Assembly: GCA_030059665.1 (NCBI GenBank)
Contig: JANVYR010000001.1
Coordinates: forward strand, 337,368-401,367
DNA length: 64,000 nt
Direction: 5' to 3'
Source: Candidatus Calditenuis fumarioli
GTDB lineage: Archaea; Thermoproteota; Nitrososphaeria_A; Caldarchaeales; Calditenuaceae
Positions 1 to 64,000 of this stretch are shown here, one piece after another. Positions within the stretch are counted from its first letter, which is position 1. Each line of letters begins with the position of its first letter. A model generated the notes under the pieces. It was not told where the DNA came from. It saw nothing but the letters and a program-made list of their open reading frames with translations, and searched no databases. A program made the translations under genes and the position numbers.

Positions 1-377
1 ATGTGGTACTCCAGCGCTATCCTCCTGCCGTCCTTGAGGCTGACGTTCCTCGTCGCCAGCGACTCGAGGTCCGCGACCAGCAGGACCGTGAACCTCGCCC
101 GCTCGGCGAAGCACCTCACCGACTCGATCACGGCCATGGTTCCCAGGTGGATCCTCTCGGAGGAGGGCATGATTCCGGTCAGCACGTAGTAGTTGGAGGT
201 CCTGAGGGCCTCGAGGAGCTCCTCCTTGGTCCTCGCGGAGAAGATTATCCTGCGCCTCACGTACGGGTGGTTCAGCGGAAGCTCTGAGGGTTCGAGCTCT
301 GTCAGGCCGAACTCCTCGAGCAGCTTCTGCTCCCTGGTTCCCGCCACAATACCGGATCCCTCGCGTCGGTGCAACAT
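1..377 (-). CDS. trpS: Tryptophanyl-tRNA synthetase, N-terminal part cut by the window edge
   Basis: Class I aminoacyl-tRNA synthetase that charges tRNA-Trp. Only about 125 codons are visible; the gene continues beyond base 1. The minus strand reads EEFGLTEL, then YVRRRIIFSAR, then GIMPSSERIHLGTM and VLLVADLESLATRNVSL. This order (RRG-like entry, a PSG..HLGH-type nucleotide-binding motif, ADxE..xxRxxSL) is that of archaeal TrpRS. The HIGH element reads HLGT, so its last position is altered. ATG 377 directly follows GGAG and has AT-rich TTTATTAT upstream; an in-frame GTG at 347 is an alternative start. A TrpRS paralog cannot be excluded because the KMSKS half is outside the window. Confidence 0.75.
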   Translation of the reverse strand, partial: MLHRREGSGIVAGTREQKLLEEFGLTELEPSELPLNHPYVRRRIIFSARTKEELLEALRTSNYYVLTGIMPSSERIHLGTMAVIESVRCFAERARFTVLLVADLESLATRNVSLKDGRRIALEYH

Positions 378-557
378 CTCCTGGATAATAAACCTCGTGA
401 AATGGGATCGGGATAGGACCGGCATTCCCTGCAGCTGGACTGCTCGACGTGATGGGTGGGGCCGATGCGAAACGCTGTCCACGAGCTGATTCCTGACGGC
501 CGGAGGGAGAACGGGGATGGGGTTTTTAGAACCGTTAAGCTCCACGGGAAGAAAGAC

Positions 558-1529
558 ATGACGGAGCTGGTGGTTCACGTCTCGGGGGCCCTACCGAGGT
601 CCGAGGAGCTCTTCGCCCTGCTCAGGAGGCATGCGCGGGGCAGGGCCACTTGGGAGGACGTCAGGGGAGCCGCACGGGAGGAGTCCTCGGGATGGGTGAG
701 GTTCCAGAAGGAGCTGGGCTTCGACCTGATCGCTGACCCGATGCTGCTCTGGCACGACCATTTCAGGCCCTTCGCGGAGCGCTGGTCCGGGGTGGAGGTG
801 AACGGGCTGGCCAGGTGGTTCGACAACAACGTCTTCTACCGCGTCCCGGTCTTCAAGGGTAGGCCGGGGAGCAGGGGCGGTGTCCTGCGGGACTACCTCT
901 TCCCGGAGCAGCTGGTGGGGTGCCGGGTCAAGCTGATCCTGCCGGAGCCCTTCACGATGGTGGCGCTGTCCGAGCGCAGGGTCGAGGTGGACCCCGGAGA
1001 GCTCGCGGTCGAAGTGGCCCGTTTGCTGGCCTTCGAGGTCAGGCAGTTCGTGAGGGAGACGGGCGTCTCGGTCGAGATGGTCCAGCTCTCGGCGCCGTAC
1101 GTCGTCTCCCGGAGGCTGGGGGACAGGGAGGCGGAGGCCGTCTCCGAGTCCGTCAGGGCGTTGAGGGAGGGGACTGGGACGAGGGTTCTGCTGCACACCT
1201 TCTTCTACCCTCTATCGAACGCATCCGACTGGATCGCCGACTCGGGCGCTGACGTGGTCGGGTTCGACGCCACGGTGACCTCCGCAGAAGAGGTCCTCAG
1301 CACCGGTTTGAGGGGCGAGATAGCCGTGGGGATAGTCGACTCGAGGAGCAGCAGGGTCGAGCGGCCTGATGAGGTGATGGGGCTGCTCGGGAGGCTCGTA
1401 GAAGCGGGCTTCAGCAGGATCCACCTGACCACGACGACCGACCTGGACTACGTCCCTCCCCAGGTGGCGCGCGCCAAGCTGGAGGCGCTCAGGGAGATAA
1501 GGGCGGCCTACTCCGGGAGACGGAGATGA
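558..1529 (+). CDS. MetE N-terminal-domain-like protein (methionine synthase partner)
   Basis: About 323 residues, related to the barrel fold of cobalamin-independent methionine synthase, resembling the N-terminal half that archaea encode as a separate gene. It lacks the paired Cys/His zinc ligands seen in the next gene, so it is probably a partner or substrate-handling subunit. The coding frame is open from 456, but a TATA-like TTTTTAGA at about 523-530 fits a start at ATG 558 (MTELVVHVSGALPRS), which I chose. Its stop overlaps the next ATG by 4 bases (ATGA), so the two are translationally coupled. The exact partner function is inferred. Confidence 0.7.
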   Translation: MTELVVHVSGALPRSEELFALLRRHARGRATWEDVRGAAREESSGWVRFQKELGFDLIADPMLLWHDHFRPFAERWSGVEVNGLARWFDNNVFYRVPVFKGRPGSRGGVLRDYLFPEQLVGCRVKLILPEPFTMVALSERRVEVDPGELAVEVARLLAFEVRQFVRETGVSVEMVQLSAPYVVSRRLGDREAEAVSESVRALREGTGTRVLLHTFFYPLSNASDWIADSGADVVGFDATVTSAEEVLSTGLRGEIAVGIVDSRSSRVERPDEVMGLLGRLVEAGFSRIHLTTTTDLDYVPPQVARAKLEALREIRAAYSGRRR

Positions 1530-2653
1530 GCGAGCTGTTCAGGACGCAGGAGGTCGGATCGCTGTCGAGGGCGCCGTTCGCGAAGAAGCTGGGATCTCCC
1601 GAGTCCGCGGAGGAGGCGCTGTACTGGGGGAAGTTGCTGAGGGTCGAGGGCCACGAGGAGCTGTACAACGCACTGCGCTCCGGAAGCATCACGCAGGAGC
1701 AGCTGATCGACTGGGCCTCCCTCTACGGGATCAGGTTCCACGAGGCGGCCGGACTCGACGTGGTCTACGACGGCGAGCAGCGAAGGGTCGAGATGTACGA
1801 GCACCTGATCTCAAGGGTTGAGAACGCGGTCATTCTGGGAAGGGTCAAGGTGTGGGACGCGGAGACGTACAGGAAGGCCGCCATTGTCGGCGTACCCAGG
1901 CTGAGGGAACACGCCTACCTCGACGAGTTCCTCTTCGTCAAGTCCAAGGCGCGGAGGGAGGTGAAGGTGCCCGTCACGGGGCCCTACACGCTGATGGACT
2001 GGAGCTACGACGAGTTCTACATCCAGCGTCAGGCCGTGAGCCTGGGACCGCTGGAGCGCAGGAGGAGGGCCAGGGAGGAGCTGCTGTATGACCTAGTGGA
2101 GAACGTGATCAGGCCCGAGCTGAGGGCGCTGGTCGATGCCGGTGCGAGGAGGATCCAGATAGACGAGCCTGCGCTCACAACGAAACCCGACGAGGTGAGG
2201 CTCTACGTGGACGCCTTCAACGAGATGGTAAAGGGGCTCGGAGCGACCTTCACGCTCCACGTCTGCTACAGCGACTACTCCAAGCTTTTCCCCCACATAG
2301 CCGAGATGAAGGTCCACGAGTTCTCGATTGAGTGCGCGAACCGGGACACGTTGTCTCCGGGCTTAAGCGAAGAAATGAGGAAGGGCTACTCGGTCCTGAA
2401 GCTCTTCAGGGAGCACTCGGTCAAGGCGAAGGTCGCACCCGGGGTGACGGACGTCCACACCGACTTCATCGAGCCCCCGGAGCTGGTGAGGGACAGGCTG
2501 CTTTATGCCGCGAAGCTGCTCGATGACCCGGCACAGGTGATCGCCTGCCACGACTGCGGCCTCAGGACGCGCAGGTGGGAGGTGGCCTTCGAGAAGGAGA
2601 GGGTTCTGGTGAAAGGGGCCATGCTGGCGAGGCGGGAGTTCTCCGGAAGCTAA
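1526..2653 (+). CDS. metE: MetE-like methionine synthase, catalytic (C-terminal) domain protein
   Basis: Transfers a methyl group to homocysteine to make methionine. The 375-residue protein is a short MetE, of the folate-independent type common in archaea; the methyl donor (methylcobalamin or a corrinoid protein rather than methyl-tetrahydrofolate) is inferred. Visible catalytic features are VTGPYTLMDWS, the acidic IQIDEPALTT loop, the zinc-site His-Cys in LHVCYSDY with downstream SIECANRD, and the distal Cys in CHDCGLRTR. N-terminal TQEVGSLSRAP is the family opening. It forms a two-gene operon with the MetE-N-like gene and fits with homoserine dehydrogenase, aspartate kinase and threonine synthase elsewhere in the window. 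Confidence 0.85.
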   Translation: MSELFRTQEVGSLSRAPFAKKLGSPESAEEALYWGKLLRVEGHEELYNALRSGSITQEQLIDWASLYGIRFHEAAGLDVVYDGEQRRVEMYEHLISRVENAVILGRVKVWDAETYRKAAIVGVPRLREHAYLDEFLFVKSKARREVKVPVTGPYTLMDWSYDEFYIQRQAVSLGPLERRRRAREELLYDLVENVIRPELRALVDAGARRIQIDEPALTTKPDEVRLYVDAFNEMVKGLGATFTLHVCYSDYSKLFPHIAEMKVHEFSIECANRDTLSPGLSEEMRKGYSVLKLFREHSVKAKVAPGVTDVHTDFIEPPELVRDRLLYAAKLLDDPAQVIACHDCGLRTRRWEVAFEKERVLVKGAMLARREFSGS

Positions 2654-2702
2654 GCTTATCCGCGACCGGGGACGTCTCAGACCGGTGTCCGGCCGGGGGT
2701 TG

Positions 2703-2790
2703 GTGTTCGGGTCCAGGGAGTGGTTCGAGGAGTTCGTGTGCGCTGAACAGCGACGAGGAGTACGCGAAGGCCGCAAGGAACTGGAAGGAC
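2703..2790 (+). pseudogene. SCP2-type sterol/lipid-carrier remnant (frameshifted, truncated)
   Basis: GTG 2703 opens VFGSREWFEEFV; after a one-base frame change near 2738 the reading continues CALNSDEEYAKAARNWKD. Together these resemble the beginning of SCP2 sterol-carrier family proteins (W..E....LN..EEY..AA..W). Nothing recognisable follows about 2790, so perhaps three quarters of the gene is missing. A TATA-like CTTATCC at about 2655 may be its old promoter. It abuts, tail to tail, the remnant of a thiamine-diphosphate enzyme. The family call rests on short similarity. Confidence 0.45.
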
Positions 2791-3096
2791 CCAGAACGAT
2801 CACAGGTATCGAGTCCGCATAAGCCGCGTAGACACCAGGGATCAGGTCCGCCGCACCGGCCCCACGGTCCAGTAGCAGGCCGCCGGTCTCCCCGTGACCC
2901 TGAAGTGGGCGTCAGCCATGTGCGCAGCGGCTTGCTCACGCCTGGTCGTGATGAACTCGAGCCCCTTCCGCCTTCCTATCCGGTGAACGGCGTCCAGGAA
3001 AGGTAGGCTCCTGTCACCTGGGATTCCGAAGACGTATCTGATCCTCTCCCTCAGCGGACACTCGACGAGGGCCTCACAGCCCGAGAGTCTGACCAA
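2788..3096 (-). pseudogene. ThDP-dependent enzyme N-terminal remnant (acetolactate synthase-like)
   Basis: Reading from TTG 3096, the protein runs SGCEALVECPLRERIRYVFG, IPGDRSLPFLDAV, EFITTRREQAAAHMADAHFRV and YWTVGP. This is the start of the thiamine-diphosphate enzyme N-terminal domain, including the RREQAAAHMAD glutamate region that activates the cofactor. After TVGP the frame is lost near 2855-2858; reading on in another frame restores GAADLIPGVYAAYADSIPVI to about 2788. Functional homologues are about 550 residues, so this is roughly the first 100 with one frameshift. It is broken and not expected to work. Confidence 0.8.
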
Positions 3097-3150
3097 ACCC
3101 CTCGAAGTTCAATCGGCGAAGACCGGGATAACGCCTTCGAGGCCCTTCGG

Positions 3151-3612
3151 TCACTTGGTGGCCTTTCGGGCCACCCCCACGGGTCCTCCCTTCCTCCCGG
3201 TGGTCCTGGTCCGCTGACCCCTGACCTTGAGGCCGAGCATGTGCCTGACGCCCCTCCAGGACTTGATCCTCTTCTCGCGCTCGATGTCCTCGCGCATGGT
3301 GAGGTTCAGCTCAGGCCCGACGAGGTGCATGTCCTTACCCGTGACCGGGTCTTTGCGCCTGTTCCACATCCAAACCGGTATGCCGTACTTCCCAGGGTTC
3401 GTTATCGCGTCCTCGAGCAGCTCGAGCTGCTTATCGGTCAGCTGTCCGAGCCTGGTCATCGGATCTATCCCCACGGCCCTGGTAACAGCGTAGGCGAAGT
3501 TGATGCCGACACCGTAGATCTTGGCCAGCGCGAATGGGACGTGCTTGGTCCCGTCGAGGTCAGTACCGAGCAGCCTCACGATCAGCCGCGTCTCCCTCTG
3601 CTGTGCGGACAT
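3151..3612 (-). CDS. rps13: 30S ribosomal protein S13 (archaeal, uS13)
   Basis: Binds the head of the small ribosomal subunit and contacts tRNA and the central bridge. The 153-residue protein carries the helix-two-turns-helix IYGVGINFAYAVTRAVGID, the archaeal/eukaryotic extension LVGPELNLTMREDIEREKRI, and the C-terminal RGVRHMLGLKVRGQRT tail with GRKGGPVGVARK. ATG 3612 is preceded at about 28 bases by GGATTTATTG on the minus strand, suggesting a leaderless transcript. In most archaea this gene leads rps13-rps4-rps11-rpoD; here rps4 lies 25 kb away and rps11/rpoD are not in the window. Confidence 0.95.
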   Translation of the reverse strand: MSAQQRETRLIVRLLGTDLDGTKHVPFALAKIYGVGINFAYAVTRAVGIDPMTRLGQLTDKQLELLEDAITNPGKYGIPVWMWNRRKDPVTGKDMHLVGPELNLTMREDIEREKRIKSWRGVRHMLGLKVRGQRTRTTGRKGGPVGVARKATK

Positions 3613-3726
3613 CCTTCACGCTCTGGGTCCAGGTCACAATAAATCCATTTCGGGCACAGGGCCCTTGAGGCGGAGCCGCGAACGGACTCTCCGGTTAATA
3701 TCGGTCCGAGCTGATCAGGGGAAGGG

Positions 3727-3993
3727 TTGAAGGAGCTACCGGTTTACATGATCAAGTGCGGCGTGGCGGTCGTCATCGGCTACGTCTCCGCGCTGGTGAC
3801 CGTGCTCTCCCACTGGGCCCTTACCCTCCCCATAGCCGTGGCTGCATACGTCGCTGTAACGCTGGCCCTCATGGGCCCCATGCTGAGGGACGAGCCGAAC
3901 ATGACCAACAGGAGGGCTTGGACGGTGGGTGTGGGTGCTTACACCGCCTTCTGGCTGCTGAGCTGGCTGGCGTTCTACAACGCCCTGCTCTGA
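3727..3993 (+). CDS. Small three-helix membrane protein of unknown function
   Basis: 88 residues with three hydrophobic segments at about 10-28, 31-52 and 64-86, joined by a short charged loop (RDEPNMTNRRA). I do not recognise the family; the size and topology resemble small archaeal membrane subunits, but no diagnostic motif is visible. TTG 3727 follows AGGGGAAGGG, and GGTTAATATCGG at about 3692-3703 is a likely TATA box. It is transcribed alone, divergent from rps13 and convergent with the next gene, ending 10 bases before it. Confidence 0.7.
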   Translation: MKELPVYMIKCGVAVVIGYVSALVTVLSHWALTLPIAVAAYVAVTLALMGPMLRDEPNMTNRRAWTVGVGAYTAFWLLSWLAFYNALL

Positions 3994-4003
3994 TCCGCCT
4001 GGG

Positions 4004-4411
4004 TCACCCGGTCTGGTCGAGCCTCTGCTGCCTATCCTCTTGAGCGCCCCTGAACCTGTGCGGTGTCGGCAGCTTGTCGAAGTTCCTCAAGATCACCTCC
4101 CAGACCTCCACCACCGGCGAGCGGGAGTCGTCGAAGGAGAGGTCGGTCTCCGCCATCGCCTTGACGAACGACTCGAGCTCCTTCTTCGGGTCATCGGAGG
4201 AGTAGACCCGATGGAGCAATGAAGTCCTGTCATCGGTTGTGTACGACAGGAGTATGCCCTTCAGGACCGTGACGTATCCGTTCAGCTCTGTCCCCCTCGA
4301 GCGCTTCTCCATGCCCTCGATCATCCTCTCCGCGTCGGAGATCTTGCCCTCGAAGAGGAGCTGGAGGAACCTGACTACCTGCCTCTCCACCCTCTCGTCC
4401 AAGGACCTCAC
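4004..4411 (-). CDS. Conserved hypothetical helical protein downstream of radA
   Basis: 135 residues, charged, predicted mostly helical ([31 protein letters not shown]), with a basic glutamine/arginine-rich end. I do not recognise a domain. Its start overlaps the radA stop by 4 bases (4408-4411), so it is translated from the radA message. That coupling is the only hint of function: a small RadA-associated or DNA-repair accessory role is possible but unproven. Confidence 0.65.
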
Positions 4412-5448
4412 CTCCGCCTGTGGCTCTCCTCCCTTTCCTCCTCCTCGACGTCCTCTATCCCGTTCTCGGTGATCTTGATCAGCGCCTCGCCCTCGGGGAG
4501 GTACGGGCTGGAGACGAGCCTGACGATCCTGAAGTTCTTCCCGGCGGTCTTCCGGATGAAGAGCCTGGTGTGGCTGGTGTGGCCGACCACGTGCCCTCCG
4601 ACCGGGGCCACGGCCATCGGCGAGAAGAACTCGTCGGGCCTGGCCATCACCTGGTTCGTCACCACAGCCGCTGCGTTGAAGGCCCTCGCGAGCCTCAGGA
4701 GGCGGTGCATGTGCTTGTTCAGCTTCTGCTGCCGCTCGGCGAGCATCTCCCTCCCGATGTACTCGCTCCTGAAGTGGGCCGTGAGGGAGTCGATGACGAT
4801 CAGCTTCACGTTGTTCTCCTTGATCACCCTGTCCGCCTTCTCCAGCAGGAGGATCTGGTGGTCGCTGTTGTACGCCTCGGCGTAGATGATGTTCTCGAGC
4901 ACCTTATCCGGGTCGAGGCCGAGGTGCTTCGCCATCTGCTCTATCCGCTCGGTCCTGAAGGTGTTCTCGGTATCGATGTACAGCGCCGCGCCCTCGAGCC
5001 CTCCCCGGTCATAGGGGAGCTGCACGTTCACCGCGAGCTGATGGCACATCTGGCTCTTGCCCGAACCGAACTCGCCGAAGAACTCGGTGATGGCCTGGGT
5101 CTCTATGCCGCCGCCGATGAGGGCGTCGAGCGCCTTGCTCCCGGTGGTGAGGCGCCGAACCCCGCTCCTGTACTTGATCAGCTCTTTAGCCGTCACCCAG
5201 GAGATCTCTATCGATTCCCTCGCCAGCTCGATCAGCTCCGCAGCCCTCTTCTCGCTGATCCCCGCCGCCTCGAGCTCGCTGATCGTGGCGGTCGCCAGCG
5301 CCTCTATCGTCGAGAAACCTATCTCCCTCAGCTTCTCGGCCGTTGCGGGCCCGACGCCGGGCAGCTCCGAGATGTCGGTGTAGACCTGGTGCCTCGCCTT
5401 CTCCCGGTCCTTCTCCTCCCTCTCCTTTTCCTTCTCCTTCTGGGGCAT
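4408..5448 (-). CDS. radA: DNA repair and recombination protein RadA
   Basis: Archaeal RecA/Rad51 recombinase that forms filaments on single-stranded DNA and drives strand exchange. In the 346-residue protein the N-terminal helix-hairpin-helix domain reads [20 protein letters not shown]. Walker A is GEFGSGKSQ, Walker B is [15 protein letters not shown], and L2/C-terminal elements include [14 protein letters not shown] and [18 protein letters not shown] charged lysine/glutamate-rich stretch precedes the HhH domain. ATG 5448 lies about 29 bases downstream of GTTATATC (around 5474-5481 on the complement), typical of a leaderless transcript. The C-terminal [12 protein letters not shown] tail is species-specific. 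Confidence 0.97.
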
Positions 5449-5574
5449 TCCTGACCGGAAATCCCCGGCCCGTAGATATAACGCTACTTCGCCCTCGTCC
5501 CTGCGGATGGACTCGTTAACACCCTCCGATCGACGGGATTTGGCTTAAATTATCCGGCGGGGGAGTGGACTCCG

Positions 5575-5940
5575 ATGTCTTCAGGAGAGCTGCCGATGAG
5601 CGTCCAGCAGCAGCTGGCCAGGCTGCAGCAGCTTCAGCAGACCCTCAGCGTGCTCATATCCGAGAAGCAGAGGGTTCAGGCGGAGCTCGAGGAGATCAAG
5701 CTGGCGCTGGAGGAGCTGTCGAAGGCCGACGAGCAGGTGGTGGTCTACAAGGCGGTGGGGCCGCTGCTGGTCCAGACGACCAAGGAGAAGGTCATGGCGG
5801 AGCTGACCGAGAAGAGGGACCTGAACGACACGAGGCTCAAGGTGCTCGAGAAGCAGGAGGCAAGGACCAGGACCCAGATCTCGGAGCTCCAGAAGCAGCT
5901 GCAGTCGGCCATCTCGGGGAGGCGCGTAGAGGAGTCGTGA
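5575..5940 (+). CDS. pfdB: Prefoldin beta subunit
   Basis: Subunit of the hexameric prefoldin chaperone that captures unfolded proteins in coiled-coil tentacles and passes them to the thermosome. The 121 residues show an N-terminal coil (QQQLARLQQLQQTLSVL), a central beta-hairpin region VYKAVGPLLVQTTKE with KEKVMAELTEK, and a C-terminal coil ending ISELQKQLQSAI. CTTAAATTAT at about 5543-5552 is 25-30 bases before ATG 5575, consistent with a leaderless start. It overlaps the downstream DHH gene, a pairing often seen in archaea. Confidence 0.92.
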   Translation: MSSGELPMSVQQQLARLQQLQQTLSVLISEKQRVQAELEEIKLALEELSKADEQVVVYKAVGPLLVQTTKEKVMAELTEKRDLNDTRLKVLEKQEARTRTQISELQKQLQSAISGRRVEES

Positions 5941-6980
5941 CCACCGGCTCCGGCGGGCTTGAGGCCCTGATACGGTCGAGGGCGTTCGTCTCCTCCGTCT
6001 CCGAGAGGCTCTCCCAGCTCCGGGGGAGAAAGGTCAGCGTGCTCACCCACGTGGGCGGTGACCAGGACGCGATCGCCGCTGCCTTCGTCCTCGGGAACCT
6101 CCTCATGGACGCCTACGGGGCCTCGGCCGTCGAGGGCGTTCACGTGCCCGGCGAGGTCTCTGACCACTCCGAGCGATTCGCGTCCGCCCTCTCGATACCC
6201 CTGATCCCCAGCCTCCCGGAGGCCGATCACTACGTGGCAGTCGACGTGGGGTCGCCTGCACAGCTCGGAGAGGCGTTGCCCGCGGTATCAGGCAGGGTCA
6301 CGGTGATCGACCACCATCAGCCAGGTGATCGATGGCCCGAGGGCTTCGAGGTCCTGACGGCTCCCGAGTACAAGTCGAGCTCGGAGATCGTGTTGGACCT
6401 CTCCCTGCTGATGGCGAGACCTCTGGACGCGAGGGAAGCAACCGCCCTCTTCTTCGGAATGTACTACGACACGGTGAGGCTGACGGTGGCCGACGCGCTG
6501 GTCCTACGGAAGGTCGGGATCCTCGGTGAGTACGGTGCTGAGCCATCGGTCCACTCCGAGTCGCTCGAGGTGCCGCCGGACTACTCAGAACGGGTCGCTC
6601 GGCTGAAGGGCCTCAAGCGTTCATCGCTGTTCAGAGCGGAGAACGTGATCATCGCCGTCACCCGGGTCGGAGCCTTCCGGTCCTCCGTCGCGAGGACCCT
6701 GATTCTTGCGGGTGCGGGGATAGCGGTGGTTGGCGACGAGTCGAACGGCGTCACGGACGTCGTCTTCAGGGTCTCTCCCGAGGTGATCAGGACCTACTCG
6801 GTCAACGTGGTCAAGGACGTCATCGAACCGCTCACCGCGAAGCTCGGGGGTCAGGGAGGGGGACACGCGGCAGCTGCGAGGGTGAGGGTTCCGGCGGCCT
6901 TCGATGAGGTGGTCTCGAGGTGCCTTGAGCTCCTGGGGTACGCGCTGGGGAGTCACGTCAGGCCGATCGAGGATCAGTGA
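5937..6980 (+). CDS. DHH-family phosphoesterase (DHH-DHHA1)
   Basis: A 347-residue metal-dependent phosphoesterase or exonuclease-like protein of the DHH superfamily. Visible motifs are HVGGDQDAIAAAFVLG (motif I, with GGDQD instead of the usual N/S-D-D), VAVDVGSP (motif II), the DHH signature in VIDHHQPGD (motif III), FFGMYYDTVRLT (motif IV), and the DHHA1 glycine signature GGQGGGHAAAARV near the C-terminus. GTG 5937 overlaps the prefoldin stop. The substrate is unknown; short nucleic acids, oligonucleotides or cyclic dinucleotides are the family's usual targets. It ends at the start of the ECF transporter genes. Confidence 0.85.
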   Translation: MTTGSGGLEALIRSRAFVSSVSERLSQLRGRKVSVLTHVGGDQDAIAAAFVLGNLLMDAYGASAVEGVHVPGEVSDHSERFASALSIPLIPSLPEADHYVAVDVGSPAQLGEALPAVSGRVTVIDHHQPGDRWPEGFEVLTAPEYKSSSEIVLDLSLLMARPLDAREATALFFGMYYDTVRLTVADALVLRKVGILGEYGAEPSVHSESLEVPPDYSERVARLKGLKRSSLFRAENVIIAVTRVGAFRSSVARTLILAGAGIAVVGDESNGVTDVVFRVSPEVIRTYSVNVVKDVIEPLTAKLGGQGGGHAAAARVRVPAAFDEVVSRCLELLGYALGSHVRPIEDQ

Positions 6981-7825
6981 TGAGGGCGATCGAGGTAAGG
7001 GACCTCGGCTTCCGGTACGAGGGCTCCCAGGACTGGGCGCTCATGGACGTCAGCCTGGAGGTTGAGAGCGGCGAGCTGGTCCTCGTCCTCGGCTCCACCG
7101 GCTCCGGCAAGTCGACCCTCCTCAGGTGCCTGATCGGCCTCATCCCGCACTTCTACTCCGGAGATTACAGGGGAACCGTCAGGGTGATGGGGATGGAGGT
7201 GGCATCGACGCCGGTCCACAGGCTCGCGACGCGGGTGGGCATGGTCTTCCAGAACCCCGAGACGCAGATCTTCTCTACCTCGGTCGAGTCCGAGATCGCC
7301 TTTCCCCTGGAGAACCTCGGCCTCCCTCGGGACGAGATGGAGAGGAGGGTGGAGTGGGCTCTGAAGCGCTTCGGGCTCGAGGGGCTCCGGCGGAGGAACC
7401 CAGCTGAGCTCTCAGGAGGACAGAAGCAGAGGCTCGCGATCGCCACGGTGACGGCCATGGGACCCGATGTGCTGCTGCTCGACGAACCCACATCGATGCT
7501 CGATCCCCTGTCAGCAAAGGAGGTGCTCGAGCTGGTGGTGGAGCTCTGCAGAGAAGAGGGGAAGACGGTGCTGGTCTCGGAGCACAGGACCGACCTGCTC
7601 GCTCCCCACGCTGACAGGGTGCTCGCCTTCGCCGGCGGCCGCTTGGTCTACGACGGAGATCCCCGTGGGTTCTTCTCCGAGCAGAGGCTCAGCGAATTAT
7701 CGGTTCCGAGGGTCGTGGAGCTCTACTGGATGCTGAGGAGCTCGTGTCGCCTCGAAGGGCCGGTTCCCCTGACGCCGGAGGAACTCGAGTCGCTGATCTC
7801 CAGATGGATCGGTTCGGGTGCTTAG
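6980..7825 (+). CDS. ecfA1: ECF transporter ATP-binding protein EcfA (first copy)
   Basis: ABC ATPase that powers an energy-coupling-factor vitamin transporter. The 281 residues carry Walker A GSTGSGKST, the Q-loop MVFQNPETQ (the NPETQ/NPDxQ feature of EcfA proteins), signature LSGGQKQR, Walker B LLLDEPTSMLD and the switch His in VSEHRTDLL. ATG 6980 overlaps the upstream stop; GTG 6977 is possible. Genes 6980-9430 form a tight EcfA-EcfA-EcfT unit. No substrate-binding S-component is adjacent; ThiW at 50950 is the only candidate in the window. Confidence 0.92.
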   Translation: MRAIEVRDLGFRYEGSQDWALMDVSLEVESGELVLVLGSTGSGKSTLLRCLIGLIPHFYSGDYRGTVRVMGMEVASTPVHRLATRVGMVFQNPETQIFSTSVESEIAFPLENLGLPRDEMERRVEWALKRFGLEGLRRRNPAELSGGQKQRLAIATVTAMGPDVLLLDEPTSMLDPLSAKEVLELVVELCREEGKTVLVSEHRTDLLAPHADRVLAFAGGRLVYDGDPRGFFSEQRLSELSVPRVVELYWMLRSSCRLEGPVPLTPEELESLISRWIGSGA

Positions 7826-8667
7826 GGCCTTTGATCGAGCTCAGGTCGGTCTCCTACACCTATCCTGCCGGGGTCAGGGCCGTGGTGGACGTTGACCTCG
7901 AGGTGAGGGAGGGCGAGGTCGTCGCGGTGATGGGAGGGAACGGTGCCGGGAAGACGACGCTCCTGAAGCTGATGGTCGGCCTGCTCAAGCCGAGCGCGGG
8001 ATCGGTGCTGGTGGACGGGCTCGACACGAGGAGCACACCCCTCAGCAGGATCGCGAGGCTTGTGGGGTACGTCCCCCAGATCGCCGACTCGCTCTTCTTC
8101 CTTCCGACGGTGGAGGAGGAGATGACGTACGCGCTAAGGAACTTCAAGATCGAGAACGGTGCCGAAAGGGCACGGGAGCTCCTTAGAGCCTTCGGGCTCG
8201 AGGGAACCGAGAAGAGGTCTCCCTTCACGCTGAGCGGAGGTCAGAAGAAGAGGCTCTCGATCGCCGTTGTTCTCTCCTGGGACCCGAAGTACGTCCTCCT
8301 CGACGAGCCGACGCTGGGCCAGGACAAGGCAGGGAGGGAGGTGATGATGGGGATCGTAAGGCAGCTGAGCAGTCAGGGAAGGTCTCTGGTGATCGCGACG
8401 CACGACGTCGAGTTCGTCTCCGAGCTCTCGCCGCGCGTTGTGCTGATGGGAGGGGGCCGCGTGATCGCCGACGGAAGGGCTGAGGAGGTCCTGTCCGACG
8501 AGGAGCTCCTGAGGAAGGCGAGGGTCCTCCCTCCGCAGTCGGTTGCCATCTCCTCGAGGCTGGAGAGGTTTGGCGTGAAGCGCACCCCCAGCATAAGGGA
8601 GCTGCACGATCAGCTCAGGTCGCTCCTCTCCCGAGGGGGAGGTTGCAGTGAGTCTGGGACTCGGTGA
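7804..8667 (+). CDS. ecfA2: ECF transporter ATP-binding protein EcfA (second copy)
   Basis: Second ABC ATPase of the ECF module, expected to pair with the first copy as a heterodimer. It shows Walker A GGNGAGKTT, Q-loop VGYVPQIAD, signature LSGGQKKR, Walker B VLLDEPTLGQD and switch His in IATHDVEFV. The C-terminal extension (after about residue 215) resembles the EcfA tail that contacts its twin. ATG 7804 overlaps the previous gene by 22 bases; TTG 7831 just after that gene's stop is an equally plausible start. It overlaps ecfT by 20 bases. Confidence 0.9.
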   Translation: MDRFGCLGPLIELRSVSYTYPAGVRAVVDVDLEVREGEVVAVMGGNGAGKTTLLKLMVGLLKPSAGSVLVDGLDTRSTPLSRIARLVGYVPQIADSLFFLPTVEEEMTYALRNFKIENGAERARELLRAFGLEGTEKRSPFTLSGGQKKRLSIAVVLSWDPKYVLLDEPTLGQDKAGREVMMGIVRQLSSQGRSLVIATHDVEFVSELSPRVVLMGGGRVIADGRAEEVLSDEELLRKARVLPPQSVAISSRLERFGVKRTPSIRELHDQLRSLLSRGGGCSESGTR

Positions 8668-9430
8668 GCTGCTGAGGTTCAGGAGCGTCGAGAAGGGCGT
8701 CGCGTCCCTCGACCCTAGGGTGAAGCTCGCTCTCTCGGTCTACCTCTTCGCCCTCCCCGTGATTTACGACAGGCCGCCCGTCCTCTCGCTGGTCGCATCG
8801 GGATCGGTCCTCGCGGCGGTGACACTCTTCCTCGCGACGTTCGGCGAGGCCCGGAGGGTCGTTCGGACGGTGAGAGCGCTCGGGCCGTTCCTCGCCTTCG
8901 TGCTGTTGCTGAACGTCCTCAGCAGCCTCGCGTCCGGTTCCTCCCCGCTAACCTTAGAGTTCGCCCTCTCCAACGCGGCCCTCCTCCTCAGGTTCATCGC
9001 GGTCTTCACGTCCTTCTCCTTCTTCGTCCTCTCCACCTCTCCCGAGGACTTCGCCCAGGTCCTGAGGTGGATGAGGGTGCCGTACGACTACGCCTTCGCC
9101 TTGACGGCATCGATCAGGTTCGCGCCGCTCTTCCTCGAGGAGGTTCAGGAGGTGATCGACTCCCAGAGGCTGAGGGGAGTCAGCTACGAGACGAGGAACC
9201 CCGTCAAGCTCTTCAGGAACTACGTGAGGGCCTTCCTTCCCGTCACGGTAAACGCCATCATGCGCGCCTTCGAGATGGCAGAGGCCCTTGAGGTGAAGTG
9301 CTTCGGCGCGGTCGAGAAGAGGACCAGCTACAGGACGCTCAGGTCCCGGCCCAGGGACCACATAGTTCTGGCAGTGGCTACGCTCGTCTTCGCGGCTGCA
9401 GTCGCATTCAGGTACCTCTGGCCCCTGTGA
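8648..9430 (+). CDS. ecfT: ECF transporter transmembrane protein EcfT
   Basis: Integral membrane scaffold linking the two EcfA ATPases to an S-component. The 260-residue protein has about five or six hydrophobic segments in the N-terminal half and last part. The cytoplasmic coupling helices carry the two EcfT motifs, IDSQRLRG and MAEALEVKCFG; the second departs from the usual A..ARG form because Cys-Phe-Gly follows Lys. GTG 8648 lies behind GGGGGAGG. The last 23 bases overlap, tail to tail, the end of homoserine dehydrogenase. Confidence 0.9.
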   Translation: MSLGLGELLRFRSVEKGVASLDPRVKLALSVYLFALPVIYDRPPVLSLVASGSVLAAVTLFLATFGEARRVVRTVRALGPFLAFVLLLNVLSSLASGSSPLTLEFALSNAALLLRFIAVFTSFSFFVLSTSPEDFAQVLRWMRVPYDYAFALTASIRFAPLFLEEVQEVIDSQRLRGVSYETRNPVKLFRNYVRAFLPVTVNAIMRAFEMAEALEVKCFGAVEKRTSYRTLRSRPRDHIVLAVATLVFAAAVAFRYLWPL

Positions 9431-10415
9431 GGCGACCCCTCACCGTGACCACCTCCCACACGTCGTTCAGGATCGAGGTCACCGTTGGCTCGCCAGCACC
9501 CTCGCCGATCAGGGTCAGGTCGCCCGCTGTCCTGAGCCGGAAGGTCACTGCGTTCAGCGTCCCGTGGACGCATATCGGGTCGTTCAGCTTCACGAGCCGT
9601 GGAGCGACCGTGAGGTGGCCGTCTGGACTCACCGACCCTATGAGCTTCACCGCGAGGCCGGCCTCCTTCGCGAGGGAGACCGCGTCGGCCGTGACCCTGC
9701 TGATCCCGGTGATCCGGACGTCCTCGAGCCTCCTGTTCAGCCCCATGACGGAGTTGGCCAGTATCAGCAGCTTCAGGGCGGTGTCGTAACCCTCGATGTC
9801 GAGCGTCGGGTCGCGCTCAGCGATGCCGAGGTTCTGGGCCTCCCTCAGCGCCAGCTCAAACGTCAGCCCCTCGAAGTGCATCCTGCTCAGGATGTAGTTC
9901 GTGGTGCCGTTCAGGATCCCCCGGATCGAGAGGACCTCGTCTCCGCGGAGGCAGAACCTCCTCAGCGATACCAGCGGTATCCCGCCACCGACGGTCCCCT
10001 CGAAGAGCAGCAGCGCTCCCGTTGACCTCGAGAGCTCCGTCAGCTCCCTGTAGGCGAGCGCGATCGGCGCCTTGTTCGCAGTGACCACATCGATCCCCCT
10101 CGAGAGCGCAGTTTTGATGTGCGTGAGCGCCGGCTCCCCGGTCGGGAGGTTCGTGGGCGTCAGCTCGATCAGGAGGTCCACCTTTCCGTCCTCGAGCAGC
10201 GAGATCGGGCTCCCCTCCACGAACCCTTCGAGGCTGGCGATATCGCCCTCCAGCTCCTCCAGCGTCAGCCCTCCGGGCCTGTGGATGTACCCGGTCGACC
10301 TCGCGACCGCCACGAGTTTGACCCCCGGAACCTTCCCCGACGCGAGGGCCCTCGCCACCCGCCTGCCGAGGAAGCCGTACCCGTTCACGAGCGCCCTGAG
10401 CGACACTCCGCTCAC
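9408..10415 (-). CDS. hom: Homoserine dehydrogenase
   Basis: Reduces aspartate semialdehyde to homoserine with NAD(P)H, the branch point to threonine and methionine. The 335 residues open with the Rossmann motif NGYGFLGRRVARAL and include VTANKAPIALAYRELTEL, GGGIPLVSLRRF, LNGTTNYILSRM and AERDPTLDIEGYDTALKL, all of the family signature. It lacks a C-terminal ACT domain; the upstream overlapping gene (GTGA overlap) encodes two ACT-like units and probably supplies the regulation. The substrate chain continues with threonine synthase and the MetE genes elsewhere in the window. Confidence 0.95.
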   Translation of the reverse strand: MSGVSLRALVNGYGFLGRRVARALASGKVPGVKLVAVARSTGYIHRPGGLTLEELEGDIASLEGFVEGSPISLLEDGKVDLLIELTPTNLPTGEPALTHIKTALSRGIDVVTANKAPIALAYRELTELSRSTGALLLFEGTVGGGIPLVSLRRFCLRGDEVLSIRGILNGTTNYILSRMHFEGLTFELALREAQNLGIAERDPTLDIEGYDTALKLLILANSVMGLNRRLEDVRITGISRVTADAVSLAKEAGLAVKLIGSVSPDGHLTVAPRLVKLNDPICVHGTLNAVTFRLRTAGDLTLIGEGAGEPTVTSILNDVWEVVTVRGRLTGARGT

Positions 10416-10933
10416 ACCTCCGACAGGAGAAGGTAGCCGCGGTCCGCCGCCACCTCCTCGAGCCTCCTCATCAGGTCGTGTCCCGCCGCGCCCTCCGGGA
10501 CCTCGAGCGTCAGACGGGCCGTGAGCTCGGAACCACCGCCTCTAACCGACGCGTCGACGATCTTTAGCCCGAGGCCCTCAACGGCCCTGATGAGGTCGCC
10601 GAGCTCGCCGCTCCCGAGAACTATCACCGTCCGAAGTGACTTCTCAAGGCTCTCAGCCCCTATCACGGGGACGCCGACCGACTCGATGCCGCGTCTGGCA
10701 CGCTCGAGGCTCTGGGCATCTGGGAACTCGACGTTGATGCTGACAGGGACGTAGCCCGATGTGATGCTCTCACGGCTGTGGACTATCGAGATGATGTTGC
10801 CGCCTGCGAGCGCTATCTGCTCCAGCGTCCTGAGCAGCGTTCCGGGCCTGTCGACGAGCGCACACGTCAGCCTCACCCTGACCGGTGGCATCGCCGATGC
10901 TGTTAGGTCCCTGCATATGTCCTTCATCGGCAT
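10412..10933 (-). CDS. ACT-domain regulatory protein coupled to hom
   Basis: About 173 residues containing one clear ACT domain (VRLTCALVDRPGTLLRTLEQ, GGNIISIVHSRE) and a second, weaker ACT-like unit in the C-terminal half. ACT domains bind amino acids; by position this is probably the separate allosteric subunit of homoserine dehydrogenase. Its stop overlaps the hom start. ATG 10933 is used here, but a TATA-like GACATATG at about 10914-10921 of the complement points to a leaderless start at ATG 10891 (MPPVRVRL), which would remove 14 residues. Confidence 0.8.
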   Translation of the reverse strand: MPMKDICRDLTASAMPPVRVRLTCALVDRPGTLLRTLEQIALAGGNIISIVHSRESITSGYVPVSINVEFPDAQSLERARRGIESVGVPVIGAESLEKSLRTVIVLGSGELGDLIRAVEGLGLKIVDASVRGGGSELTARLTLEVPEGAAGHDLMRRLEEVAADRGYLLLSEV

Positions 10934-11037
10934 CGCAGCGCGGCTCCGAGGAGCTGTGGGTATGGGAGAGGGTGGGGAAGCTGGATACGGGGACGCTCGT
11001 AGGGTGGCATGGGAGCAGGGGGAGGAAGCGATCGCGA

Positions 11038-12216
11038 CTACTGCGATGCGAGCGTTGCCAAGCCCTTCAAGATGAGGTAAACGGCTGCGTGGACCGGGAG
11101 CTTGACCTCTGCGGGCCCCTCGAACGGCCCGTACTCCCCACCCCCGATCCTGAACCTCGGCGCGAAGAGCACCCTGACCCTCACCGGCGGCCCCTTAAGC
11201 ACCGCTGCCTCCTCGAAGGGGTCGAAGTCCTCAACCCGATCTAGCGGTATCCGGGCTGCGGCCAGGCCGGTCTTGCCGTTGAGCGACCAGGGCAGCCTCA
11301 CAAGCCTGTGGACGTCCTGAGTGACGACGGGATCGACGTTCACCCGCTCCTCCGAGATCGCCCGAGATATCAGCTCCCTCCACCTGGAAGGTCTCAGCGC
11401 TCCCCAGTCCGGGTCCTCCAGCCAACTCTGAACCTCTCCGGACCTCTCGAGCTGTGATGCCACAGACCTGACGATCCTCCCCCTCCACCCTGGCTCATCG
11501 AGGGAGGGCCTCCTGAGGGACCTAACCCTTCTACCCTTCCAAGGCAGCCCGAGAAGGGAAGGATCGATGCCCTCGCAGGTCAGGTAGGTGACGATCTCGC
11601 GCCGTGCCATCTGGTCGAGCTTCCTGAGGCGTTCGGTGTAGACCACGACGTGGAAGCCCCTGTTCCCCGAGAAGCCCACCTCGATCTCCGACTCGCTGAC
11701 GCCGAAATCGTCCGTGAGGACGTTCAGCAGCTTGATCAGCTCCGCCCGTGCTCCCTCTATGCATCGGTCGCACACCCACTCCACATCGCTCAGCCCTGAC
11801 CCGCACTCGTCGCACTTGCCGTCGTCAGAGTTTCGGAGGCCGTGCACGGGACAGACGCGGTAGCTGTGCTCGTCGGCGCAAGGCAGGTCGAGGTGGTCGG
11901 CGTCGATGTCGAAGACCAGATCAGCGCCCTCCCAACCCTTCTCCTCCATTGGAGCCGCAGGGTACCTGAAGTAGGCCGAGGACCTGTAGGCGTGGAGCGG
12001 CACGACCTCCGCAAGCCTCCGCAAGAGCTCCCCAACGCTCTGGAAGGAGAGGTGCCTGACCATCACCTGCTTCCCGAACTCCCAGTACGCGAACTCCCTC
12101 TGCTGGGGCTCCCTGACCTCGATCGGTGGTGGAGGCTCGGACCTGTAGTACCTCGAGAAGACGGCCCTCACGAAGCGGAGCGTCTTGTCCTGGACCCGTG
12201 CGGCGACCGAGGTCAC
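11038..12216 (-). CDS. priS: DNA primase small (catalytic) subunit PriS
   Basis: Archaeal/eukaryotic primase that makes RNA or DNA primers at replication forks. The 392 residues hold the catalytic aspartates in LVFDIDADHLD, the zinc-binding knuckle with Cys and His in YRVCPVHGLR, KCDECGSGL and WVCDRCIEG, and the nucleotide-binding FSGNRGFHVVVY. GTG 12216 is about 25 bases downstream of CTCAATACG. The large subunit PriL is not in the window. A DnaG-type primase gene lies at 45785, as usual in archaea. Confidence 0.93.
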   Translation of the reverse strand: MTSVAARVQDKTLRFVRAVFSRYYRSEPPPPIEVREPQQREFAYWEFGKQVMVRHLSFQSVGELLRRLAEVVPLHAYRSSAYFRYPAAPMEEKGWEGADLVFDIDADHLDLPCADEHSYRVCPVHGLRNSDDGKCDECGSGLSDVEWVCDRCIEGARAELIKLLNVLTDDFGVSESEIEVGFSGNRGFHVVVYTERLRKLDQMARREIVTYLTCEGIDPSLLGLPWKGRRVRSLRRPSLDEPGWRGRIVRSVASQLERSGEVQSWLEDPDWGALRPSRWRELISRAISEERVNVDPVVTQDVHRLVRLPWSLNGKTGLAAARIPLDRVEDFDPFEEAAVLKGPPVRVRVLFAPRFRIGGGEYGPFEGPAEVKLPVHAAVYLILKGLATLASQ

Positions 12217-12286
12217 TGTAGGGCCCCTTGCACACCGCGTATTGAGGTATCTCGTCCCTGGAAGGAGGCGCGTATCCGGCGAAACC

Positions 12287-13084
12287 TCAGGGGACTACCG
12301 CGGTACCGATCCCCGACTCGATCAGGGAGAGCGGGTCCTCTCCGAGGCCGTTGCAGATGAACGCCCTCCCGACGCCGGCTTTTACAGATTCGGCCGCGAG
12401 CATCACCTTCCTGTTCATCCCAGGTCCTATCGAGGGCAGCAACCTCACCGCCTCGTCGGCGGAGAGCCTACCTACCAGCTTCCCGTCGATGAGGAGGCCG
12501 TCGACGTCCGTGAGGAAGACCAGCTCCTCCGCGCCGAGGGCCCTGGCCAGGTAAGCGGCCGCCTGGTCGCCGTCCACGTTCAGGAGCTCGCCCTCCTCGC
12601 TCACCGCTATCGGCGCTACCACCACGATCAGGCCCTGGGAGAGGAGGCTCCTGATCAGGTCTGCGTTGACGGCCTTGATCTGGCCGGTGTAGCCGCCGTC
12701 GATGACGCGTTTCCTCCCGCGCTCGTCAACGACAACGATACGCTTCTTGCGCTCCGCGAGGAGCAGGCCGCCGTCCGCACCCGAGATGCCGACCGCACGG
12801 GCTCCGTGCTTAGTGGCCTCCGCGACGAGCGACTTGTTGATCTTGCCTGCCATCACCATAACGTAGACCTCCAGCTCCTTCTCGTCGGTGTAACGGCTCC
12901 TGATGCCCTGGGGCGAGACCACGAACTTCGGCTCTATCCCCAGCGCACGGCAGTACTCAGTTACCACGTCGCCGCCCCCGTGGACGAGGACCACCTGCTT
13001 GCTCGACGAGGCCCTAACGACGCTCCGGACGATGTTCGAAGCGTTTGCGGTGATGGCCCTCCCGCCAGCCTTGACGACCAGCAT
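12287..13084 (-). CDS. lysZ: LysW/ArgW-dependent acetylglutamate-kinase-type enzyme (LysZ/ArgB family)
   Basis: Amino acid kinase phosphorylating the gamma/delta carboxylate of a carrier-linked aminoadipate or glutamate, for lysine or arginine synthesis. Motifs are VVKAGGRAI (phosphate), LVHGGGDVVTEY, QGIRSRYTDEKELEVYVMVM (the RYTD segment of LysZ-type enzymes), GISGADGGLL and FLTDVDGLL. Start: a TATA-like GATATTGTG centred near 13114 puts the leaderless start at ATG 13084 (MLVVKAGG), 30 bases on. No lysW, lysX, lysY or lysJ is adjacent, so it is isolated from its pathway here. Plain acetylglutamate kinase is the alternative. Confidence 0.85.
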   Translation of the reverse strand: MLVVKAGGRAITANASNIVRSVVRASSSKQVVLVHGGGDVVTEYCRALGIEPKFVVSPQGIRSRYTDEKELEVYVMVMAGKINKSLVAEATKHGARAVGISGADGGLLLAERKKRIVVVDERGRKRVIDGGYTGQIKAVNADLIRSLLSQGLIVVVAPIAVSEEGELLNVDGDQAAAYLARALGAEELVFLTDVDGLLIDGKLVGRLSADEAVRLLPSIGPGMNRKVMLAAESVKAGVGRAFICNGLGEDPLSLIESGIGTAVVP

Positions 13085-13135
13085 CCCTTCGGACGCGAGT
13101 CGCGTACCGCACAATATCGACCTTCGCTGGCACGC

Positions 13136-14152
13136 TCAGAGGGAAGACCTGAAGGACCTCACGAGTTCAGGCCACCAGCTGGATCTGCCGTCGAAGGGGA
13201 CGGAGACGGAGACGCTCTCGAGCAGGCCCCTGTACCTCCTGACGATCTCCTGCGCCACCCGCGATGGCCTTCCGGAGACGGAGAACTCCCGCATCATCTC
13301 GTCGTCCACCAGCCGGGCCATCTCGTCCCATTTCCCCTCACGGGCCAGCCCGCTCAGCTCCTCACCCACCCGCTCCCAGCCGTACAGAGCCAGTATCGTC
13401 CGGTAGGCGGGAGTGGAGGCGTAGAAAGCGATCATCCGCCTGACCAGCTCCTCGCTCCTCCGGACCTCCTCGTCGTCGCTGCCTATCGCGGTGAAGACCG
13501 TTGCCGAGAGCTTGACCTCCTCGGGCCTCCTGCCGGCGCGCTCCGCACCCTCCCTTATCGCTGGCAGCATCACCTCCCGGATGTACCTGGGCGAGTTGAG
13601 CGGGTGGACGTGAACCCCGTCACACAGCTCTCCCGCGAGCCGGCACATCCCTCTGTTCACCGCCGCGACGTACACCGGTATCTCCGGATGCTCTATCGGT
13701 CCGGGATCGAAGTACCAGCTGGTGAGGTCGATCCGGTAGTGCTTCCCCCGGAACTGAGGGGGACGTCCGGTCTGCCAGGCCCTCCAGACCTCCCTGAGCG
13801 CCGTAATGTACTCCCTCATCCTAGATAGCGGGCTCTCCCACCTCATGCCGAACCGACGCTCTATGTGGGCCCTCACCTGCGTTCCCAACCCCAGCGCGAA
13901 CCTCCCTCCCGAGAGCGACTGGACGTCCCATGCGGAGTGGGCCACCACCGTCGGGCTCCGTGCGAACGCGACCACGATCGCGGTGCCGAGTCTAACCCTC
14001 CTGGTGGAGGCCGCAGCCAGCGCCAACATCGCGAACGGGTCGTGTTTCGTCTCCCTGAAGAGAAGACCGTCGAACCCGAGGCGCTCCGCCTCCGCAGCGA
14101 GCCCTGGAACCTCCGACACCCTGTCGGGCTCGATTGAGGCCTCTAACCTCAC
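13136..14152 (-). CDS. LLM-class (luciferase-like) oxidoreductase, probably F420-dependent
   Basis: A TIM-barrel flavin/F420 oxidoreductase of about 338 residues, cytosolic. Family features are AEAERLGFDGLLFRET, RVRLGTAIVVAFARSP, LSGGRFALGLGTQVRAHIERRFG and IPVYVAAVNRGMCRLAGELCDGVHVHPL. F420 use and the substrate are inferred; no dedicated neighbour identifies the reaction. GTG 14152 is chosen because GGAGGTG sits 2 bases upstream, the strongest ribosome-binding site in the area. AATATACCGG about 20 bases further up can be its TATA box. Confidence 0.85.
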   Translation of the reverse strand: MRLEASIEPDRVSEVPGLAAEAERLGFDGLLFRETKHDPFAMLALAAASTRRVRLGTAIVVAFARSPTVVAHSAWDVQSLSGGRFALGLGTQVRAHIERRFGMRWESPLSRMREYITALREVWRAWQTGRPPQFRGKHYRIDLTSWYFDPGPIEHPEIPVYVAAVNRGMCRLAGELCDGVHVHPLNSPRYIREVMLPAIREGAERAGRRPEEVKLSATVFTAIGSDDEEVRRSEELVRRMIAFYASTPAYRTILALYGWERVGEELSGLAREGKWDEMARLVDDEMMREFSVSGRPSRVAQEIVRRYRGLLESVSVSVPFDGRSSWWPELVRSFRSSL

Positions 14153-14237
14153 GCACCTCCCAGCACCGACCGGTATATTGCCGGTTACGCTCGGCACCTT
14201 TATCAGCTTGGCATCCGAGGGCGGTTAAGGTGGGAGC

Positions 14238-14468
14238 TTGGGCAAGATCAGGACGGCGAAGGTGAAGCGCGTAGCCCGGGAGATAATGGAAAAGTACGGC
14301 CCGCGGGTCTCGACGTCGTTCGAGGAGAACAAGCTGCTCGTACGGCAGGTCCTGACAGGGCAGGTCTCGAAGAAGTTCGCGAACAAGGTGGCAGGGTACC
14401 TCACGAGGCTCGCGAAGCTGGCGCAGAGGAAGGCGGCTCAGGAGCAGGCCCAGGCTGAATCGGGTTGA
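14238..14468 (+). CDS. rps17e: 30S ribosomal protein S17e
   Basis: Archaeal/eukaryotic small-subunit protein of 76 residues. It reads GKIRTAKVKRVAREIMEKYG, then STSFEENKLLVRQVL and SKKFANKVAGYLTRL, the whole of the S17e signature. TTG 14238 follows GGTGGGAGC, and CCTTTATCAG at about 14196-14205 is a plausible TATA box. The isoprenoid gene idi2 starts 4 bases after its stop and is likely co-transcribed. Confidence 0.95.
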   Translation: MGKIRTAKVKRVAREIMEKYGPRVSTSFEENKLLVRQVLTGQVSKKFANKVAGYLTRLAKLAQRKAAQEQAQAESG

Positions 14469-14472
14469 GGCC

Positions 14473-15549
14473 TTGGGCAGCGACGTCGTCAGGAGGAAGG
14501 CCGAGCACATCAGGATAGCGCTGGAAGGCGACGTAGAGTACAGGAAGAGCAACTGGCTCGAGTACGTCGAGTTCGTTCACCGCGCTCTCCCCGAGCTCTC
14601 CCTCGAATCGGTCGAGACCGAGGCCCGCTTCCTGGGAAGGAGGTTCCGGATGCCGTTGCTGATCGAAGGGATGACGGGAGGGACCGAGGAGGCCCTGAGG
14701 ATAAACCGGGCGCTCGCGATGGCGGCCTCTGAGCTGGGGATACCGATGGGCGTGGGGAGCCAGAGGGCCGGGATCCTGAACAGCGGGGTCCGGAGGACCT
14801 ACACCGTCGCTCGTGAGGTGGCACCCGATGCCTTCCTCATCGCCAACATAGGAGCTGCGCAGCTGGTCAAAGGCGGCGTCGATATGGCGAAGGATGCGGT
14901 CGAGATGCTGAGGGCTGACGCGCTGGCGATACACCTGAACGTCCTCCAGGAGCTGGTCCAGCCGGGAGGCGACACCGACTTCACCGGCGTCACCGACGCG
15001 ATAGGCGATGCGGTGAGGGAGGTAGGGGTTCCGGTGATCGTGAAGGAGGTGGGGTGCGGGATATCATATGAGGACGCGCTCGTGCTTCAGCGCACTGGCG
15101 TCAGGGCCGTGGACGTCTCCGGCTCAGGCGGCACCAACTGGACCGAGATAGAGCGTCAGAGGGCCCTCTCCGCCGGGGACGTTGAGAAGGCCTCGCTGGC
15201 GGAGGTCTTCAGGGAGTGGGGGATACCTACGGCGGCCGCGGTCCTCGAGGTCTCCCGGGTCGAGGGCATAGAGGTGGTGGGATCAGGGGGGATACGGAGC
15301 GGGCTCGAGGTGGCGAAGGTCCTGGCGCTCGGAGCCTCCATGGCTGGGATCGCGAGGCCCTTCCTGGCGGCCGCGGTCGAGGGCCCGGAAGCAGCGGTCG
15401 CACTTGCCAGAAGGATCGAGAGGGAGCTGAAGGTTGCGATGGTCCTGACCGGCTCGAGGAACGTGGGCGACCTGCGGAGAGCACCGAGGGTCATCCTGGG
15501 GCCGCTGAGGGCCTGGTGCGAGCAGAGGGGGCTGCTGGAGAGGGACTGA
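14473..15549 (+). CDS. fni: Type 2 isopentenyl-diphosphate delta-isomerase
   Basis: FMN- and NADPH-requiring enzyme that interconverts isopentenyl and dimethylallyl diphosphate, feeding archaeal ether-lipid synthesis. The 358 residues carry RRKAEHIRIAL, PLLIEGMTGGTEEA (FMN binding), GVGSQRAGIL, AIHLNVLQELVQPGGDTDF, VIVKEVGCGI, VDVSGSGGTNW and a closing VVGSGGIRSGLEVAKVLALGA. TTG 14473 follows the rps17e stop closely. Length matches archaeal homologues. Confidence 0.95.
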   Translation: MGSDVVRRKAEHIRIALEGDVEYRKSNWLEYVEFVHRALPELSLESVETEARFLGRRFRMPLLIEGMTGGTEEALRINRALAMAASELGIPMGVGSQRAGILNSGVRRTYTVAREVAPDAFLIANIGAAQLVKGGVDMAKDAVEMLRADALAIHLNVLQELVQPGGDTDFTGVTDAIGDAVREVGVPVIVKEVGCGISYEDALVLQRTGVRAVDVSGSGGTNWTEIERQRALSAGDVEKASLAEVFREWGIPTAAAVLEVSRVEGIEVVGSGGIRSGLEVAKVLALGASMAGIARPFLAAAVEGPEAAVALARRIERELKVAMVLTGSRNVGDLRRAPRVILGPLRAWCEQRGLLERD

Positions 15550-15580
15550 CCGTCTTCACGGAGCCACGGAAAAGTGGCGA

Positions 15581-16762
15581 TCAGTAACCGATCCCGACGG
15601 TGTTCCCGATGCCCGCGACTATGACCACTCCCTTCTCAGGTACGTACTTCCTGACGATCTCCTTCACCTTCTCCAGCGCCTGATCAGTGGCCTTCGAGAT
15701 AGACTCCCTCATCGGGGTTATGGCCTCGGCGATCGACTGGAAGATCGCGATGGCGTAGAGCGTCACGTTCTTCTCACGAGCGATCGTCTCGATCTTGAAC
15801 TTGTCAACGCCTGGCCCTCCTATGGCGACCCCCGCGCCCTCCGCTATCTTTCCCGACTCCTCACCCTCCAGCTTCAACGCTGCGTCGATCGTGATCACCG
15901 CGTCCACCTTGCCCTCCATCTCGATCACCCTCTTTACGGCCTCTCCCGGCCTTCCGACGGTCCCTCCCGGGCCCTTCGCCCTGACGATGTAGACCTTCCT
16001 GCCCTCCCACTCGCCGAGCATGACGGTGGTGTCCTTGACCGACTCGTCGACCGTTACCGCGTTTATCTCCCGAGCGAACTTGGCCGCCACCAGGACGCCC
16101 GCACCGTCGCCGATCGGCTGGCCGTTGTAGAACGCGAATGAAGCCTGGCGGTAGGCCTCGGCCAGCTCCAGGATCATCGGAAGCTGCATCTGTATCTGGA
16201 TCGCGAGGAAGTAGTTGGATGTCCTGCGGCCGAGGAGGTAGTAGTGCCTGACGATGCGGTAGATCAGGTTCATGGCCCGGGCCACCTCGACGAGGTTGGT
16301 CAGCGTCTTGATCCTGTGAACGTCGTCCGTCTTGACGAGCGCCGCAACCTGGTCCTCGAACCTGTTCTCGCCTATCTCGAGGATGTGCTCGAGCTTGTAG
16401 ACGACGCCGACCGGGTCCATGGACTCCGGTGCGATGTAGAAGTAATCGAGGATGGTGTCCAGCCTCCTACCCAGCTCCTCGTCCGGAAGGTCTGAGCCCG
16501 CCTGCTTGATCGCGGTGATGGTGCGCTGCCTGACGTCGTCCCTCATCAGCTTCAGCCTGTAGAGCTTCCGGTCGATGTCCCTCAGGACGTTCATCAGCTG
16601 GACCCTCTGGCCGAACATCGGGTAGAAGAAGAAGGACAGGAGGAGGAAGACGAACCAGAAGAGCATCAGCAGCGTAGAGTCCTCCGTTGGGGCCGTGGCC
16701 GCCGCGTTCAGCATCTCACTCGGTATTACTCCGGACACCTCGTTCCCCATGAACTCACTCAA
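15581..16762 (-). CDS. DUF1512 membrane-anchored protein
   Basis: 393 residues. One strong membrane segment at about 30-48 (LLMLFWFVFLLLSFFFYPMF) follows a short polar start; the rest is soluble, with helices (VYKLEHILEIGENRFEDQV) and an alpha/beta C-terminal half (AVITIDAALKLEGEESG, GVAIGGPGVDKFKIE, VVIVAGIGNTVGIGY). This is the archaeal DUF1512 family, function unknown. Its TTG start overlaps the scpB stop (TTGA), making it the fourth gene of a smc-scpA-scpB-DUF1512 operon. A link between chromosome organisation and the membrane is suggested by position only. Confidence 0.85.
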   Translation of the reverse strand: MSEFMGNEVSGVIPSEMLNAAATAPTEDSTLLMLFWFVFLLLSFFFYPMFGQRVQLMNVLRDIDRKLYRLKLMRDDVRQRTITAIKQAGSDLPDEELGRRLDTILDYFYIAPESMDPVGVVYKLEHILEIGENRFEDQVAALVKTDDVHRIKTLTNLVEVARAMNLIYRIVRHYYLLGRRTSNYFLAIQIQMQLPMILELAEAYRQASFAFYNGQPIGDGAGVLVAAKFAREINAVTVDESVKDTTVMLGEWEGRKVYIVRAKGPGGTVGRPGEAVKRVIEMEGKVDAVITIDAALKLEGEESGKIAEGAGVAIGGPGVDKFKIETIAREKNVTLYAIAIFQSIAEAITPMRESISKATDQALEKVKEIVRKYVPEKGVVIVAGIGNTVGIGY

Positions 16763-17388
16763 CGGTCCGTTTTAGGTTCTTCTGAAGCGTCCGGTTGGGG
16801 CGTCGAGTTTGGGCCGTCCCGCGGCTCGCCGGTGGGGGCATCGCCGGAGTTGGGAGGCCCTACACGCCCGATCAGCGAGGAGATGGCCCGCTTGACCTTC
16901 GCGGTCGAGCCCTCGACGCCGAGGAGCATCGCGAAGAGCTGCGAGGTCCTCAGGACCTTGGACCTCCCCTTCTGCTCCACCTCCACCAGCCCCAGCTCCT
17001 CCAGCTCCCGGACGTGGACGTAGGCCCTCGATCCCCTGACGGCAGCAACGGCTGACATCTCGATCGGTTGGTGGTACGCGATGAACGAGAGCGTCCTTAG
17101 GGTCCCCGGAGAGAGGAGGGAGCCCCTGTGGTACCTCCTCACGATCGGCAGCAGCTCGTTTCGGAGGTGCATCAGGAACCTCTCCCCCGGCAGCTCGGAG
17201 ACCGTGAAGGCCCTCCCCTGCTCGTCGTACTCGCGCTTGAGCTCCAGGACCAGCCTCACCAGCTCCCTCTTGCTCCTCCACCCCGTCGCCCTGGAGAGGG
17301 TCCTGAGGTCGACGGGCCTGTTGGAGGCGAAGAGGATCGACTCGATCACGAGCTTAGCCTCGCTCTCGCCAAGACGCTCACGCCGCAA
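16759..17388 (-). CDS. scpB: Segregation and condensation protein ScpB
   Basis: Kite subunit of the SMC-ScpAB condensin-like complex, made of tandem winged helices. The 209 residues include ESILFASNRPVDLRTLSRATGW (first winged helix) and RTLSFIAYHQPIEMSAVAAVRGSRAYVHVRELEELGLVEVEQKGRSKVLR split over the second. The C-terminal PNSGDAPTGEPRDG tail is probably disordered. It starts with TTG inside the last codons of scpA. Confidence 0.9.
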   Translation of the reverse strand: MRRERLGESEAKLVIESILFASNRPVDLRTLSRATGWRSKRELVRLVLELKREYDEQGRAFTVSELPGERFLMHLRNELLPIVRRYHRGSLLSPGTLRTLSFIAYHQPIEMSAVAAVRGSRAYVHVRELEELGLVEVEQKGRSKVLRTSQLFAMLLGVEGSTAKVKRAISSLIGRVGPPNSGDAPTGEPRDGPNSTPQPDASEEPKTDR

Positions 17389-18040
17389 CCCCGCTCACCG
17401 CCCTCACCAAAACTTTCCCCGTGAGCTCGTCCTGGAAGACGTCCACGTACCCCCTCATGGCCGCGAAGAGGAGGAGGATGATCCTCTTGACGGCTGCAGC
17501 CCTGTTCAGCCCCCTCACCAGCTCCTCCAGCGGGAACTCCGGCGCCCTCGAGAGGAGGGCCATCAGCTCGCGAAGGAACTCCTCGAACTCCTCCTCGATC
17601 TTGACGAGGTAATCGTCCACCTTAATGTCGACGTTGATCTGCTCGAACTTGGCGCTCTGGGCGCCAGCGCTCATCTTCTCCAGCACCCCCATCAGCTCCC
17701 TGACGACGTCCAGCAACGTCAGCGTCAGCACTTCCCCCCTAAGCGGTATCTCGATCGGCGGCGGAACCAGCAGGTCCGGTCGCTCGATGTGCCTCTCCCT
17801 CTCCTGCTCGTCGATCCGCTCGCTCTTCTCGCGGTGTATGACCGCAGCCGTGTAGATCGCGACGCCTGCCTGGCTGAGGGTGACCGAGAGGCCCCTGATC
17901 ACCTCCGCGAGCTGCCTGAGGAGGGGGAGCAGCTTGACGTTCCAGGGCCTGAACCTCTTCAGCTCCGCCGGATTCAGCAGGAGCCTCCAGTCGGCCGCGA
18001 CCCTCTCAGCTCTGACTCCCCTGCTCGCCAACCAGCTCAC
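17378..18040 (-). CDS. scpA: Segregation and condensation protein ScpA (kleisin)
   Basis: Kleisin that bridges the SMC heads and binds ScpB. The 220 residues contain an N-terminal helical part, the mid-region VPPPIEIPLRGEVLTLTLLDV, and a C-terminal winged-helix end around RGLNRAAAVKRIILLLFAAM. Family members conserve an acidic central helix, seen here as DDYLVKIEEEFEEFLRELM. GTG 18040 overlaps the smc end by 35 bases; no better start is visible downstream. Confidence 0.88.
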   Translation of the reverse strand: MSWLASRGVRAERVAADWRLLLNPAELKRFRPWNVKLLPLLRQLAEVIRGLSVTLSQAGVAIYTAAVIHREKSERIDEQERERHIERPDLLVPPPIEIPLRGEVLTLTLLDVVRELMGVLEKMSAGAQSAKFEQINVDIKVDDYLVKIEEEFEEFLRELMALLSRAPEFPLEELVRGLNRAAAVKRIILLLFAAMRGYVDVFQDELTGKVLVRAVSGVAA

Positions 18041-21000
18041 CCAGCTTTAGTGTTACCACGTTGGACGCCCCGTTCCTGCTGTAGACCCCGATGAGGAGGT
18101 CGGCCTTCTCGGCGACGATGTCCTTCAGGCTCACCACGAGGATCTGGACCCTCTTCGACATCTCCTTGAGGAGGTTGGCGAGGTTCGAGGAGTAGTTCGC
18201 GTCGAGGTGGGCGTCGACCTCGTCGAAGATCAGGAAGTCGGCCGGAGTCAGCGACTGGAGCGCGAGTATCAGGGCCACCGCGGAGACCGACTTCTCCCCA
18301 CCGCTAACGCCCCTCGTTGACCTCGGTGCCTTTCCGGGGAACCTCACCACCATCTCGATCCCTGACTCGAGGGGGTTGCCTGGGTCGGTGAACTCGAGCC
18401 ACGCGTCGCCGCCGGTTAGGGCCCTGAAGAACTCGCCGAAACCCTCGGAGACCCTCTTCACCGTCGACTCGAGGACCCTGAGCTTCTCCCGGTCGATCTC
18501 CTCGATCAGCTTGAGGATCTCGTTCCTCTCCATCTCGAGCTCCGCGATCCTCTCAGACCTCTGCTTGTACCCGGCGACCACCTCAACGTACTGCATCGGC
18601 GCGAGCTGGTTGACCAGCTGGATCTCGCCCAGCTCTGACTCCAAGGATGCCCTGATTTTCGCGGTGAGCTCAGGCGGAAGTGACGACAGGAGGCTCCTCG
18701 GCCCCTGCCTCAGCTCCATCAACCTCTCCTCGAGCGCCCTCCTCCGAACGGTGAGCTCGACCTCCGTGACCCTGAGCGACTCGAGCCTCGCCTCGATCTC
18801 CCTCAGCTGCGAGGAGACCCTCTCGCGCTCCTCCCTGTGCTGCCTGATCTTGGCTGAGACCTCGGCCGCCTCGGACCTGATCGCGTTAAGCTTCCCCCTC
18901 ACGGCCTCGAGCTCCGACATGAGCGTTCTCAGCTCCCTCACCCTCTCCGCGTACCGGAGAGCGACGGCTTTGACGGCCTCCAGCATCCCGGCCCTCGTCC
19001 TCTCCACCTCCGCGAGGTAAGCGGTGGAAGATCTGGCCTCGCGCTCCGCGTTGGAGATCTCCGCTGCGACCGCTTCCCGTTCCCTCCGCAACCTGGAGAG
19101 CTCGGTCCTAAGCTCCGTAGCCCTCACCAGCAGCTCCCTCTGCCTCTCCCTCAACCTCGAAAGTTCCTCCCTCTCCTCGAGTGGTTCGGGGGGTGCGACC
19201 ACCAATTCGATCTGGCGCTGAAGCTCCTCGTGCGCCGCCAACAGCTTTCGCTCCTCCTCAGCCAACCTCCCGAGCTCGGCCTCGATCCTCTGCCGCTCCT
19301 CGTTCAGCCTGGTCATCCTGCCCGAGATCTCCCCCCGTTCGCGCTGGAGGGATGACAGCCTTGAGTCCACGGCGCGCAGCGTCCCCTCCCTCTCCGAGAC
19401 CAGGGACCTGAGCCCCGAGATCTCCCGATCCACGGCCTCAGCTCTGGAAGAGAGCTCGGCTGCCCTCCTCTCCAGCTCAGGCACGAGGGATCTGAGGGTT
19501 TCAAGCTCTCGCCTGACCTCCGACTCGGAGAGCACCTCGCCGACCGACTCGAAAATTCCACCTCTCCGCCGCACGGCGCCAGCAGAAGTCACCGACGTCA
19601 TGCGGTCAGGGAACGAGGGGCGGTCGATGAGGACCGCGTTCTCCAGCGCTATGTGGAGGGCAGCGGAGGCCTCCTTCGACGAGGTGCTCGAGAGGCACGC
19701 GAGGCACTTCCCGCTTTCGGACCTACAACCCTTCCACCCTTCGACGCTGATGACTCTGACCCTGAGTCCCAGCGAGCTCGCGGCCACCGCGATCGATGCG
19801 GCGTCCACATCGCGTCTCACCACGACCGCCTCCGTCAGATCACCCAGAAGACGGAGGACCAGCGACTCGAGGCCCTTCGGTGGCTCGAAGAGGTCCCGGA
19901 GGAGGCCGAGGGAGCCGGACCCGAGAACCGCCAGAAGTGCCCTCTGGACCTGACCAGCTCCTGGAGGGTTGAGGGTGGTCTCGACGGCGTTCGCCTCCGA
20001 CTCGACCCTCGCCCTCAACTCGCGCAGGGAAGCGAGGGTGGTCCTGACGGCATCGAGTTCACTCATGAGGGATCCGATTTTCGCTTTCGCATCGCTTACC
20101 TCTGCGGTCAGGGCCGCCCTCTGCCTGTCCAGCTCCGCGAGCTCCTCTGAGATCTCCCTGAGCCTCGCCTCCAGCCTCGAGATCTCATCGCCGTGGGCCG
20201 TGAACCTCGCCCGAAGAGTGGAGACCCTGCCCCTGAGGTCGGTGAGCCTGCGCTCGACGTCGCTTATCCTCCGCTGGATTGCCTCCCTCTCCGCTGCCAC
20301 AGAAGCGGCCCTTCTCTCCCACTCCCTCACGACCGACTCGAGCCCCTTGATCCTCGAGTTGACGGAGCTCAGCTGAGACTCGACGGCCTCCAGCTCTGAC
20401 GAGAGTGAAGCCGTTGCGGACTCGATCGCGCTAAGCCTGCTCCTCAACGACCTGACCCGCTCGTCGGCCGACCTCAGGGAGGACTCGATCTCGATCGCCC
20501 TCCTCCTCGCGTCCGCGTACCTCCTTCCCCTGTCCCTGATCTCGGCCTGAAGCCTCCCCATCTCCCTCCTCGCCTCCTCCGCAGCCGCAGAGAGCGAGGC
20601 CTCCCTCGACTCCAGCTCGGTGGACCTCTGCCTGATGGCCTCCGCCGACGCCTCCAGCCTCTCCAGCTCCGCGCTCACCGTCGACAACCTCGATCGGAGC
20701 TCCTCTGCCCTCGGACCCAGCTCAGACTTCTCCGAAGCCAGCGCGGCCAGCTCGGCGTCTATCCTTCCGATCTCCGCGGCTATCTCCTCCCTCCTCAGGG
20801 CCTCGAGCTCCTCCTCGATGAACCTCCTCCTGCTCAGGTCGAACCACTCGGCCTCGAGCTGCTTGATCCTCTTCCTCACCTCGGACGCCGCTGCCTTGGC
20901 GACGGCCACGTTCCGCTCCGCCCTCTCCAGCTCCTTCAGGGCCTCCTCCCTCCGCCGGTCGTACTCTCCGGTGCCGGCTACGTCCTCGATCAGCTTCCTC

Positions 21001-21473
21001 AGGTCCTCCGGTCCCATCTCGGCTATCCCGAGCACCGCGCCCTGGGTGACGATGTTGAAGCCGGAAGGCCTGACGTTAGCGGTCGCGAGGATGCTGAGGA
21101 GGTCCGCCCTGCTGACGGACCTGTTGCCGACGAGGTACTGGCTCTCGCCGTTGGGGAGGAGCTTCCTAGTGATCACGACCTCGTCGTCGTCGACCGGGAT
21201 CACCCTCTCCGAGTTGTCCAGGACCACCGTGACCCTTGCCATGGGTGCGGTACCGCCCTCGGAGGACTGGTGGATCAGCTCCGAGAACCTCGAGACCCTG
21301 AGCGCGTGAGGGCTGAGCTCGCCGAAGGCGAACTTGATCGCGTCAAGGATGTTGCTCTTCCCGCTACCGTTAGGTCCCGCGATCACCACGAGGCCCCTCG
21401 GCAGGTCTATCGCCTGCCTCCTGGGAGGAAAGGACTTGAAGCCCTGGACGACGATCCGCTTGATGTGGACCAA
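18006..21473 (-). CDS. smc: Chromosome segregation protein SMC
   Basis: Long ATPase of the condensin-like complex. In order the 1155 residues show Walker A GPNGSGKSNILDAIKF near the start, coiled coil to about 510, a hinge at about 510-670, returning coil, signature VSGGEKSVSAVAL and Walker B DFLIFDEVDAHLD. The hinge carries Cys583, Cys590 and Cys593, the last two as a CLAC (CxxC) pair, unusual for SMC. TTG 21473 follows GGATATATTG by about 29 bases, consistent with a leaderless start. Rad50 is excluded by the hinge glycine region and the adjoining scpAB. Confidence 0.96.
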   Translation of the reverse strand: MVHIKRIVVQGFKSFPPRRQAIDLPRGLVVIAGPNGSGKSNILDAIKFAFGELSPHALRVSRFSELIHQSSEGGTAPMARVTVVLDNSERVIPVDDDEVVITRKLLPNGESQYLVGNRSVSRADLLSILATANVRPSGFNIVTQGAVLGIAEMGPEDLRKLIEDVAGTGEYDRRREEALKELERAERNVAVAKAAASEVRKRIKQLEAEWFDLSRRRFIEEELEALRREEIAAEIGRIDAELAALASEKSELGPRAEELRSRLSTVSAELERLEASAEAIRQRSTELESREASLSAAAEEARREMGRLQAEIRDRGRRYADARRRAIEIESSLRSADERVRSLRSRLSAIESATASLSSELEAVESQLSSVNSRIKGLESVVREWERRAASVAAEREAIQRRISDVERRLTDLRGRVSTLRARFTAHGDEISRLEARLREISEELAELDRQRAALTAEVSDAKAKIGSLMSELDAVRTTLASLRELRARVESEANAVETTLNPPGAGQVQRALLAVLGSGSLGLLRDLFEPPKGLESLVLRLLGDLTEAVVVRRDVDAASIAVAASSLGLRVRVISVEGWKGCRSESGKCLACLSSTSSKEASAALHIALENAVLIDRPSFPDRMTSVTSAGAVRRRGGIFESVGEVLSESEVRRELETLRSLVPELERRAAELSSRAEAVDREISGLRSLVSEREGTLRAVDSRLSSLQRERGEISGRMTRLNEERQRIEAELGRLAEEERKLLAAHEELQRQIELVVAPPEPLEEREELSRLRERQRELLVRATELRTELSRLRREREAVAAEISNAEREARSSTAYLAEVERTRAGMLEAVKAVALRYAERVRELRTLMSELEAVRGKLNAIRSEAAEVSAKIRQHREERERVSSQLREIEARLESLRVTEVELTVRRRALEERLMELRQGPRSLLSSLPPELTAKIRASLESELGEIQLVNQLAPMQYVEVVAGYKQRSERIAELEMERNEILKLIEEIDREKLRVLESTVKRVSEGFGEFFRALTGGDAWLEFTDPGNPLESGIEMVVRFPGKAPRSTRGVSGGEKSVSAVALILALQSLTPADFLIFDEVDAHLDANYSSNLANLLKEMSKRVQILVVSLKDIVAEKADLLIGVYSRNGASNVVTLKLGELVGEQGSQS

Positions 21474-21554
21474 CGCCCCACGACCTCACCCTCAGGACAA
21501 TATATCCGATCCTGAGGCGTATCACCCTGAAAACGCTCTGGGAATACTGAAGGA

Positions 21555-22064
21555 TCACTGACCCTGCTCCGTTGGGGACCTCTGGGCGAGCCTCTCCCTG
21601 ATCGACCTGATGAGGTCCTCCGAGACGTCGGGCCTCCTCTCGAGGAAGTCTATCAAAGCGGAGATGATCTCGAGCGTGGAGGAGCTGAGCCCGTGCTCGA
21701 TGAACTCGGCCTCCTCCTCCGCCGTCTCCGGAGGAACCCCCAGCTTCTCTAGGAACTTGACCAGGACCTCGTGCCTCCTCAGCACGCCTGCAGCCAGCTC
21801 CCTCCCGGATTCGGTGAGGACGAAGCCCCTGTACTGCTCGTACTCGATGTATCCCAGCTGCCTCAGCCTCCGGAGCATCTTCGTGACGGCAGGAGGCTTC
21901 ACGTTCAGGTGACGGGCGACGTCTTTCGAGGTCGCGAACCCCCTCACCTTCTCCAGCGCGTAGATCACCTCGAGGTAGTCCTCCACCTCCGGCATGGCTC
22001 TCCTGGCACGCCTGCTCCTGACCCGCCTCACCTGCTGCAGCACCTGCTCCTCCCTGCTCGCCAT
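21555..22064 (-). CDS. DtxR/MntR-family metal-dependent transcriptional regulator
   Basis: 169-residue repressor-type protein sensing Fe2+ or Mn2+. The winged-helix region reads VEDYLEVIYALEKVRGFATSKDVARHLNV, then PPAVTKMLRRLRQLGYIEYEQYRGFVLTESG; the dimerisation/metal domain follows with RRHEVLVKFLEKLGVPPETAEEEAEFIEHGLS, including the His-Glu ligands of the family. There is no C-terminal SH3/FeoA domain. AGAAATATTG about 30 bases upstream of ATG 22064 suggests a leaderless transcript. No ferrous or manganese transporter is adjacent, so its targets are unknown. Confidence 0.9.
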   Translation of the reverse strand: MASREEQVLQQVRRVRSRRARRAMPEVEDYLEVIYALEKVRGFATSKDVARHLNVKPPAVTKMLRRLRQLGYIEYEQYRGFVLTESGRELAAGVLRRHEVLVKFLEKLGVPPETAEEEAEFIEHGLSSSTLEIISALIDFLERRPDVSEDLIRSIRERLAQRSPTEQGQ

Positions 22065-22115
22065 CCCCTCGGTTCCGCACCGAACGGCAATATTTCTGTG
22101 GCTCTCTGGAGCGAT

Positions 22116-22901
22116 TCAGGTGAAGAAACCGATCAGGAAGAGCGCGAGGGCCGGAGCGAAGTGCTTCATCCACTCGGACCGGCTGTAGCTGAGGACCTTC
22201 AGTCCGTCCAGGGGCCCGAACGGGAGGAGGTTGAAGAAGGCGAGGAGCGCGTTGATCCTGGCCACCGTCAGCGTCAGGTGGATGAGCCGAGGTTCCGCTC
22301 CGAGCGCTGTCAAGCCGAATCCCAGTGCGAACGTGACCGAGGAGATGAGGGTGTTGGTGAGCGGCCCCACAGCTGCGACCTTCGCGAAAGTCCTGCTGTT
22401 GGGTGCGCCGAAGATGTTCACGGCACCGGGTGCTATCACCTTGAAAGGCGAGAGGATCGAGATTGCGGTGATCAGCGCCCCGATCGGCGATACCCTGAAG
22501 ACCGCGAGGTAACCGTGTCCGATGGCGACGAACTTGTGCGCGAGCTCGTGGACCAAGAACGAGAACACGAACGCCACCACTGCAGCCGCTGCGAAGACGG
22601 GCCCCAGACGTCCGAGGTCGAAGAGCGTGGCTCCGACGCCCGCGACCAGCAGCGCTCCGACCGAGAGGTGAAGCGCCTCCGAGGAGCTGATCCTGAGGGA
22701 CGTCGAGGAGAGCCTGGCCTTGACCAGAGGGGCCGATTGGGACCTCTCCTCCATGGCCTTGATCTCGACCGGCGAACGGGCCTGGTGGAGGAACTCGCAG
22801 TCGTGGGCCTCGGGGAGCCTGTGCTCGGCGCAGTGGTAGCGACCGCAGTAGGCGCACCTGAAGGGCAGAACCTCCTCCCTCCCGCACTTCTCGCACCTCA
22901 T
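22116..22901 (-). CDS. AN1-type zinc finger fused to an M50 site-2 protease
   Basis: 261-residue integral membrane protein. Residues 3-37 form an AN1-like zinc finger (CEKCGREEVLPFRCAYCG, then YHCAEHRLPEAHDC). The membrane part has about six hydrophobic segments with the metalloprotease motif HELAH at 118-122 and the second metal-site motif LLPFGPLDG with Asp232. It should cut substrates within the membrane, with the zinc finger recruiting or sensing a partner; that role is inferred. The family is known in archaea. It lies just upstream of the DtxR-type gene, with separate promoters. Confidence 0.88.
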   Translation of the reverse strand: MRCEKCGREEVLPFRCAYCGRYHCAEHRLPEAHDCEFLHQARSPVEIKAMEERSQSAPLVKARLSSTSLRISSSEALHLSVGALLVAGVGATLFDLGRLGPVFAAAAVVAFVFSFLVHELAHKFVAIGHGYLAVFRVSPIGALITAISILSPFKVIAPGAVNIFGAPNSRTFAKVAAVGPLTNTLISSVTFALGFGLTALGAEPRLIHLTLTVARINALLAFFNLLPFGPLDGLKVLSYSRSEWMKHFAPALALFLIGFFT

Positions 22902-22960
22902 CGCCAGACGTCGCCCCTGTACCCAGCTTACGGAGCTACGCCCGCACCTCGGGTGATAAC

Positions 22961-23056
22961 CCTTTTTCCGGGCCTGCAGGACTGCGAGTTCACCTGAGGG
23001 TCATGAGGCCGTCGATTCGTCGATGAGCTGCCCTCCGGAGACCGAACGGAAAAAGG
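22961..23056. repeat. 10-bp inverted repeat flanking a gene-free interval
   Basis: CCTTTTTCCG at 22961-22970 is exactly inverted at 23047-23056 (CGGAAAAAGG). The pair encloses 76 bases between the AN1-protease gene and the substrate-binding protein gene (gene-free from 22902 to 23087). The left arm overlaps a possible TATA region (GGGTTATC) of the protease gene. Function is unknown; chance is possible. Confidence 0.35.
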
Positions 23057-23087
23057 CCGAACGATTGGACGGTCTACTCGATCGAAC

Positions 23088-24206
23088 TCAGGGGGAGTAG
23101 AGGATCTCGGGTCCCGGCTCCTTCGTCAGAACGCCCACCTCGACCGCCTTCGAGAACATGGTCGTCGTGACCGATTTGGCGTCGCTCCTCCAGATGGGTA
23201 TGGTCAGGTACTGGACGTCCCTGGCGAGGATTCCGGAGAGCATCACGCCCCGCTCGACGTTCATGCCCTTGGCCAGTATCCTGTCCGCCTCCTCGGGGTT
23301 CCTCCGGATGAAGTCCTCGACCTCCTGGAACATCGCTATCATCCTCTCGACGAAGCCGGGGTTCGCCTTCAGGAAGTCCTCCCTGACGGCGGTGACGAGG
23401 TAGACCGCGTAGGGCTGACCCGTGATCTCGCGCCAGAGGTCCTCGAAGCTGACGACCCTCCTGATGTTAGGGTTCTCCTTCCTGGCCAGAGAGATGTGCG
23501 GCTCCACGAGGACGGCCGCGTCGACCTCACCGGTGATGAGCCTGCTCCTGGCGACGGGGTAGGCAGATGGGACAATGGTGATCTCCTTCTCGACGTCGAT
23601 GCCTACGGCCTTACCGTAGGTCTTCAGTACGACGAACTCGGTAGCGCCCACGTCGATCGCCAGCTTCTTCCCCTTGAGGTCGGCGACCGACCTGATGTTC
23701 GGGTCCCTCGTGGCAATGATCACCGCGGACATGGGAACGAGCGTGTTGGTTATCTTCAGCTTCACGCCCTCGAGGTACATCCTCTGGAAGACCAGGGGCC
23801 CTCCACCTGGTATGACGTCCGCCTCGCCGCTCGAGATGGTGGCGTAGAACCCGGCGATCGTCGGCTGCGGCACCCATGTGATGTCGAGCCCGTGCTTCAG
23901 GTCGAAGCGCTTCTCCTGTATGATGAGCTGGAGGAACTGCATGTAGCTCGGGAACGCTATGCTAGCGAATCTCACCTTGATCGGTGCTGGCGGCGATGGC
24001 GTGACGGTTGCGGTCACTGTGACCGTCGTCTGCCTCTCGACCGTCGAGGTGACCGTCTCCCTCACGACCCGCGTAACCTCCTTGGCCGGGGCTACTGCAG
24101 GTCCAATGGCCAACGCTCCGATTACGAGCCCCACCACCAATGCGACCACTATGAGCGCTCCCGCAACGGCACCCGAGATCCCGAGAGACCGCATAGCGTT
24201 TCTCAT
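23088..24206 (-). CDS. ABC transporter substrate-binding protein (NMT1/TauA-like), orphan
   Basis: 372-residue extracytoplasmic solute receptor. Residues 10-37 form an uncleaved or signal-type membrane helix, then a Thr/Val-rich stalk (TVTVTATVTPSPP), common in archaeal receptors, then a two-lobe domain with FYATISSGEADVIPGG, DLKGKKLAIDVGATEFVVL and VDAAVLVEPHISLARKENP. The NMT1/SsuA group binds sulfonates, nitrate, pyrimidines or similar small molecules; the ligand is not evident. ATG 24206 is 28 bases from ATTAATATAG, so leaderless. No permease or ATPase adjoins it. Confidence 0.85.
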   Translation of the reverse strand: MRNAMRSLGISGAVAGALIVVALVVGLVIGALAIGPAVAPAKEVTRVVRETVTSTVERQTTVTVTATVTPSPPAPIKVRFASIAFPSYMQFLQLIIQEKRFDLKHGLDITWVPQPTIAGFYATISSGEADVIPGGGPLVFQRMYLEGVKLKITNTLVPMSAVIIATRDPNIRSVADLKGKKLAIDVGATEFVVLKTYGKAVGIDVEKEITIVPSAYPVARSRLITGEVDAAVLVEPHISLARKENPNIRRVVSFEDLWREITGQPYAVYLVTAVREDFLKANPGFVERMIAMFQEVEDFIRRNPEEADRILAKGMNVERGVMLSGILARDVQYLTIPIWRSDAKSVTTTMFSKAVEVGVLTKEPGPEILYSP

Positions 24207-24629
24207 GGACGCAAATCGAATCGCACCTCACTATATTAATCACTTCTTGGACCGGGGATCTGTGACCAATTCTTAGCCCTAGCCACCGGTCCCTCACTCT
24301 GCCCGACACTGGACCATCGAAGCATCAATGACGTTTTCCCGTAAGCGGCGGGCCTTTGATTTACAACCGGTACCTTTGCCCCAATCAATGCCTACCCGAC
24401 CTTAACGCCGCCCGCCATCTCATCCCAAGGTCGCTTAAAGGCAAGCGCGCCCACCGCCGTTGCCATTAGGACCTGACCAACTAGGGAGCCAGCAAGTCCT
24501 GCGGGCGCCGAATTCAGAGGACCCGACGGACGAAGCATACGTTCTTCGCGCGGAGGCAATCGGCGAAGGGACGGCTGTTGCGCGCTCAACCGAAGGGCCA
24601 GATTCCTGAACTGCGATTTTCGCTGCTTG

Positions 24630-24768
24630 ATTAATGTTTCCGGAATTCCTTAACTGCGATGAATCAGGTCCGTCTGCTCTTTATATACCCCTTTGCAAAA
24701 ACGGGGGCAGGCGGAGGTGAGCTGAAAATATCCTAAAATTAAGGCGAGATTCCCGGAAATTGGGGTCG
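24630..24768 (+). promoter_or_regulatory. CRISPR leader with TATA promoter
   Basis: The gene-free 24240-24768 stretch is more AT-rich than its surroundings. CTTTATATACC at about 24679-24689 is a strong TATA box directed into the array. Before it lies a near-perfect 16-base direct repeat, ATTCCTGAACTGCGAT at 24602-24617 and ATTCCTTAACTGCGAT at 24645-24660. CGAGATTCC at 24745-24753 is an inverted copy of the GGAATCTCG at the start of the first repeat. Leader position matches array polarity, because the repeat at the far end is degenerate. I see no convincing gene between 24240 and 24630. Confidence 0.7.
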
Positions 24769-25807
24769 GAATCTCGCGAAGAGAGTTGAAAGCTCCCCAA
24801 TCTGATCACACGCCCTGGAATGTGTGGTTAACGAATCTCGCGAAGAGAGTTGAAAGTAACAGTTCCTTCTCTACGAAGTGCAACATAAAAACGGAATCTC
24901 GCGAAGAGAGTTGAAAGAATTCAGACTCAACCTCATAGACCTCGAACTTGATCTTCGAATCTCGCGAAGAGAGTTGAAAGCGAAGAAAAACTGCTCAGAT
25001 GACTATCCGTTTGGAGCAGGAATCTCGCGAAGAGAGTTGAAAGACCGGTGCATGCAGGGAGCTTAGGGCCGGGGGAGTACAGGCCCCGCCCGAATCTCGC
25101 GAAGAGAGTTGAAAGGGCGGGGCGCCAGCCGAGGAGCGCGTCTCGCGGCCGTAGTGGAATCTCGCGAAGAGAGTTGAAAGGACTTCTCCGACTGATCTTC
25201 AGGTCTATCGTCAGCCTAGAATCTCGCGAAGAGAGTTGAAAGGAGCTCAAGATGGATGGCATCGAGTTTAGCCAGCATCTGGAATCTCGCGAAGAGAGTT
25301 GAAAGATAAGCCTTTTGTTCTTGTGGCATCAGGTTTAAATTGTCCGGAATCTCGCGAAGAGAGTTGAAAGCCGAATAGTCTCCTCAGGGTCAGAAAAGCC
25401 CAACTCATCGAATCTCGCGAAGAGAGTTGAAAGGAGGTTTTCAAAGCGCGGTCGGCCACGAGGGCACGGCCGAATCTCGCGAAGAGAGTTGAAAGAATTC
25501 AGACTCAACCTCATAGACCTCGAACTTGATCTTCGAATCTCGCGAAGAGAGTTGAAAGGGATAACGCCTCCCTCACCCGTGTCGAGTGCTCATGAATCTC
25601 GCGAAGAGAGTTGAAAGTGCAGTATGATCCCCATGATCCACCAGTCCCTGGAGGCGGAATCTCGCGAAGAGAGTTGAAAGGGTTTGAGGCGCCCGAGGGA
25701 ATCCTCCGCATACGCGTCCGAATCTCGCGAAGAGAGTTGAAAGTTCGTCTCGATGAAGGCTTGACATCTGGCGCAGAAGCGGCGAATCTCGCGAAGAGAA
25801 TTGGAAG
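24769..25807 (+). CRISPR. CRISPR array: 17 repeats of 24 bp, 16 spacers, no cas genes nearby
   Basis: Repeats begin at 24769, 24833, 24894, 24957, 25020, 25092, 25157, 25219, 25282, 25347, 25410, 25472, 25535, 25594, 25657, 25720 and 25784. The 24-base unit reads GAATCTCGCGAAGAG then AGTTGAAAG; it contains TCTC/GAGA arms around GCGAA and ends in GTTGAAAG, the 8-base tag style of crenarchaeal type I-A and III systems. Sixteen repeats are identical; the last (25784-25807) differs at two positions (GAATTGGAAG end). Spacers are 35-41 bases except spacer 5 (48 bases, 25044-25091). Spacers 3 (24918-24956) and 12 (25496-25534) are identical. No cas gene lies in the window. Confidence 0.98.
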
Positions 25808-25877
25808 TCGGAAGGGGCGTCCCCCGGCCCCTTCAGCCTCAACTTCTATTAGCAGGCTATGCAGATGTGAACACCGG

Positions 25878-25962
25878 GCGGGGGTAGCCAAGCCTGGTCA
25901 AAGGCGCAGGGTTGAGGGCCCTGTCCCGTAGGGGTTCGTGGGTTCGAATCCCACCCCCCGCA
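25878..25962 (+). tRNA. tRNA-Leu (GAG)
   Basis: 85 bases fold as a class II tRNA. The acceptor is GCGGGGG (25878-25884) with CCCCCGC (25955-25961) and discriminator A at 25962. The D arm is GCCAAGCCTGGTCAAAGGC, the anticodon stem CAGGG/CCCTG encloses TTGAGGG with anticodon GAG, a long variable arm (TCCCGTAGGGGTT) follows, and the T arm is GTGGG TTCGAAT CCCAC. No intron; CCA is not encoded. It starts 70 bases after the last CRISPR repeat. Confidence 0.95.
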
Positions 25963-26060
25963 CGCGATATGCGACTGGCTTCTGGTGGGCGCATACTCCC
26001 GAGCAAATGCAACCCAAATCGCACCGAGAACTCGGAGGCTGGTGGAAGCCCTCGCGTTAG

Positions 26061-26151
26061 CGGGCCCGCCGGGACTCGAACCCGGGACCTCCGGCTCTCA
26101 GCTCGCATCCATCCGCAGGCCGGCGCCCTATCCATGCTAGGCCACGGGCCC
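26061..26151 (-). tRNA. tRNA-Arg (GCG) with a 16-base intron
   Basis: On the minus strand: acceptor GGGCCCG, D arm GCCTAGCATGGATAGGGC, anticodon stem CCGGC/GCCGG, variable AGGTC, T arm CCGGG TTCGAGT CCCGG, acceptor CGGGCCC and discriminator G. The anticodon loop is 23 bases; removing 16 (26097-26112, after position 37) leaves CTGCGGA with anticodon GCG. The 37/38 site is the canonical archaeal intron position. CCA is not encoded. A TTTTTAGG element about 30 bases upstream can be the promoter. Confidence 0.9.
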
Positions 26152-26181
26152 CTGCAGATCAGACGCTTGCGTCCTAAAAAC

Positions 26182-26280
26182 TCAGAGCTGGCCGGTCAGG
26201 CGTAGTATCAGCATCACCAGCGCGAGGAGACCCAGGAGTGAGGCGATCAGGGCCGCGTAACCCGTGCTGCTCAAGCCCAT
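26182..26280 (-). CDS. Tiny single-helix membrane protein coupled to the oxidase subunit IV gene
   Basis: A 32-residue reading frame whose ATG overlaps the stop of the upstream oxidase-subunit gene (TGATG). It is almost entirely one membrane helix (YAALIASLLGLLALVMLIL) with a short polar start and end. Single-helix microproteins such as subunit IIa of ba3-type oxidases have this size, so an accessory oxidase subunit is a reasonable inference. There is no sequence motif to prove it, but the overlap and preceding GAGGTG support translation. Confidence 0.5.
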   Translation of the reverse strand: MGLSSTGYAALIASLLGLLALVMLILRLTGQL

Positions 26281-26564
26281 CACCTCACCGGCACGAACTG
26301 GACCCCGATGAGGGAGAGGACGCTCAGCAGCAGGAAGGCCACGACCGCTCCGATTCCCAGGACAGCGAGGTATGAGAGCGACCTGGGCTCGTAGGCGAGG
26401 TGCATGAAGAAGAGCGCGATCAGCACTGCCTTCCCTCCGGCGAGCAGGACGATCGAGGCGTCGACCACGGCCCTCGGCAGCGGCTGGTAGAAGATCACCA
26501 GCTCAAGCGCCGTCAGGACGACCAGAGCCGCGAAGACCGCAACGTAGATCCAGACCCTCGCCAA
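26280..26564 (-). CDS. coxD: Cytochrome c/quinol oxidase subunit IV family protein
   Basis: 94 residues with three membrane helices (about 5-24, 32-54, 64-88). The central motif GGKAVLIALFFMHLAYEP, with Lys in the second helix and FMHL, is diagnostic of prokaryotic COX4/CyoD-type subunits, which help assemble heme-copper oxidases. CATATAGG about 30 bases before TTG 26564 is a TATA box. No subunit I, II or III is nearby, so the partner enzyme must be encoded elsewhere; aerobic or micro-aerobic respiration is implied but not proven. Confidence 0.82.
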   Translation of the reverse strand: MARVWIYVAVFAALVVLTALELVIFYQPLPRAVVDASIVLLAGGKAVLIALFFMHLAYEPRSLSYLAVLGIGAVVAFLLLSVLSLIGVQFVPVR

Positions 26565-26673
26565 CCCTCCTCGTCCGGACAGGAGCGCGGTCCTATATGG
26601 TGGTTTTTCGGGTAGGCAGGACCTGTGCGAACACGGTTATCTTGAGGTCGGGCTGGTCACGGCAGGGTCTCGG

Positions 26674-28068
26674 ATGAGGGAGGTGCAGGTCTGGAAGTTC
26701 GGCGGCACGTCCCTCGGCAGCGGCGAGAGGATCAGAAGGGTTGCGGGCCTCATCGCGGAGGGCCTCAGGAGCAGGGACCTCGTGGTGGTGTGCTCGGCCA
26801 TGGGCGACACCACGGACCAACTCATGGCGGCGGCCGACGCCGCAGCGAAGGGCGACTCTCAGACAGCGACCGCCGTGGTCAGGGCGATACAGGAGGAGCA
26901 CCTGAAGGCATGCGGTGAGGCGGTGGAGGACGCACAGGTGAGGAGGGAGGTGGAGAGGTTCGTGATCTCGAGGACCGAGGAGCTCGAGAAGGTGGTGACG
27001 AGCGCATCCCTCCTGAAGGAGGTGACCGAGAGGACGAGGGACCTGATCGCCTCCTTCGGCGAGAGGCTCTCCACTAGGATCGTTTGGGGCGCCCTCCGGT
27101 CGATGGGCGTGGACGCGGTCTACCTCGAGGGCTTCGAGGCCGGCATCGTCACCGACGACTCCTTCGGCAGCGCGAACCCCCTGATGCCCCTCACTGCGCA
27201 GCTGATCCGGGAAAGGGTCGGAGGGCTCCTCGCGCAGGGTAAGGTCCCCGTGGTCACGGGGTACATCGCAGCCACCAGGGACGGCATCATCACCACGCTG
27301 GGAAGGGGAGGGTCGGATTACACCGCCACGCTGATCGCCTACTCGCTGGACGCCAAGGAGGTATGGCTCTGGACCGACGTCGACGGGATGATGTCGGCCG
27401 ATCCCAGGGTCGTCAGCACGGCCCGCGTCCTCCGGAGGATATCCTACGACGAGGCGGTCGAGATGGCCTACTTCGGCGCGAAGGGCCTCCAGATCAGGAC
27501 GCTCCTGCCGGCGAAGGAGAAGGGGATACTGATCAGGATCAGGAACACCTTCAACCCCGAATCCGAGGGGACAATCATCGGCGACTCCACCGACCGGGAG
27601 ATGGGCGTGACGAAAGCGGTGCTCTTCACGAGGAACGTCTCGATGCTCACCGTCAAGGGCGACGTCCTGAGGGGCGGTGTGCTATCCGCGAGGGTCCTGG
27701 CGGTTCTGGAGAGGCTTGGGGTCGTGCCTCTTATGATCTCGCAGAGCGTCTCGAGCTCCTCCATCTCGATCGTCCTACCGAGACAGGTGACCGACTTGGT
27801 GGTGAGGGGGCTTGAGCGCGACGTGATAACCGAGCTGGGGGGCGGTGAGCTGGAGGTGGAGCGGGACGTCGCAGCGGTTGCCGTGATCGGTGAGGGGATG
27901 AAGGGAACTCCCGGGGTGGCGAGCAGGGTCTTCACTGCCGTAGCGAGCAAGGGCATCAACGTCAGGATGATCGCTCAGGGTTCCTCGGAGCTGAACATCT
28001 CGTTCGTGGTGAAGGAGCGCGACGTGGAGGAGGCAGTCAGGGCCGTCCACGCGGCCTTCATCGCTTAG
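26674..28068 (+). CDS. lysC: Aspartate kinase
   Basis: Phosphorylates aspartate, the first step to lysine, threonine and methionine. The 464 residues begin WKFGGTSLGSGERIRRVAGL, include VVVCSAMGDTTDQL, GRGGSDYTATLIAYSL, VWLWTDVDGMMSADPR and the substrate-site FGAKGLQIRTLLPA. Two C-terminal ACT domains follow (about 310-465: SMLTVKGDVLRGGVLSARVL, and AVIGEGMKGTPGVASRVFTAVASKGINVRMIAQGSSE), so feedback inhibition by lysine or threonine is expected. CGGTTATCTTG about 35 bases upstream is a likely TATA box. It is transcribed alone. Confidence 0.95.
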   Translation: MREVQVWKFGGTSLGSGERIRRVAGLIAEGLRSRDLVVVCSAMGDTTDQLMAAADAAAKGDSQTATAVVRAIQEEHLKACGEAVEDAQVRREVERFVISRTEELEKVVTSASLLKEVTERTRDLIASFGERLSTRIVWGALRSMGVDAVYLEGFEAGIVTDDSFGSANPLMPLTAQLIRERVGGLLAQGKVPVVTGYIAATRDGIITTLGRGGSDYTATLIAYSLDAKEVWLWTDVDGMMSADPRVVSTARVLRRISYDEAVEMAYFGAKGLQIRTLLPAKEKGILIRIRNTFNPESEGTIIGDSTDREMGVTKAVLFTRNVSMLTVKGDVLRGGVLSARVLAVLERLGVVPLMISQSVSSSSISIVLPRQVTDLVVRGLERDVITELGGGELEVERDVAAVAVIGEGMKGTPGVASRVFTAVASKGINVRMIAQGSSELNISFVVKERDVEEAVRAVHAAFIA

Positions 28069-28079
28069 CGTCACCTCCG

Positions 28080-28679
28080 CTAAAACCTCTGCGAAGTGGA
28101 CCTTGGTCGGATCACCAGCTTGATCATACCCCGAGAGACGGTCTGGTTGATCACGTCGATCCCGTAAACGTTAAGCATCTCCCTCGCGGCCACGGATACG
28201 GCCTCCGTCGTCTCCACGGAATCCCCCACACCGATAACCGATATCTCGAGCCCGTCCTTCCCCAGCTCCCTCAGCTCGACGCGCTTAAGCGGGAAGAAGT
28301 ACGAGAAGAGCGCCGCGAGGCTCACGAGTTCCTCGAAGCTCGGGGCGTACGTCTTCATCAGGAGGCCGACGTCCCTGCCGAGCTGGCTGAAGAGGGAGAA
28401 GAGCCTTTTCCGGTCGTGGGAGTAGAGCTCCTTGATCAGCGCGTCCATGAAGTAGGAGGGGAGAACGACGGCGTCCGCATCCCTCAGGACCTTGTAGACC
28501 TTCCAGAGGTTGGAGATGATCGCGTCGCTCCCGCTCTCCCGGACGACCTGTATCCCCTGCTCGAGGATGGACGAGGCGAGCGCGTAGACGGACATCTTCC
28601 TCTCCTTCGCCAGCTCCGAGAGCTTCTCGGCCACATCACGCCTCACAGCGAGCGTGGTCCTCCCTTTGCTGGAGTCCAA
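28080..28679 (-). CDS. Uncharacterised protein with a ribbon-helix-helix-like N-terminus
   Basis: 199 residues. The opening TTLAVRRDVAEKLSELAKERKMSVYALASSILEQGIQVV looks like a ribbon-helix-helix DNA-binding unit (one strand, two helices). The remainder is an alpha/beta region I do not recognise (FSLFSQLGRDVGLLMKTYAPSFEELVSLAAL). It may be a regulator that senses a small ligand through the C-terminal part; this is inference. TTG 28679 directly follows AAGGAG, and GATAAACAC about 40 bases upstream may be the TATA box. Confidence 0.65.
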   Translation of the reverse strand: MDSSKGRTTLAVRRDVAEKLSELAKERKMSVYALASSILEQGIQVVRESGSDAIISNLWKVYKVLRDADAVVLPSYFMDALIKELYSHDRKRLFSLFSQLGRDVGLLMKTYAPSFEELVSLAALFSYFFPLKRVELRELGKDGLEISVIGVGDSVETTEAVSVAAREMLNVYGIDVINQTVSRGMIKLVIRPRSTSQRF

Positions 28680-28744
28680 CTCCTTACGAAATCCTACAAC
28701 GCAGTATTCATTTGTGTTTATCTGTCGTCAGGGATGGAGGCGCT

Positions 28745-29245
28745 TCAACCCGCAGGTGCCTGCTGGGCGCGCTCCTTCAGCAGGAGCCTTATCTTCCCCT
28801 CCTCGTCCTTCTTCACGAGGTATCCGGGGGCGTTCACGATCTGATCCCCTATCGCGATGTGCCTGTGGACGACCAGCTGCCTTGCGTGGTAAATCGTCTT
28901 GGCCAACCCCAACCTGTAAACGACCGTCTGGAGCCGGCGCTCGAGGATGTCCCGAACGGTGAGCTTCAGCACGTCGTCTGCGGTCGCGTTCTCGGACACA
29001 AGTCCGTACTTGGCCAAGGTCCTGATCAGCTCCGACTCCTTTCTGGCCCGCTCCTCGCCGCTGAGGACGAACAGGCTCCGGGCTATCTTCCTGTACTTCC
29101 TCAGGATCGCCTGCGCCCTCCACAGCTCCCGCTTGTTCCTGAGGCCGTACTCGCCCACCAGCCTGAGCTCCTCCATCAGCCTGTCGGCGCGCCAGGGATG
29201 CCTCGGCGTCTCGTACTTCTTCCTCGGTCTCTTCGGATCGCCCAT
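28745..29245 (-). CDS. rps4: 30S ribosomal protein S4 (archaeal, uS4)
   Basis: Nucleates assembly of the small subunit. 166 residues: GDPKRPRKKYETPRHPW, ELRLVGEYGLRNKRELWRA, and the S4 RNA-binding domain RRLQTVVYRLGLAKTIYHARQLVVHRHIAIG. ATG 29245 is 26 bases from GACTAAATGG, consistent with a leaderless transcript. It stands alone, separated from rps13 (3151) by 25 kb, whereas archaea usually keep rps13-rps4-rps11-rpoD together. Confidence 0.96.
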   Translation of the reverse strand: MGDPKRPRKKYETPRHPWRADRLMEELRLVGEYGLRNKRELWRAQAILRKYRKIARSLFVLSGEERARKESELIRTLAKYGLVSENATADDVLKLTVRDILERRLQTVVYRLGLAKTIYHARQLVVHRHIAIGDQIVNAPGYLVKKDEEGKIRLLLKERAQQAPAG

Positions 29246-29345
29246 CCCGATCGACCCTCTATGAGACCCATTTAGTCCTATCGGCTCGCCTGGGAGAAGC
29301 GCGGGCGGAGACACGGAAAAATGCCGCGAGATCAGTCTATCGAAC

Positions 29346-31133
29346 GTGAGCGTCAGGGACCTGATCGCGGGGTACGTCGAGGCTGCCCTCGGAGAGCGCG
29401 AGCTCACGCTCCTCATCAGGGGTGCATCTGTCCTGAACGTCTTCTCGGGGGAGCTGGAGGACGTCAATATCGGCGTCTACCGGGACAGGGTCGTCTACCT
29501 CGGCAGGGAGGAGAGGAGGGCCGAGAGGGTGCTGGACGTGAAGGGGGTCGCGGTTCCTGGGTTCATCGACACGCACCTGCACATCGAGAGCAGCATGGTC
29601 ACGCCGGCAAGGTTCGCGGAGGCCGTTCTCCCCCACGGGACCACCACTGTGGTTGCCGATCCCCATGAGATCGCGAACGTCCTCGGCAAGGAGGGCGTCA
29701 GGATGATGCTGGAGAACTCGAGGGGCTTGCCGCTGAAGGTCTACTACTTCATGCCGACCTGCGTGCCGGAGTCCGACGCGGTCACAGCAGGCGCTGAGAT
29801 AACGCCCGAGGACGTGGAGGAGGCCCTCGGCTGGGACGGGATAGCAGGGCTCGGAGAGGTGATGGACTACGAATCGGTACTGGCCAGGCGGGAGAAGTTC
29901 ATGCGCATCCTGGAGGCAGGCTGGAGGAGGAACTCGGTGATAGACGGCCACTGCGTCCTCCTCTCCGGTGCCAGGTTGAACGCGTACATCGCTGCGGGGC
30001 CTGAGGCGGACCACGAGAACTTCACGATCGAGTCGATGCTCGAGAAGCTCAGGCGAGGGATGTACGTCAAGCTGAGGGGCCCGTACATCCTCGATCCGAG
30101 GAGGTTCGTCGAGGCGCTGAAGGGATTGCCGAACGGCTGGGAGAGGGTCGTCTTCGTGACGGACGATGTGATGCCCGACACGCTGCTGGAGAAGGGGCAC
30201 CTCGACTTCGTCGTCAGGTCGATGATCGAGGCCGGGATGGACGAGGTCGAGGCGATCAGGAGCGCGACCCTCAGGCCGGCGGAGCACATGAGGATGCGGG
30301 ATCTCGGCGCGATCGCACCTGGAAGGATCGCTGACGTCCTGATCCTCAGGGACCTCAGGAGGGTGGATGTTGACCTGGTGGTCGCGAGCGGCGTTCCGGT
30401 TGCGAGGGGTGGAAGGCTGATCGTTCAGCTCGAGAGGAGGAGCTTCGACCGGAGGGCTTACGGCACGGTGAGGGTCAAAGAGCTCAAACAGGAGGACTTC
30501 GTCTTCAGGGCCCCCATCAAGGAGGGCAGGATGAGAGTGAGGGTGGTTGACTTCCCGAGGCCAGAGGAGATCGCCGGCGACGTCTCCTGGACCTTCCTCC
30601 AGATGATCGTGACGAAGCTGTCGGAGGCTGAGATCGAGGTCCGAGATCACAGGCCGGTGCTCGGCGAGGTGGCGCTGATGAAGGTGATCGAGCGTCACGG
30701 GAAGCACGGGTCGAGCGGCGTGGGGTTCGTACGGAACCTCCTCAGGAGGGGCGCGGTGGCAACAACGGTCGCTCACGACTCCCACAACCTCGCCGTCGTA
30801 GGAACGAACCCGGTCGACATGCACGTCGCAGCGACGGAGGTGATCAGAGCGGGAGGCGGGATGGCTGCAGCACTTGACGGGAAGGTTCTGGCCCTGATCG
30901 AGCTGCCGATCGCGGGGCTGATGTCGGAGGAACCGGTGGAGGTGATGGCGGGTAAGATGAGGGCGTTCCGGGAGGCCCTCAGGAGGCTCGAAGCCATCGA
31001 CCACCCGTACATGCCTCTGATCTCGCTGATGACGCTCTCCGTGATACCGAGGGTCAGGGTCACCGACAAGGGGCTCTTCGACGTTATCGAGCAGCGCTTC
31101 CTCGATCCGGTGATCGAGGCCGTTCCGAGCTGA
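29346..31133 (+). CDS. ade: Adenine deaminase
   Basis: Converts adenine to hypoxanthine with release of ammonia, in purine salvage. The 595 residues match the family's large form: N-terminal amidohydrolase barrel with DTHLHIESS (metal-binding HxH), PHGTTTVVADPHEIANVLG, GLGEVMDYESVL and DGHCVLLSGARLNAYIAAG. The C-terminal extension has GVGFVRNLLRRGAVATTVAHDSH broken across its core, GTNPVDM and VIRAGGGMAA. GTG 29346 is used. Together with the next gene and the SsnA-like gene it makes a small cluster of nucleobase hydrolases. Confidence 0.93.
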   Translation: MSVRDLIAGYVEAALGERELTLLIRGASVLNVFSGELEDVNIGVYRDRVVYLGREERRAERVLDVKGVAVPGFIDTHLHIESSMVTPARFAEAVLPHGTTTVVADPHEIANVLGKEGVRMMLENSRGLPLKVYYFMPTCVPESDAVTAGAEITPEDVEEALGWDGIAGLGEVMDYESVLARREKFMRILEAGWRRNSVIDGHCVLLSGARLNAYIAAGPEADHENFTIESMLEKLRRGMYVKLRGPYILDPRRFVEALKGLPNGWERVVFVTDDVMPDTLLEKGHLDFVVRSMIEAGMDEVEAIRSATLRPAEHMRMRDLGAIAPGRIADVLILRDLRRVDVDLVVASGVPVARGGRLIVQLERRSFDRRAYGTVRVKELKQEDFVFRAPIKEGRMRVRVVDFPRPEEIAGDVSWTFLQMIVTKLSEAEIEVRDHRPVLGEVALMKVIERHGKHGSSGVGFVRNLLRRGAVATTVAHDSHNLAVVGTNPVDMHVAATEVIRAGGGMAAALDGKVLALIELPIAGLMSEEPVEVMAGKMRAFREALRRLEAIDHPYMPLISLMTLSVIPRVRVTDKGLFDVIEQRFLDPVIEAVPS

Positions 31134-31154
31134 GGTCCCGATGAGGTGAGGTCG

Positions 31155-32555
31155 TTGACGTTCGACCTCTTGCTGAGGAACTGCAGGGCGGTGGACGTCA
31201 CGGGCGTCCAGGAGTGCGACGTGGCGATAGAGGACGGAAGGATCGCGAAGCTCGCGAGGAACGCGGAGGACCAGGCCGATCGCGTGATCGACTGCCGGGG
31301 GATGCTAGTCTTTCCCGGAGCGATAGACGGACACGTCCACTTCGAGATGGATTACGGACCCGGCATCAGGACCGCCGACGACTTCAGGACAGGGACCGAG
31401 AGCGCGGCTTGCGGCGGGGTTACGACGGTCATAGACTTCGTGACGCCCAGGAGGGGCCAGTCCCTGATAGAGGCCTTCGAGGAGCGCCTCGGCGCGGCCC
31501 AAGCTAAGGCGGTGGTGGACTTCGGGCTGCACGTCTGCGTGCTCGAGGTCAACGGGCAGCGCCTGTCTGAGCTGAGGCACCTCGTCTCGGAGCGCGGCGT
31601 GGCATCGGTCAAGGTCTTCACCGCGTACAGGGCGAGGGGATTGATGATAGACGACGGCTCGCTGGTCAGGCTCGCCAGGGAGCTGGCCGCGATGGACGTC
31701 CTGATGCTCTGCCACTGCGAGAACGAGGACATGATCGCGAAAGCAACGGAGGAGCTGGTTTTCGAGGGGAGGACGGGAATCGAGCACTACGAGTCGAGCA
31801 GGCCGGACTTCGCCGAGGCCGAGGCCGTTAACAGGATAGGTTTTGTCTCGAGCCTCACGGGCGTCGAGTTCCTGGTGGTCCACATCTCCTCGGCAGCAGC
31901 GCTCTCCTCCCTGAGGGCACTCAAGAGGTCAGGGGTGAGGGCGAGGGGGGAGACGTGCCCGCACTACCTCCTCTTCACGAAGGACCTGTACGCCACCGAT
32001 AGGGGCCCGCTGTACGTGATGGCTCCACCGCTCAGGACCGAGGTCGACAGGAGGAGCCTCTGGCAGGGCATCGCCGACGGAGCGATCGACGTGGTGGGTA
32101 GCGACCACGCGCCCTACCTCGCGGTTCACAAGTCGAGGTCGAAAGACTTCAGGGAGGTCCCGGGAGGGGTCCAGGGCACGGAGGTGATCGTGCCGGTGCT
32201 CTTCTCGGAAGGAGTTCGTAAGGGGATAATCGGGCTGGAGAGGTTCGTCGAGCTGACGTCGCACAACCCCGCCAGGCTCTACGGCCTCTCCCACCGGAAG
32301 GGGAGGATCGCGGTGGGATGGGACGCGGACCTCGTGGTGCTGGACCCGTCGAAGAGGGTCAGGCTAGGTAAGGAGGTGCTCCACAGCGCCCTCGACCACT
32401 CGATCTACGAGGGCATCGAGGTGACGGGCTACCCGGTCATCACGATCTCCCGCGGCGAGGTGGTGGCAGAGAACGGTCAGGTCCTCGGGAGGCCCGGAAG
32501 GGGCCAGTACCTCCACCGCAGCAGGAAGAGGGCGGAACCCGTTCAGCTCAGGTGA
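31155..32555 (+). CDS. Dihydropyrimidinase/hydantoinase-family cyclic amidohydrolase
   Basis: Zinc amidohydrolase that opens cyclic amides such as dihydropyrimidines or hydantoins; about 466 residues. The barrel ligands are visible: DGHVHFEMD (first HxH), carbamylated-Lys segment VKVFTAYRAR, HCENEDM, VVHISSAAA and GSDHAPY. The segment FEMDYGPGIRTADDF has the length of dihydropyrimidinases rather than dihydroorotases. TTG 31155 has GAGGTGAGG just upstream; the in-frame GTG 31146 lies inside that site and is the alternative. It follows ade by 21 bases and overlaps thrC tail to tail by 13. Substrate specificity is inferred. Confidence 0.88.
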   Translation: MTFDLLLRNCRAVDVTGVQECDVAIEDGRIAKLARNAEDQADRVIDCRGMLVFPGAIDGHVHFEMDYGPGIRTADDFRTGTESAACGGVTTVIDFVTPRRGQSLIEAFEERLGAAQAKAVVDFGLHVCVLEVNGQRLSELRHLVSERGVASVKVFTAYRARGLMIDDGSLVRLARELAAMDVLMLCHCENEDMIAKATEELVFEGRTGIEHYESSRPDFAEAEAVNRIGFVSSLTGVEFLVVHISSAAALSSLRALKRSGVRARGETCPHYLLFTKDLYATDRGPLYVMAPPLRTEVDRRSLWQGIADGAIDVVGSDHAPYLAVHKSRSKDFREVPGGVQGTEVIVPVLFSEGVRKGIIGLERFVELTSHNPARLYGLSHRKGRIAVGWDADLVVLDPSKRVRLGKEVLHSALDHSIYEGIEVTGYPVITISRGEVVAENGQVLGRPGRGQYLHRSRKRAEPVQLR

Positions 32556-33817
32556 CGCCTCAGCTCCTCCACCTCAGGCGATATCAGCGGGACCTCACCC
32601 ACCCCTCCCAGAAGCTTCTCCACCTCCTTCAGCCCCGAACCGGTCACGAGCACCACCACCCTGTCCGACCTGTCCAGGAAGCCCTCGTCGAGAAGCCTCC
32701 TGAGGGCCGCAAGCCCCACAGCACCGGACGGCTCCGCGAACACACCTGCCTTAGAGGCCAGAACCCTGACCGCATCCATGATCTCTTCGTCGGGCACGGC
32801 AACTCCCTTCCCTCTGGTCTTCTTGACACCCTCGATCGCGGCGTCTCCGTCCCAGGGGAAGGGGTCGAGTAGGCCTGATGCGACGGACCTCGGGTTCGGC
32901 TCGGGCTGGATCCGCTCAAAGGGGATGCCCGCGTTGATCGCCCTCACCAGCTGCTGGTTCCCCTCCGGCTGGACCGGTATCAGCATTGGAAGCTCCTCCT
33001 CCCTCAGGATTCCCAGCGCCATCAGGTCCCTGAGGCCCTTCCAGAGACCGGTAAGGAAGCATCCGGACCCCGTCGGGACGAGGACCGCGTCGGGCGACTT
33101 CCATCCCAGCTGCTCCACCAGCTCGTAGACGACGGTCTTGGGGCCCTCGACTTGGTACGGGTTGAAGGGGCCGAAGCTCGGGCACGGGTACCAGCCGAAG
33201 GCCCGGACCGCCTTGACCATGAGGTCCACCGTCGGGTCCTTTCCCGGCTCAACGGCCCTCACCCGGAAGAGCTTTGCGCCGAAGGTGATCAGCTGGGCCG
33301 CCTTCCCTAACGAGACGTCCTCGGGGACGAAGGCGTAGCAGGAGATTCCGGAGGAGGCGCAGTAGGCCGCGAGGGATGAGGCAGCGTTGCCGCTGGACGC
33401 GGTGACCGCCACCCTCTTCCCCAGCTCGACCGCCTTCGCGACCCCAACGGCCATCGCCCTGTCCTTGAAGGAACCGGTCGGATTTCGTGTCTCGTCCTTG
33501 AGGTACACGCTCCTTGTCCCGAGGAAGTCGTTCAGCCTCCTGGAGAATATCAGCGGGGTCCACCCCTCCCTCAGCGGGGCTGCGTGCTCCTTCGATGCTG
33601 GCATGAGCTCCCAGTATCGCCAGACGCCCATCTCCACCGGACGCGACGCTATCGTCTCCCTCCCGAGGACCTCCTTGACGGCCTCGTAATCGTAGACCAC
33701 GTCGAGCCTGCCGAGGTCCATGTTGTCGCACATCACCGGCCCCTGCTCGGGCCTGTACCTCCTGCCGCACCTCGAGCAGATCAGCTCCACCACGAACCGA
33801 CTTCGCCCGCCCCCCAA
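32543..33817 (-). CDS. thrC: Threonine synthase
   Basis: PLP enzyme that converts phosphohomoserine to threonine. The 424 residues start with a short zinc-ribbon-like entry (ICSRCGRRY, then MCDNMDLG). The PLP lysine is in NPTGSFKDRAMAVG; TASSGNAASSLAAY binds cofactor phosphate, and PTGSGCFLTGLWKGLRDL and VFAEPSGAVGLAAL follow. TTG 33817 has GGTGAG about 7 bases upstream. Homoserine kinase is not in the window. It is read away from the SsnA-like gene, 8 bases after that gene's stop, probably in one transcript. Confidence 0.93.
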   Translation of the reverse strand: MGGGRSRFVVELICSRCGRRYRPEQGPVMCDNMDLGRLDVVYDYEAVKEVLGRETIASRPVEMGVWRYWELMPASKEHAAPLREGWTPLIFSRRLNDFLGTRSVYLKDETRNPTGSFKDRAMAVGVAKAVELGKRVAVTASSGNAASSLAAYCASSGISCYAFVPEDVSLGKAAQLITFGAKLFRVRAVEPGKDPTVDLMVKAVRAFGWYPCPSFGPFNPYQVEGPKTVVYELVEQLGWKSPDAVLVPTGSGCFLTGLWKGLRDLMALGILREEELPMLIPVQPEGNQQLVRAINAGIPFERIQPEPNPRSVASGLLDPFPWDGDAAIEGVKKTRGKGVAVPDEEIMDAVRVLASKAGVFAEPSGAVGLAALRRLLDEGFLDRSDRVVVLVTGSGLKEVEKLLGGVGEVPLISPEVEELRRHLS

Positions 33818-33824
33818 ACGCAGC

Positions 33825-35192
33825 TCACCTTCTCAGCGGAAGGGGCTCAACGGCCTCCGGGGGTGAGGTGCCGAGCCTCTCCCAGAGCCTCTCGATGGTC
33901 CGGAGGACCCTCCTCTCCGCCTCCTCTCTGTCCACGGTGAGGAGCCTGCCATCACGGACGATCTGCCTGCCTCCGACCACGACGTGCCTGACGTCACCGC
34001 CGCTCAGCGCGTTGACCACGTACGCGTATGGGTCCCCTGTCGTGGGCGTGGCAAGGACCCTGGGCCTCAGGACCACCACGTCTGCGAGGTTCCCAGGCGA
34101 GATCGAGCCGTAGTTCCTCATCCCGTAGGCCTCCGCGGCCCTCTTCGTGACCATCTCCAGCACCTGTCGGGGACTGAGAGCCCTTGGGTCCCTCTTCGCA
34201 ACTCGGTGGAGGAGGAATGCAGCCCTGGCGTTCTCGAGCATGTCGAAGACGTACCCGTCGTTACCGAGGCAGACGTTCACACCCGCGGTTAGCATCTCGG
34301 GAACCGGTGCGACGCCGACCGCGTTCAGCATGTTGCTCATGGGGTTGTGGGCCACGCTGGTCCTGTGCCTCGCGAGGGTCGCCACCTCGCTCAGCGTGAG
34401 GTGGACGCAGTGTGCTAGGACGGCCCTGCTGCTCAGCGCCTCGAGGTCCTCCAACCGCTCCACCGTCCTCTTCCCGTACCGCTCGATGTTGTGATAGACG
34501 TCGTTCGGTCCCTCAGCGACGTGGATCGTTATGGGGCAGTTGTACCGCTTTGAGAGCTCTACGCCCTTCCTGATCAGCTCGTCGGAGACGGTGAAGGACG
34601 CGTGGATGCTGACCATCCCGTACGCGTTCCCCTTGGGGCCTTTGAGGTACCGTTCGTTCTCCCGGAGGCCCCTCTCGCCCTCCTCGGCGCTCCTCCGCTC
34701 GGTCGCCTCGAAGGCAATGAAGCCGCGGATCCCCACCTCGTTGACGGCGTTGGCTATCGCGTCGAGGGAGCCCTCGATCCCGTTCGGCGCGGAGTACGTG
34801 TCGGCGAAGCAGGTGGTACCGGTGAGGGCCATCTCCATGCAGGCCGCAAGGGCTGTCGCGTAGGCGTCGTCGTTCGTCAACCTCTCGTCCAGAGGCCACC
34901 AGACCCTCTGGAGGATCTGCAGGAAGTCCGACGGAGGCTTCACCTCGAGGCTAGCCCCCCTCAGCGCTATGCCGTAGAGGTGCGTGTGACCGCAGAAGAG
35001 CCCCGGCAGGACGAAACCTCCCCTCGCGTCTATCACCTGGTCTGGCTTCCCCTCCCGCTCCACCTCATCGGCCCTCCCGACCTTCGCGATCCGGTCGCCC
35101 TCGATCAGCACCGCGCCGTCGTGCACCACGCCGAGCCTCTCGTCCATCGTGATGACAACCCCGCCTCGAACGAGGAGCCTCTCCTCCGCCAT
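33825..35192 (-). CDS. Amidohydrolase of the SsnA/ATZ-TRZ group (probable nucleobase or adenosine-derivative deaminase)
   Basis: A 455-residue metal-dependent deaminase. Metal ligands appear in FCGHTHLYG, TIHVAEGPNDV, LAHCVHLT and LGNDGYVFDM. The long FLQILQRVWWPLDERLT segment and GTTCFADTYSAPNGIEGS resemble SsnA-type and S-adenosylhomocysteine/methylthioadenosine deaminase proteins. Which base is deaminated is unknown. ATG 35192 follows GGTGGTGGGTGACG. It overlaps no gene and starts 15 bases after the Mer-like gene's stop, so these two plus thrC may form a run of co-directional genes. Confidence 0.82.
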   Translation of the reverse strand: MAEERLLVRGGVVITMDERLGVVHDGAVLIEGDRIAKVGRADEVEREGKPDQVIDARGGFVLPGLFCGHTHLYGIALRGASLEVKPPSDFLQILQRVWWPLDERLTNDDAYATALAACMEMALTGTTCFADTYSAPNGIEGSLDAIANAVNEVGIRGFIAFEATERRSAEEGERGLRENERYLKGPKGNAYGMVSIHASFTVSDELIRKGVELSKRYNCPITIHVAEGPNDVYHNIERYGKRTVERLEDLEALSSRAVLAHCVHLTLSEVATLARHRTSVAHNPMSNMLNAVGVAPVPEMLTAGVNVCLGNDGYVFDMLENARAAFLLHRVAKRDPRALSPRQVLEMVTKRAAEAYGMRNYGSISPGNLADVVVLRPRVLATPTTGDPYAYVVNALSGGDVRHVVVGGRQIVRDGRLLTVDREEAERRVLRTIERLWERLGTSPPEAVEPLPLRR

Positions 35193-35206
35193 CGTCACCC
35201 ACCACC

Positions 35207-36214
35207 TCAGATAGAGCTGAGAGCCTTGATCGCGTAATCGAGGTTCCCGCTCAGCAGCAAAATCAGTGGGGCCGTGCAGCCGTGCCTCATGTACTCCTCG
35301 ATCTTCTTTTTGACCTCCTGGGGCGTCCCGGATGCGGTGATCATCCTCACCACCTCGTCCGGAACTATCTCCATCGCACGCTCGATCCCGCCGGGCTTCG
35401 CGGGCCATCCTCCCATCGCTTTCTGGACCTCCTCGATCAGGTCCTCGCTTACGCCGCTCGCCTTCATGATGTGAGGCTGCTGGCCGAGCGTCATCGTCAC
35501 GTGCTTCTTCGCGACCTTGACCGCCCTCTCCCCGTCCTCGTCGATCGAGCAGGCGATCAGCTGCGGCCTGTCGATGTCCTCCAGCCTCCTGCCAGACCTC
35601 TCGGCTCCCCTCTTGATGTGCTCGAGGGCCTTGTCGTTGTACGCAGGCGACACTAGGTAGTTCAGCAGGACCCCGTCCGCGATTTCACCGGCCAGCTCCA
35701 TCATCTTGAAGCCCGTGGCTCCGATGTAGATGGGGACGTTCCTCGGAACCTGTCCCTTCCCGTGCAGGACGTCGAGCCTGATGCCCCTAACCTTCACGAA
35801 CTTACCCTCGTACGTGACCTCCTCCATCCTCAGCAGCCGCCGGATCACCTCGACGTACTCCCTCATGCACTGCAGCGGCTCCTTCCTCTCTATCCCGACC
35901 TTCCAGGCGAGCGGGTCCCACCAGGCCCCGAGCCCCAGCATGACCCTGTTGTCGGCGAGCTCGTCAAGCGTCGCGAAGGTCTGCGCTATCAGGGCGGCGT
36001 TCCTGGTCCAGGTGTTGATCACGCCCGCACCAACCTTGATCCTCTCCGTCACCGTCGCTATCGCGGTCATCGGGACTATCGCGTCCCTCGAGAGCCTCGA
36101 CTCGGCCACCCATGCGGACTCGAAGCCGTGCTTCTCGGCCATCTGCGCGTACCTCACCATGTCCCTCACGTGCATGTCCTGGAGGTAAAGTCCGAGCCTG
36201 GGTATGGACGCCAC
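35207..36214 (-). CDS. Mer-like F420-dependent oxidoreductase (LLM class)
   Basis: 335-residue TIM-barrel protein resembling 5,10-methylenetetrahydromethanopterin reductase. Features: [32 protein letters not shown] cut at the core, [68 protein letters not shown]. It could reduce a tetrahydromethanopterin or folate C1 unit, but other F420 reactions are equally possible for this family. GTG 36214 has CTTATCAC about 25 bases upstream. It differs clearly from the LLM protein at 13136. Confidence 0.83.
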
Positions 36215-36317
36215 AACAGTAGATTGCGTTGTTCCGTGATAAGTTTGCGTTCACCTGGTCACCGCCGCCACCAGCCCCGGAAAACTTTTACCTTATCTGG
36301 TACGTCCCCTGGGTGAC

Positions 36318-36548
36318 ATGCCGGTCCAGGCATACGTGCTGATAAGGGCGCGCACAGGTAAAGCGAGGAACGTGGCCGAGGCCATCGCGAAGGTGACGGG
36401 GTGCAGATCGGTCTGCACGGTGACGGGCAGGTACGACGTCATAGCCCTCCTCGAGGCGGAGGACCTCAGGAGCCTGGGAGACCTGATAATTCAGAAGACC
36501 CACACGATCGACGGCGTCGAGAGGACCGAGACGGCGTTGGTCGTCTGA
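36318..36548 (+). CDS. Lrp/AsnC ligand-binding (RAM) domain protein without HTH
   Basis: 76 residues making one alpha/beta RAM domain: QAYVLIRARTGKARNVAEAI, VCTVTGRYDVIALLEAEDL, and IIQKTHTIDGVERTETALV. These stand-alone domains bind amino acids or modulate full-length Lrp-type regulators; no DNA-binding part is present. AAACTTTTACCTTAT about 30-45 bases upstream contains the TATA box. It sits between two divergent or unrelated genes, so the partner is unknown. Confidence 0.9.
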   Translation: MPVQAYVLIRARTGKARNVAEAIAKVTGCRSVCTVTGRYDVIALLEAEDLRSLGDLIIQKTHTIDGVERTETALVV

Positions 36549-36603
36549 TCAGCCAACCATCGAACCGATGCCAATTTTATTAATGTGACCTGAAATTGAT
36601 TCT

Positions 36604-38151
36604 ATGGGCATGAGCCACCCCCGAACCCCTCTCGTCTCGATGAGGGGGATAACGAAGAGATTCCCGGGAGGGGTTGTTGCGAACGACCGCGTCGACTTCG
36701 ACCTTTACCCGGGAGAGGTGCACGCGCTGCTCGGTGAGAACGGTGCGGGAAAGACGACGCTGATGAACGTCCTCTACGGCCTCTACGCCAAGGACGAGGG
36801 CGAGATCTACGTCGACGGCAAAAGGGTCGAGATCAGGTCTCCGAGGGACGCCATCAGGCTCGGGATCGGCATGGTCCACCAGCAGTTCAAGCTGATACCG
36901 CGTCACACGGTCCTAGAGAACGTTGTGCTGGGCCTGAAGGAGGCCGGGTTCGTGCTGAACTACCGGAGGCTCAGGGAGGTGTTGACGAAAATCGTGAGGG
37001 AGTACGGCTGGAACCTCGACCCTGACGCGTACGTCTGGCAGCTCACGGCGTCGCAGAAGCAACAGGTGGAGATCCTGAAGCTTCTCGTGAGGAGGGCGAG
37101 GGTGCTGATTCTGGACGAGCCGACGTCCATCCTCACCCCCCAGGAGACGACCGCGCTCTTCGAGAGCATCCGTTCCATGGCGTCCAAGGGGATCGGCGTG
37201 GTGCTGGTGACCCACAAGCTCGAGGAGGTGATGCGCGTCTGCGACAGGGTGACCGTGATGAGGAGAGGTAAGGTGGTGGCCGTGAGGAAAAGGGATGAGC
37301 TGAACGCGGAGGAGCTGGTGACGCTCATGGTCGGTCGAAGGATCGAGCGCGTCTACCAGGTCTCCTCGAGACCGTCGGAGAGGAAGGTGCTCGAGGTGCG
37401 GGACCTCGTGGTGCTCGACGACAGGGGATCATTGGCGGTGAAGGGCGTGAGCTTCCACGTCTGTGCCGGAGAGGTCTTCGGGATAGCGGGGGTTGCGGGG
37501 AACGGGCAGGACGAGCTCCTCGAGGCGATCTACGGCCTCAGGAAGGCGGTCTCAGGCAAGGTCCACCTGAACGGCAGGGACGTCACGAACCTGCCCACGT
37601 GGGAGCTGGTTAAGGAGGGCGTTGCGATGATCGTGCCGGAGGCCGTAAAGGGCGTGGGCCTCGGCCTCACCGTCGCCGAGAACCTCATGCTGAAGTGTTA
37701 CAGGTACGCACCGTACTCGAGATACGGCCTGCTGAGGAGGAGGGAGCTCGAGGAGGCCGCGAGGAGGCTTGTCGAGGAGCTGAAGATCGTGACGAGGTCA
37801 GTCAACGCTAAGGCCTCCACCCTCTCAGGCGGCAACCTGCAGCGCCTGATGGTCGCGAGGGAGCTCTTCGCCAACCCCGGACGTCGGACCCCCGTCCTCC
37901 TGCTTGCCTCCCACCCGACGAAGGGGCTGGACGTGGCAGCCACAGATTACGTAAGGAGGTTGATCCTGAGCGTCCGCGACAGCGGAGCGGCCGTCGTTTT
38001 GCTCTCGGACGACTTGGAGGAGCTGATATCGTTGAGCGACAGGATAGGCGTGATGTACAAGGGCGAGATGCTGGCCGTCCTGGAGAAGGAGAGGGCGGAG
38101 GTCGAGAAAATAGGGATGCTGATGATGGGCATGAGGTCCGTGTCGCCTTAG
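36604..38151 (+). CDS. ABC transporter ATPase, double domain, nucleoside/simple-sugar type, orphan
   Basis: 515 residues with two ABC cassettes, as in RbsA-like and nucleoside (BMP-type) importers. First cassette: GENGAGKTTLMNVLYGLY, MVHQQFKLIP (the HQQFKL signature of the nucleoside group), Walker B VLILDEPTSILTP. Second: GIAGVAGNGQDELLEAI (degenerate Walker A), LSGGNLQRLMVARELF, and LLASHPTKGLDVAA. TTTTATTAATG about 25-30 bases before ATG 36604 is a TATA box. No permease or binding protein lies nearby; the downstream gene is convergent. Import of purine or pyrimidine nucleosides would fit the adjoining salvage enzymes. Confidence 0.88.
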   Translation: MGMSHPRTPLVSMRGITKRFPGGVVANDRVDFDLYPGEVHALLGENGAGKTTLMNVLYGLYAKDEGEIYVDGKRVEIRSPRDAIRLGIGMVHQQFKLIPRHTVLENVVLGLKEAGFVLNYRRLREVLTKIVREYGWNLDPDAYVWQLTASQKQQVEILKLLVRRARVLILDEPTSILTPQETTALFESIRSMASKGIGVVLVTHKLEEVMRVCDRVTVMRRGKVVAVRKRDELNAEELVTLMVGRRIERVYQVSSRPSERKVLEVRDLVVLDDRGSLAVKGVSFHVCAGEVFGIAGVAGNGQDELLEAIYGLRKAVSGKVHLNGRDVTNLPTWELVKEGVAMIVPEAVKGVGLGLTVAENLMLKCYRYAPYSRYGLLRRRELEEAARRLVEELKIVTRSVNAKASTLSGGNLQRLMVARELFANPGRRTPVLLLASHPTKGLDVAATDYVRRLILSVRDSGAAVVLLSDDLEELISLSDRIGVMYKGEMLAVLEKERAEVEKIGMLMMGMRSVSP

Positions 38152-39203
38152 CCGCCCATCGTCATGACCATGACGGCCTTCTGGACGTGGAGCCTGTTCT
38201 CCGCCTGCTCGAAGTAGAGCGAGTACTCCTTGTTGTCGATCACGTCGTCCGTCACCTCCTGGCCCCTGTCCGCAGGTCCGCAGTGCATGTACTTGCCCTT
38301 GTTGGTCAGATCCATCAGCTCCTGCGTGCAGATCCAGTGCTTGAACTTGTTCTGGTACTCGACGGCGCCCTCCTTGTCGACCTTGCCGTTGTAGGGCGGG
38401 AAGAACCCCTTCGGTGACCACGCCTTCGGGTAGACGAAGTCGGCTCCCTCGAACGCCTCCCTCATGTCGTGGACTATCTCGAAGCTGCCTCCGTACCGGT
38501 CTGCGTTCTCCTTTGCGGCCTTTATCACGTGGTCCTCGAGCTCGAAGCCCGGCGGGTGTGCCAGGACGACGTCCATTCCGAACATCGTTCCTATCAGCAC
38601 GCACGATTGAGGCACCGCCAGAGGCTTCAGGCCTCCGGAGTAGGCATAAGAGACGACGAACTTCTTGCCGCGCGGGTTCGGGGCGACGTCGGTTATCGCC
38701 ATGATGTCAGCGAGGGCTTGGAAGGGATGGTAGACGTCGTCCTCCATGTTGAGGACGGGGATGCTGCTCCACTTGGCGAACTCCCTGACGACCCTGTGAC
38801 CGCGCCCGATGTGCCACTTGGCCGCGTCGCCGTAGATCCTGATCGCGATCGCATCGCCGTACCTGCTCAGGACCCTCGCGACGTCGGCTATCGACTCGGT
38901 CTGATATGGAACCATGTCCTCGGGGAGCGTCGGCGTGTAGACGTCCTGGGGGCTGAGGAAGTGCGCGTGTCCTCCCAGCTGGAAGATTCCGGCCTCGAAC
39001 GAGTTGCGGGTCCGGAGGCTTCGGTTGTAGAAGAGCATGAAGAGCGTTTTTCCCTGAAGGTACGGCGTTGGAATCCTCGACCTGAACTTCGTCCTGAGGT
39101 CCCTGGCAGCCTCCAGGACCTGCTCGATCTCCTCCCGCGTGAAGTCGTTCGTGTTCAGGAAGTGCCTGCCCCTCAGGAGGCCTGCGTACCTGGGCAGCTC
39201 CAT
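38148..39203 (-). CDS. Carbamoyltransferase of the ornithine/N-acetylornithine type, variant
   Basis: 351 residues, longer than the usual ~310 of ornithine carbamoyltransferase. Carbamoyl-phosphate site: SLRTRNSFE (62-70, usually STRTR) and HIGRGHRVV; metal/substrate-loop motif YHPFQALADI (159-168) is normal. The ornithine loop HCLP is HCGPADRGQEV (307-317), and the ornithine SMG loop is not evident. This could be a carbamoyltransferase for a different amine. ATG 39203 follows GCGTTTTTAGG by about 30 bases. It overlaps the ABC gene by 4 bases tail to tail. Confidence 0.8.
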   Translation of the reverse strand: MELPRYAGLLRGRHFLNTNDFTREEIEQVLEAARDLRTKFRSRIPTPYLQGKTLFMLFYNRSLRTRNSFEAGIFQLGGHAHFLSPQDVYTPTLPEDMVPYQTESIADVARVLSRYGDAIAIRIYGDAAKWHIGRGHRVVREFAKWSSIPVLNMEDDVYHPFQALADIMAITDVAPNPRGKKFVVSYAYSGGLKPLAVPQSCVLIGTMFGMDVVLAHPPGFELEDHVIKAAKENADRYGGSFEIVHDMREAFEGADFVYPKAWSPKGFFPPYNGKVDKEGAVEYQNKFKHWICTQELMDLTNKGKYMHCGPADRGQEVTDDVIDNKEYSLYFEQAENRLHVQKAVMVMTMGG

Positions 39204-39295
39204 TTCGTGCTCATCCGTTTTCACCGACCTAAAAACGCATTCCGGCAGGGAGGTGATGGAAAAGTTATGCATAAGCCATGCTTTAGCCCACCGGG

Positions 39296-39715
39296 ATGTT
39301 CAGGAGGCGGAGGTCGATCTTCGACCTGATGAGGGAGCTGGAGGAGGAGATGGAGAGGGAGATCGAGTACTTCCTCATGGAGCTGAAGCACGACGAGCTG
39401 GCAGGCCAGTGCCTCCAGCCCCTTTACGACCTGAGGGAGACCGATGAGGAGATCGTGGTGACCATCGACCTTCCGGGAGCGAGGAAGGAGGACATAGACC
39501 TGAGGCTCTCGGAGGACCACCTCTCGCTCTACGCTCCGATAAGCTACGGCGTGAGGGTCAGCAGGAGCTACACGAGGGGAGCGACGTGCTACAGGCTTCA
39601 CCTGGAGCTGCCGGAACCGGTCAGCGTCGACTCGACCGTCAGCACGTACAGGAACGGCGTCCTCGAGGTGAAGATGCGTAAGAAGCGGACCGGATACAGG
39701 ATCCCTATCGAGTGA
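39296..39715 (+). CDS. hsp20: Small heat shock protein Hsp20
   Basis: 139-residue chaperone with an alpha-crystallin domain that holds unfolding proteins. N-terminal helix FRRRRSIFDLMRELEEEME; core DLRETDEEIVVTIDLPGARKEDIDLRLSEDHLSLYA, and the closing ASTYRNGVLEVKMRKK-type strand reads VSTYRNGVLEVKM. C-terminal YRIPIE carries the I-x-I-like clamp. AAAGTTATGCATAAG about 30-40 bases upstream is the promoter. It overlaps by 11 bases the end of the convergent DUF4443 gene. Confidence 0.92.
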   Translation: MFRRRRSIFDLMRELEEEMEREIEYFLMELKHDELAGQCLQPLYDLRETDEEIVVTIDLPGARKEDIDLRLSEDHLSLYAPISYGVRVSRSYTRGATCYRLHLELPEPVSVDSTVSTYRNGVLEVKMRKKRTGYRIPIE

Positions 39716-40361
39716 GGCTCGGACCCCAGATCCTTTTCAGCAGTTTCAGACCAGCTCCGAGGGCACCGGCCTCCGCCTTGCCGTACGTTGAGGCGCCGGC
39801 GATGATGATGCAGTCCCCATCAACGGGCCTCGTGGTTTCGTTCACACGGTGCGAGAAGTCAGGGTAACTGGTGGAGAGGTCCTCCAGCTCCGGCATCAGG
39901 AGCCTCCCCGTCTCATAGGTCAGGACCATTGCGGCCTCGGCGCCGTGCCTCACCGCTTCGTCCCTCTCCTCTAGACCGCTCCCCACGAACCGCGCGCCGT
40001 TCCTGACCGAGACGCCCACGCTGTGCGGGTATCGCCAGACGCCTCTCAGATCCAGCCTCACGGGGCCTGCGACGTGCTCCGAGAGCGCTGACAAAAACTC
40101 CTCGCCGGTCTTGGTGAGCGTGCAACCCGACCTGATCACTTGGACCAGCCCCATGAGCGCGAGCTTCCTGACGAGAGACCTGACCGATCCCTCGCCGATC
40201 CCCAACTCCTCGCTCATCGCCGCCCTGCTCACCAGCCCAACCCGCCTGATCAGGAGAAGGGCCCTGAGGACGTCGAGCGTGCTGTAGCTCGGCCTCGCCC
40301 CTTTCCTCTGAACGGCCTGCTCATCGAGGAGGAGCGAGATCAGTATGCTGGGAGGTTGCAT
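39705..40361 (-). CDS. DUF4443-type winged-helix protein
   Basis: 218 residues: an N-terminal winged helix (LDVLRALLLIRRVGLVSRAA, SEELGIGEGSVRSLVRKLALMGLVQV) and a C-terminal DUF4443-like domain with TYETGRLLMPELEDLS and GDCIIIAGASTYGKAEAGAL. It is likely a transcription factor that senses something through the C-terminal domain; no target is known. The promoter is ambiguous: CATTATAACG lies only 12 bases before ATG 40361, so the true start may be further in. Confidence 0.75.
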   Translation of the reverse strand: MQPPSILISLLLDEQAVQRKGARPSYSTLDVLRALLLIRRVGLVSRAAMSEELGIGEGSVRSLVRKLALMGLVQVIRSGCTLTKTGEEFLSALSEHVAGPVRLDLRGVWRYPHSVGVSVRNGARFVGSGLEERDEAVRHGAEAAMVLTYETGRLLMPELEDLSTSYPDFSHRVNETTRPVDGDCIIIAGASTYGKAEAGALGAGLKLLKRIWGPSLTR

Positions 40362-40439
40362 GAGCCGTTATAATGTACTGCCCTTCCCACCCTTAAGCGT
40401 GCCGTTTAGGCCAATGCCTAAACCCTCATCCTCAAGGGC

Positions 40440-40973
40440 CTATACGAGGGTCACAACGGGCTCGATCGGGGTCCGGAGGCTGTAGATCGCCGGGCACCTC
40501 TCCTTCGCTTCTTCGATCAGCTGAACGATCCCGTCCCTCGGAAGGTCCGCCTCGATCCGGAGGTCGAACCTCACGCTCCTGACGATGGGTTGGTCCCCCA
40601 AACCGAGGGGCTTCCTGAAGTCGAGCTCGCAGGAGGCCCTGACCTCGGCCGTCTTGAGTTTGATGCCGCGCTCCGTGGCGACGCCCACCAGCGTCGAGAG
40701 GAAGCAGGAGGCCATGCCCACCAGGCAGTAGTGCATGGGACCGGGCCTGTTCCCTCCGCCGCCCATGAAGCCGGGCGAGTCGACCTCGAGCGTGAAGCTT
40801 CCCCTCTCCGACCTGCAGGTGGCCACGAACTGGTACTCGACGGGGCCGCAGCTCCTCTCCTCGGTCATCCAGTAACCCTCGATCTGGACGGTCCTGATCG
40901 CCTTGCTCGGGTCGGCCCTGATCTCCTCCATCGTTTTTCCCACCTTCTCGAGGTCGACGTTGTTGAGCCTCAC
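40440..40973 (-). CDS. OsmC-family protein
   Basis: 177-residue thiol-dependent peroxide-reducing or redox protein. The region YWMTEERSCGPVEYQF opens the fold; FMGGGGNRPGPMHYCLVGMASCFLSTLVGVA holds one reactive cysteine (SCFLS), preceded by a second at HYC. The usual two-cysteine arrangement (one before, one about 60 residues later) is therefore atypical; additional Cys at ASCELDF. GTG 40973 follows GGTGGC with GGATAAATCGG about 30 bases upstream. Confidence 0.85.
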   Translation of the reverse strand: MRLNNVDLEKVGKTMEEIRADPSKAIRTVQIEGYWMTEERSCGPVEYQFVATCRSERGSFTLEVDSPGFMGGGGNRPGPMHYCLVGMASCFLSTLVGVATERGIKLKTAEVRASCELDFRKPLGLGDQPIVRSVRFDLRIEADLPRDGIVQLIEEAKERCPAIYSLRTPIEPVVTLV

Positions 40974-41064
40974 GCCACCGGAGACCCCCAACCCCGATTT
41001 ATCCTTTGACCGACAACCGGCTCGCCACCGGCTAAGCGAAATTACGGAGCGCGATTCCCTCAGA

Positions 41065-41127
41065 TCGGGCCGATGATGAGGGATCACCCGTCCGATCGGT
41101 GAGGCCAAGGGGGTCATCTGAGGCTCC
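41065..41127 (+). ncRNA. Candidate C/D box guide sRNA
   Basis: About 60 bases in the gap before pheS. Box C ATGATGA at 41073-41079, box D CTGA at 41118-41121. Terminal stem GGGCC (41067-41071) pairs with GGCTC (41122-41126), with one G-U. Internal D'-like CCGA at 41092-41095 and C'-like GGTGAG at 41098-41103 leave a 12-base guide (41080-41091) and a roughly 13-14-base guide before D. AAATTAC at 41038-41044 is a TATA-like element about 27 bases upstream of the stem. Target sites are unknown. The internal boxes are imperfect. Confidence 0.45.
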
Positions 41128-41193
41128 TGTCAGCACCACCGCAGGCACACCCCTGATCCGTTTTTATGGGGCGGGTTCGGTGCAGCCGGAGGA

Positions 41194-42726
41194 ATGGCGA
41201 GCAGCGCAGGTCACGGCCGCCTTGCCCTTCACCCGATGGAGAGGTCGGTCCTCAAAGCTCTGGTCCGGAGGGGAAGGGCTAGCTTCACGGAGCTCGCGCA
41301 GGAGCTGCAGCTGAAGGTCGACGCTGTGGCTAAGGCCGCGGAGCGGCTCCAGATGAAGGGCCTCGCGAAAGTGGAGGAGGTCGTACTGGACAGGGTCGCG
41401 CAGCTGAGCGAGGAGGGCGCCGAGTACGCAGAGCGCGGCCTACCGGAGCGGAGGCTTGTCGACGAACTCCGGGCGAGGGGAGGGAGAGCTGACCTCGAAG
41501 AGCTGAAGCGCGCCCTCGGAGAGAACGTGGTCCAGATCGGCATCATTTGGGCGAAGAAGTCCGGATGGATAGAGATCAGCAGGTCCGACGGCAGAACCGT
41601 CCTCAACCTCGTGAACTACCCCGAGTCGCCGACGGAGGAGGAGCTGGTCCTGAGGTTCCTCGCGGACGGTCCGAAGCGGCTGAGCGAGCTCGGTCCCTAC
41701 TCTGAAGCCTGCGAGCGCCTATCCCGAAGGGCTGGGCTGGTGCTCATCAGGGAGGTGAGGGAGCACGTGCTCTCGCCCACCGAGACGGCCCTCTCGCTCT
41801 ACGGAGAGCTGGAGGAGGTGACGGAGGTGAGCCAGCTGACGCCCGAGCTCCTCAAGACCGGACGCTGGCGGGAGGTCAGGCTTGCACGTTACGACGTGTA
41901 CGCACCGGTGAAGCCGGTCTTCGCGGCCAGGGAGCACCCCCTCAGCGCGCTCATCCGGAGGGTCAGGGAGGCCTTCGTCGAGCTCGGGTTCCAGGAGGTG
42001 AAGGGGCCGCTGGTCGAGCTGGCCTTCTGGAACTTCGACGCCCTCTTCCAGCCGCAGGACCATCCTGCGAGGGAGATGCATGACACGTTCTACCTCGCCC
42101 GGCCGAGCAGAGGCAGGATCCCCGAGGAGCTGGCGGAGTGCGTGAGGGCTGCCCACGAGAACGGAGCGGGGACCGGTTCGAAGGGGTGGCGGTACAGGTG
42201 GAGCGCGGAGGAGGCGAGCAAACTCATCCTCAGGACCCACACCACCGCGACCACCATCAGGTACCTCGCAGACCACCGGGAACCGCCGGTGAAGGTCTTC
42301 TCGGTCGACAGGATCTTCAGGAACGAGAGGGTCAACTGGAAGAGGCTGGCCGAGTTCCACCAGATCGAGGGGATCCTTATGGACAGGGGAGTCGGGCTGA
42401 GGCACCTGATGGGCGTCATACGTGAGTTCTACTCGAGGCTCGGGCTGAGGGACGTCCGGTTCAGGCCCAGCTACTTCCCTTACACGGAGCCCTCGGCTGA
42501 GGTGGACGTCTACCTCAAGGACCTCGGCAGGTGGGTTGAGCTGGGTGGGATGGGGGTGTTCAGGCCCGAGGTGACCAGGCCGCTCGGCGTAGTCCACCCT
42601 GTACTGGCATGGGGTCTGGGGCTGGAGAGGCTCGCGATCATCATCTACGGCGTCGAGGACATCAGGGAGCTGTACCGGAACGACCTGAGCTGGATTCGCT
42701 CCGTCGACCCGTTCGCGTGGAGGTGA
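41194..42726 (+). CDS. pheS: Phenylalanyl-tRNA synthetase alpha subunit
   Basis: Catalytic alpha chain of the heterotetrameric enzyme that charges tRNA-Phe. The 510 residues have an N-terminal winged-helix set (FTELAQELQLKVDAVAKAAERLQMKGLAKVEE), class II motif 1 around FVELGFQEVKGPLVE, motif 2 VFSVDRIFRNERVNW with FHQIEGILMDRG, and motif 3 ELGGMGVFRPEVTRP with GLGLERLAIIIYG. ATG 41194 lies about 28 bases after TTTTTATGG, consistent with a leaderless transcript. pheT follows 21 bases later. Confidence 0.95.
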   Translation: MASSAGHGRLALHPMERSVLKALVRRGRASFTELAQELQLKVDAVAKAAERLQMKGLAKVEEVVLDRVAQLSEEGAEYAERGLPERRLVDELRARGGRADLEELKRALGENVVQIGIIWAKKSGWIEISRSDGRTVLNLVNYPESPTEEELVLRFLADGPKRLSELGPYSEACERLSRRAGLVLIREVREHVLSPTETALSLYGELEEVTEVSQLTPELLKTGRWREVRLARYDVYAPVKPVFAAREHPLSALIRRVREAFVELGFQEVKGPLVELAFWNFDALFQPQDHPAREMHDTFYLARPSRGRIPEELAECVRAAHENGAGTGSKGWRYRWSAEEASKLILRTHTTATTIRYLADHREPPVKVFSVDRIFRNERVNWKRLAEFHQIEGILMDRGVGLRHLMGVIREFYSRLGLRDVRFRPSYFPYTEPSAEVDVYLKDLGRWVELGGMGVFRPEVTRPLGVVHPVLAWGLGLERLAIIIYGVEDIRELYRNDLSWIRSVDPFAWR

Positions 42727-42747
42727 TCGTCTACGCCAGCGATCCTC

Positions 42748-44391
42748 GTGAGACCAGAGCGGATCTCCAAGTTCCTCGGACGCGAGATCGGAGCCGACCA
42801 GCTATCCGAGCTGCTCGCGAGGCTCGGGATCTCGGTGGACGAGGTCACAGGGGAGGGCATCAAGGCGGAGTACAACCCGAACAGGCCGGACTTCTCGTCG
42901 CACGCCGGAATCGCCAGAGCGCTGAAGGGACTGCTGGGGATCGAGCTGGGCCCACCCAGGGTGACCTGCAGGCGTTCGGGCTGGAGGGTGATCGTCGACG
43001 GGAGCGTGAAGCGCGTCAGGCCGTACGTCGTCGCGGGGCTGGTGAGGGGCCTCAGGCTCGACGAGCAGGACATCGCGGAGCTCATCGCGATGCAGGAGGA
43101 CCTCCACTGGGTCCTCGGGAGGGACAGGAAGAAGGTGGCCATAGGGCTCCACGACGCCTCCAAGGTCAGACCCCCGATCAGGTACCTCGCACGGCCACTG
43201 AGCGAGGTGAGGTTCGTGCCCCTCCACGAGTCCTTCCCCATGACGGCCGAGGAGATACTCGAGAGGCTCGAGACGGGCCGAAAGTACGCCCACCTGGTGA
43301 GGCCTCACGGCCTTGCGCCGCTGCTGGTCGACGCCAAGGGAGACGTACTGTCATTCCCGCCGGTGATCAACTCGTCGCTGACCGAAGTGACCACCTCGAC
43401 CTCAGACGTCTTCATCGACGTGACCGGCACCGATCCGGAGGCGATATCGAGGGCCCTGAACGTCCTCGTCTACGCATTGCACGACATGGGAGGGAGACTC
43501 TACTCGGTCGAGGTGATGGACGGCAGGAGGAGGTCGAGGACCCCTGACCTGAGGTCGGAGAGGTGGAGGGTCGATCTTCGGACGGTGAACGAGGTGCTGG
43601 GGGTTGCGCTGAGCGAGCGCGAGGCCGTCAGGGCGTTGAGGATGATGCGACTCGGCGCGAGGCTTCGCGGCAAAGGGTCGATCGAGGTGGACGTGCCTCC
43701 GTACAGGGCCGATGTGCTTCACCCGGTGGACTTCGCGGAGGAGGTCTTCATCGCCATGCAGGAGAAGGTGGTTCCCGAGTTCCCCGGCACCCTAACCTTC
43801 GGAGGACTGCTGTCAGAAACGAGGGCCGCGGACGCGATCAGGTCCGCCTTCATCGGGCTGGGTTTCACCGAGGCCTTCAACACCGTTCTGAGCAACTACA
43901 GGAGGGACTACGTGGCGCTCTCGATATCCGACCCTGAGCCAGTCAGGATCCTCAACCCCGTATCGGCCGAGTACGACATCCTAAGGACGATGCTGCTGCC
44001 GGGGCTGCTCTCGACGCTCGCAGCGAACAAGCACAACCCCTACCCGCAGAGGTTCTTCGAGGTGGGCGACGTGGTGCTGCACGATCCTTCAGCGCCGGAG
44101 ATGGCGAGGAGGGTCCTGAGGGCCGCGTGCGTGACCTCCCACTCCTCCGCCTCCTACTCCGAGATCAAGGCCGTCTACGAGGAGTTCTCTCGATACGTCA
44201 AGAGGCAGATCTCGGCCGTCGAGCGCGATTACCCGTTCATGATCCCTGGAAGGTCGGTCTCTTTGGTCTACAACGGAAGGGAGATAGGGCTTGCGGGCGA
44301 GGTCCACCCTGCGGTGCTCGAATCATTCGGGCTGGAGATGCCGGTCGCGGCGATGGAGATTGACCTTCAAGCCCTCGGCCTCTGGAGCTGA
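42748..44391 (+). CDS. pheT: Phenylalanyl-tRNA synthetase beta subunit
   Basis: Beta chain containing the B3/B4 editing region and B5 domain; removes mischarged tyrosine. The 547 residues start RPERISKFLGREIGADQLSELLARLGISVDEVTG, contain AEYNPNRPDFSSHAGIARALKGLLG, KVAIGLHDASKV, VPLHESFPMTAEEILERLETGRKYAH, and VDVPPYRADVLHPVDFAEEVFIA, and close with the GEVHPAVLESFGLEMPVAAMEI end. GTG 42748 is the only reasonable start because an in-frame stop lies at 42724. Archaeal short form without the anticodon-binding domain. Confidence 0.94.
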   Translation: MRPERISKFLGREIGADQLSELLARLGISVDEVTGEGIKAEYNPNRPDFSSHAGIARALKGLLGIELGPPRVTCRRSGWRVIVDGSVKRVRPYVVAGLVRGLRLDEQDIAELIAMQEDLHWVLGRDRKKVAIGLHDASKVRPPIRYLARPLSEVRFVPLHESFPMTAEEILERLETGRKYAHLVRPHGLAPLLVDAKGDVLSFPPVINSSLTEVTTSTSDVFIDVTGTDPEAISRALNVLVYALHDMGGRLYSVEVMDGRRRSRTPDLRSERWRVDLRTVNEVLGVALSEREAVRALRMMRLGARLRGKGSIEVDVPPYRADVLHPVDFAEEVFIAMQEKVVPEFPGTLTFGGLLSETRAADAIRSAFIGLGFTEAFNTVLSNYRRDYVALSISDPEPVRILNPVSAEYDILRTMLLPGLLSTLAANKHNPYPQRFFEVGDVVLHDPSAPEMARRVLRAACVTSHSSASYSEIKAVYEEFSRYVKRQISAVERDYPFMIPGRSVSLVYNGREIGLAGEVHPAVLESFGLEMPVAAMEIDLQALGLWS

Positions 44392-44402
44392 ACGGCCACT
44401 TA

Positions 44403-44831
44403 TCACCGGCCGGCCATCAACCTCCTGTGCTCCTTCATCATGCACCTGTTCCATACGATCGTGATGCCCCTCGACCTCGCCAGCCCGACGGCGTCCGGGT
44501 GGTAGATCCCCTCCTGCAGCCAGATGACCTTCGGCCTCAGCTCAACGGCCTCCTTCACCACCTCCGGAACCGCCTCGGAGGGCCTGAAGACGTCTACAAT
44601 GTCCACGGGCCCAGGCACTTCTTTGAGGCTTTTGTAGACTTTCAGACCGAGGATCTCCTCCGCGGTCGGGTTGACGGGGACGATCTCGTAACCGTGCTCG
44701 AGCAGGTACTTCGGAACGTAGTGCGCCGGCTTCGCTGGATCGCGCGACATCCCCACAACCGCTATTCGCTTCATCAAAAGTATCCGCCTGATCTCCTCGT
44801 CGGAGAGGCCGTCGTGCGGGATGGGCTCCAC
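44403..44831 (-). CDS. CoA-binding domain protein (YccU-like)
   Basis: 142-residue Rossmann-type protein with the pattern of CoA_binding_2: RIAVVGMSRDPAKPAHYVPKYLLEHGYEIVPVNP, LGLKVYKSLKEVPGPVDIVDVFRP, VIWLQEGIYHPDAVGLARSRGI and the closing RCMMKEHRRL. Cys near the end is conserved in the family. It probably binds CoA or a nucleotide; the reaction is unknown. GTG 44831 is the start read here. Confidence 0.88.
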   Translation of the reverse strand: MEPIPHDGLSDEEIRRILLMKRIAVVGMSRDPAKPAHYVPKYLLEHGYEIVPVNPTAEEILGLKVYKSLKEVPGPVDIVDVFRPSEAVPEVVKEAVELRPKVIWLQEGIYHPDAVGLARSRGITIVWNRCMMKEHRRLMAGR

Positions 44832-44977
44832 ACCCGCAGCCGCGTCTGGCCACTGATATCCTTATTCCGATGACGCCGGGCTGACGGCGCTTACGCGGCC
44901 GTTTACCGACCGATCCGACCGATTCGGGATGTCTGTGTGCCGCGTGCGCAGATATACCACCCTTTCGTTGTAATCGC

Positions 44978-45151
44978 GTGGTGGAACCGTTCGAGGACCC
45001 GCTGGTGAGGAGGTTAAGGGGCCCGTCTCCGGTGATGCCATCGGACATAGAGATGATCCTGAGGGAGCTGATCGAGCTGAAGCGTGAGGTCAAGATGATC
45101 CGGAGGGCCCTCGAGAAGCACGGTATCAAGATAGAGGAGGGAGGTCCCTGA
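44978..45151 (+). CDS. Small leaderless gene, 57-residue helical protein
   Basis: GTG 44978 (or GTG 44981) opens PFEDPLVRRLRG, then ELIELKREVKMIRRALEKHG, a single amphipathic coiled-coil-like helix, to TGA 45149. GATATACC at about 44951-44958 lies about 25 bases upstream, the spacing seen at other leaderless genes here. The stop overlaps the exonuclease end by 26 bases. I do not recognise the family; the promoter and coding character support a real gene. Confidence 0.55.
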   Translation: MVEPFEDPLVRRLRGPSPVMPSDIEMILRELIELKREVKMIRRALEKHGIKIEEGGP

Positions 45152-45686
45152 AGAGCTGGGTCAGGACCGGCCTGAGGGCTCTGGCGACCCCAATCGTCAG
45201 CTCCACGTCCTCCTTGCAGTGCCTGAGGATCCGCGAGAGCTCCCTGCCCTTCCCGAGCAGGGCCCGCTCGTAGAGCATCGGCACGTCGGCGCCGAGGGTC
45301 TCCTCTACCCTCCTGAGGCCGAGGAACCTGACGACGTTCCATAGCGATGTGTTGCTAAGCCTCAGCTCCTTCTCCACCACCGTCGCGAGGTCCACATGTC
45401 TCGGAGCGTAGATCGGAGACGGATCCACCCTCAGCTTGATGCACCTGGTGACCAACCACGGCACGTCGAACGAGGAGCCTCGCCACGTGAAGAGAACGTG
45501 CGATCTGCCGATCCGCTTCAGCAAAGCCTCCACCACCTGCCTCTCCTGCTCGGGCCTCCTAACGAGGAAGCTCCTGAGGCGGCCGGTCCAGAAGTCACCG
45601 ATCACGGCGCAGACCAGGTGGCCGGTGTCCGCGTGAAGCGAGGTCGTCTCGATGTCGAGCGCTATCACGTCAGGTTTGGGCCTCAC
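45126..45686 (-). CDS. 3'-5' exonuclease-like RNase H-fold protein
   Basis: 186 residues with DEDD-type motifs: ALDIETTSLHADTGH (Exo I, DxE), FTWRGSSFDVPWLVTRC (Exo II region with Asp), RHVDLATVV, and the Exo III-like HCKEDVELTIGVARAL with Asp. Probably a single-domain DNA or RNA exonuclease, resembling stand-alone RNase H-like (YprB) proteins. GTG 45686 is the start. Its specific substrate is unknown. Confidence 0.83.
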   Translation of the reverse strand: MRPKPDVIALDIETTSLHADTGHLVCAVIGDFWTGRLRSFLVRRPEQERQVVEALLKRIGRSHVLFTWRGSSFDVPWLVTRCIKLRVDPSPIYAPRHVDLATVVEKELRLSNTSLWNVVRFLGLRRVEETLGADVPMLYERALLGKGRELSRILRHCKEDVELTIGVARALRPVLTQLFRDLPPLS

Positions 45687-45784
45687 GCCTCCAGGGATGG
45701 ATCGAGCGACGGATAAGGAGATCCATCAGTAGGCCGATACGGGTCGATCGAGGGGGTAGGAATCTATGCTCGATCGGCCAGAAG

Positions 45785-46954
45785 TCAGGCCAGCCGCTTG
45801 ATCCCCTCGAATGTCGAGACCTTCACGTTCGGAGGAACCTCCAGGGGGTCCGAGAGCCTCGCACCGATCAGGTAGTAGGTGCCACCACGATCCCTCAGGA
45901 GGTCCAGCAGCCTCTGCGTCACCACGCCGTCAAAGACCACGTACCTCACCTCGTCGCCCGCCGATAGCCGCTGGTAAAGCTCGCTGACCGGGACCCGGAA
46001 CACCTCCCGCATGTCCTCGGTGAGGCCCACCGCGATCAGGTTCCCCTCGACCTCCTCCACGAGCTTCCCGATCAGCTCACGCTGCCCCTCCTCGACCGGC
46101 GGCTGCTCACGCTCGACATGGGCACCGATCCTCTTGAGGGCCTCCTGCAACGGAACCGCGGAGGCGAGCGCCTCAGCCACCTCCTTCATGCTCAGCTCCT
46201 CAACCTCCCTGCCGTGCGGCGCCCTCGCCACGAGGTCGATCCTGACGCGCCTCGCCAGCTCCCTGAGGATCATGTCACCGCCCCTGTCGCCGTCTAGGAA
46301 CGCGATCACCTTCTTCTTCCTCGCGAGGAGCTCCTCGAGCGAGTAGGGTATCTTGACGCCCTCGATGCCGATGACGTTCGTGTAACCGTACCTCAGGAGG
46401 TTGATCACGTCGGCCCTGCCCTCGACCAGAATCACCTCCTCAGAGCTGAGGGCATCTGGCCCCGCGGGGAGGTTGTCAGGACCGACGTTCACAACGCGGG
46501 CCCTAACGACGGACTCCTCCAGCTCCTTCAGCGCCTCGTCCACCTCCGGGACGCGCTTCTTCTCCCACTCCAAGAGTATCGCCCTGGCCCTCTCGATGAT
46601 CCTCTTCCTCTTCTCCGCCCTGACGTCCTCGATCTTCTCGATCACGACCCTCGCAGAGTACGGGCCCACCTTGTCGACGCTCTCGACCATCGCCGCGACC
46701 AGCGCCGTGTGGAACCTGTCCATGCTCGTGGGGATGGTGATCTTCCCGACGACCCTGTCGCCCTGCGCGTGGACCTGGACCTCAATCCTGCCGATCCTGC
46801 CGGTTCGCTGGAGCTCCCTCAGGTCGAGGTCCGAGCTGAAGATCCCCTCGGTCTGCCCGAAGATCGCTCCGACGACGTCGTTCTTGTCCACCAGGCCGTC
46901 GACCTCTATCCTGGCCTCGATCACGTACTTCGTCGAGCTCGGTTGGCTCGTCAT
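45785..46954 (-). CDS. dnaG: DnaG-type primase (archaeal)
   Basis: 389 residues. The N-terminal region KYVIEARIEVDGLVDKNDVVGAIFGQTEG is the archaeal DnaG opening; the Toprim domain shows VILVEGRADVINLLRYGYTNVIGIEG and AFLDGDRGGDMILREL, both metal sites. Archaeal DnaG associates with the exosome as RNA-binding subunit besides primase activity, so an RNA-degradation role is equally likely. GTTATAAAATTATAATTC upstream, centred about 46990, is a strong AT-rich promoter. Both PriS (11038) and this gene are present, as typical. Confidence 0.95.
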   Translation of the reverse strand: MTSQPSSTKYVIEARIEVDGLVDKNDVVGAIFGQTEGIFSSDLDLRELQRTGRIGRIEVQVHAQGDRVVGKITIPTSMDRFHTALVAAMVESVDKVGPYSARVVIEKIEDVRAEKRKRIIERARAILLEWEKKRVPEVDEALKELEESVVRARVVNVGPDNLPAGPDALSSEEVILVEGRADVINLLRYGYTNVIGIEGVKIPYSLEELLARKKKVIAFLDGDRGGDMILRELARRVRIDLVARAPHGREVEELSMKEVAEALASAVPLQEALKRIGAHVEREQPPVEEGQRELIGKLVEEVEGNLIAVGLTEDMREVFRVPVSELYQRLSAGDEVRYVVFDGVVTQRLLDLLRDRGGTYYLIGARLSDPLEVPPNVKVSTFEGIKRLA

Positions 46955-47032
46955 AGCCTATCCCGTTCGGTTAACCTCAACCCTCACGTTATAAAATTAT
47001 AATTCGGTCAACGGGGAAAGCCGTCACGCAGC

Positions 47033-48310
47033 TCAGAGGAAAAGGAGGAAGGGCATGTAAATGGTTAGAGAGACGGCGGTCACCAGGAGACCGACCTTGG
47101 CGAACCTGAGGTAACTTATCGTCCGGCCGTATCGGCTCTCGAGGACCTCGAGCACTATCACGTTGGACGCAGCACCCAGGATCGTGAGGTTGCCCGCCAG
47201 CGTGGAGGATGTCGCCAGGGTCAGCCAGACGTCGACGTCCTGACCGGTCACGCCCGCCTCCCTGAGCTGCTGTATCGCCAGCTTCGCGAATGGAACGTTG
47301 CTTATCAACTGGCTCATCGTCAACGAGATTGCGGCCAACTTCAGGAGGCCGAAGGTCTCGGTCACGTCTCCCTGGTTCACGGCCAGGAGAAGGGGCGAGA
47401 GGACCTGCGACCGCCAGACCCCCTCAACCGTTATGAACATTCCGAGGAAGAACAGTATCGTGCCGAAGTCCACCCTCGAGAGGATCTCCCTCGGATTGTC
47501 GGTGAAGGACCAGATGGCTGCGGCCACGACGAAGGGTATCAGGCCCCGGGACGTGACGTGAGGCTGGCCCAGAGCCGCGAGGACGTCGTTCACCATCAGC
47601 GCGCCAACCGCAGAACCTCCTCCGATGACCGCGAGGTAGAACTCCCTCCGCGACCTCACCGCCTCCCAAGGAGCCGCCGGGACCACCACCCTCTCCCTCG
47701 GGATTTTGTAAAGCCTGATGAGGATCAGCGGGAGGACGATCAGGGAGAGCAGCGTCGGGACTGCCAGCCTCGCCAGGAAGTCTATGAAGGGAGACCTCAT
47801 TCCCGACTGGAGGGCTATCAGGACGTTCTGGGGGTTGCCTATTGGGGTCATCACGGAGCCGATGGTTATCGAGAAGCAGAGCAGCAGGAACGCAGCCTCG
47901 TACATGCCCCCGAGGGACTTCCCGACGAGCACGGCGATAGGCGGGCCCATCAGCGCGACCGTGTCGTTGACGAAGAAGGCAGACATTAGCCCGAACAGCA
48001 GGGAGGAGACGAGCATCAGAGTCCACTTGTCCCTCACCCTGGAGAGGAAGTAGCTCGCGATGAAGTCCAGGAGGCCCGAGTGCTCGGCCACACCGACGAG
48101 TGCGAACATCCCGATCAGAAGCATCACCACGTCGAGGTCCACCAGTTGGGCGGCCTCATCGATTCCAACGAGGCCCAGCATTAGAGTGACGGACGCTGAC
48201 AGGATCATGACGGACCAGATCGGGATCCGCGGGAACCTGCCCCTCAGCACGGTTCCTCCGAGGAGTATCGAGAGCACCAGGAGTCCCGAGATGAGGGTCG
48301 TGGCGTTCAT
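47033..48310 (-). CDS. ArsB/NhaD-type anion or Na+/H+ membrane transporter
   Basis: 425 residues with about ten or eleven membrane helices. The ion-transporter family has the inverted-repeat pattern seen here: VDLDVVMLLIGMFALVGVAEHSG with SAFFVNDTVALMGPP in the first half, DFGTILFFLGMFITVEGV with SQLISNVPFAK and NLTILGAASNVIV in the second. Arsenite efflux, citrate, or Na+/H+ exchange are the family options; no ars gene is adjacent. It is transcribed alone, leftwards, after dnaG's promoter side. Confidence 0.87.
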   Translation of the reverse strand: MNATTLISGLLVLSILLGGTVLRGRFPRIPIWSVMILSASVTLMLGLVGIDEAAQLVDLDVVMLLIGMFALVGVAEHSGLLDFIASYFLSRVRDKWTLMLVSSLLFGLMSAFFVNDTVALMGPPIAVLVGKSLGGMYEAAFLLLCFSITIGSVMTPIGNPQNVLIALQSGMRSPFIDFLARLAVPTLLSLIVLPLILIRLYKIPRERVVVPAAPWEAVRSRREFYLAVIGGGSAVGALMVNDVLAALGQPHVTSRGLIPFVVAAAIWSFTDNPREILSRVDFGTILFFLGMFITVEGVWRSQVLSPLLLAVNQGDVTETFGLLKLAAISLTMSQLISNVPFAKLAIQQLREAGVTGQDVDVWLTLATSSTLAGNLTILGAASNVIVLEVLESRYGRTISYLRFAKVGLLVTAVSLTIYMPFLLFL

Positions 48311-48481
48311 AGCGGACCTCGGTTCCGGGTGTCGTCGACCACTTTAAGCTGCAGCCGTCTCGTTGCGCGGAGCTCTCCGTCTCGGCTCCGTTGAACTTCC
48401 AGCGTTGCACAGCTCAGTCCAATACTGGGTTACCCTTCGATCGTCGCCCCGTTGGCCGATCCACCACCTGATCCCCCAGCT

Positions 48482-48555
48482 TTCCGGTCGCCGGAACCGT
48501 TCTAACCGTTCCGAACGGATCTGACCAGCGGATTGGCAGGTTCTATTCCAGAACC
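48482..48555. promoter_or_regulatory. Three clustered palindromes before a TATA box
   Basis: Within 74 bases: TTCCGG-TCG-CCGGAA at 48482-48496, CCGTTC-C-GAACGG at 48506-48518 and GGTTCT-ATTCC-AGAACC at 48539-48555. All three are perfect. The last abuts CTTATC at 48557-48562, a TATA-like element 28 bases before ATG 48588. The 277-base gap (48311-48587) holds no gene I can support. They look like operators for the surface-protein gene, possibly bound by the winged-helix protein encoded after it. Confidence 0.55.
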
Positions 48556-48587
48556 CCTTATCACGGGCCACGAAGCGCTGTTCACCG

Positions 48588-49496
48588 ATGAGCTCGGTCA
48601 GGGCCTGGACCGCTGTGGCGCTGGTGCTGATGATGCTAGCAGGGGTAATTCCGTTGGTGCTGGCGCAGGAGGGGAACGGCGAGGAGCAGGAACTTCCTCC
48701 AGGGCTCGCGATCACCTCGGAGCTCAGGGCGATCATCGAGGAGCACCGGGAGGCCGTTCAGTCGGTGATCCTTGAGTTCCGGATGAAGCTCGAGAACATC
48801 ACTGAGAGGAAGACGGAGCTGATACGGACCTACCTCGAGGAGAGGGTCAACAGGACCGAGGCGATAAGGGAGGAGATGGAGAGGCTGAGGCGGTTGTTCG
48901 AGGCCGGCAACCTGACCAGGGAGGAGTACCTGGTCCAGCTCAAGGCCCTTCAAGACCAGCTGAAGGCGCTGAACAAGGCATCCGAGAAGCTGGGTCATCT
49001 GATCCAGGACCTCGTGAAGGAGCTGAAGGACGCGGTCAAGGAGAAGGTCGAGAGGCTCAGGGAGATCAACAGGGAGTTCGGCAGGAGGGTCTCGGAGGAG
49101 GCAAGGAAGATCGGAGAGGAGATGAGGGAGAGGGCCCGAGGGAGGGAGGAGACGGAGGGAGGAACCGGCACAACGACGACCAACCAGACATCAACGGCCC
49201 ACGGTGAGAGAGGTCAGAGGGGACGCGGAAGGGGCAACCCGCACTCCGAGGGCACCTCCACCTCAACCGGCACAGGCTCCGGTGACGACCATGGGAACGG
49301 ACGCGGAAGGTCAACGGTCACAACGACCACCACGACCACCACCGGCAACGACGCGGGCTCCGATCAGGGTCACGGACGAGGCAGGGGCAACGGAGGAGGG
49401 GGCGGTGAGGATCGGGGGAACCACGGTCGCGGCAACGGCCAGAACAACGGAAGAGGCGATGGTGACGAACGCGGTGGAAGAGGACGTAACGGATGA
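48588..49496 (+). CDS. Secreted coiled-coil protein with low-complexity Thr/Gly/Arg tail
   Basis: 302 residues. Signal peptide at about 1-26 (AWTAVALVLMMLAGVIPLVLA). Residues about 40-190 are heptad-like and charged (HREAVQSVILEFRMKLENITERKTELI, REEMERLRRLFEAGNL, LKALQDQLKALNKASEKL). Residues about 190-302 are low-complexity: runs of Thr (TTTTTTTT), and repeated GRG, HGRG and NGR units. No catalytic domain is visible; a cell-surface or extracellular filament role is likely. Leaderless from CTTATC 28 bases upstream. It precedes, in the same direction, the membrane-anchored regulator. Confidence 0.75.
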   Translation: MSSVRAWTAVALVLMMLAGVIPLVLAQEGNGEEQELPPGLAITSELRAIIEEHREAVQSVILEFRMKLENITERKTELIRTYLEERVNRTEAIREEMERLRRLFEAGNLTREEYLVQLKALQDQLKALNKASEKLGHLIQDLVKELKDAVKEKVERLREINREFGRRVSEEARKIGEEMRERARGREETEGGTGTTTTNQTSTAHGERGQRGRGRGNPHSEGTSTSTGTGSGDDHGNGRGRSTVTTTTTTTTGNDAGSDQGHGRGRGNGGGGGEDRGNHGRGNGQNNGRGDGDERGGRGRNG

Positions 49497-49530
49497 GCTA
49501 AATCCCAGCTGGGCTGAGCGGCCGTAGCGG

Positions 49531-50448
49531 ATGTCGCCGATCGCGCTGGCGCTGCTCGCACTCGTGGTAGCGGGTCAGGGAACCCCTCTGACGGTTTACC
49601 AGATACAACTCAGGGCCGATGGCTCTGCGATATGGACGGTGGAGCACCGCTACCCGCTGGGGGACCAAGTCTCGTCGCAGCTCTTCGAGCAGGCGAGCAA
49701 GTCCCTTGAGTCCTACGCGACCGATTACGGCAACCGACTGGCGTCGCTCGTGGGCAGGATCTCCGAGCAACTGGGGAGACCCATGTCCGTGGAGGGGCTC
49801 AACGTCACCGCACGGGTCGTCGAGACTCTGACAGGAAGGGTCGGGACCATCAGGGTGGAGTTCACCTGGATCGGCTTCGCACAGACTCACGAAGACGGAC
49901 GACTGGAGGTCGGCGACGTCTTCATCGGCGGATTGGTCCTTCTGGAGGGCGAGTCGCTCAGGCTCGCCTTTCCACAAGGGTACGAGACCATCAAGGTCGC
50001 ACCCAACCCCGACGCATCGGGGCCCTCGTTCGTCGAGTGGGGTGGGAGGAGGGTCTTTCCGGACGGCGAACCCTACGCGCTCCTAGCACCCGCATCACCT
50101 CACTCGGGGCCGGCATCTGGACCTTCGGGTTCGACGGGGCGGTCCGCATCCTTTGTCGACCCGTGGACCATCATCCTCTTCGCGGCTCCAACGATCTCGG
50201 CCGTTGTAGCTGCGCTGCTCTGGACACGACGTAGAAGCAGGCCCTCGCCCCAGTGGACCTCTGACGAGGTAGGCGCGGTGCTCGAGGTGATCCGGAGGTA
50301 CGGTGGCACGGTGACGCAGTCGAAAATCGTCAGGGAGACGGGCCTCTCCAAGTCAACGGTCAGCACGGTGCTGAAGATCCTCGAACGGGAGGGCGTGGTC
50401 GCCAGGCAGAAGGCCGGCCGGGAGAAGCTGGTCCGACTGCTCAGGTGA
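49531..50448 (+). CDS. Membrane-anchored winged-helix regulator with an extracytoplasmic domain
   Basis: 305 residues. Signal-like segment at 1-17, extracytoplasmic domain about 18-190 rich in strands (VYQIQLRADGSAIWTVEHRY, RVEFTWIGFAQTHED) with two Asn-X-Thr sites, Pro/Ser linker, membrane helix about 211-231, then cytoplasmic winged helix at about 244-305 (LEVIRRYGGTVTQSKIVRETGLSKSTVSTVLKILEREGVV). This layout is the archaeal DUF7345/DUF7343-type group of membrane-bound transcription factors. ATG 49531; the gene begins 34 bases after the secreted coiled-coil gene, likely co-transcribed or coupled. Confidence 0.82.
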   Translation: MSPIALALLALVVAGQGTPLTVYQIQLRADGSAIWTVEHRYPLGDQVSSQLFEQASKSLESYATDYGNRLASLVGRISEQLGRPMSVEGLNVTARVVETLTGRVGTIRVEFTWIGFAQTHEDGRLEVGDVFIGGLVLLEGESLRLAFPQGYETIKVAPNPDASGPSFVEWGGRRVFPDGEPYALLAPASPHSGPASGPSGSTGRSASFVDPWTIILFAAPTISAVVAALLWTRRRSRPSPQWTSDEVGAVLEVIRRYGGTVTQSKIVRETGLSKSTVSTVLKILEREGVVARQKAGREKLVRLLR

Positions 50449-50532
50449 TCAAGGGCCCGTGCTTTCGACCGCAAGGTTACGGGTCGTGTGGACGGAGAAC
50501 ACTAATCACGATCCGAGAGCATTCACCGATGG

Positions 50533-50898
50533 ATGCCGATTAAGGTCGCGATCGTCGGGCTCTTCCCCACGGTCTTCTCGACGAGGTGCAAGGCGGTCTG
50601 TGATCCTGCAGGCGTCGCTGGACTCAGGACGCTCGAGGCGCAGCTCTCCGAGTACCCCGAGGTCGTCAGGGCTGGGGTGAAAGCGGTCACCGACGCCGTC
50701 AGCGAGCTCATCAGGTTCTTCCCCGATCTGCAGGTGGAGCTGGTCCACGCGATGAGCCTGAAGGGCCTCGCGCTATCGGTGCGTCACCGACTCCGGAGCG
50801 GGACGTATGCGGTATTCGCAGGTAGGGCCTTCGCATTGCCACATCAGCTGGAGGAGCTCATCGAGTCCGTTGAAGGCGCCCTGGCAAACCGAACATAA
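50533..50898 (+). CDS. Hypothetical protein with an early CxxxC pair
   Basis: 121 residues. VAIVGLFPTVFSTRCKAVCDPAG has a CKAVC pair soon after a strand, which could form a disulfide or metal site; the remainder is helical (EYPEVVRAGVKAVTDAVSELIRFFP) and ends with ALPHQLEELIESVEG. It may be thioredoxin-like, but I do not recognise a family. AACACTAATC lies about 30 bases before ATG 50533. It stands between the regulator gene and thiW, with a 51-base gap to the latter. Confidence 0.55.
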   Translation: MPIKVAIVGLFPTVFSTRCKAVCDPAGVAGLRTLEAQLSEYPEVVRAGVKAVTDAVSELIRFFPDLQVELVHAMSLKGLALSVRHRLRSGTYAVFAGRAFALPHQLEELIESVEGALANRT

Positions 50899-50949
50899 TC
50901 GATTTATGAAATGGGTTAAATGCGGAACCGATGAGGGAGAGGACCAGAA

Positions 50950-51525
50950 ATGACAGCGCGGAACGAACCCTCCCGGACCGTGGCGCTGATCGTCGCCCTA
51001 TCGGCTCTAGGACTGGTTCTGGCGCCGTTCTTCTGGTTCCCGTTCCTGGGAACGAGGGCCTTCCCCGGTCAGCACCTGGTCAACGTCCTCTCGGGTATCC
51101 TGCTGGGGCCGATCAGGTCCATCCCGGTACCGATCGTCGTGGGGACGATCCGAATAACGCTCGGCATCGGGACCGTCTTCGCCTACCCCGGCGGCATACC
51201 GGGGACGATAATGGTCGGCCTGGTCCACAGGTACGTGACCAGCAGGTTCAGGGATCCAAGGCTGAGGTATCTGTCGGCGTTCGCGGAGCCGATCGGAACC
51301 GTGCTCATCGGAGGGACTATCTCGCTGCTCGTGATAGGGCCATTGCTCGGCGTCAGGAGCATACTCGACCTGCTCTCGAGGGAGACGCTCGTCGCGGCCC
51401 TCCTCACCTTCTGGTCGGGCTGGGCCGTGAGCTCGGTGACGGGTTCCGCGATCGGATACGTCGTCTCGTTGGTTCTGAGCAGGGCTCTACCCGAACTCTT
51501 CAGGTCCCTCGAGGCTTCGAAATGA
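50950..51525 (+). CDS. thiW: ThiW, S-component for a thiamine precursor (ECF transporter)
   Basis: 191-residue membrane protein with about six hydrophobic segments. The motif PGQHLVNVLSGILLGP, and GTIRITLGIGTVFAYPGGIPGTIMVGLVHR, are characteristic of ThiW, which binds hydroxyethylthiazole for thiamine synthesis in ECF systems. No EcfA/EcfT genes adjoin; a set lies at 6980-9430. TTAAATG about 33 bases before ATG 50950 may be the promoter. It overlaps the next gene by 4 bases. Confidence 0.88.
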   Translation: MTARNEPSRTVALIVALSALGLVLAPFFWFPFLGTRAFPGQHLVNVLSGILLGPIRSIPVPIVVGTIRITLGIGTVFAYPGGIPGTIMVGLVHRYVTSRFRDPRLRYLSAFAEPIGTVLIGGTISLLVIGPLLGVRSILDLLSRETLVAALLTFWSGWAVSSVTGSAIGYVVSLVLSRALPELFRSLEASK

Positions 51526-52148
51526 GCTCTGATCGAACCCTCCCGGTAGAGGTGGAGGGTCTTTTGGGAAAGAGGACGCTCGTCGTGGGTGAGGCCGGTG
51601 CAGGTAAGTCCACGCTGCTGGCTAAAGCGCTCGAGCGGCTGGTGGAGATGGGCCTGGCTCGTGAGGTAACGGTGATCGATATGGCTCCCTTCAGGTTCTC
51701 GGGCATTGGAGGGAAGCTTAGGGACCTAACGGAGGCCGTCGGGCAGGTCCGTTACCTGACAGACGATCGGATAGCGCCGCCGAGGCTCCTCGGTAAGAGC
51801 GCGCAGGAGGTGCTCGAGCTCGCTTCCCGGAACGCGGCCCTCATAGAACCCCTGCTCCTTGATTACCTCAGGTCTCCCACGAGGATTTTGCTGGTGAACG
51901 ACCTGACGGTCTACCTCCACGCAGGCGACCCGGCGCTCATCGAGCGGGCCATGGAAACCGCAGAGACATTCATCGCCACCTGCTACGAAGGATCGCGCCT
52001 GAGCGACGACAAGGGCTCCGGGGTAACGAGGACCGAGAGGGAGAGGCTCGAGTCTCTCAAGCGGAGGGCCGATATTGTGCTTAACCTCGGCGAATTGTTT
52101 AATGCTGAAGCAGTAGGTGGAGAGGTGCAGCGAGGCGAGAGGCTTTGA
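51522..52148 (+). CDS. P-loop ATPase between thiW and thiDN
   Basis: 208 residues. Walker A is [15 protein letters not shown] at about 23-37; a Walker B-like stretch is [16 protein letters not shown], with the downstream [15 protein letters not shown], resembling a RecA/RadC-like or archaeal GTPase-related P-loop. I cannot place it in a named family. ATG 51522 overlaps the thiW stop and its own stop overlaps the thiDN TTG, so it is embedded in the thiamine operon and probably serves it. Its role (regulator or kinase-like) is unknown. Confidence 0.7.
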
Positions 52149-53500
52149 GGATTCCGAGGGCCCTGACCATCGCCGGCTCTGATTCCGGAGGCGGAGCTGG
52201 GATACAGGCGGACCTGAAGACCTTCGCCGCTCTGGGAGTTCACGGGATGTCAGCGATCACATCGATAACCGCGCAGAACACATACGCTGTCACGAGGGTC
52301 GTCGACCTAGACCCGGACATGGTCGTGGAGCAGATAAGGGTCTGCTTAGAGGACATCGGGGTCGACGCGATCAAGACCGGGATGCTGCACACGAGGGAGA
52401 TCATCGAGGCCGTCGCAGGGGAGTTGAGGAAAGTCAGGGTTCCGAAGGTGGTGGATCCGGTGATGGTCGCCAAGAGCGGTGCTCCTCTGCTGAGGGACGA
52501 CGCGATCAGGTCTCTCGTCGAGGAGATGTTGCCGCTGGCTAACGTGGTAACCCCGAACGCCAGGGAGGCCGAAAGGCTGACGGGGAAACGCGTTGCCGAC
52601 CTCGAGGACCAGAAGCGAGCTGCGCGTGAGATAGCCTCCATGGGAGCTAAGGCGGTGGTGGTGAAGGGCGGCCACATCGACGGGCCCGTGGTTCGGGACG
52701 TCCTATACGTCGATGGAGAGTTCCACGTGCTGGAAGCGGAGAGGATTTCCACGAAGAACACCCACGGCACCGGCTGCACCTTCGCGTCTGCTATCGCCGC
52801 CTACCTTGCGCACGGCTTCACGACTGTCGAGGCGGTGAGGCACGCCAAGGAGTTCGTCACAGACGCGATCAGGTACGGACTTGACCTCGGAAGGGGACCT
52901 GGGCCCGTCAACCCGACATGGTCGGTGCTGAGGAGGGCCTGGCTCTTCGAGGCGGTGGAGAGGGTCCGGGCAGCGGTCGAGGAGCTGGACCGGGTGGATG
53001 GGATCGGATGGGTCTGTCCGGAGTCGATGATCAACCTCGCAGAGGTGATTCCGTACGGTTCGGACAGATCGGACGTCGTCGGGATACCCGGGAGGATCGT
53101 CAACGTCGGCGGGAAATTGAAGGCGTCATCGTGTCCTAAGCCAGGAGGGTCGAGGCACGTCGCGTCAGCGGTCCTCGTGGCCCACTCGCTGGACAGGAGG
53201 GTGAGGGCCGCGATGAACGTGAGGTACGACGAGCGGATCCTGTTGGCTGCTAGGGATCTGGGCCTGACTGTTTCCAGTTACGACAGGTCAAAGGAACCTC
53301 CTGAGATCAAGAGCGTCGAGGGGATGAGCATCAGGTGGGGCGTTGGCGAGGCATTTAACAGGGCCGGTAAAGTGACGGACATCGTCTACCACCTCGGCGA
53401 CCTCGGGAAGGAGCCGATGATAACGATATTTGGAGAGGATGCAGTTGACGTCGTTAAAAAGTTGCTCCGTATACTTAACAAAGTGGGTCAATTCGGTTAA
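52145..53500 (+). CDS. thiD: ThiD-ThiN bifunctional protein (HMP-P kinase and thiamine-phosphate synthase)
   Basis: 451 residues. ThiD domain (1-265): [51 protein letters not shown] and [17 protein letters not shown]. ThiN domain (about 275-450): [45 protein letters not shown] and [12 protein letters not shown], the thiamine-phosphate synthase used by archaea instead of ThiE. It joins the pyrimidine and thiazole halves of thiamine. TTG 52145 overlaps the preceding gene. With thiW this is a thiamine-precursor salvage operon. Confidence 0.94.
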
Positions 53501-53650
53501 GCAAAAAGCATATTTAGTGCAAACATGCGTTATAATAACAGATCTTAGCGGTCACCACGGCTTTTATGTTGGCATTTTGTTATGCAATACCCCTATTTAA
53601 CAAAAAACAATTATATTGTGAGCTCAAATCATCGAACAACGGGTGAGACA
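53501..53650 (+). promoter_or_regulatory. AT-rich promoter interval before the FAD oxidase gene
   Basis: 150 bases with unusually high A+T for this genome, including CATATTTAG, GTTATAATAAC, CTTTTATG, and CAATTATATTG (53609-53619). The last lies about 35 bases before ATG 53651, with GGTGAG as a ribosome-binding site. Several TATA-like elements suggest more than one start site or regulation; no gene is seen in it. Confidence 0.55.
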
Positions 53651-54787
53651 ATGAATTCCTACGACATCGTGGTCATCGGTGGTGGGGCGGTCGGCCTCTC
53701 GCTCTCCTACCTAGCTGCGAAGAAGGGTTACCGTGTTGCGCTGGTCGAGAGCGGACATCTGTGCAGCGGTGCTACCGGCAGGAGCGCAGGGATCGTCACG
53801 CTTCAGCTGAGCCTCGAGGAAGACGTAGCGATGGCCGCTAAGACGATCGAGCTGTTCCGCGAGGTCGGCAAGGGCTTTGGGACAGAGTTCTACCGAACGA
53901 CGGGTTTCCTGACTTTGGTTCCGGAGAGGATGCTCGAAGAGACGATAGAACCGCTCAGGTCCAACAACGTTGGCTACATGGTGCTGAGGGCTGACGAGGT
54001 GAAGCGATACGTCCCGTTCCTCAAGGCCCACGACCACGAGGTCGGAGTCCTGACGAGCAACGACATGGTAGTCGACGCCTCCGAGATGGGAAGGGCCTTC
54101 AGGTATGCGCTCAACGAGATGGGCGTCAGCGTAATCGAGTGGAACGGACGAGGCGCCATACACGTCGAGGGTGGGGAGGTCAGGGGTGTGATGGCGAACG
54201 GACAATCGCTGATCAAGGGCGATGCGTACGTCTTCGCCGCAGGACCCTGGAACAAGACGCTGCTGGGCGGGCTTGGCATCACGGGAGTTCCGCTGACCGT
54301 TTACAAGTGCCAGGTCGTGAGGCTGTGCGCGGAGAGGACCTTGGATTACGTTCCGTTCTACGTCATGGGCGAGCACCTCTACATGAGACCCGACGGCAAC
54401 GGGACCTCGATCGCTGGAAACGGCTACGCGCGTGTGGTGGAGCGGCCGGAGGACGCGATGGACGGACTCGAGAAAGAGTACGTGCAGCACATCGCGGAGC
54501 TCCTCGCGGAGCGGGTTCTCGACCCGAGCGGGTTCCGCGTTTGCGGAGGCTGGTCCGGACCGTGCAGCATCACGCCGGACGGTTACCCAGTCATCGGCAG
54601 GATTCCTGGGCTCAGGGGCGCTTACATCGTGGACGGGCTCGACGGCTACGGGCTCATGAGGGCAGCAGGGGTCGCGGAGCTGGCTCTGAAGGCGGTCGAG
54701 GGCGAGGAGCTGCCGAAGTACAGCGCCGAGAGGTTCAAGGGCAGAGAGGAGCAGGAGGAGCTGGTGGTCGAGCTCCACTCGGTCTGA
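53651..54787 (+). CDS. FAD-dependent amine oxidase/dehydrogenase (DAO family)
   Basis: 378 residues. FAD-binding opening DIVVIGGGAVGLSLSYLAAKKGYRVALVES, then CSGATGRSAGIV, FAAGPWNKTLLG and the C-terminal FAD segment GRIPGLRGAYIVDGLDGYGLM. The DAO fold covers sarcosine, glycine and D-amino acid oxidases and proline dehydrogenase-like proteins; the substrate is not identifiable. Glycine oxidase ThiO would fit the neighbouring thiamine genes, but archaea usually make thiazole otherwise, so this is only a possibility. ATG 53651 follows GGTGAG. Confidence 0.85.
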   Translation: MNSYDIVVIGGGAVGLSLSYLAAKKGYRVALVESGHLCSGATGRSAGIVTLQLSLEEDVAMAAKTIELFREVGKGFGTEFYRTTGFLTLVPERMLEETIEPLRSNNVGYMVLRADEVKRYVPFLKAHDHEVGVLTSNDMVVDASEMGRAFRYALNEMGVSVIEWNGRGAIHVEGGEVRGVMANGQSLIKGDAYVFAAGPWNKTLLGGLGITGVPLTVYKCQVVRLCAERTLDYVPFYVMGEHLYMRPDGNGTSIAGNGYARVVERPEDAMDGLEKEYVQHIAELLAERVLDPSGFRVCGGWSGPCSITPDGYPVIGRIPGLRGAYIVDGLDGYGLMRAAGVAELALKAVEGEELPKYSAERFKGREEQEELVVELHSV

Positions 54788-54988
54788 TCAGCCCCTCTCC
54801 CTCGCCCTCTCCTTGATGTTAGCGGCCACTTCCCTTGCCCTCCTGGCGTCGTTGGTGGTGAAGAGGACCTGAGAGCCCGCTACGGAGCTCTCTTTGCCGC
54901 AGAACCTGCAGGTGAACCTCTTCGATGCCAGAACCACCATCACGTTGCCGCAGTGCGGGCACCTCACCACCAGGTACGTCCTTCCCAA
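54788..54988 (-). CDS. DUF1922-type zinc-ribbon protein
   Basis: 66 residues. RTYLVVRCPHCGN and TCRFCGKES hold two CxxC pairs of a zinc ribbon; the rest is a short strand and a basic helix (ARRAREVAANIKERARERG). The opening T-Y-L-V-V-R-C matches archaeal DUF1922 proteins, which supports TTG 54988 as the start; GTG 54970 or 54967 are alternatives. CATCAAATACC lies about 28 bases upstream. It may bind RNA or DNA. It ends adjacent to the oxidase stop, convergent. Confidence 0.72.
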   Translation of the reverse strand: MGRTYLVVRCPHCGNVMVVLASKRFTCRFCGKESSVAGSQVLFTTNDARRAREVAANIKERARERG

Positions 54989-55079
54989 CCCGTTCCAGCT
55001 GCACGGCGACGGTATTTGATGCGATCGCCTCCGGGTTTCGGGAGAACGATAATTACAACCCGGGAGAGTTCGGGGACAG

Positions 55080-55781
55080 ATGAGGTACGTGGAAATGCTG
55101 ACGGCCGTGAGGTGCGCGGTGGCCACGATCCTCGTCAAGCAGCACGGGATAAGGCCCAGTGAGGTCGCGAGAGCTCTCGGGGTGAGCCCGGCCACCGTGA
55201 CGCAGTACCTGAAGGGTAGGACGGGAACGCTGGAGGAGCTCAAGAGGGAACCGGCTTTGTGGAGCAGGATCGAGGTCTTCTCGGAGGAGATCGCCAAGGG
55301 GATAAGGTACGGGCTGAGGGGTTCGTGGGGCACAGAGGTCGAGGAGCTGGCGATGAGCCTGCTCAGGGAGATGAAGGGGTTTGAGCGGCCGAGGGCCCTC
55401 GAGGACGCAACGAGGCTGAGCCTGCTGAGGAGGATAGAACTTGAGGAGAAGTCGGCGGCGAAGGCCCTCGAGCTTGCCAGCAGGACCGGAGACCCACTAG
55501 TCTCCATGCTGCTGAGGCAGATAGCTTCCGACAGCATGAGGCACGCCGACATCCTCTCGACGCTTCTGAGGACTGTGGGCGAGGAGGGAGTCTCGACGGG
55601 TCACGACTACAGGACCCTGAAGGAGCTGCTGGACTTCGAGGAGCAGGCGGAGTCGGAGAACCTCCTCGAGCTGGTGAGGACTGAGGACCCGCTGGTGAAG
55701 GCGCTCCTGCTCTCGATCGACCTCGACGAGCGCAAGCACGAGACTGTCCTCAGGGAGCTGCTCAGGAGAGCAGGTGGTTGA
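55080..55781 (+). CDS. HTH regulator fused to a ferritin-like diiron-type domain
   Basis: 233 residues. N-terminal HTH at about 8-55 (QHGIRPSEVARALGVSPATVTQYLKGR), of the type in archaeal COG2522 regulators. The C-terminal 110-230 shows two repeated helix pairs: ELEEKSAAK with SMRH (152-155), and FEEQAESEN with ERKH (217-220). This is the ferritin/rubrerythrin E...ExxH pattern; the first ExxH has Ser instead of Glu. The C-terminus may bind iron or sense peroxide/oxygen. GATAATTAC 27 bases before ATG 55080 makes it leaderless. Confidence 0.82.
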   Translation: MRYVEMLTAVRCAVATILVKQHGIRPSEVARALGVSPATVTQYLKGRTGTLEELKREPALWSRIEVFSEEIAKGIRYGLRGSWGTEVEELAMSLLREMKGFERPRALEDATRLSLLRRIELEEKSAAKALELASRTGDPLVSMLLRQIASDSMRHADILSTLLRTVGEEGVSTGHDYRTLKELLDFEEQAESENLLELVRTEDPLVKALLLSIDLDERKHETVLRELLRRAGG

Positions 55782-55831
55782 TCCGACTGACCCCGTTGGG
55801 TTACCGCTTTTAGCGAGCTCCTCCACTATGT

Positions 55832-56383
55832 GTGACGTTGGAGAGGCTCTGGGCACCGTGGAGAATGGGGTACATCCAGAGGGCCATAAAGTCCGGTGGG
55901 AGGGAGGCGTGCATCTTCTGCCAGAAGTACAGGGAGAGCGACGACAGACGCAACCTGATACTCGTCCGTGGCAGAAGGGCCTTCGTGGTGATGAACGCCT
56001 TCCCGTACAACAGCGGCCACCTGATGGTAGCGCCCGTGAGGCACGTGGGAGACCTGACAGCGCTGAGGCGTGACGAGCTGTACGAGCTGAGCGAGCTGAC
56101 CAGGCTCTGCGTGGAGCTGCTGAACAAGGCCTACAATCCGTCGGGCTACAACATCGGGATGAACCTCGGGAGGGCTGCGGGTGCCGGGATAGAGGACCAC
56201 CTGCACGTCCACGTGGTGCCGAGGTGGGTGGGCGACACCAACTTCATGCCGGTGATCGGAGGAACAAAGGTCCTCCCGGAGCTGCTCGACGCGTCCTACG
56301 AGAGGATATACTCGGTGCTGCCGGAGGAGGTCAAGCGGAACCTCAGGACGCCCGAACGAAGGGCCGACTCCGGGACGCGTTAG
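55832..56383 (+). CDS. HIT-family nucleotide hydrolase/transferase
   Basis: 183 residues. Opening ERLWAPWRMGYI, CIFCQKYRESDDRRNL, then NAFPYNSGHLMVAPVRHVGDL, and the catalytic triad HLHVHVVPRW. The WAPWR start and CxxC-like pair are of the Ap4A phosphorylase/HIT group. It cleaves dinucleoside polyphosphates or nucleotide adducts. GTG 55832; the CGCTTTTAGCG promoter-like element is about 25 bases before it. It stands alone between the regulator and TYW1. Confidence 0.9.
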   Translation: MTLERLWAPWRMGYIQRAIKSGGREACIFCQKYRESDDRRNLILVRGRRAFVVMNAFPYNSGHLMVAPVRHVGDLTALRRDELYELSELTRLCVELLNKAYNPSGYNIGMNLGRAAGAGIEDHLHVHVVPRWVGDTNFMPVIGGTKVLPELLDASYERIYSVLPEEVKRNLRTPERRADSGTR

Positions 56384-56432
56384 AACGGCTAAGGCTTTTC
56401 CGGAGGGACGTTGATCGACCTGAGGGAGGGAG

Positions 56433-57461
56433 TTGGGAGACGGAGCTGAGGCCGGTGTCCAGTTCGTGAAGCTGGACCTGAGGCGCTACCACAAGGCGGG
56501 CTACCGGGTGGTGGGTGAGTTCAAGCACTCGGCTGTTGAGATCTGCCGCTGGACCAGGTCGAGGCTCAGGGGTGGGAGGAACTGCTACAAGTCCGTCTAC
56601 GGCATCGACTCCGGCCGCTGCATCCAGATGACACCGACGCTGGACTTCTGCAACTTCGCATGCCCCTGGTGCTGGAGGCCATTCGGCCCCTACAGGCACA
56701 AGGCCCACGGAAGGGAGTGGGACGATCCCGAGACCATAGTGAGGGAGATGGTCAGGGCCCAGAGGCAACTCCTGTCCGGGTTCGGAGGGAACCCCAAAAC
56801 CGACAAGTCCTATTACAGGAAGGCGCTCAGACCGGCCCACGTAGCAATATCCCTTGACGGGGAGCCGACGCTCTACCCGAAGATCGCGGAGCTGATCAAG
56901 GAGATCCACTCGAAGGGCATGACGACCTTCCTCGTCACCAACGGCACCATGCCGAACAGGTTGAGGGAGATGCTGGAGAAGGACGCGATACCCACGAACC
57001 TCTTCGTCAGCGTCTACGCCACCAACCGGGAGGACTACGTGAAGGTGACCAAGTCCGTGATCCCCGATGCCTTCGACAGGGTCTTGGAGAGCTTATCGCT
57101 GCTGAGGGAGTTCGAGAGGAGGGGGTGCAGGACGGTGATCCGGCTGACGCTGGTGAAGGGGCTGAACATGAAGGACCCGGAGGGGTACGCGGAGCTGATC
57201 AAGCGCTACCAGCCCAACTTCACCGAGTTCAAGGGCTACGCCTGGCTCGGCGAGTCGAGGCAGAGGCTGACCCAGGACGCCTCCCCAACGTTCGAGGAGC
57301 TGAGGGAGTTCGAGCAGAGGGTGGACGCGATTACGGAGTACAAGCCCGTGATGCTCGACAAGGTCAGCAACATCATCGTCTCCGTCAGGGACCGGGAGAG
57401 CTGGAGGAGGAACCTCGAGGTCGCTGCGGTGATATCCAAGCTGCCGGGATACAGCGGCTGA
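56433..57461 (+). CDS. taw1: 4-demethylwyosine synthase (TYW1/Taw1)
   Basis: Radical SAM enzyme that forms the tricyclic base of wyosine at position 37 of tRNA-Phe. The 342 residues include GYRVVGEFKHSAVEICRWTRSRLRGGRNCYKS split at its core, IQMTPTLDF and the radical SAM cluster CNFACPWCW (Cys73, Cys77, Cys80). HVAISLDGEPTLYPKIAEL and FLVTNGTMPNRL follow, and a second iron-sulfur cluster is expected from the N-terminal Cys residues. TTG 56433 opens the gene. It is consistent with the tRNA-Phe charging genes earlier in the window. Confidence 0.95.
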   Translation: MGDGAEAGVQFVKLDLRRYHKAGYRVVGEFKHSAVEICRWTRSRLRGGRNCYKSVYGIDSGRCIQMTPTLDFCNFACPWCWRPFGPYRHKAHGREWDDPETIVREMVRAQRQLLSGFGGNPKTDKSYYRKALRPAHVAISLDGEPTLYPKIAELIKEIHSKGMTTFLVTNGTMPNRLREMLEKDAIPTNLFVSVYATNREDYVKVTKSVIPDAFDRVLESLSLLREFERRGCRTVIRLTLVKGLNMKDPEGYAELIKRYQPNFTEFKGYAWLGESRQRLTQDASPTFEELREFEQRVDAITEYKPVMLDKVSNIIVSVRDRESWRRNLEVAAVISKLPGYSG

Positions 57462-57558
57462 GTGCTAAAAGTCGACGTTGGAGGCCCCGAACCCTCGCCC
57501 AGCCTTCAGCGCTGAGCCGACCACACGACTATATCGTGCCGGTGAAAACGATGAGGTG

Positions 57559-57966
57559 ATGTCGGCCCGTCCGCTGCCGAGGGTTCAGGAGTACACGAAG
57601 GCGTTCTGGGAAGGAGTGAAGTCGGGCAAGCTCCTCATCCAGAGGTGCAGATCGTGCGGGAGCTATCAGCACTATCCCAGACCGGGATGCGCCTCCTGCG
57701 GCTCGAGGGACCTCGGGTGGGTCGAGTCCTCAGGTAGGGGGAGGATCTACAGCCTGACGGTCCCCAGGGTTGTCATCGGTGACCAGAAGGCCTTCGAGGC
57801 CGAGATCCCGTACGTGCTCGCGATGGTGGACCTGGAGGAGGGAGTGAGGATCCTGGCAAGGGTCACAGGTTACTCGAGGCCCGAGGAGGTCTCGATCGGG
57901 GATCAAGTCGTCTTCGAGCCCGTCGACGTCGGGGGCTTCCACCTGCCGTACTTCAAGAAGGCGTAG
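57559..57966 (+). CDS. DUF35 protein (rubredoxin-like zinc ribbon plus OB fold)
   Basis: 135 residues. The ribbon reads QRCRSCGSYQHYPRPGCASCGS with two CxxC pairs; the OB part includes RGRIYSLTVPRVV, AEIPYVLAMVDLEEGVRILARVTGY and IGDQVVFEPVD. DUF35 proteins usually bind acyl-CoA next to a thiolase (acetyl-CoA acetyltransferase/HMG-CoA pathway) and SCP2 proteins; neither is here. ATG 57559 follows GAGGTG, and ACTATATCG about 30 bases before it is a TATA box. The SCP2-like remnant at 2703 may have belonged to the same kind of system. Confidence 0.88.
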   Translation: MSARPLPRVQEYTKAFWEGVKSGKLLIQRCRSCGSYQHYPRPGCASCGSRDLGWVESSGRGRIYSLTVPRVVIGDQKAFEAEIPYVLAMVDLEEGVRILARVTGYSRPEEVSIGDQVVFEPVDVGGFHLPYFKKA

Positions 57967-58046
57967 CCCAACGCGCTTCCAGCCCTTGGCCTAAGTGGCG
58001 GTATTCTCCAACGTTTATCCGGAGTCAGGACGCTGAAGTTGACGGG

Positions 58047-58736
58047 ATGATCGTGATCGACAGCAACGAGGCCGCTGAGGCTCCGGCGATTGCGGAGACG
58101 CTGCGGGGAGCTGCCGAGGTAGCGGTCCGGCCCCTCGATGCGGGCGACTACCTCCTCACGGGCCAGAACGGGACCGTGCTGGTCGAGCGGAAGAGGGTCC
58201 CCGACTTCCTCAGCAGCCTGAAGGGCAGATTGTGGGACCAGCTGGAGAGGATCAGGTCCTTCGAGGGCACCAAGGTCCTGATACTCGAGGGGAACGTCGG
58301 CTTCTACCGGAGAACCGGCTGGAACGAGACCGCGGTCCTCGCGATGATGGACAAGATCGCGGTCGAGATGGGCATCCCCATAATACCGACTCCGGACGAG
58401 AGGGGGACGGCCGCCTACCTCCTCTGGAAGCACCGGAGGCTGGGGGAGGTGAGGGAACCGCGGGACTACCCGCTGAGGGTGGCGAGGAGGGACATGACGG
58501 TCGAGGAGAGGGCCCTCTTCACGCTCGAGGGGATGTGCGGTCACAAGACGGCCATCGCGCTGCTCGAGCACTTCGGGACCCTCGGTGACCTGATCTGCTT
58601 CGTCCGCTCGAACCCGTACCCAGCAGTCGAGGCCAGGCTCTCCGCGGTCAAGGTCGGGGGCAGGAGGATACCCGAGTCGACGATCAGGACGATCTACGAG
58701 GTCGTCAACTTCAGGTTCGGGAGCGGGACGAGATGA
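58047..58736 (+). CDS. xpf: XPF/ERCC4-type endonuclease without helicase
   Basis: 229 residues. The nuclease domain shows the metal/catalytic motif VERKRVPDFLSSLK (ERKxxxD), preceded by DAGDYLLTG; residues about 145-225 form the tandem helix-hairpin-helix (MCGHKTAIALLEHFG). It cuts branched DNA with PCNA, as in short crenarchaeal XPF. ATG 58047 with CGTTTATCC about 30 bases upstream. Its stop overlaps the topoisomerase ATG by 4 bases, which suggests co-transcription. Confidence 0.92.
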   Translation: MIVIDSNEAAEAPAIAETLRGAAEVAVRPLDAGDYLLTGQNGTVLVERKRVPDFLSSLKGRLWDQLERIRSFEGTKVLILEGNVGFYRRTGWNETAVLAMMDKIAVEMGIPIIPTPDERGTAAYLLWKHRRLGEVREPRDYPLRVARRDMTVEERALFTLEGMCGHKTAIALLEHFGTLGDLICFVRSNPYPAVEARLSAVKVGGRRIPESTIRTIYEVVNFRFGSGTR

Positions 58737-60532
58737 GGGGCGCGGTGGTGGTCGCGGAGAAGCCCTCCGTGGCGAGGGCGATCGAGGAGGCGCTGGACTC
58801 GATAGGCGTTGAGGACGTTCTGGTCACCAGCGTCAGGGGCCACCTCCTGGACCTCGACCTCCCGTTAGCGTTCAGGAACTGGAAGGGCAGGGATCCGGTG
58901 GAGGTGCTCGACCTCTCACTGGCCGATCTGAGGTACGTCGTAAGGGACCGGGAATCCCACCGGCACCTCCTCAAGGTCTTCAGGGAGAGGGCTCCTCTGG
59001 TGATCGCCACCGACAACGACCACGAGGGCGAGCTGATAGGCGCGGAGGTCCTGATGGTGTACCGGAGCGTGCGTGGCGATCGGTCGAGGTACTACCGGAT
59101 GCGCTTCAACTCCATCGAGCGGGACGAGCTGATCAGGGCCTGGCGCAACCTCGAGCCCGACCTGAACTGGGGATGGGTCCACAAGGCCGAGTTCAGGAGG
59201 GCCTTCGACCTGCTGACCGGTGCCGCCTTCACGCGGTTCCTCACCCTCTCCGCCGAGAGAAGGGGGTTCGATGGGCTCCTAAGCTGGGGGTCCTGCCAGA
59301 CGCCGACGCTCTACTTCGTCGTCGAGCGCGACCTCAAGATAGAGAACTTCAAACCGATTCCCTTCTGGTACCTCGAGGCCCTTCTCGAGACGGATTCGGG
59401 CGAGCGGTTCTATGCAAGGACCGAGCGGTTCTGGGAGAGGTCGGAGGCCGAGTCGGCGTTCAGGCGTGCGTCCTCAGCGGAGACCGGTTCGGTGCGGGAG
59501 TTCGTCGAGGAGCACGAGGCAATCCGAAGACCCCTTCCTGCGAGGACCGACGACGCGTTGAGGGACCTGGTCGCGATAACGGGAAGGACGGCGAGGGAGC
59601 TGATGGAGGTCCTCGAGCGGCTCTACGCCGAGGGCTACATTTCCTATCCCAGGACGGACACGAACAGGTACCCAGAGGGCTTCAGCTATGCGAGGTCACT
59701 GAGGGCTGCCGTCAACGCAGGCATCGTGGGAACTGAGGTGCTCCGCAGATCGCCTGACCCGAGACAGGGAAGGCTCGACGACGGCGCTCACCCACCGATC
59801 TACCCGATAAGGCCCTACTCGGGGAGAGGATTGCTGGCCGCGGTGTGGGAGTACATAGCCCGGAGGTTCGTAGCCAACGCCTACTTCGACGACGCGCTGG
59901 TGGCCAGGCAGAGCGCTGCGATAGATATCGGTGGCGTGACCTTCGGTGCCCACGGCCAGCTCCTGCTGAGGAGGGGGTTCCTCGAGGTCTATCCGTACCA
60001 ACGCGTCGAGAGCGATCCGATCCCGAAGCTGTCGAGGGGCCAGCTCCTGAGGGTCGTCAAGCTGGAGCTGAGGGAGGGGAAGACGAGCCCGCCTCCCAGG
60101 ATGAGCGAATCGGAGCTGCTGGCGACGATGGAGGCCCACGGCATCGGCACCGATGCGACGCGCGCCACCTTCCCCGCACTGATAGTCTCGAGGGGGTACG
60201 CCGTGAAGACGGGCAAGAGCATCAAGTCCACCGAGCTGGGTAGGGCACTGGTGGAGGCCCTTCGGTCCGTCGACGAGCGGCTCGTGACGCCGGAGACGAG
60301 GAGGAAGGTGGAGGAGAGGATGGGGATGGTCGAGAGGGGCCTCGCGGACTGGAGGGAGCTGCTGCGCGAGTCCCTGAAAGAGTACAGGGATTTGCTGCTG
60401 GAGTGCGTCGGGAGGTGGGAGAATCTGAGCGGGAAACTGGCTGAGCTGATCTCAGCTCCATCGAGCAATAGAATCGAGGGTTCCGGGAGCAGCGGTGGAC
60501 GCCGACGGCGCGGGAGCCTCAGACCCTCCTGA
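58733..60532 (+). CDS. topA: Type IA DNA topoisomerase (TopA/Top3 type)
   Basis: 599 residues. Toprim domain starts VVVAEKPSVARAIEEAL and carries the acidic triad in VIATDNDHEGELIG; the active-site tyrosine is Y305 in GYISYPRTDTNRYPE; later HGIGTDATRATFPALIVSRGY forms the other half of the catalytic region. There are no C-terminal zinc ribbons, only a basic tail. It relaxes supercoiled DNA or resolves recombination intermediates. It is shorter than bacterial TopA. It is coupled to xpf and overlaps the CDGSH gene by 14 bases tail to tail. Confidence 0.93.
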   Translation: MRGAVVVAEKPSVARAIEEALDSIGVEDVLVTSVRGHLLDLDLPLAFRNWKGRDPVEVLDLSLADLRYVVRDRESHRHLLKVFRERAPLVIATDNDHEGELIGAEVLMVYRSVRGDRSRYYRMRFNSIERDELIRAWRNLEPDLNWGWVHKAEFRRAFDLLTGAAFTRFLTLSAERRGFDGLLSWGSCQTPTLYFVVERDLKIENFKPIPFWYLEALLETDSGERFYARTERFWERSEAESAFRRASSAETGSVREFVEEHEAIRRPLPARTDDALRDLVAITGRTARELMEVLERLYAEGYISYPRTDTNRYPEGFSYARSLRAAVNAGIVGTEVLRRSPDPRQGRLDDGAHPPIYPIRPYSGRGLLAAVWEYIARRFVANAYFDDALVARQSAAIDIGGVTFGAHGQLLLRRGFLEVYPYQRVESDPIPKLSRGQLLRVVKLELREGKTSPPPRMSESELLATMEAHGIGTDATRATFPALIVSRGYAVKTGKSIKSTELGRALVEALRSVDERLVTPETRRKVEERMGMVERGLADWRELLRESLKEYRDLLLECVGRWENLSGKLAELISAPSSNRIEGSGSSGGRRRRGSLRPS

Positions 60533-60761
60533 CGCCCTCGAGTGCCTTCAGCATGGCGTGATCCGAGACGACCGCTATCTTGTTACCGTGTTGGTCGTAC
60601 AGGTGAATCTCGTCGTCCTTCTCCCTGGCCACGAGCCGGTGCTTGCCGGAGCAGATCGGGTAGGTGTCGGAGAGGCCGCACATGCATATCCATACCTCCT
60701 CTCCCTTATCGGTCACGTGTCTGTGTGGTCTCTTCGCCGTATGGATGACGATGCGCGCCAT
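60519..60761 (-). CDS. CDGSH-type iron-sulfur protein, variant
   Basis: 80 residues. The cluster site reads CMCGLSDTYPICSGKH: Cys26, Cys28, Cys37 and His41 are the usual three Cys and one His ligands of a 2Fe-2S CDGSH domain, but Asp38 is replaced by Ser and the residue before His is Lys. It may transfer electrons or sense redox. AAAATTAAATG 32 bases before ATG 60761 is the promoter. Single-domain archaeal CDGSH proteins are known. Confidence 0.8.
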   Translation of the reverse strand: MARIVIHTAKRPHRHVTDKGEEVWICMCGLSDTYPICSGKHRLVAREKDDEIHLYDQHGNKIAVVSDHAMLKALEGVRRV

Positions 60762-60820
60762 CTCGTCACCGACGACCTACACCGTCATTTAATTTTTGTG
60801 CGTCGTCGCGAATCTGAACG

Positions 60821-61876
60821 TCAGACCGCTGGTACCTCGAGCGTGACGCAGTGGATGCCTCCGAGACCGAAGAAAAGCTCCTCCGACCTGATGGGGACCA
60901 CCTCCCTTCCCCTGAACGCCTCCGCTATCACCTCAAGGGCCTCCTCGTCCTCGGGCTGACCGAAGGTCGGAACGATCACGTGCCTGTTCGTCACGAGGAA
61001 GTTCAGGTACGTGGCCGGGACCTCTGTGCCGAGAACCCTCACGGGCGACGGCATCGGGACCTTGTAAAACGTGTACTCGTCCTGGTCAGGCTCCCGCAGC
61101 CTCTCCTCGAGGACGGCCTGCGCCTCCCTGAGCACCGCGTAGTTCGGGCTCTCCCTACGTCTCTCCTCCGCGACGAGCACAGCACCCCCAGGCGCAAGCC
61201 TAACGAAGGTGTCGACGTGTCCGTCGGTGTCATCACCCGAGATCCCGCGGTCGAGCCAGACGACACGCGTCACGCCGAGGTAGTTCCTGAGGGCGGTCTC
61301 GATCCGGGACCTGCTGAAACCGGGGTTCCTCCTCTTGTCGAGGGCCGCCTGCCTCGTGATCAGCACCTCACCCCTCTCGCCGACCTCTATCATCCCTCCC
61401 TCGATGACCAGATTAGCAATGAACCCGATCGCGGCGGTCGACTCGAGGACCCTGAATCCCGTGGCGTCGTCCCTCTCCAGCTCCTTGTACTTCCCACCCC
61501 AGGCGTTGAAGACCCACTTGACGCCGGCCAGGGTTCCCCTCCCCGTTAGGAAGGTAGGGCCGTAGTCCCTGATCCAGACGTCGACCGCTGGGATCCGGAA
61601 GAAGTTGACGCCCTTCGTCCCGTAGAGCTCGCCGACCATCTTCTCGGCCTCAGCGAGGGAGCTGCTGTTGGGAACTATCACGTTGACCTCCTCCGATGAC
61701 CTGATGGTCCCGATCAGCCGGACGAAGACCTCCTTCACCCTCTCGATTATCTCCTCGGGGAAGGTGCCGAGGTTGGCGGGCCACACGGTCCAGACGGCGC
61801 TCTGGGCGTGGAACTCAGGAGGCTTCCTGAGCCCGAGCCTCGAGGGGTAAAGCTGGAGCCTTGCGAGCGAGCTCAT
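60821..61876 (-). CDS. aguA: Agmatine deiminase (peptidyl-arginine deiminase family)
   Basis: 351 residues. Converts agmatine to N-carbamoylputrescine. Features: VWTVWPANLGTFPEE, VDVWIRDYGPTFL (substrate guanidine site), NLVIEGGMIEV, GDDTDGHVDTFVRL and a C-terminal active-site Cys in GGIHCVTLEVP. ATG 61876 overlaps the stop of the upstream nitrilase gene (ATGA), so both are translated together. Together they make putrescine from agmatine. Other guanidine hydrolases of this family are possible. Confidence 0.9.
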   Translation of the reverse strand: MSSLARLQLYPSRLGLRKPPEFHAQSAVWTVWPANLGTFPEEIIERVKEVFVRLIGTIRSSEEVNVIVPNSSSLAEAEKMVGELYGTKGVNFFRIPAVDVWIRDYGPTFLTGRGTLAGVKWVFNAWGGKYKELERDDATGFRVLESTAAIGFIANLVIEGGMIEVGERGEVLITRQAALDKRRNPGFSRSRIETALRNYLGVTRVVWLDRGISGDDTDGHVDTFVRLAPGGAVLVAEERRRESPNYAVLREAQAVLEERLREPDQDEYTFYKVPMPSPVRVLGTEVPATYLNFLVTNRHVIVPTFGQPEDEEALEVIAEAFRGREVVPIRSEELFFGLGGIHCVTLEVPAV

Positions 61877-62730
61877 CCGATGACCGACCTGTACAGCTCG
61901 GGCCTCCTGCACCTGATAAACCCCCAACTTTCTCGGACCTGCTGAGATCTGCGCAGATCGACCCGCCTCACCGCGACTCCCTCCTCGTCCACGCCCATCC
62001 TGCAGAGAACGTTGCCGAAGGCATCTGTCACGAACGACGAACCCCAGAACGCGATCCTGCCCTCGCGACCTGTCCTGTTCACTGCGACGACGGAGATTCC
62101 GTTGGCGATCGAGTGGCCCCTCTGGACCGTCTCCCACGCCTCCCTCCAGTCGCCCTCGGACTGCTCTATCCCGTCAACCCAGCCTATCGCTGTGGGGTAG
62201 AAGACGATCTCGGCTTCCTGGAGCGCGAGCGCCCTCACGGGCTCCGGGAACCACTGATCGAAGCAGATCAGCACGCCGAACTTCACTCCCGCCGCCTCGA
62301 AGGGCCTGATGGGGCCGTCTCCCGGAACGAAGTACCTCGACTCGTAGTAGCACTCGTCATCAGGGATGTGCGTCTTGCGGTAGGTCCCGATCACCTCGCC
62401 AGAGGGACCGATCACCGGTGACGAGTTCCAGTACCCGCGCTCCGAACGCTCGATCAGCGAACCTCCGATCACCACCACGCCGTGCCTCCTCGCGGCGTCC
62501 GAGAGGGCGGAGACGAAGTGCCCGTACAGCGAGGAGAACTCCTCCAGGGTCCTCTCGTCGGGGACTGGGTCCTGCGCGACGTACCTGAACGGGAAGAGCT
62601 CCGGCAGGCAAACGAACTCCGCGCCCTGCGCTGCCGCATCTCCTATCAGCTCGACGGCCTTGGTGACGTTCCGTCTGACCTCCGGCTCCATCTTCATCTG
62701 GATCAGCCCCACGCTGAGCGTCCTGCTCAA
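61873..62730 (-). CDS. aguB: N-carbamoylputrescine amidase (nitrilase family)
   Basis: 285 residues. The nitrilase triad is visible: Glu in VCLPELFPFRY, Lys in YRKTHIPDDE, Cys in LICFDQWFPEPVRALALQEAE; the phrase CFDQWFPE with YPTAIGW is the pattern of N-carbamoylputrescine amidase. It finishes putrescine synthesis after agmatine deiminase. ATG 62730 is 27-29 bases from the shared TATA element, so the operon is leaderless. The polyamine route with agmatinase (SpeB) is not seen in the window. Confidence 0.92.
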   Translation of the reverse strand: MSRTLSVGLIQMKMEPEVRRNVTKAVELIGDAAAQGAEFVCLPELFPFRYVAQDPVPDERTLEEFSSLYGHFVSALSDAARRHGVVVIGGSLIERSERGYWNSSPVIGPSGEVIGTYRKTHIPDDECYYESRYFVPGDGPIRPFEAAGVKFGVLICFDQWFPEPVRALALQEAEIVFYPTAIGWVDGIEQSEGDWREAWETVQRGHSIANGISVVAVNRTGREGRIAFWGSSFVTDAFGNVLCRMGVDEEGVAVRRVDLRRSQQVRESWGFIRCRRPELYRSVIG

Positions 62731-62784
62731 GCCCCCGAGTCGTCTTTGAACTCGCTTATATCTGGGTTCTCGTCATGCATCGCT
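62731..62784. promoter_or_regulatory. One TATA box serving two divergent leaderless genes
   Basis: CTTATATC at 62755-62762 reads GATATAAG on the other strand. Its centre is about 26 bases before GTG 62785 (CBS gene) and about 29 before ATG 62730 (aguB). The whole intergenic gap is only 54 bases and holds no second AT-rich element, so one near-palindromic TATA box could drive both. Confidence 0.6.
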
Positions 62785-63213
62785 GTGAAAGTAAAGGAGG
62801 TGATGCGAAGGCCGGTGGTCACCGTTGGACCGAAGGACGCGGTATGGCAGGCCCTTGAGGTGATGCGGTCGACCAACATAGGCGCCGTGGTCGTTGCGGA
62901 GGGCGAGAGACCCGTCGGCATACTCACCGAGAGCGACGTAGTCCGTTTGCTGGTGGACCGTGGGATGGGGATCACCGAGCTCCTTTCACTATCGGTGGAG
63001 AGCGTGATGAGCAGGCCCGTCACCACCTGCAGTCCGGACGAGGACCTAATCGAGGTGGTTAACCGGATGGTCGAGCGGAGGGTGAGGAGGCTGCCGGTTG
63101 TCGAGGGCGAGAAACTCGTCGGCATCCTGACGGAGAGGGACCTCCTCCGCGCTTTGCTCGAGCTGCTGAGATCGGCTAGGACTGAGGAAGCTCGACAAGG
63201 TACTCGAGCGTGA
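62785..63213 (+). CDS. CBS-domain pair protein
   Basis: 142 residues with two CBS units: VKEVMRRPVVTVGPKDAVWQALEVM to ILTESDVVRLLVDRG, and VMSRPVTTCSPDEDLIEVVNRM to ILTERDLLRALLELL. Such proteins bind adenine nucleotides and modulate other proteins. GTG 62785 is chosen from the TATA spacing (26 bases); the short leader-free start gives KVKEVMRRP, the family's natural opening. It overlaps the PRTase regulator by 38 bases, tail to tail. Confidence 0.9.
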   Translation: MKVKEVMRRPVVTVGPKDAVWQALEVMRSTNIGAVVVAEGERPVGILTESDVVRLLVDRGMGITELLSLSVESVMSRPVTTCSPDEDLIEVVNRMVERRVRRLPVVEGEKLVGILTERDLLRALLELLRSARTEEARQGTRA

Positions 63214-63895
63214 GGTCCGGGAACCTCTCCCTCAGCGACCTGGCGGTGGAATCCATCACGGCGACCGCGAAGACGCCCACCGGGACCGCACCGGATCGCT
63301 CCACGAACCTCAGCAGCGCCTCGACCGTCCTGCCGCTGCGGACGAAGTCGTCCACGATCAGAACCCTCTCCGAGCGCCTGATGGCCCGCTTCGGAAGGTA
63401 AACGTACTCGACGACCGGCGGCGATCTCACGATCCGCTCCTCCACGAACTCCGTGTAGACCGGGTCCTTCACCGGCTTCGCGATGACCAGCTGGGCTCCG
63501 AGTTCAGATGCCACGTGAACCGCCAGCGGCACCCCATCGGTTGCGACCGTGAGCACCTTCTCGACCGCGGAGCCAGAGAAGAGGAGGGACGTGTAGAGCC
63601 CTACGGTGCGGAGTATCCTCTGGTCCTGGAGAATCTGGCTGAGGTCGTAGAGGCCGTCCGGCGTCTTCCTGAGGAGCGACGCGAAGAACTCCGGGAAGTA
63701 GTCCTTCCTGGCCAGTTCTATGATCGCCAGAGCCCGCTCCGTCGTCGGCATCACCTTTCCGTGGACGTATCTGCTCAGGACCGACTGCTGGAGGCCCAGT
63801 CTCTCCGCCAGCTCCTTCAGCTGGTACCTCAGCCTCAATGCCCTCAGGGTCTCGAGGGCGAGCAGCCTCAGCTTGGTCTCGTCGAGCCTCTGCAT
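63176..63895 (-). CDS. HTH-phosphoribosyltransferase regulator (GfcR-like)
   Basis: 239 residues. N-terminal HTH at about 22-60 (YQLKELAERLGLQQSVLSRYVHGK, PTTERALAI). The C-terminal part is a phosphoribosyltransferase fold with the PRPP loop VLIVDDFVRSGRTVEAL, and the early VATDGVPLAVHVASELGA. It may be a PRPP-sensing transcription factor, as in the GfcR group of archaea. No PRTase partner gene is adjacent. ATG 63895 with GACTAAATTGG about 36 bases upstream. Confidence 0.88.
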   Translation of the reverse strand: MQRLDETKLRLLALETLRALRLRYQLKELAERLGLQQSVLSRYVHGKVMPTTERALAIIELARKDYFPEFFASLLRKTPDGLYDLSQILQDQRILRTVGLYTSLLFSGSAVEKVLTVATDGVPLAVHVASELGAQLVIAKPVKDPVYTEFVEERIVRSPPVVEYVYLPKRAIRRSERVLIVDDFVRSGRTVEALLRFVERSGAVPVGVFAVAVMDSTARSLRERFPDLTLEYLVELPQS

Positions 63896-64000
63896 CCGGT
63901 CTCTGCCCTCCCCCGCACATCCGCCAATTTAGTCTGATCCCGTCTCGGGGGTGGCTCCGGGGAACGCTCATCAGAGAGGAACGGCTACGGAGTCCGGATG

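Follow-up and report, generated by a model that had tools for sequence, protein, structure and literature searches.

The window (the whole 64-kb stretch of DNA that was analysed, from a genome of 1.57 Mb, G000) contains two genes, A and B, in head-to-tail arrangement with a gap of 34 bp. Gene A is preceded by a promoter region with short repeated boxes and three palindromes. The features are as follows.

48482..48496, no strand assigned: palindrome 1, TTCCGG-TCG-CCGGAA; present, overlaps the outermost box of the array, absent from orthologous promoters.
48494..48526, + strand: candidate operator array of RAAC-type boxes (GAAC 48494-48497, TAAC 48503-48506, GAAC 48513-48516, GACC 48523-48526).
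48498-48526, + strand: conserved core of the array, CGTTCTAACCGTTCCGAACGGATCTGACC, from an ungapped promoter alignment.
48506..48518, no strand assigned: palindrome 2, CCGTTC-C-GAACGG; lies within the array and corresponds to its GTTC-C-GAAC part.
48539..48555, no strand assigned: palindrome 3, GGTTCT-ATTCC-AGAACC; its right arm falls on the BRE position and adjoins the TATA-like box.
48557..48563, + strand: TATA-like box CTTATCA, 25 nt before the start codon of A.
48588..49496, + strand: gene A, 302 aa; secreted helical-hairpin protein (ORF, AlphaFold2 model, hydropathy, composition).
48699..49157, + strand: conserved helical hairpin within A, aa 38-190, turning at AGNLTREEY (alignment of A homologues, AlphaFold2 model).
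49531..50448, + strand: gene B, 305 aa; predicted membrane-bound one-component transcription regulator (ORF, Pfam, model with pLDDT 82.6).
49600..49983, + strand: DUF7345 extracytoplasmic domain of B (aa 24-151); PF24036, 84.5 bits at a cut-off of 27.5, E 9.5e-24.
50161..50229, + strand: membrane-spanning helix of B at aa about 211-233, with RRR after it on the inner side; from hydropathy, helix 222-235 in the model.
50275..50439, + strand: winged-helix DNA-binding domain of B (aa 249-303); PF24034 (DUF7343), 52.6 bits at a cut-off of 27.6, E 4.3e-14.

The product of gene A starts with a hydrophobic signal segment, TAVALVLMMLAGVIPLVLAQ (aa 1-26, hydropathy). The AlphaFold2 model is a single long helical hairpin of high confidence (helices aa 38-105 and 111-190). 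The C-terminal part (aa 191-302) is a disordered tail rich in glycine, threonine, arginine and asparagine; the composition, counted over 116 residues, is G 37, T 21, R 14 and N 10. No match at E<=0.001 was obtained in a fold search against the PDB, nothing convincing was found in the PDB by sequence, and periplasmic helical families of the Spy/CpxP/CnrX type were not matched in Pfam or NCBIfam, weak matches included. The A family extends to one haloarchaeal protein that matches DUF7096, a domain of haloarchaeal secreted proteins; the A of the window has no DUF7096 match in Pfam. The Methanocellales homologue (L247) scores below the Pfam cut-off, and the haloarchaeal member L285, encoded divergently to a DUF7345-winged-helix gene, scores above it (33.9 bits, cut-off 27).

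The product of gene B has a short hydrophobic segment at the N-terminus and a disordered linker between the DUF7345 domain and the membrane helix. Curated Pfam cut-offs are passed for both PF24036 and PF24034, and the winged helix is also matched by MarR_2 (E 1.2e-8). It resembles MarR-type domains in the PDB fold search; by sequence, B finds only winged-helix entries of the PDB. FMO antenna proteins, the top PDB fold matches of B, were rejected as spurious (TM-scores about 0.2). The layout fits a DUF7345 domain outside the cell and a DNA-binding domain inside. The first-pass annotation had described a secreted coiled-coil protein with an extreme low-complexity tail and a regulator acting from outside to inside: the former is borne out by the signal segment, hairpin and Gly/Thr/Arg-rich tail, and the predicted topology of the latter is supported by the DUF7345 domain, the one membrane helix and the DUF7343 winged helix. 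In one Pelearchaeum genome (G019:C9 96252-97199; L012, L131) gene B has an in-frame TAG between the membrane helix and the winged helix, and B of the sister genome G023 is intact at this place; the TAG is either a sequencing error or a sign of separate chains.

The pairing of A and B, whose conservation had been put forward as a check, is kept in related genomes. Full-length B is present in 17 of 44 genomes of Caldarchaeales and is adjoined by A in 17/17, a count that includes one genome (G034) with the link inferred across two contig ends. The gene order is A-B in most genomes, B-A in Pelearchaeum (G019, G023) and convergent in G012. Neighbouring genes vary (by ORF reading: ribose-5-phosphate isomerase-like, xanthine-dehydrogenase-like, SLC13-type carrier in the window); since both they and the gene order differ among genomes, the pair is kept as a unit. 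It is absent from the incomplete genus mates of the window (G001-G003) and from G004 and G005. Among named genomes, a search with an alignment as the query (B of the window alone gave none) found relatives of B in Calditenuaceae (HRbin02, SKYB103), Caldarchaeum subterraneum, Pelearchaeum and Geocrenenecus, which makes Caldarchaeales the very probable order of the source. In a sample of 398 genomes of the phylum, DUF7345 is present in 38 overall; of the 27 genomes in which A is strong (E<=1e-15), 26 have it as well.

With the profile of A, genes adjoining B were also found in Brockarchaeota (f10), Bathyarchaeota JdFR-04, Thermoproteota B14 and Methanocellales; those found in Archaeoglobi and two haloarchaea are diverged. 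In the latter two groups the cluster holds a third gene, for DUF7345 without a winged helix. In f19 it is the B adjoining A that lacks the winged helix, and a complete paralogue of B is encoded elsewhere in the genome. The f19 proteins beside A, which end after the membrane helix, are as follows.

L102:3462-4439, genomes G064/G085: DUF7345 protein; complete paralogue in L101 or L104.
L103:2206-3189, genomes G064/G085: DUF7345 protein; complete paralogue in L101 or L104.

Partner type follows the tree of B: the labels require 5 changes, where shuffled labels need 16.4 on average. The coil partner (A) is found basally, or nearly so, in several clades whose other members have switched partner, a pattern that points to A as the older partner of B but does not prove it. 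On the tree the coil partner of Bathyarchaeota JdFR-04 contrasts with the f5 type, that of Methanocellales with the DUF5667 type, and that of Natrinema with haloarchaea that have no partner. A secreted helical protein of the DUF5667 type directly precedes B in Methanoperedens, Methanoregula and Methanocellales (L254, L259, L264, L271, L247), the assignment being by Pfam match in L247, L254 and L259 and by resemblance in L264 and L271.

Upstream of A, the last three boxes of the window (48503, 48513, 48523) follow one another at 10-bp steps. Ten orthologous A promoters from two families align without gaps as YGTTNRAACNGTYNNRAACNNTNNTGANC, with 10 invariant columns. With one promoter taken per genus, a sense-strand AAC pair at exactly 10 bp is present in 9/9 lineages. 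In this set, 19 sense-strand AAC pairs are spaced by 10 bp, 9 by 20 bp and 6 by 30 bp; distances other than multiples of 10 mostly give 0-4, and pairs at 10 bp on the antisense strand number 0. RAAC pairs at 10 bp number 16, against a mean of 0.34 and a maximum of 3 in 2,000 dinucleotide shuffles. Such a pair occurs in 16/18 A promoters and in 4/221 other upstream regions of the same loci (p about 2e-19), and triples occur in 7/18 and 0/221, respectively. The stretch from roughly 10 to 45 bp ahead of the TATA-like box is taken up by the array. The sequence CTTATC/CTTTTA is found at the matching place in orthologous promoters, and the distance of the box from the start codon is consistent with a leaderless A transcript. 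In G012:C3 the same array is present twice before A, at 28228 and 28455, 227 bp apart.

Curved DNA typically shows 10-bp phasing, and short A runs are seen in the arrays of AT-rich relatives, so that a structural element (intrinsic curvature or chromatin placement) might be considered in place of a sequence-specific operator. This is very improbable: the boxes of GC-rich genomes are GAAC/TAAC and have no A-tracts, letters besides A are also invariant, and the boxes are strand-specific and tied to B loci.

Three perfect palindromes had been noted before the promoter and proposed as the operators of the regulator. They are present, and their clustering is rare: in 75-nt windows tiled over the 64 kb at a step of 25, three such palindromes are held by 0 of 2,557 windows and two by 17. 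Palindrome 2, moreover, overlaps conserved positions (GTT..AAC). Yet the clustering is not the conserved property. Palindrome 1 is not kept in orthologous promoters, which have TTCTAnTCTAGGAA at the place of palindrome 3, without a perfect palindrome; the invariant columns are arranged as a direct repeat with a 10-bp period, and the antisense count is nil as given above. The comparison of orthologous promoters put forward in the first-pass annotation thus finds an upstream element kept, though it is the direct RAAC array and not the palindromes. Binding of B dimers to three separate palindromic operators is accordingly most doubtful.

A leave-one-out matrix, built from nine other species with the site of the window left out, ranks 48498-48526 first of 127,944 window positions with a score of 17.0; the runners-up score 5.1 (reverse strand of the same site) and 2.0. 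Motif model R1, whose training included the site of the window, hence the separate leave-one-out test, finds this array and nothing else at E<=1 across G000. Throughout f1/f4, its matches are essentially confined to the A promoter. Strict triples are not enriched in a genome scan of most f1/f4 genomes, the reason being frequent degeneracy of one box. Second R1 sites in G008 and on contig 7 of G012 lie inside genes and were rejected as chance.

The array follows A where the gene order changes, and it follows B where A is replaced. In the B-A layout (G019, G023) it is located between the genes, before A and not before B; in the convergent layout (G012) it is located before A only. A-B pairs with arrays are also found in Methanocellales (L247), Bathyarchaeota JdFR-04 (L250) and Thermoproteota B14 (L289). 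In f5, f38 and f56, B occurs without A, and a secreted protein of about 265 aa is encoded divergently beside it; f5 loci also have a gene for a cohesin-domain protein next to B. The same 10-bp array lies between B and the divergent gene, reading towards that gene, at 11/11 of these loci, with triples at 10/11; in other upstream regions there, pairs occur in 4/66 and triples in 1/66. Methanoperedens and most haloarchaea gave no array in the vicinity of B. The divergent secreted proteins (L109-L120) carry the motif SWIRINGxIxxWG; no Pfam match was obtained for the one member scanned.

In two genomes, G012 and G015, the array motif serves more than the A/B pair, as far as its placement tells. Strict triples number 14 and 15, against 1 and 1 for the reversed pattern; some 8-10 further sites in each genome are nearly all intergenic, and several are conserved between both genomes. 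These arrays (L171-L187) precede type IV pilin-like, cohesin-type, V4R-like, transglutaminase-like and other genes, one of them for a membrane winged-helix paralogue, and constitute a possible surface regulon. G015 is without DUF7345 by PF24036, yet its arrays are kept. A paralogue of B could be the reader of the array in G012/G015 and in f19.

The reader might instead be another DNA-binding protein, not the linked B, with the array as a general operator of envelope genes and with A, B and other surface genes as its targets. The arrays before pilin-like, cohesin-type and other genes in G012 and G015 would fit this, as would f19, in which the array precedes A though the linked B has no DNA-binding domain; there an unlinked DUF7345-winged-helix protein or another factor must read it. 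However, the f19 genomes do hold a second DUF7345-winged-helix protein, and one of the array-bearing genes of G012/G015 itself encodes a membrane winged-helix protein. In addition, the motif is essentially confined to the A promoter in the genome of the window and other f1/f4 genomes, the extra R1 site of G008 being intragenic, and the array stays beside B when A is replaced. A reader other than the linked B is therefore unlikely, although better placed than the two explanations above.

B is probably the reader of the array. Arguments for this are the position of the array before A and not B in the B-A and convergent layouts, its presence beside B at all 11 loci with another secreted partner, and the near confinement of the motif to the A/B locus in f1/f4; the f19 array and the further arrays of G012/G015 stand against it. 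On comparative grounds, A and B are likely to form a surface-sensing unit in which B reads the RAAC array and changes, most likely raises, transcription of A. B would be a type I membrane protein with DUF7345 outside, one helix across the membrane and the winged helix inside. A row of B molecules would occupy a single face of the double helix immediately ahead of the BRE/TATA of A, where three to four RAAC boxes recur at each helical turn (10 bp). Sites one turn apart present the same DNA face, which suggests an arrangement suited to membrane-held readers. Bound B would alter, most likely raise, transcription of secreted A, and in the A-B gene order would also regulate its own. By analogy, activation is more likely than repression, since the array is located where the archaeal activators EarA and ArnR bind, upstream of the BRE. 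The DUF7345 domain would sense the state of the envelope, possibly through contact with the hairpin of A, giving a feedback loop; an action of A and DUF7345 on one another is suggested by their lasting linkage even where the winged helix is gone, and would resemble that between bacterial membrane regulators and their partners. The regulator would thereby adjust what the cell shows on its surface.

More tentatively, the unit may be an ancient one of two archaeal phyla, Thermoproteota and Halobacteriota, composed of a secreted helical protein, a DUF7345 sensor and a tethered winged helix on a one-face, one-turn array, with the bound copies facing the membrane. The partner would have been replaced in some lineages, with the regulator persisting, and the array persisting in Thermoproteota. 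If so, the operator code could be read directly from genomes.

Membrane-bound one-component activators of surface structures are known from Sulfolobus acidocaldarius (ArnR and ArnR1); ArnR has an N-terminal HTH, HAMP, a sensor domain and two C-terminal membrane helices, and its operators are two boxes, inverted repeats TCGAC-N5-GTCGA, located between about -43 and -84, upstream of BRE/TATA and both needed for binding (PMC6396743). B shares with ArnR the archaeal membrane-bound one-component layout and repeated boxes upstream of BRE/TATA. It differs in the outside DUF7345 domain, the single internal membrane helix and the C-terminal winged helix, and the window has direct RAAC repeats at 10 bp; TCGAC-N5-GTCGA boxes are not present upstream of A. 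EarA of Methanococcus/Pyrococcus is a winged-helix activator of a surface-structure operon; its box, A(C/G)(C/G)TACA(T/C), occurs in as many as three or four copies immediately before the BRE (PMC10665913, PMC5512572). Short repeated boxes adjoining the BRE on its upstream side are common to both systems; the boxes of the window are RAAC and not of the TACATA type, and a membrane anchor, an outside domain and a linked secreted partner are not described for EarA in the passages compared.

Bacterial ToxR/ToxS and TcpP/TcpH are pairs in which a neighbouring gene encodes an extracytoplasmic partner of the membrane regulator. The A/B pair differs from them in the domains on both sides of the membrane, and no search made relates the hairpin of A to a known protein. 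Transmembrane transcription regulators (TTRs), those of the bacterial pairs included, join a DNA-binding domain and a membrane helix in a single polypeptide and are an established class (PMC10269533). B likewise carries both a winged helix and a membrane helix; only the A/B group has the phased array. In the openly accessible literature searched, no description of DUF7345, DUF7096, the A/B pair or the array was found. Membrane-bound one-component regulators and repeated boxes upstream of the BRE (EarA) are already known.

Known operators exist for few archaeal membrane-bound regulators. With the A/B unit come an operator code open to testing, a partner gene and swaps of partner that occurred in nature, all in uncultivated archaea with surface regulation otherwise little charted. 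The one-turn spacing suggests a simple geometry, in which a membrane-tethered reader needs sites on one DNA face. Haloarchaeal homologues make genetics possible.

After the pair, the window contains a 121-aa protein without a family match (50533-50898) and a ThiW-type transporter (50950-51525; TIGR02359, 112.8 bits), neither with a sign of belonging to it. Small membrane winged-helix proteins with a Met/Cys-rich loop of the MCPMC type (L218:1024-1476, which is G000:C3 about 77723-78175; L219, L224) were found by profile A1 and set aside, as their outside part differs. The L218 protein is encoded beside a cupredoxin-like gene in G000, has relatives in most Caldarchaeales, and is possibly a metal-responsive membrane regulator.
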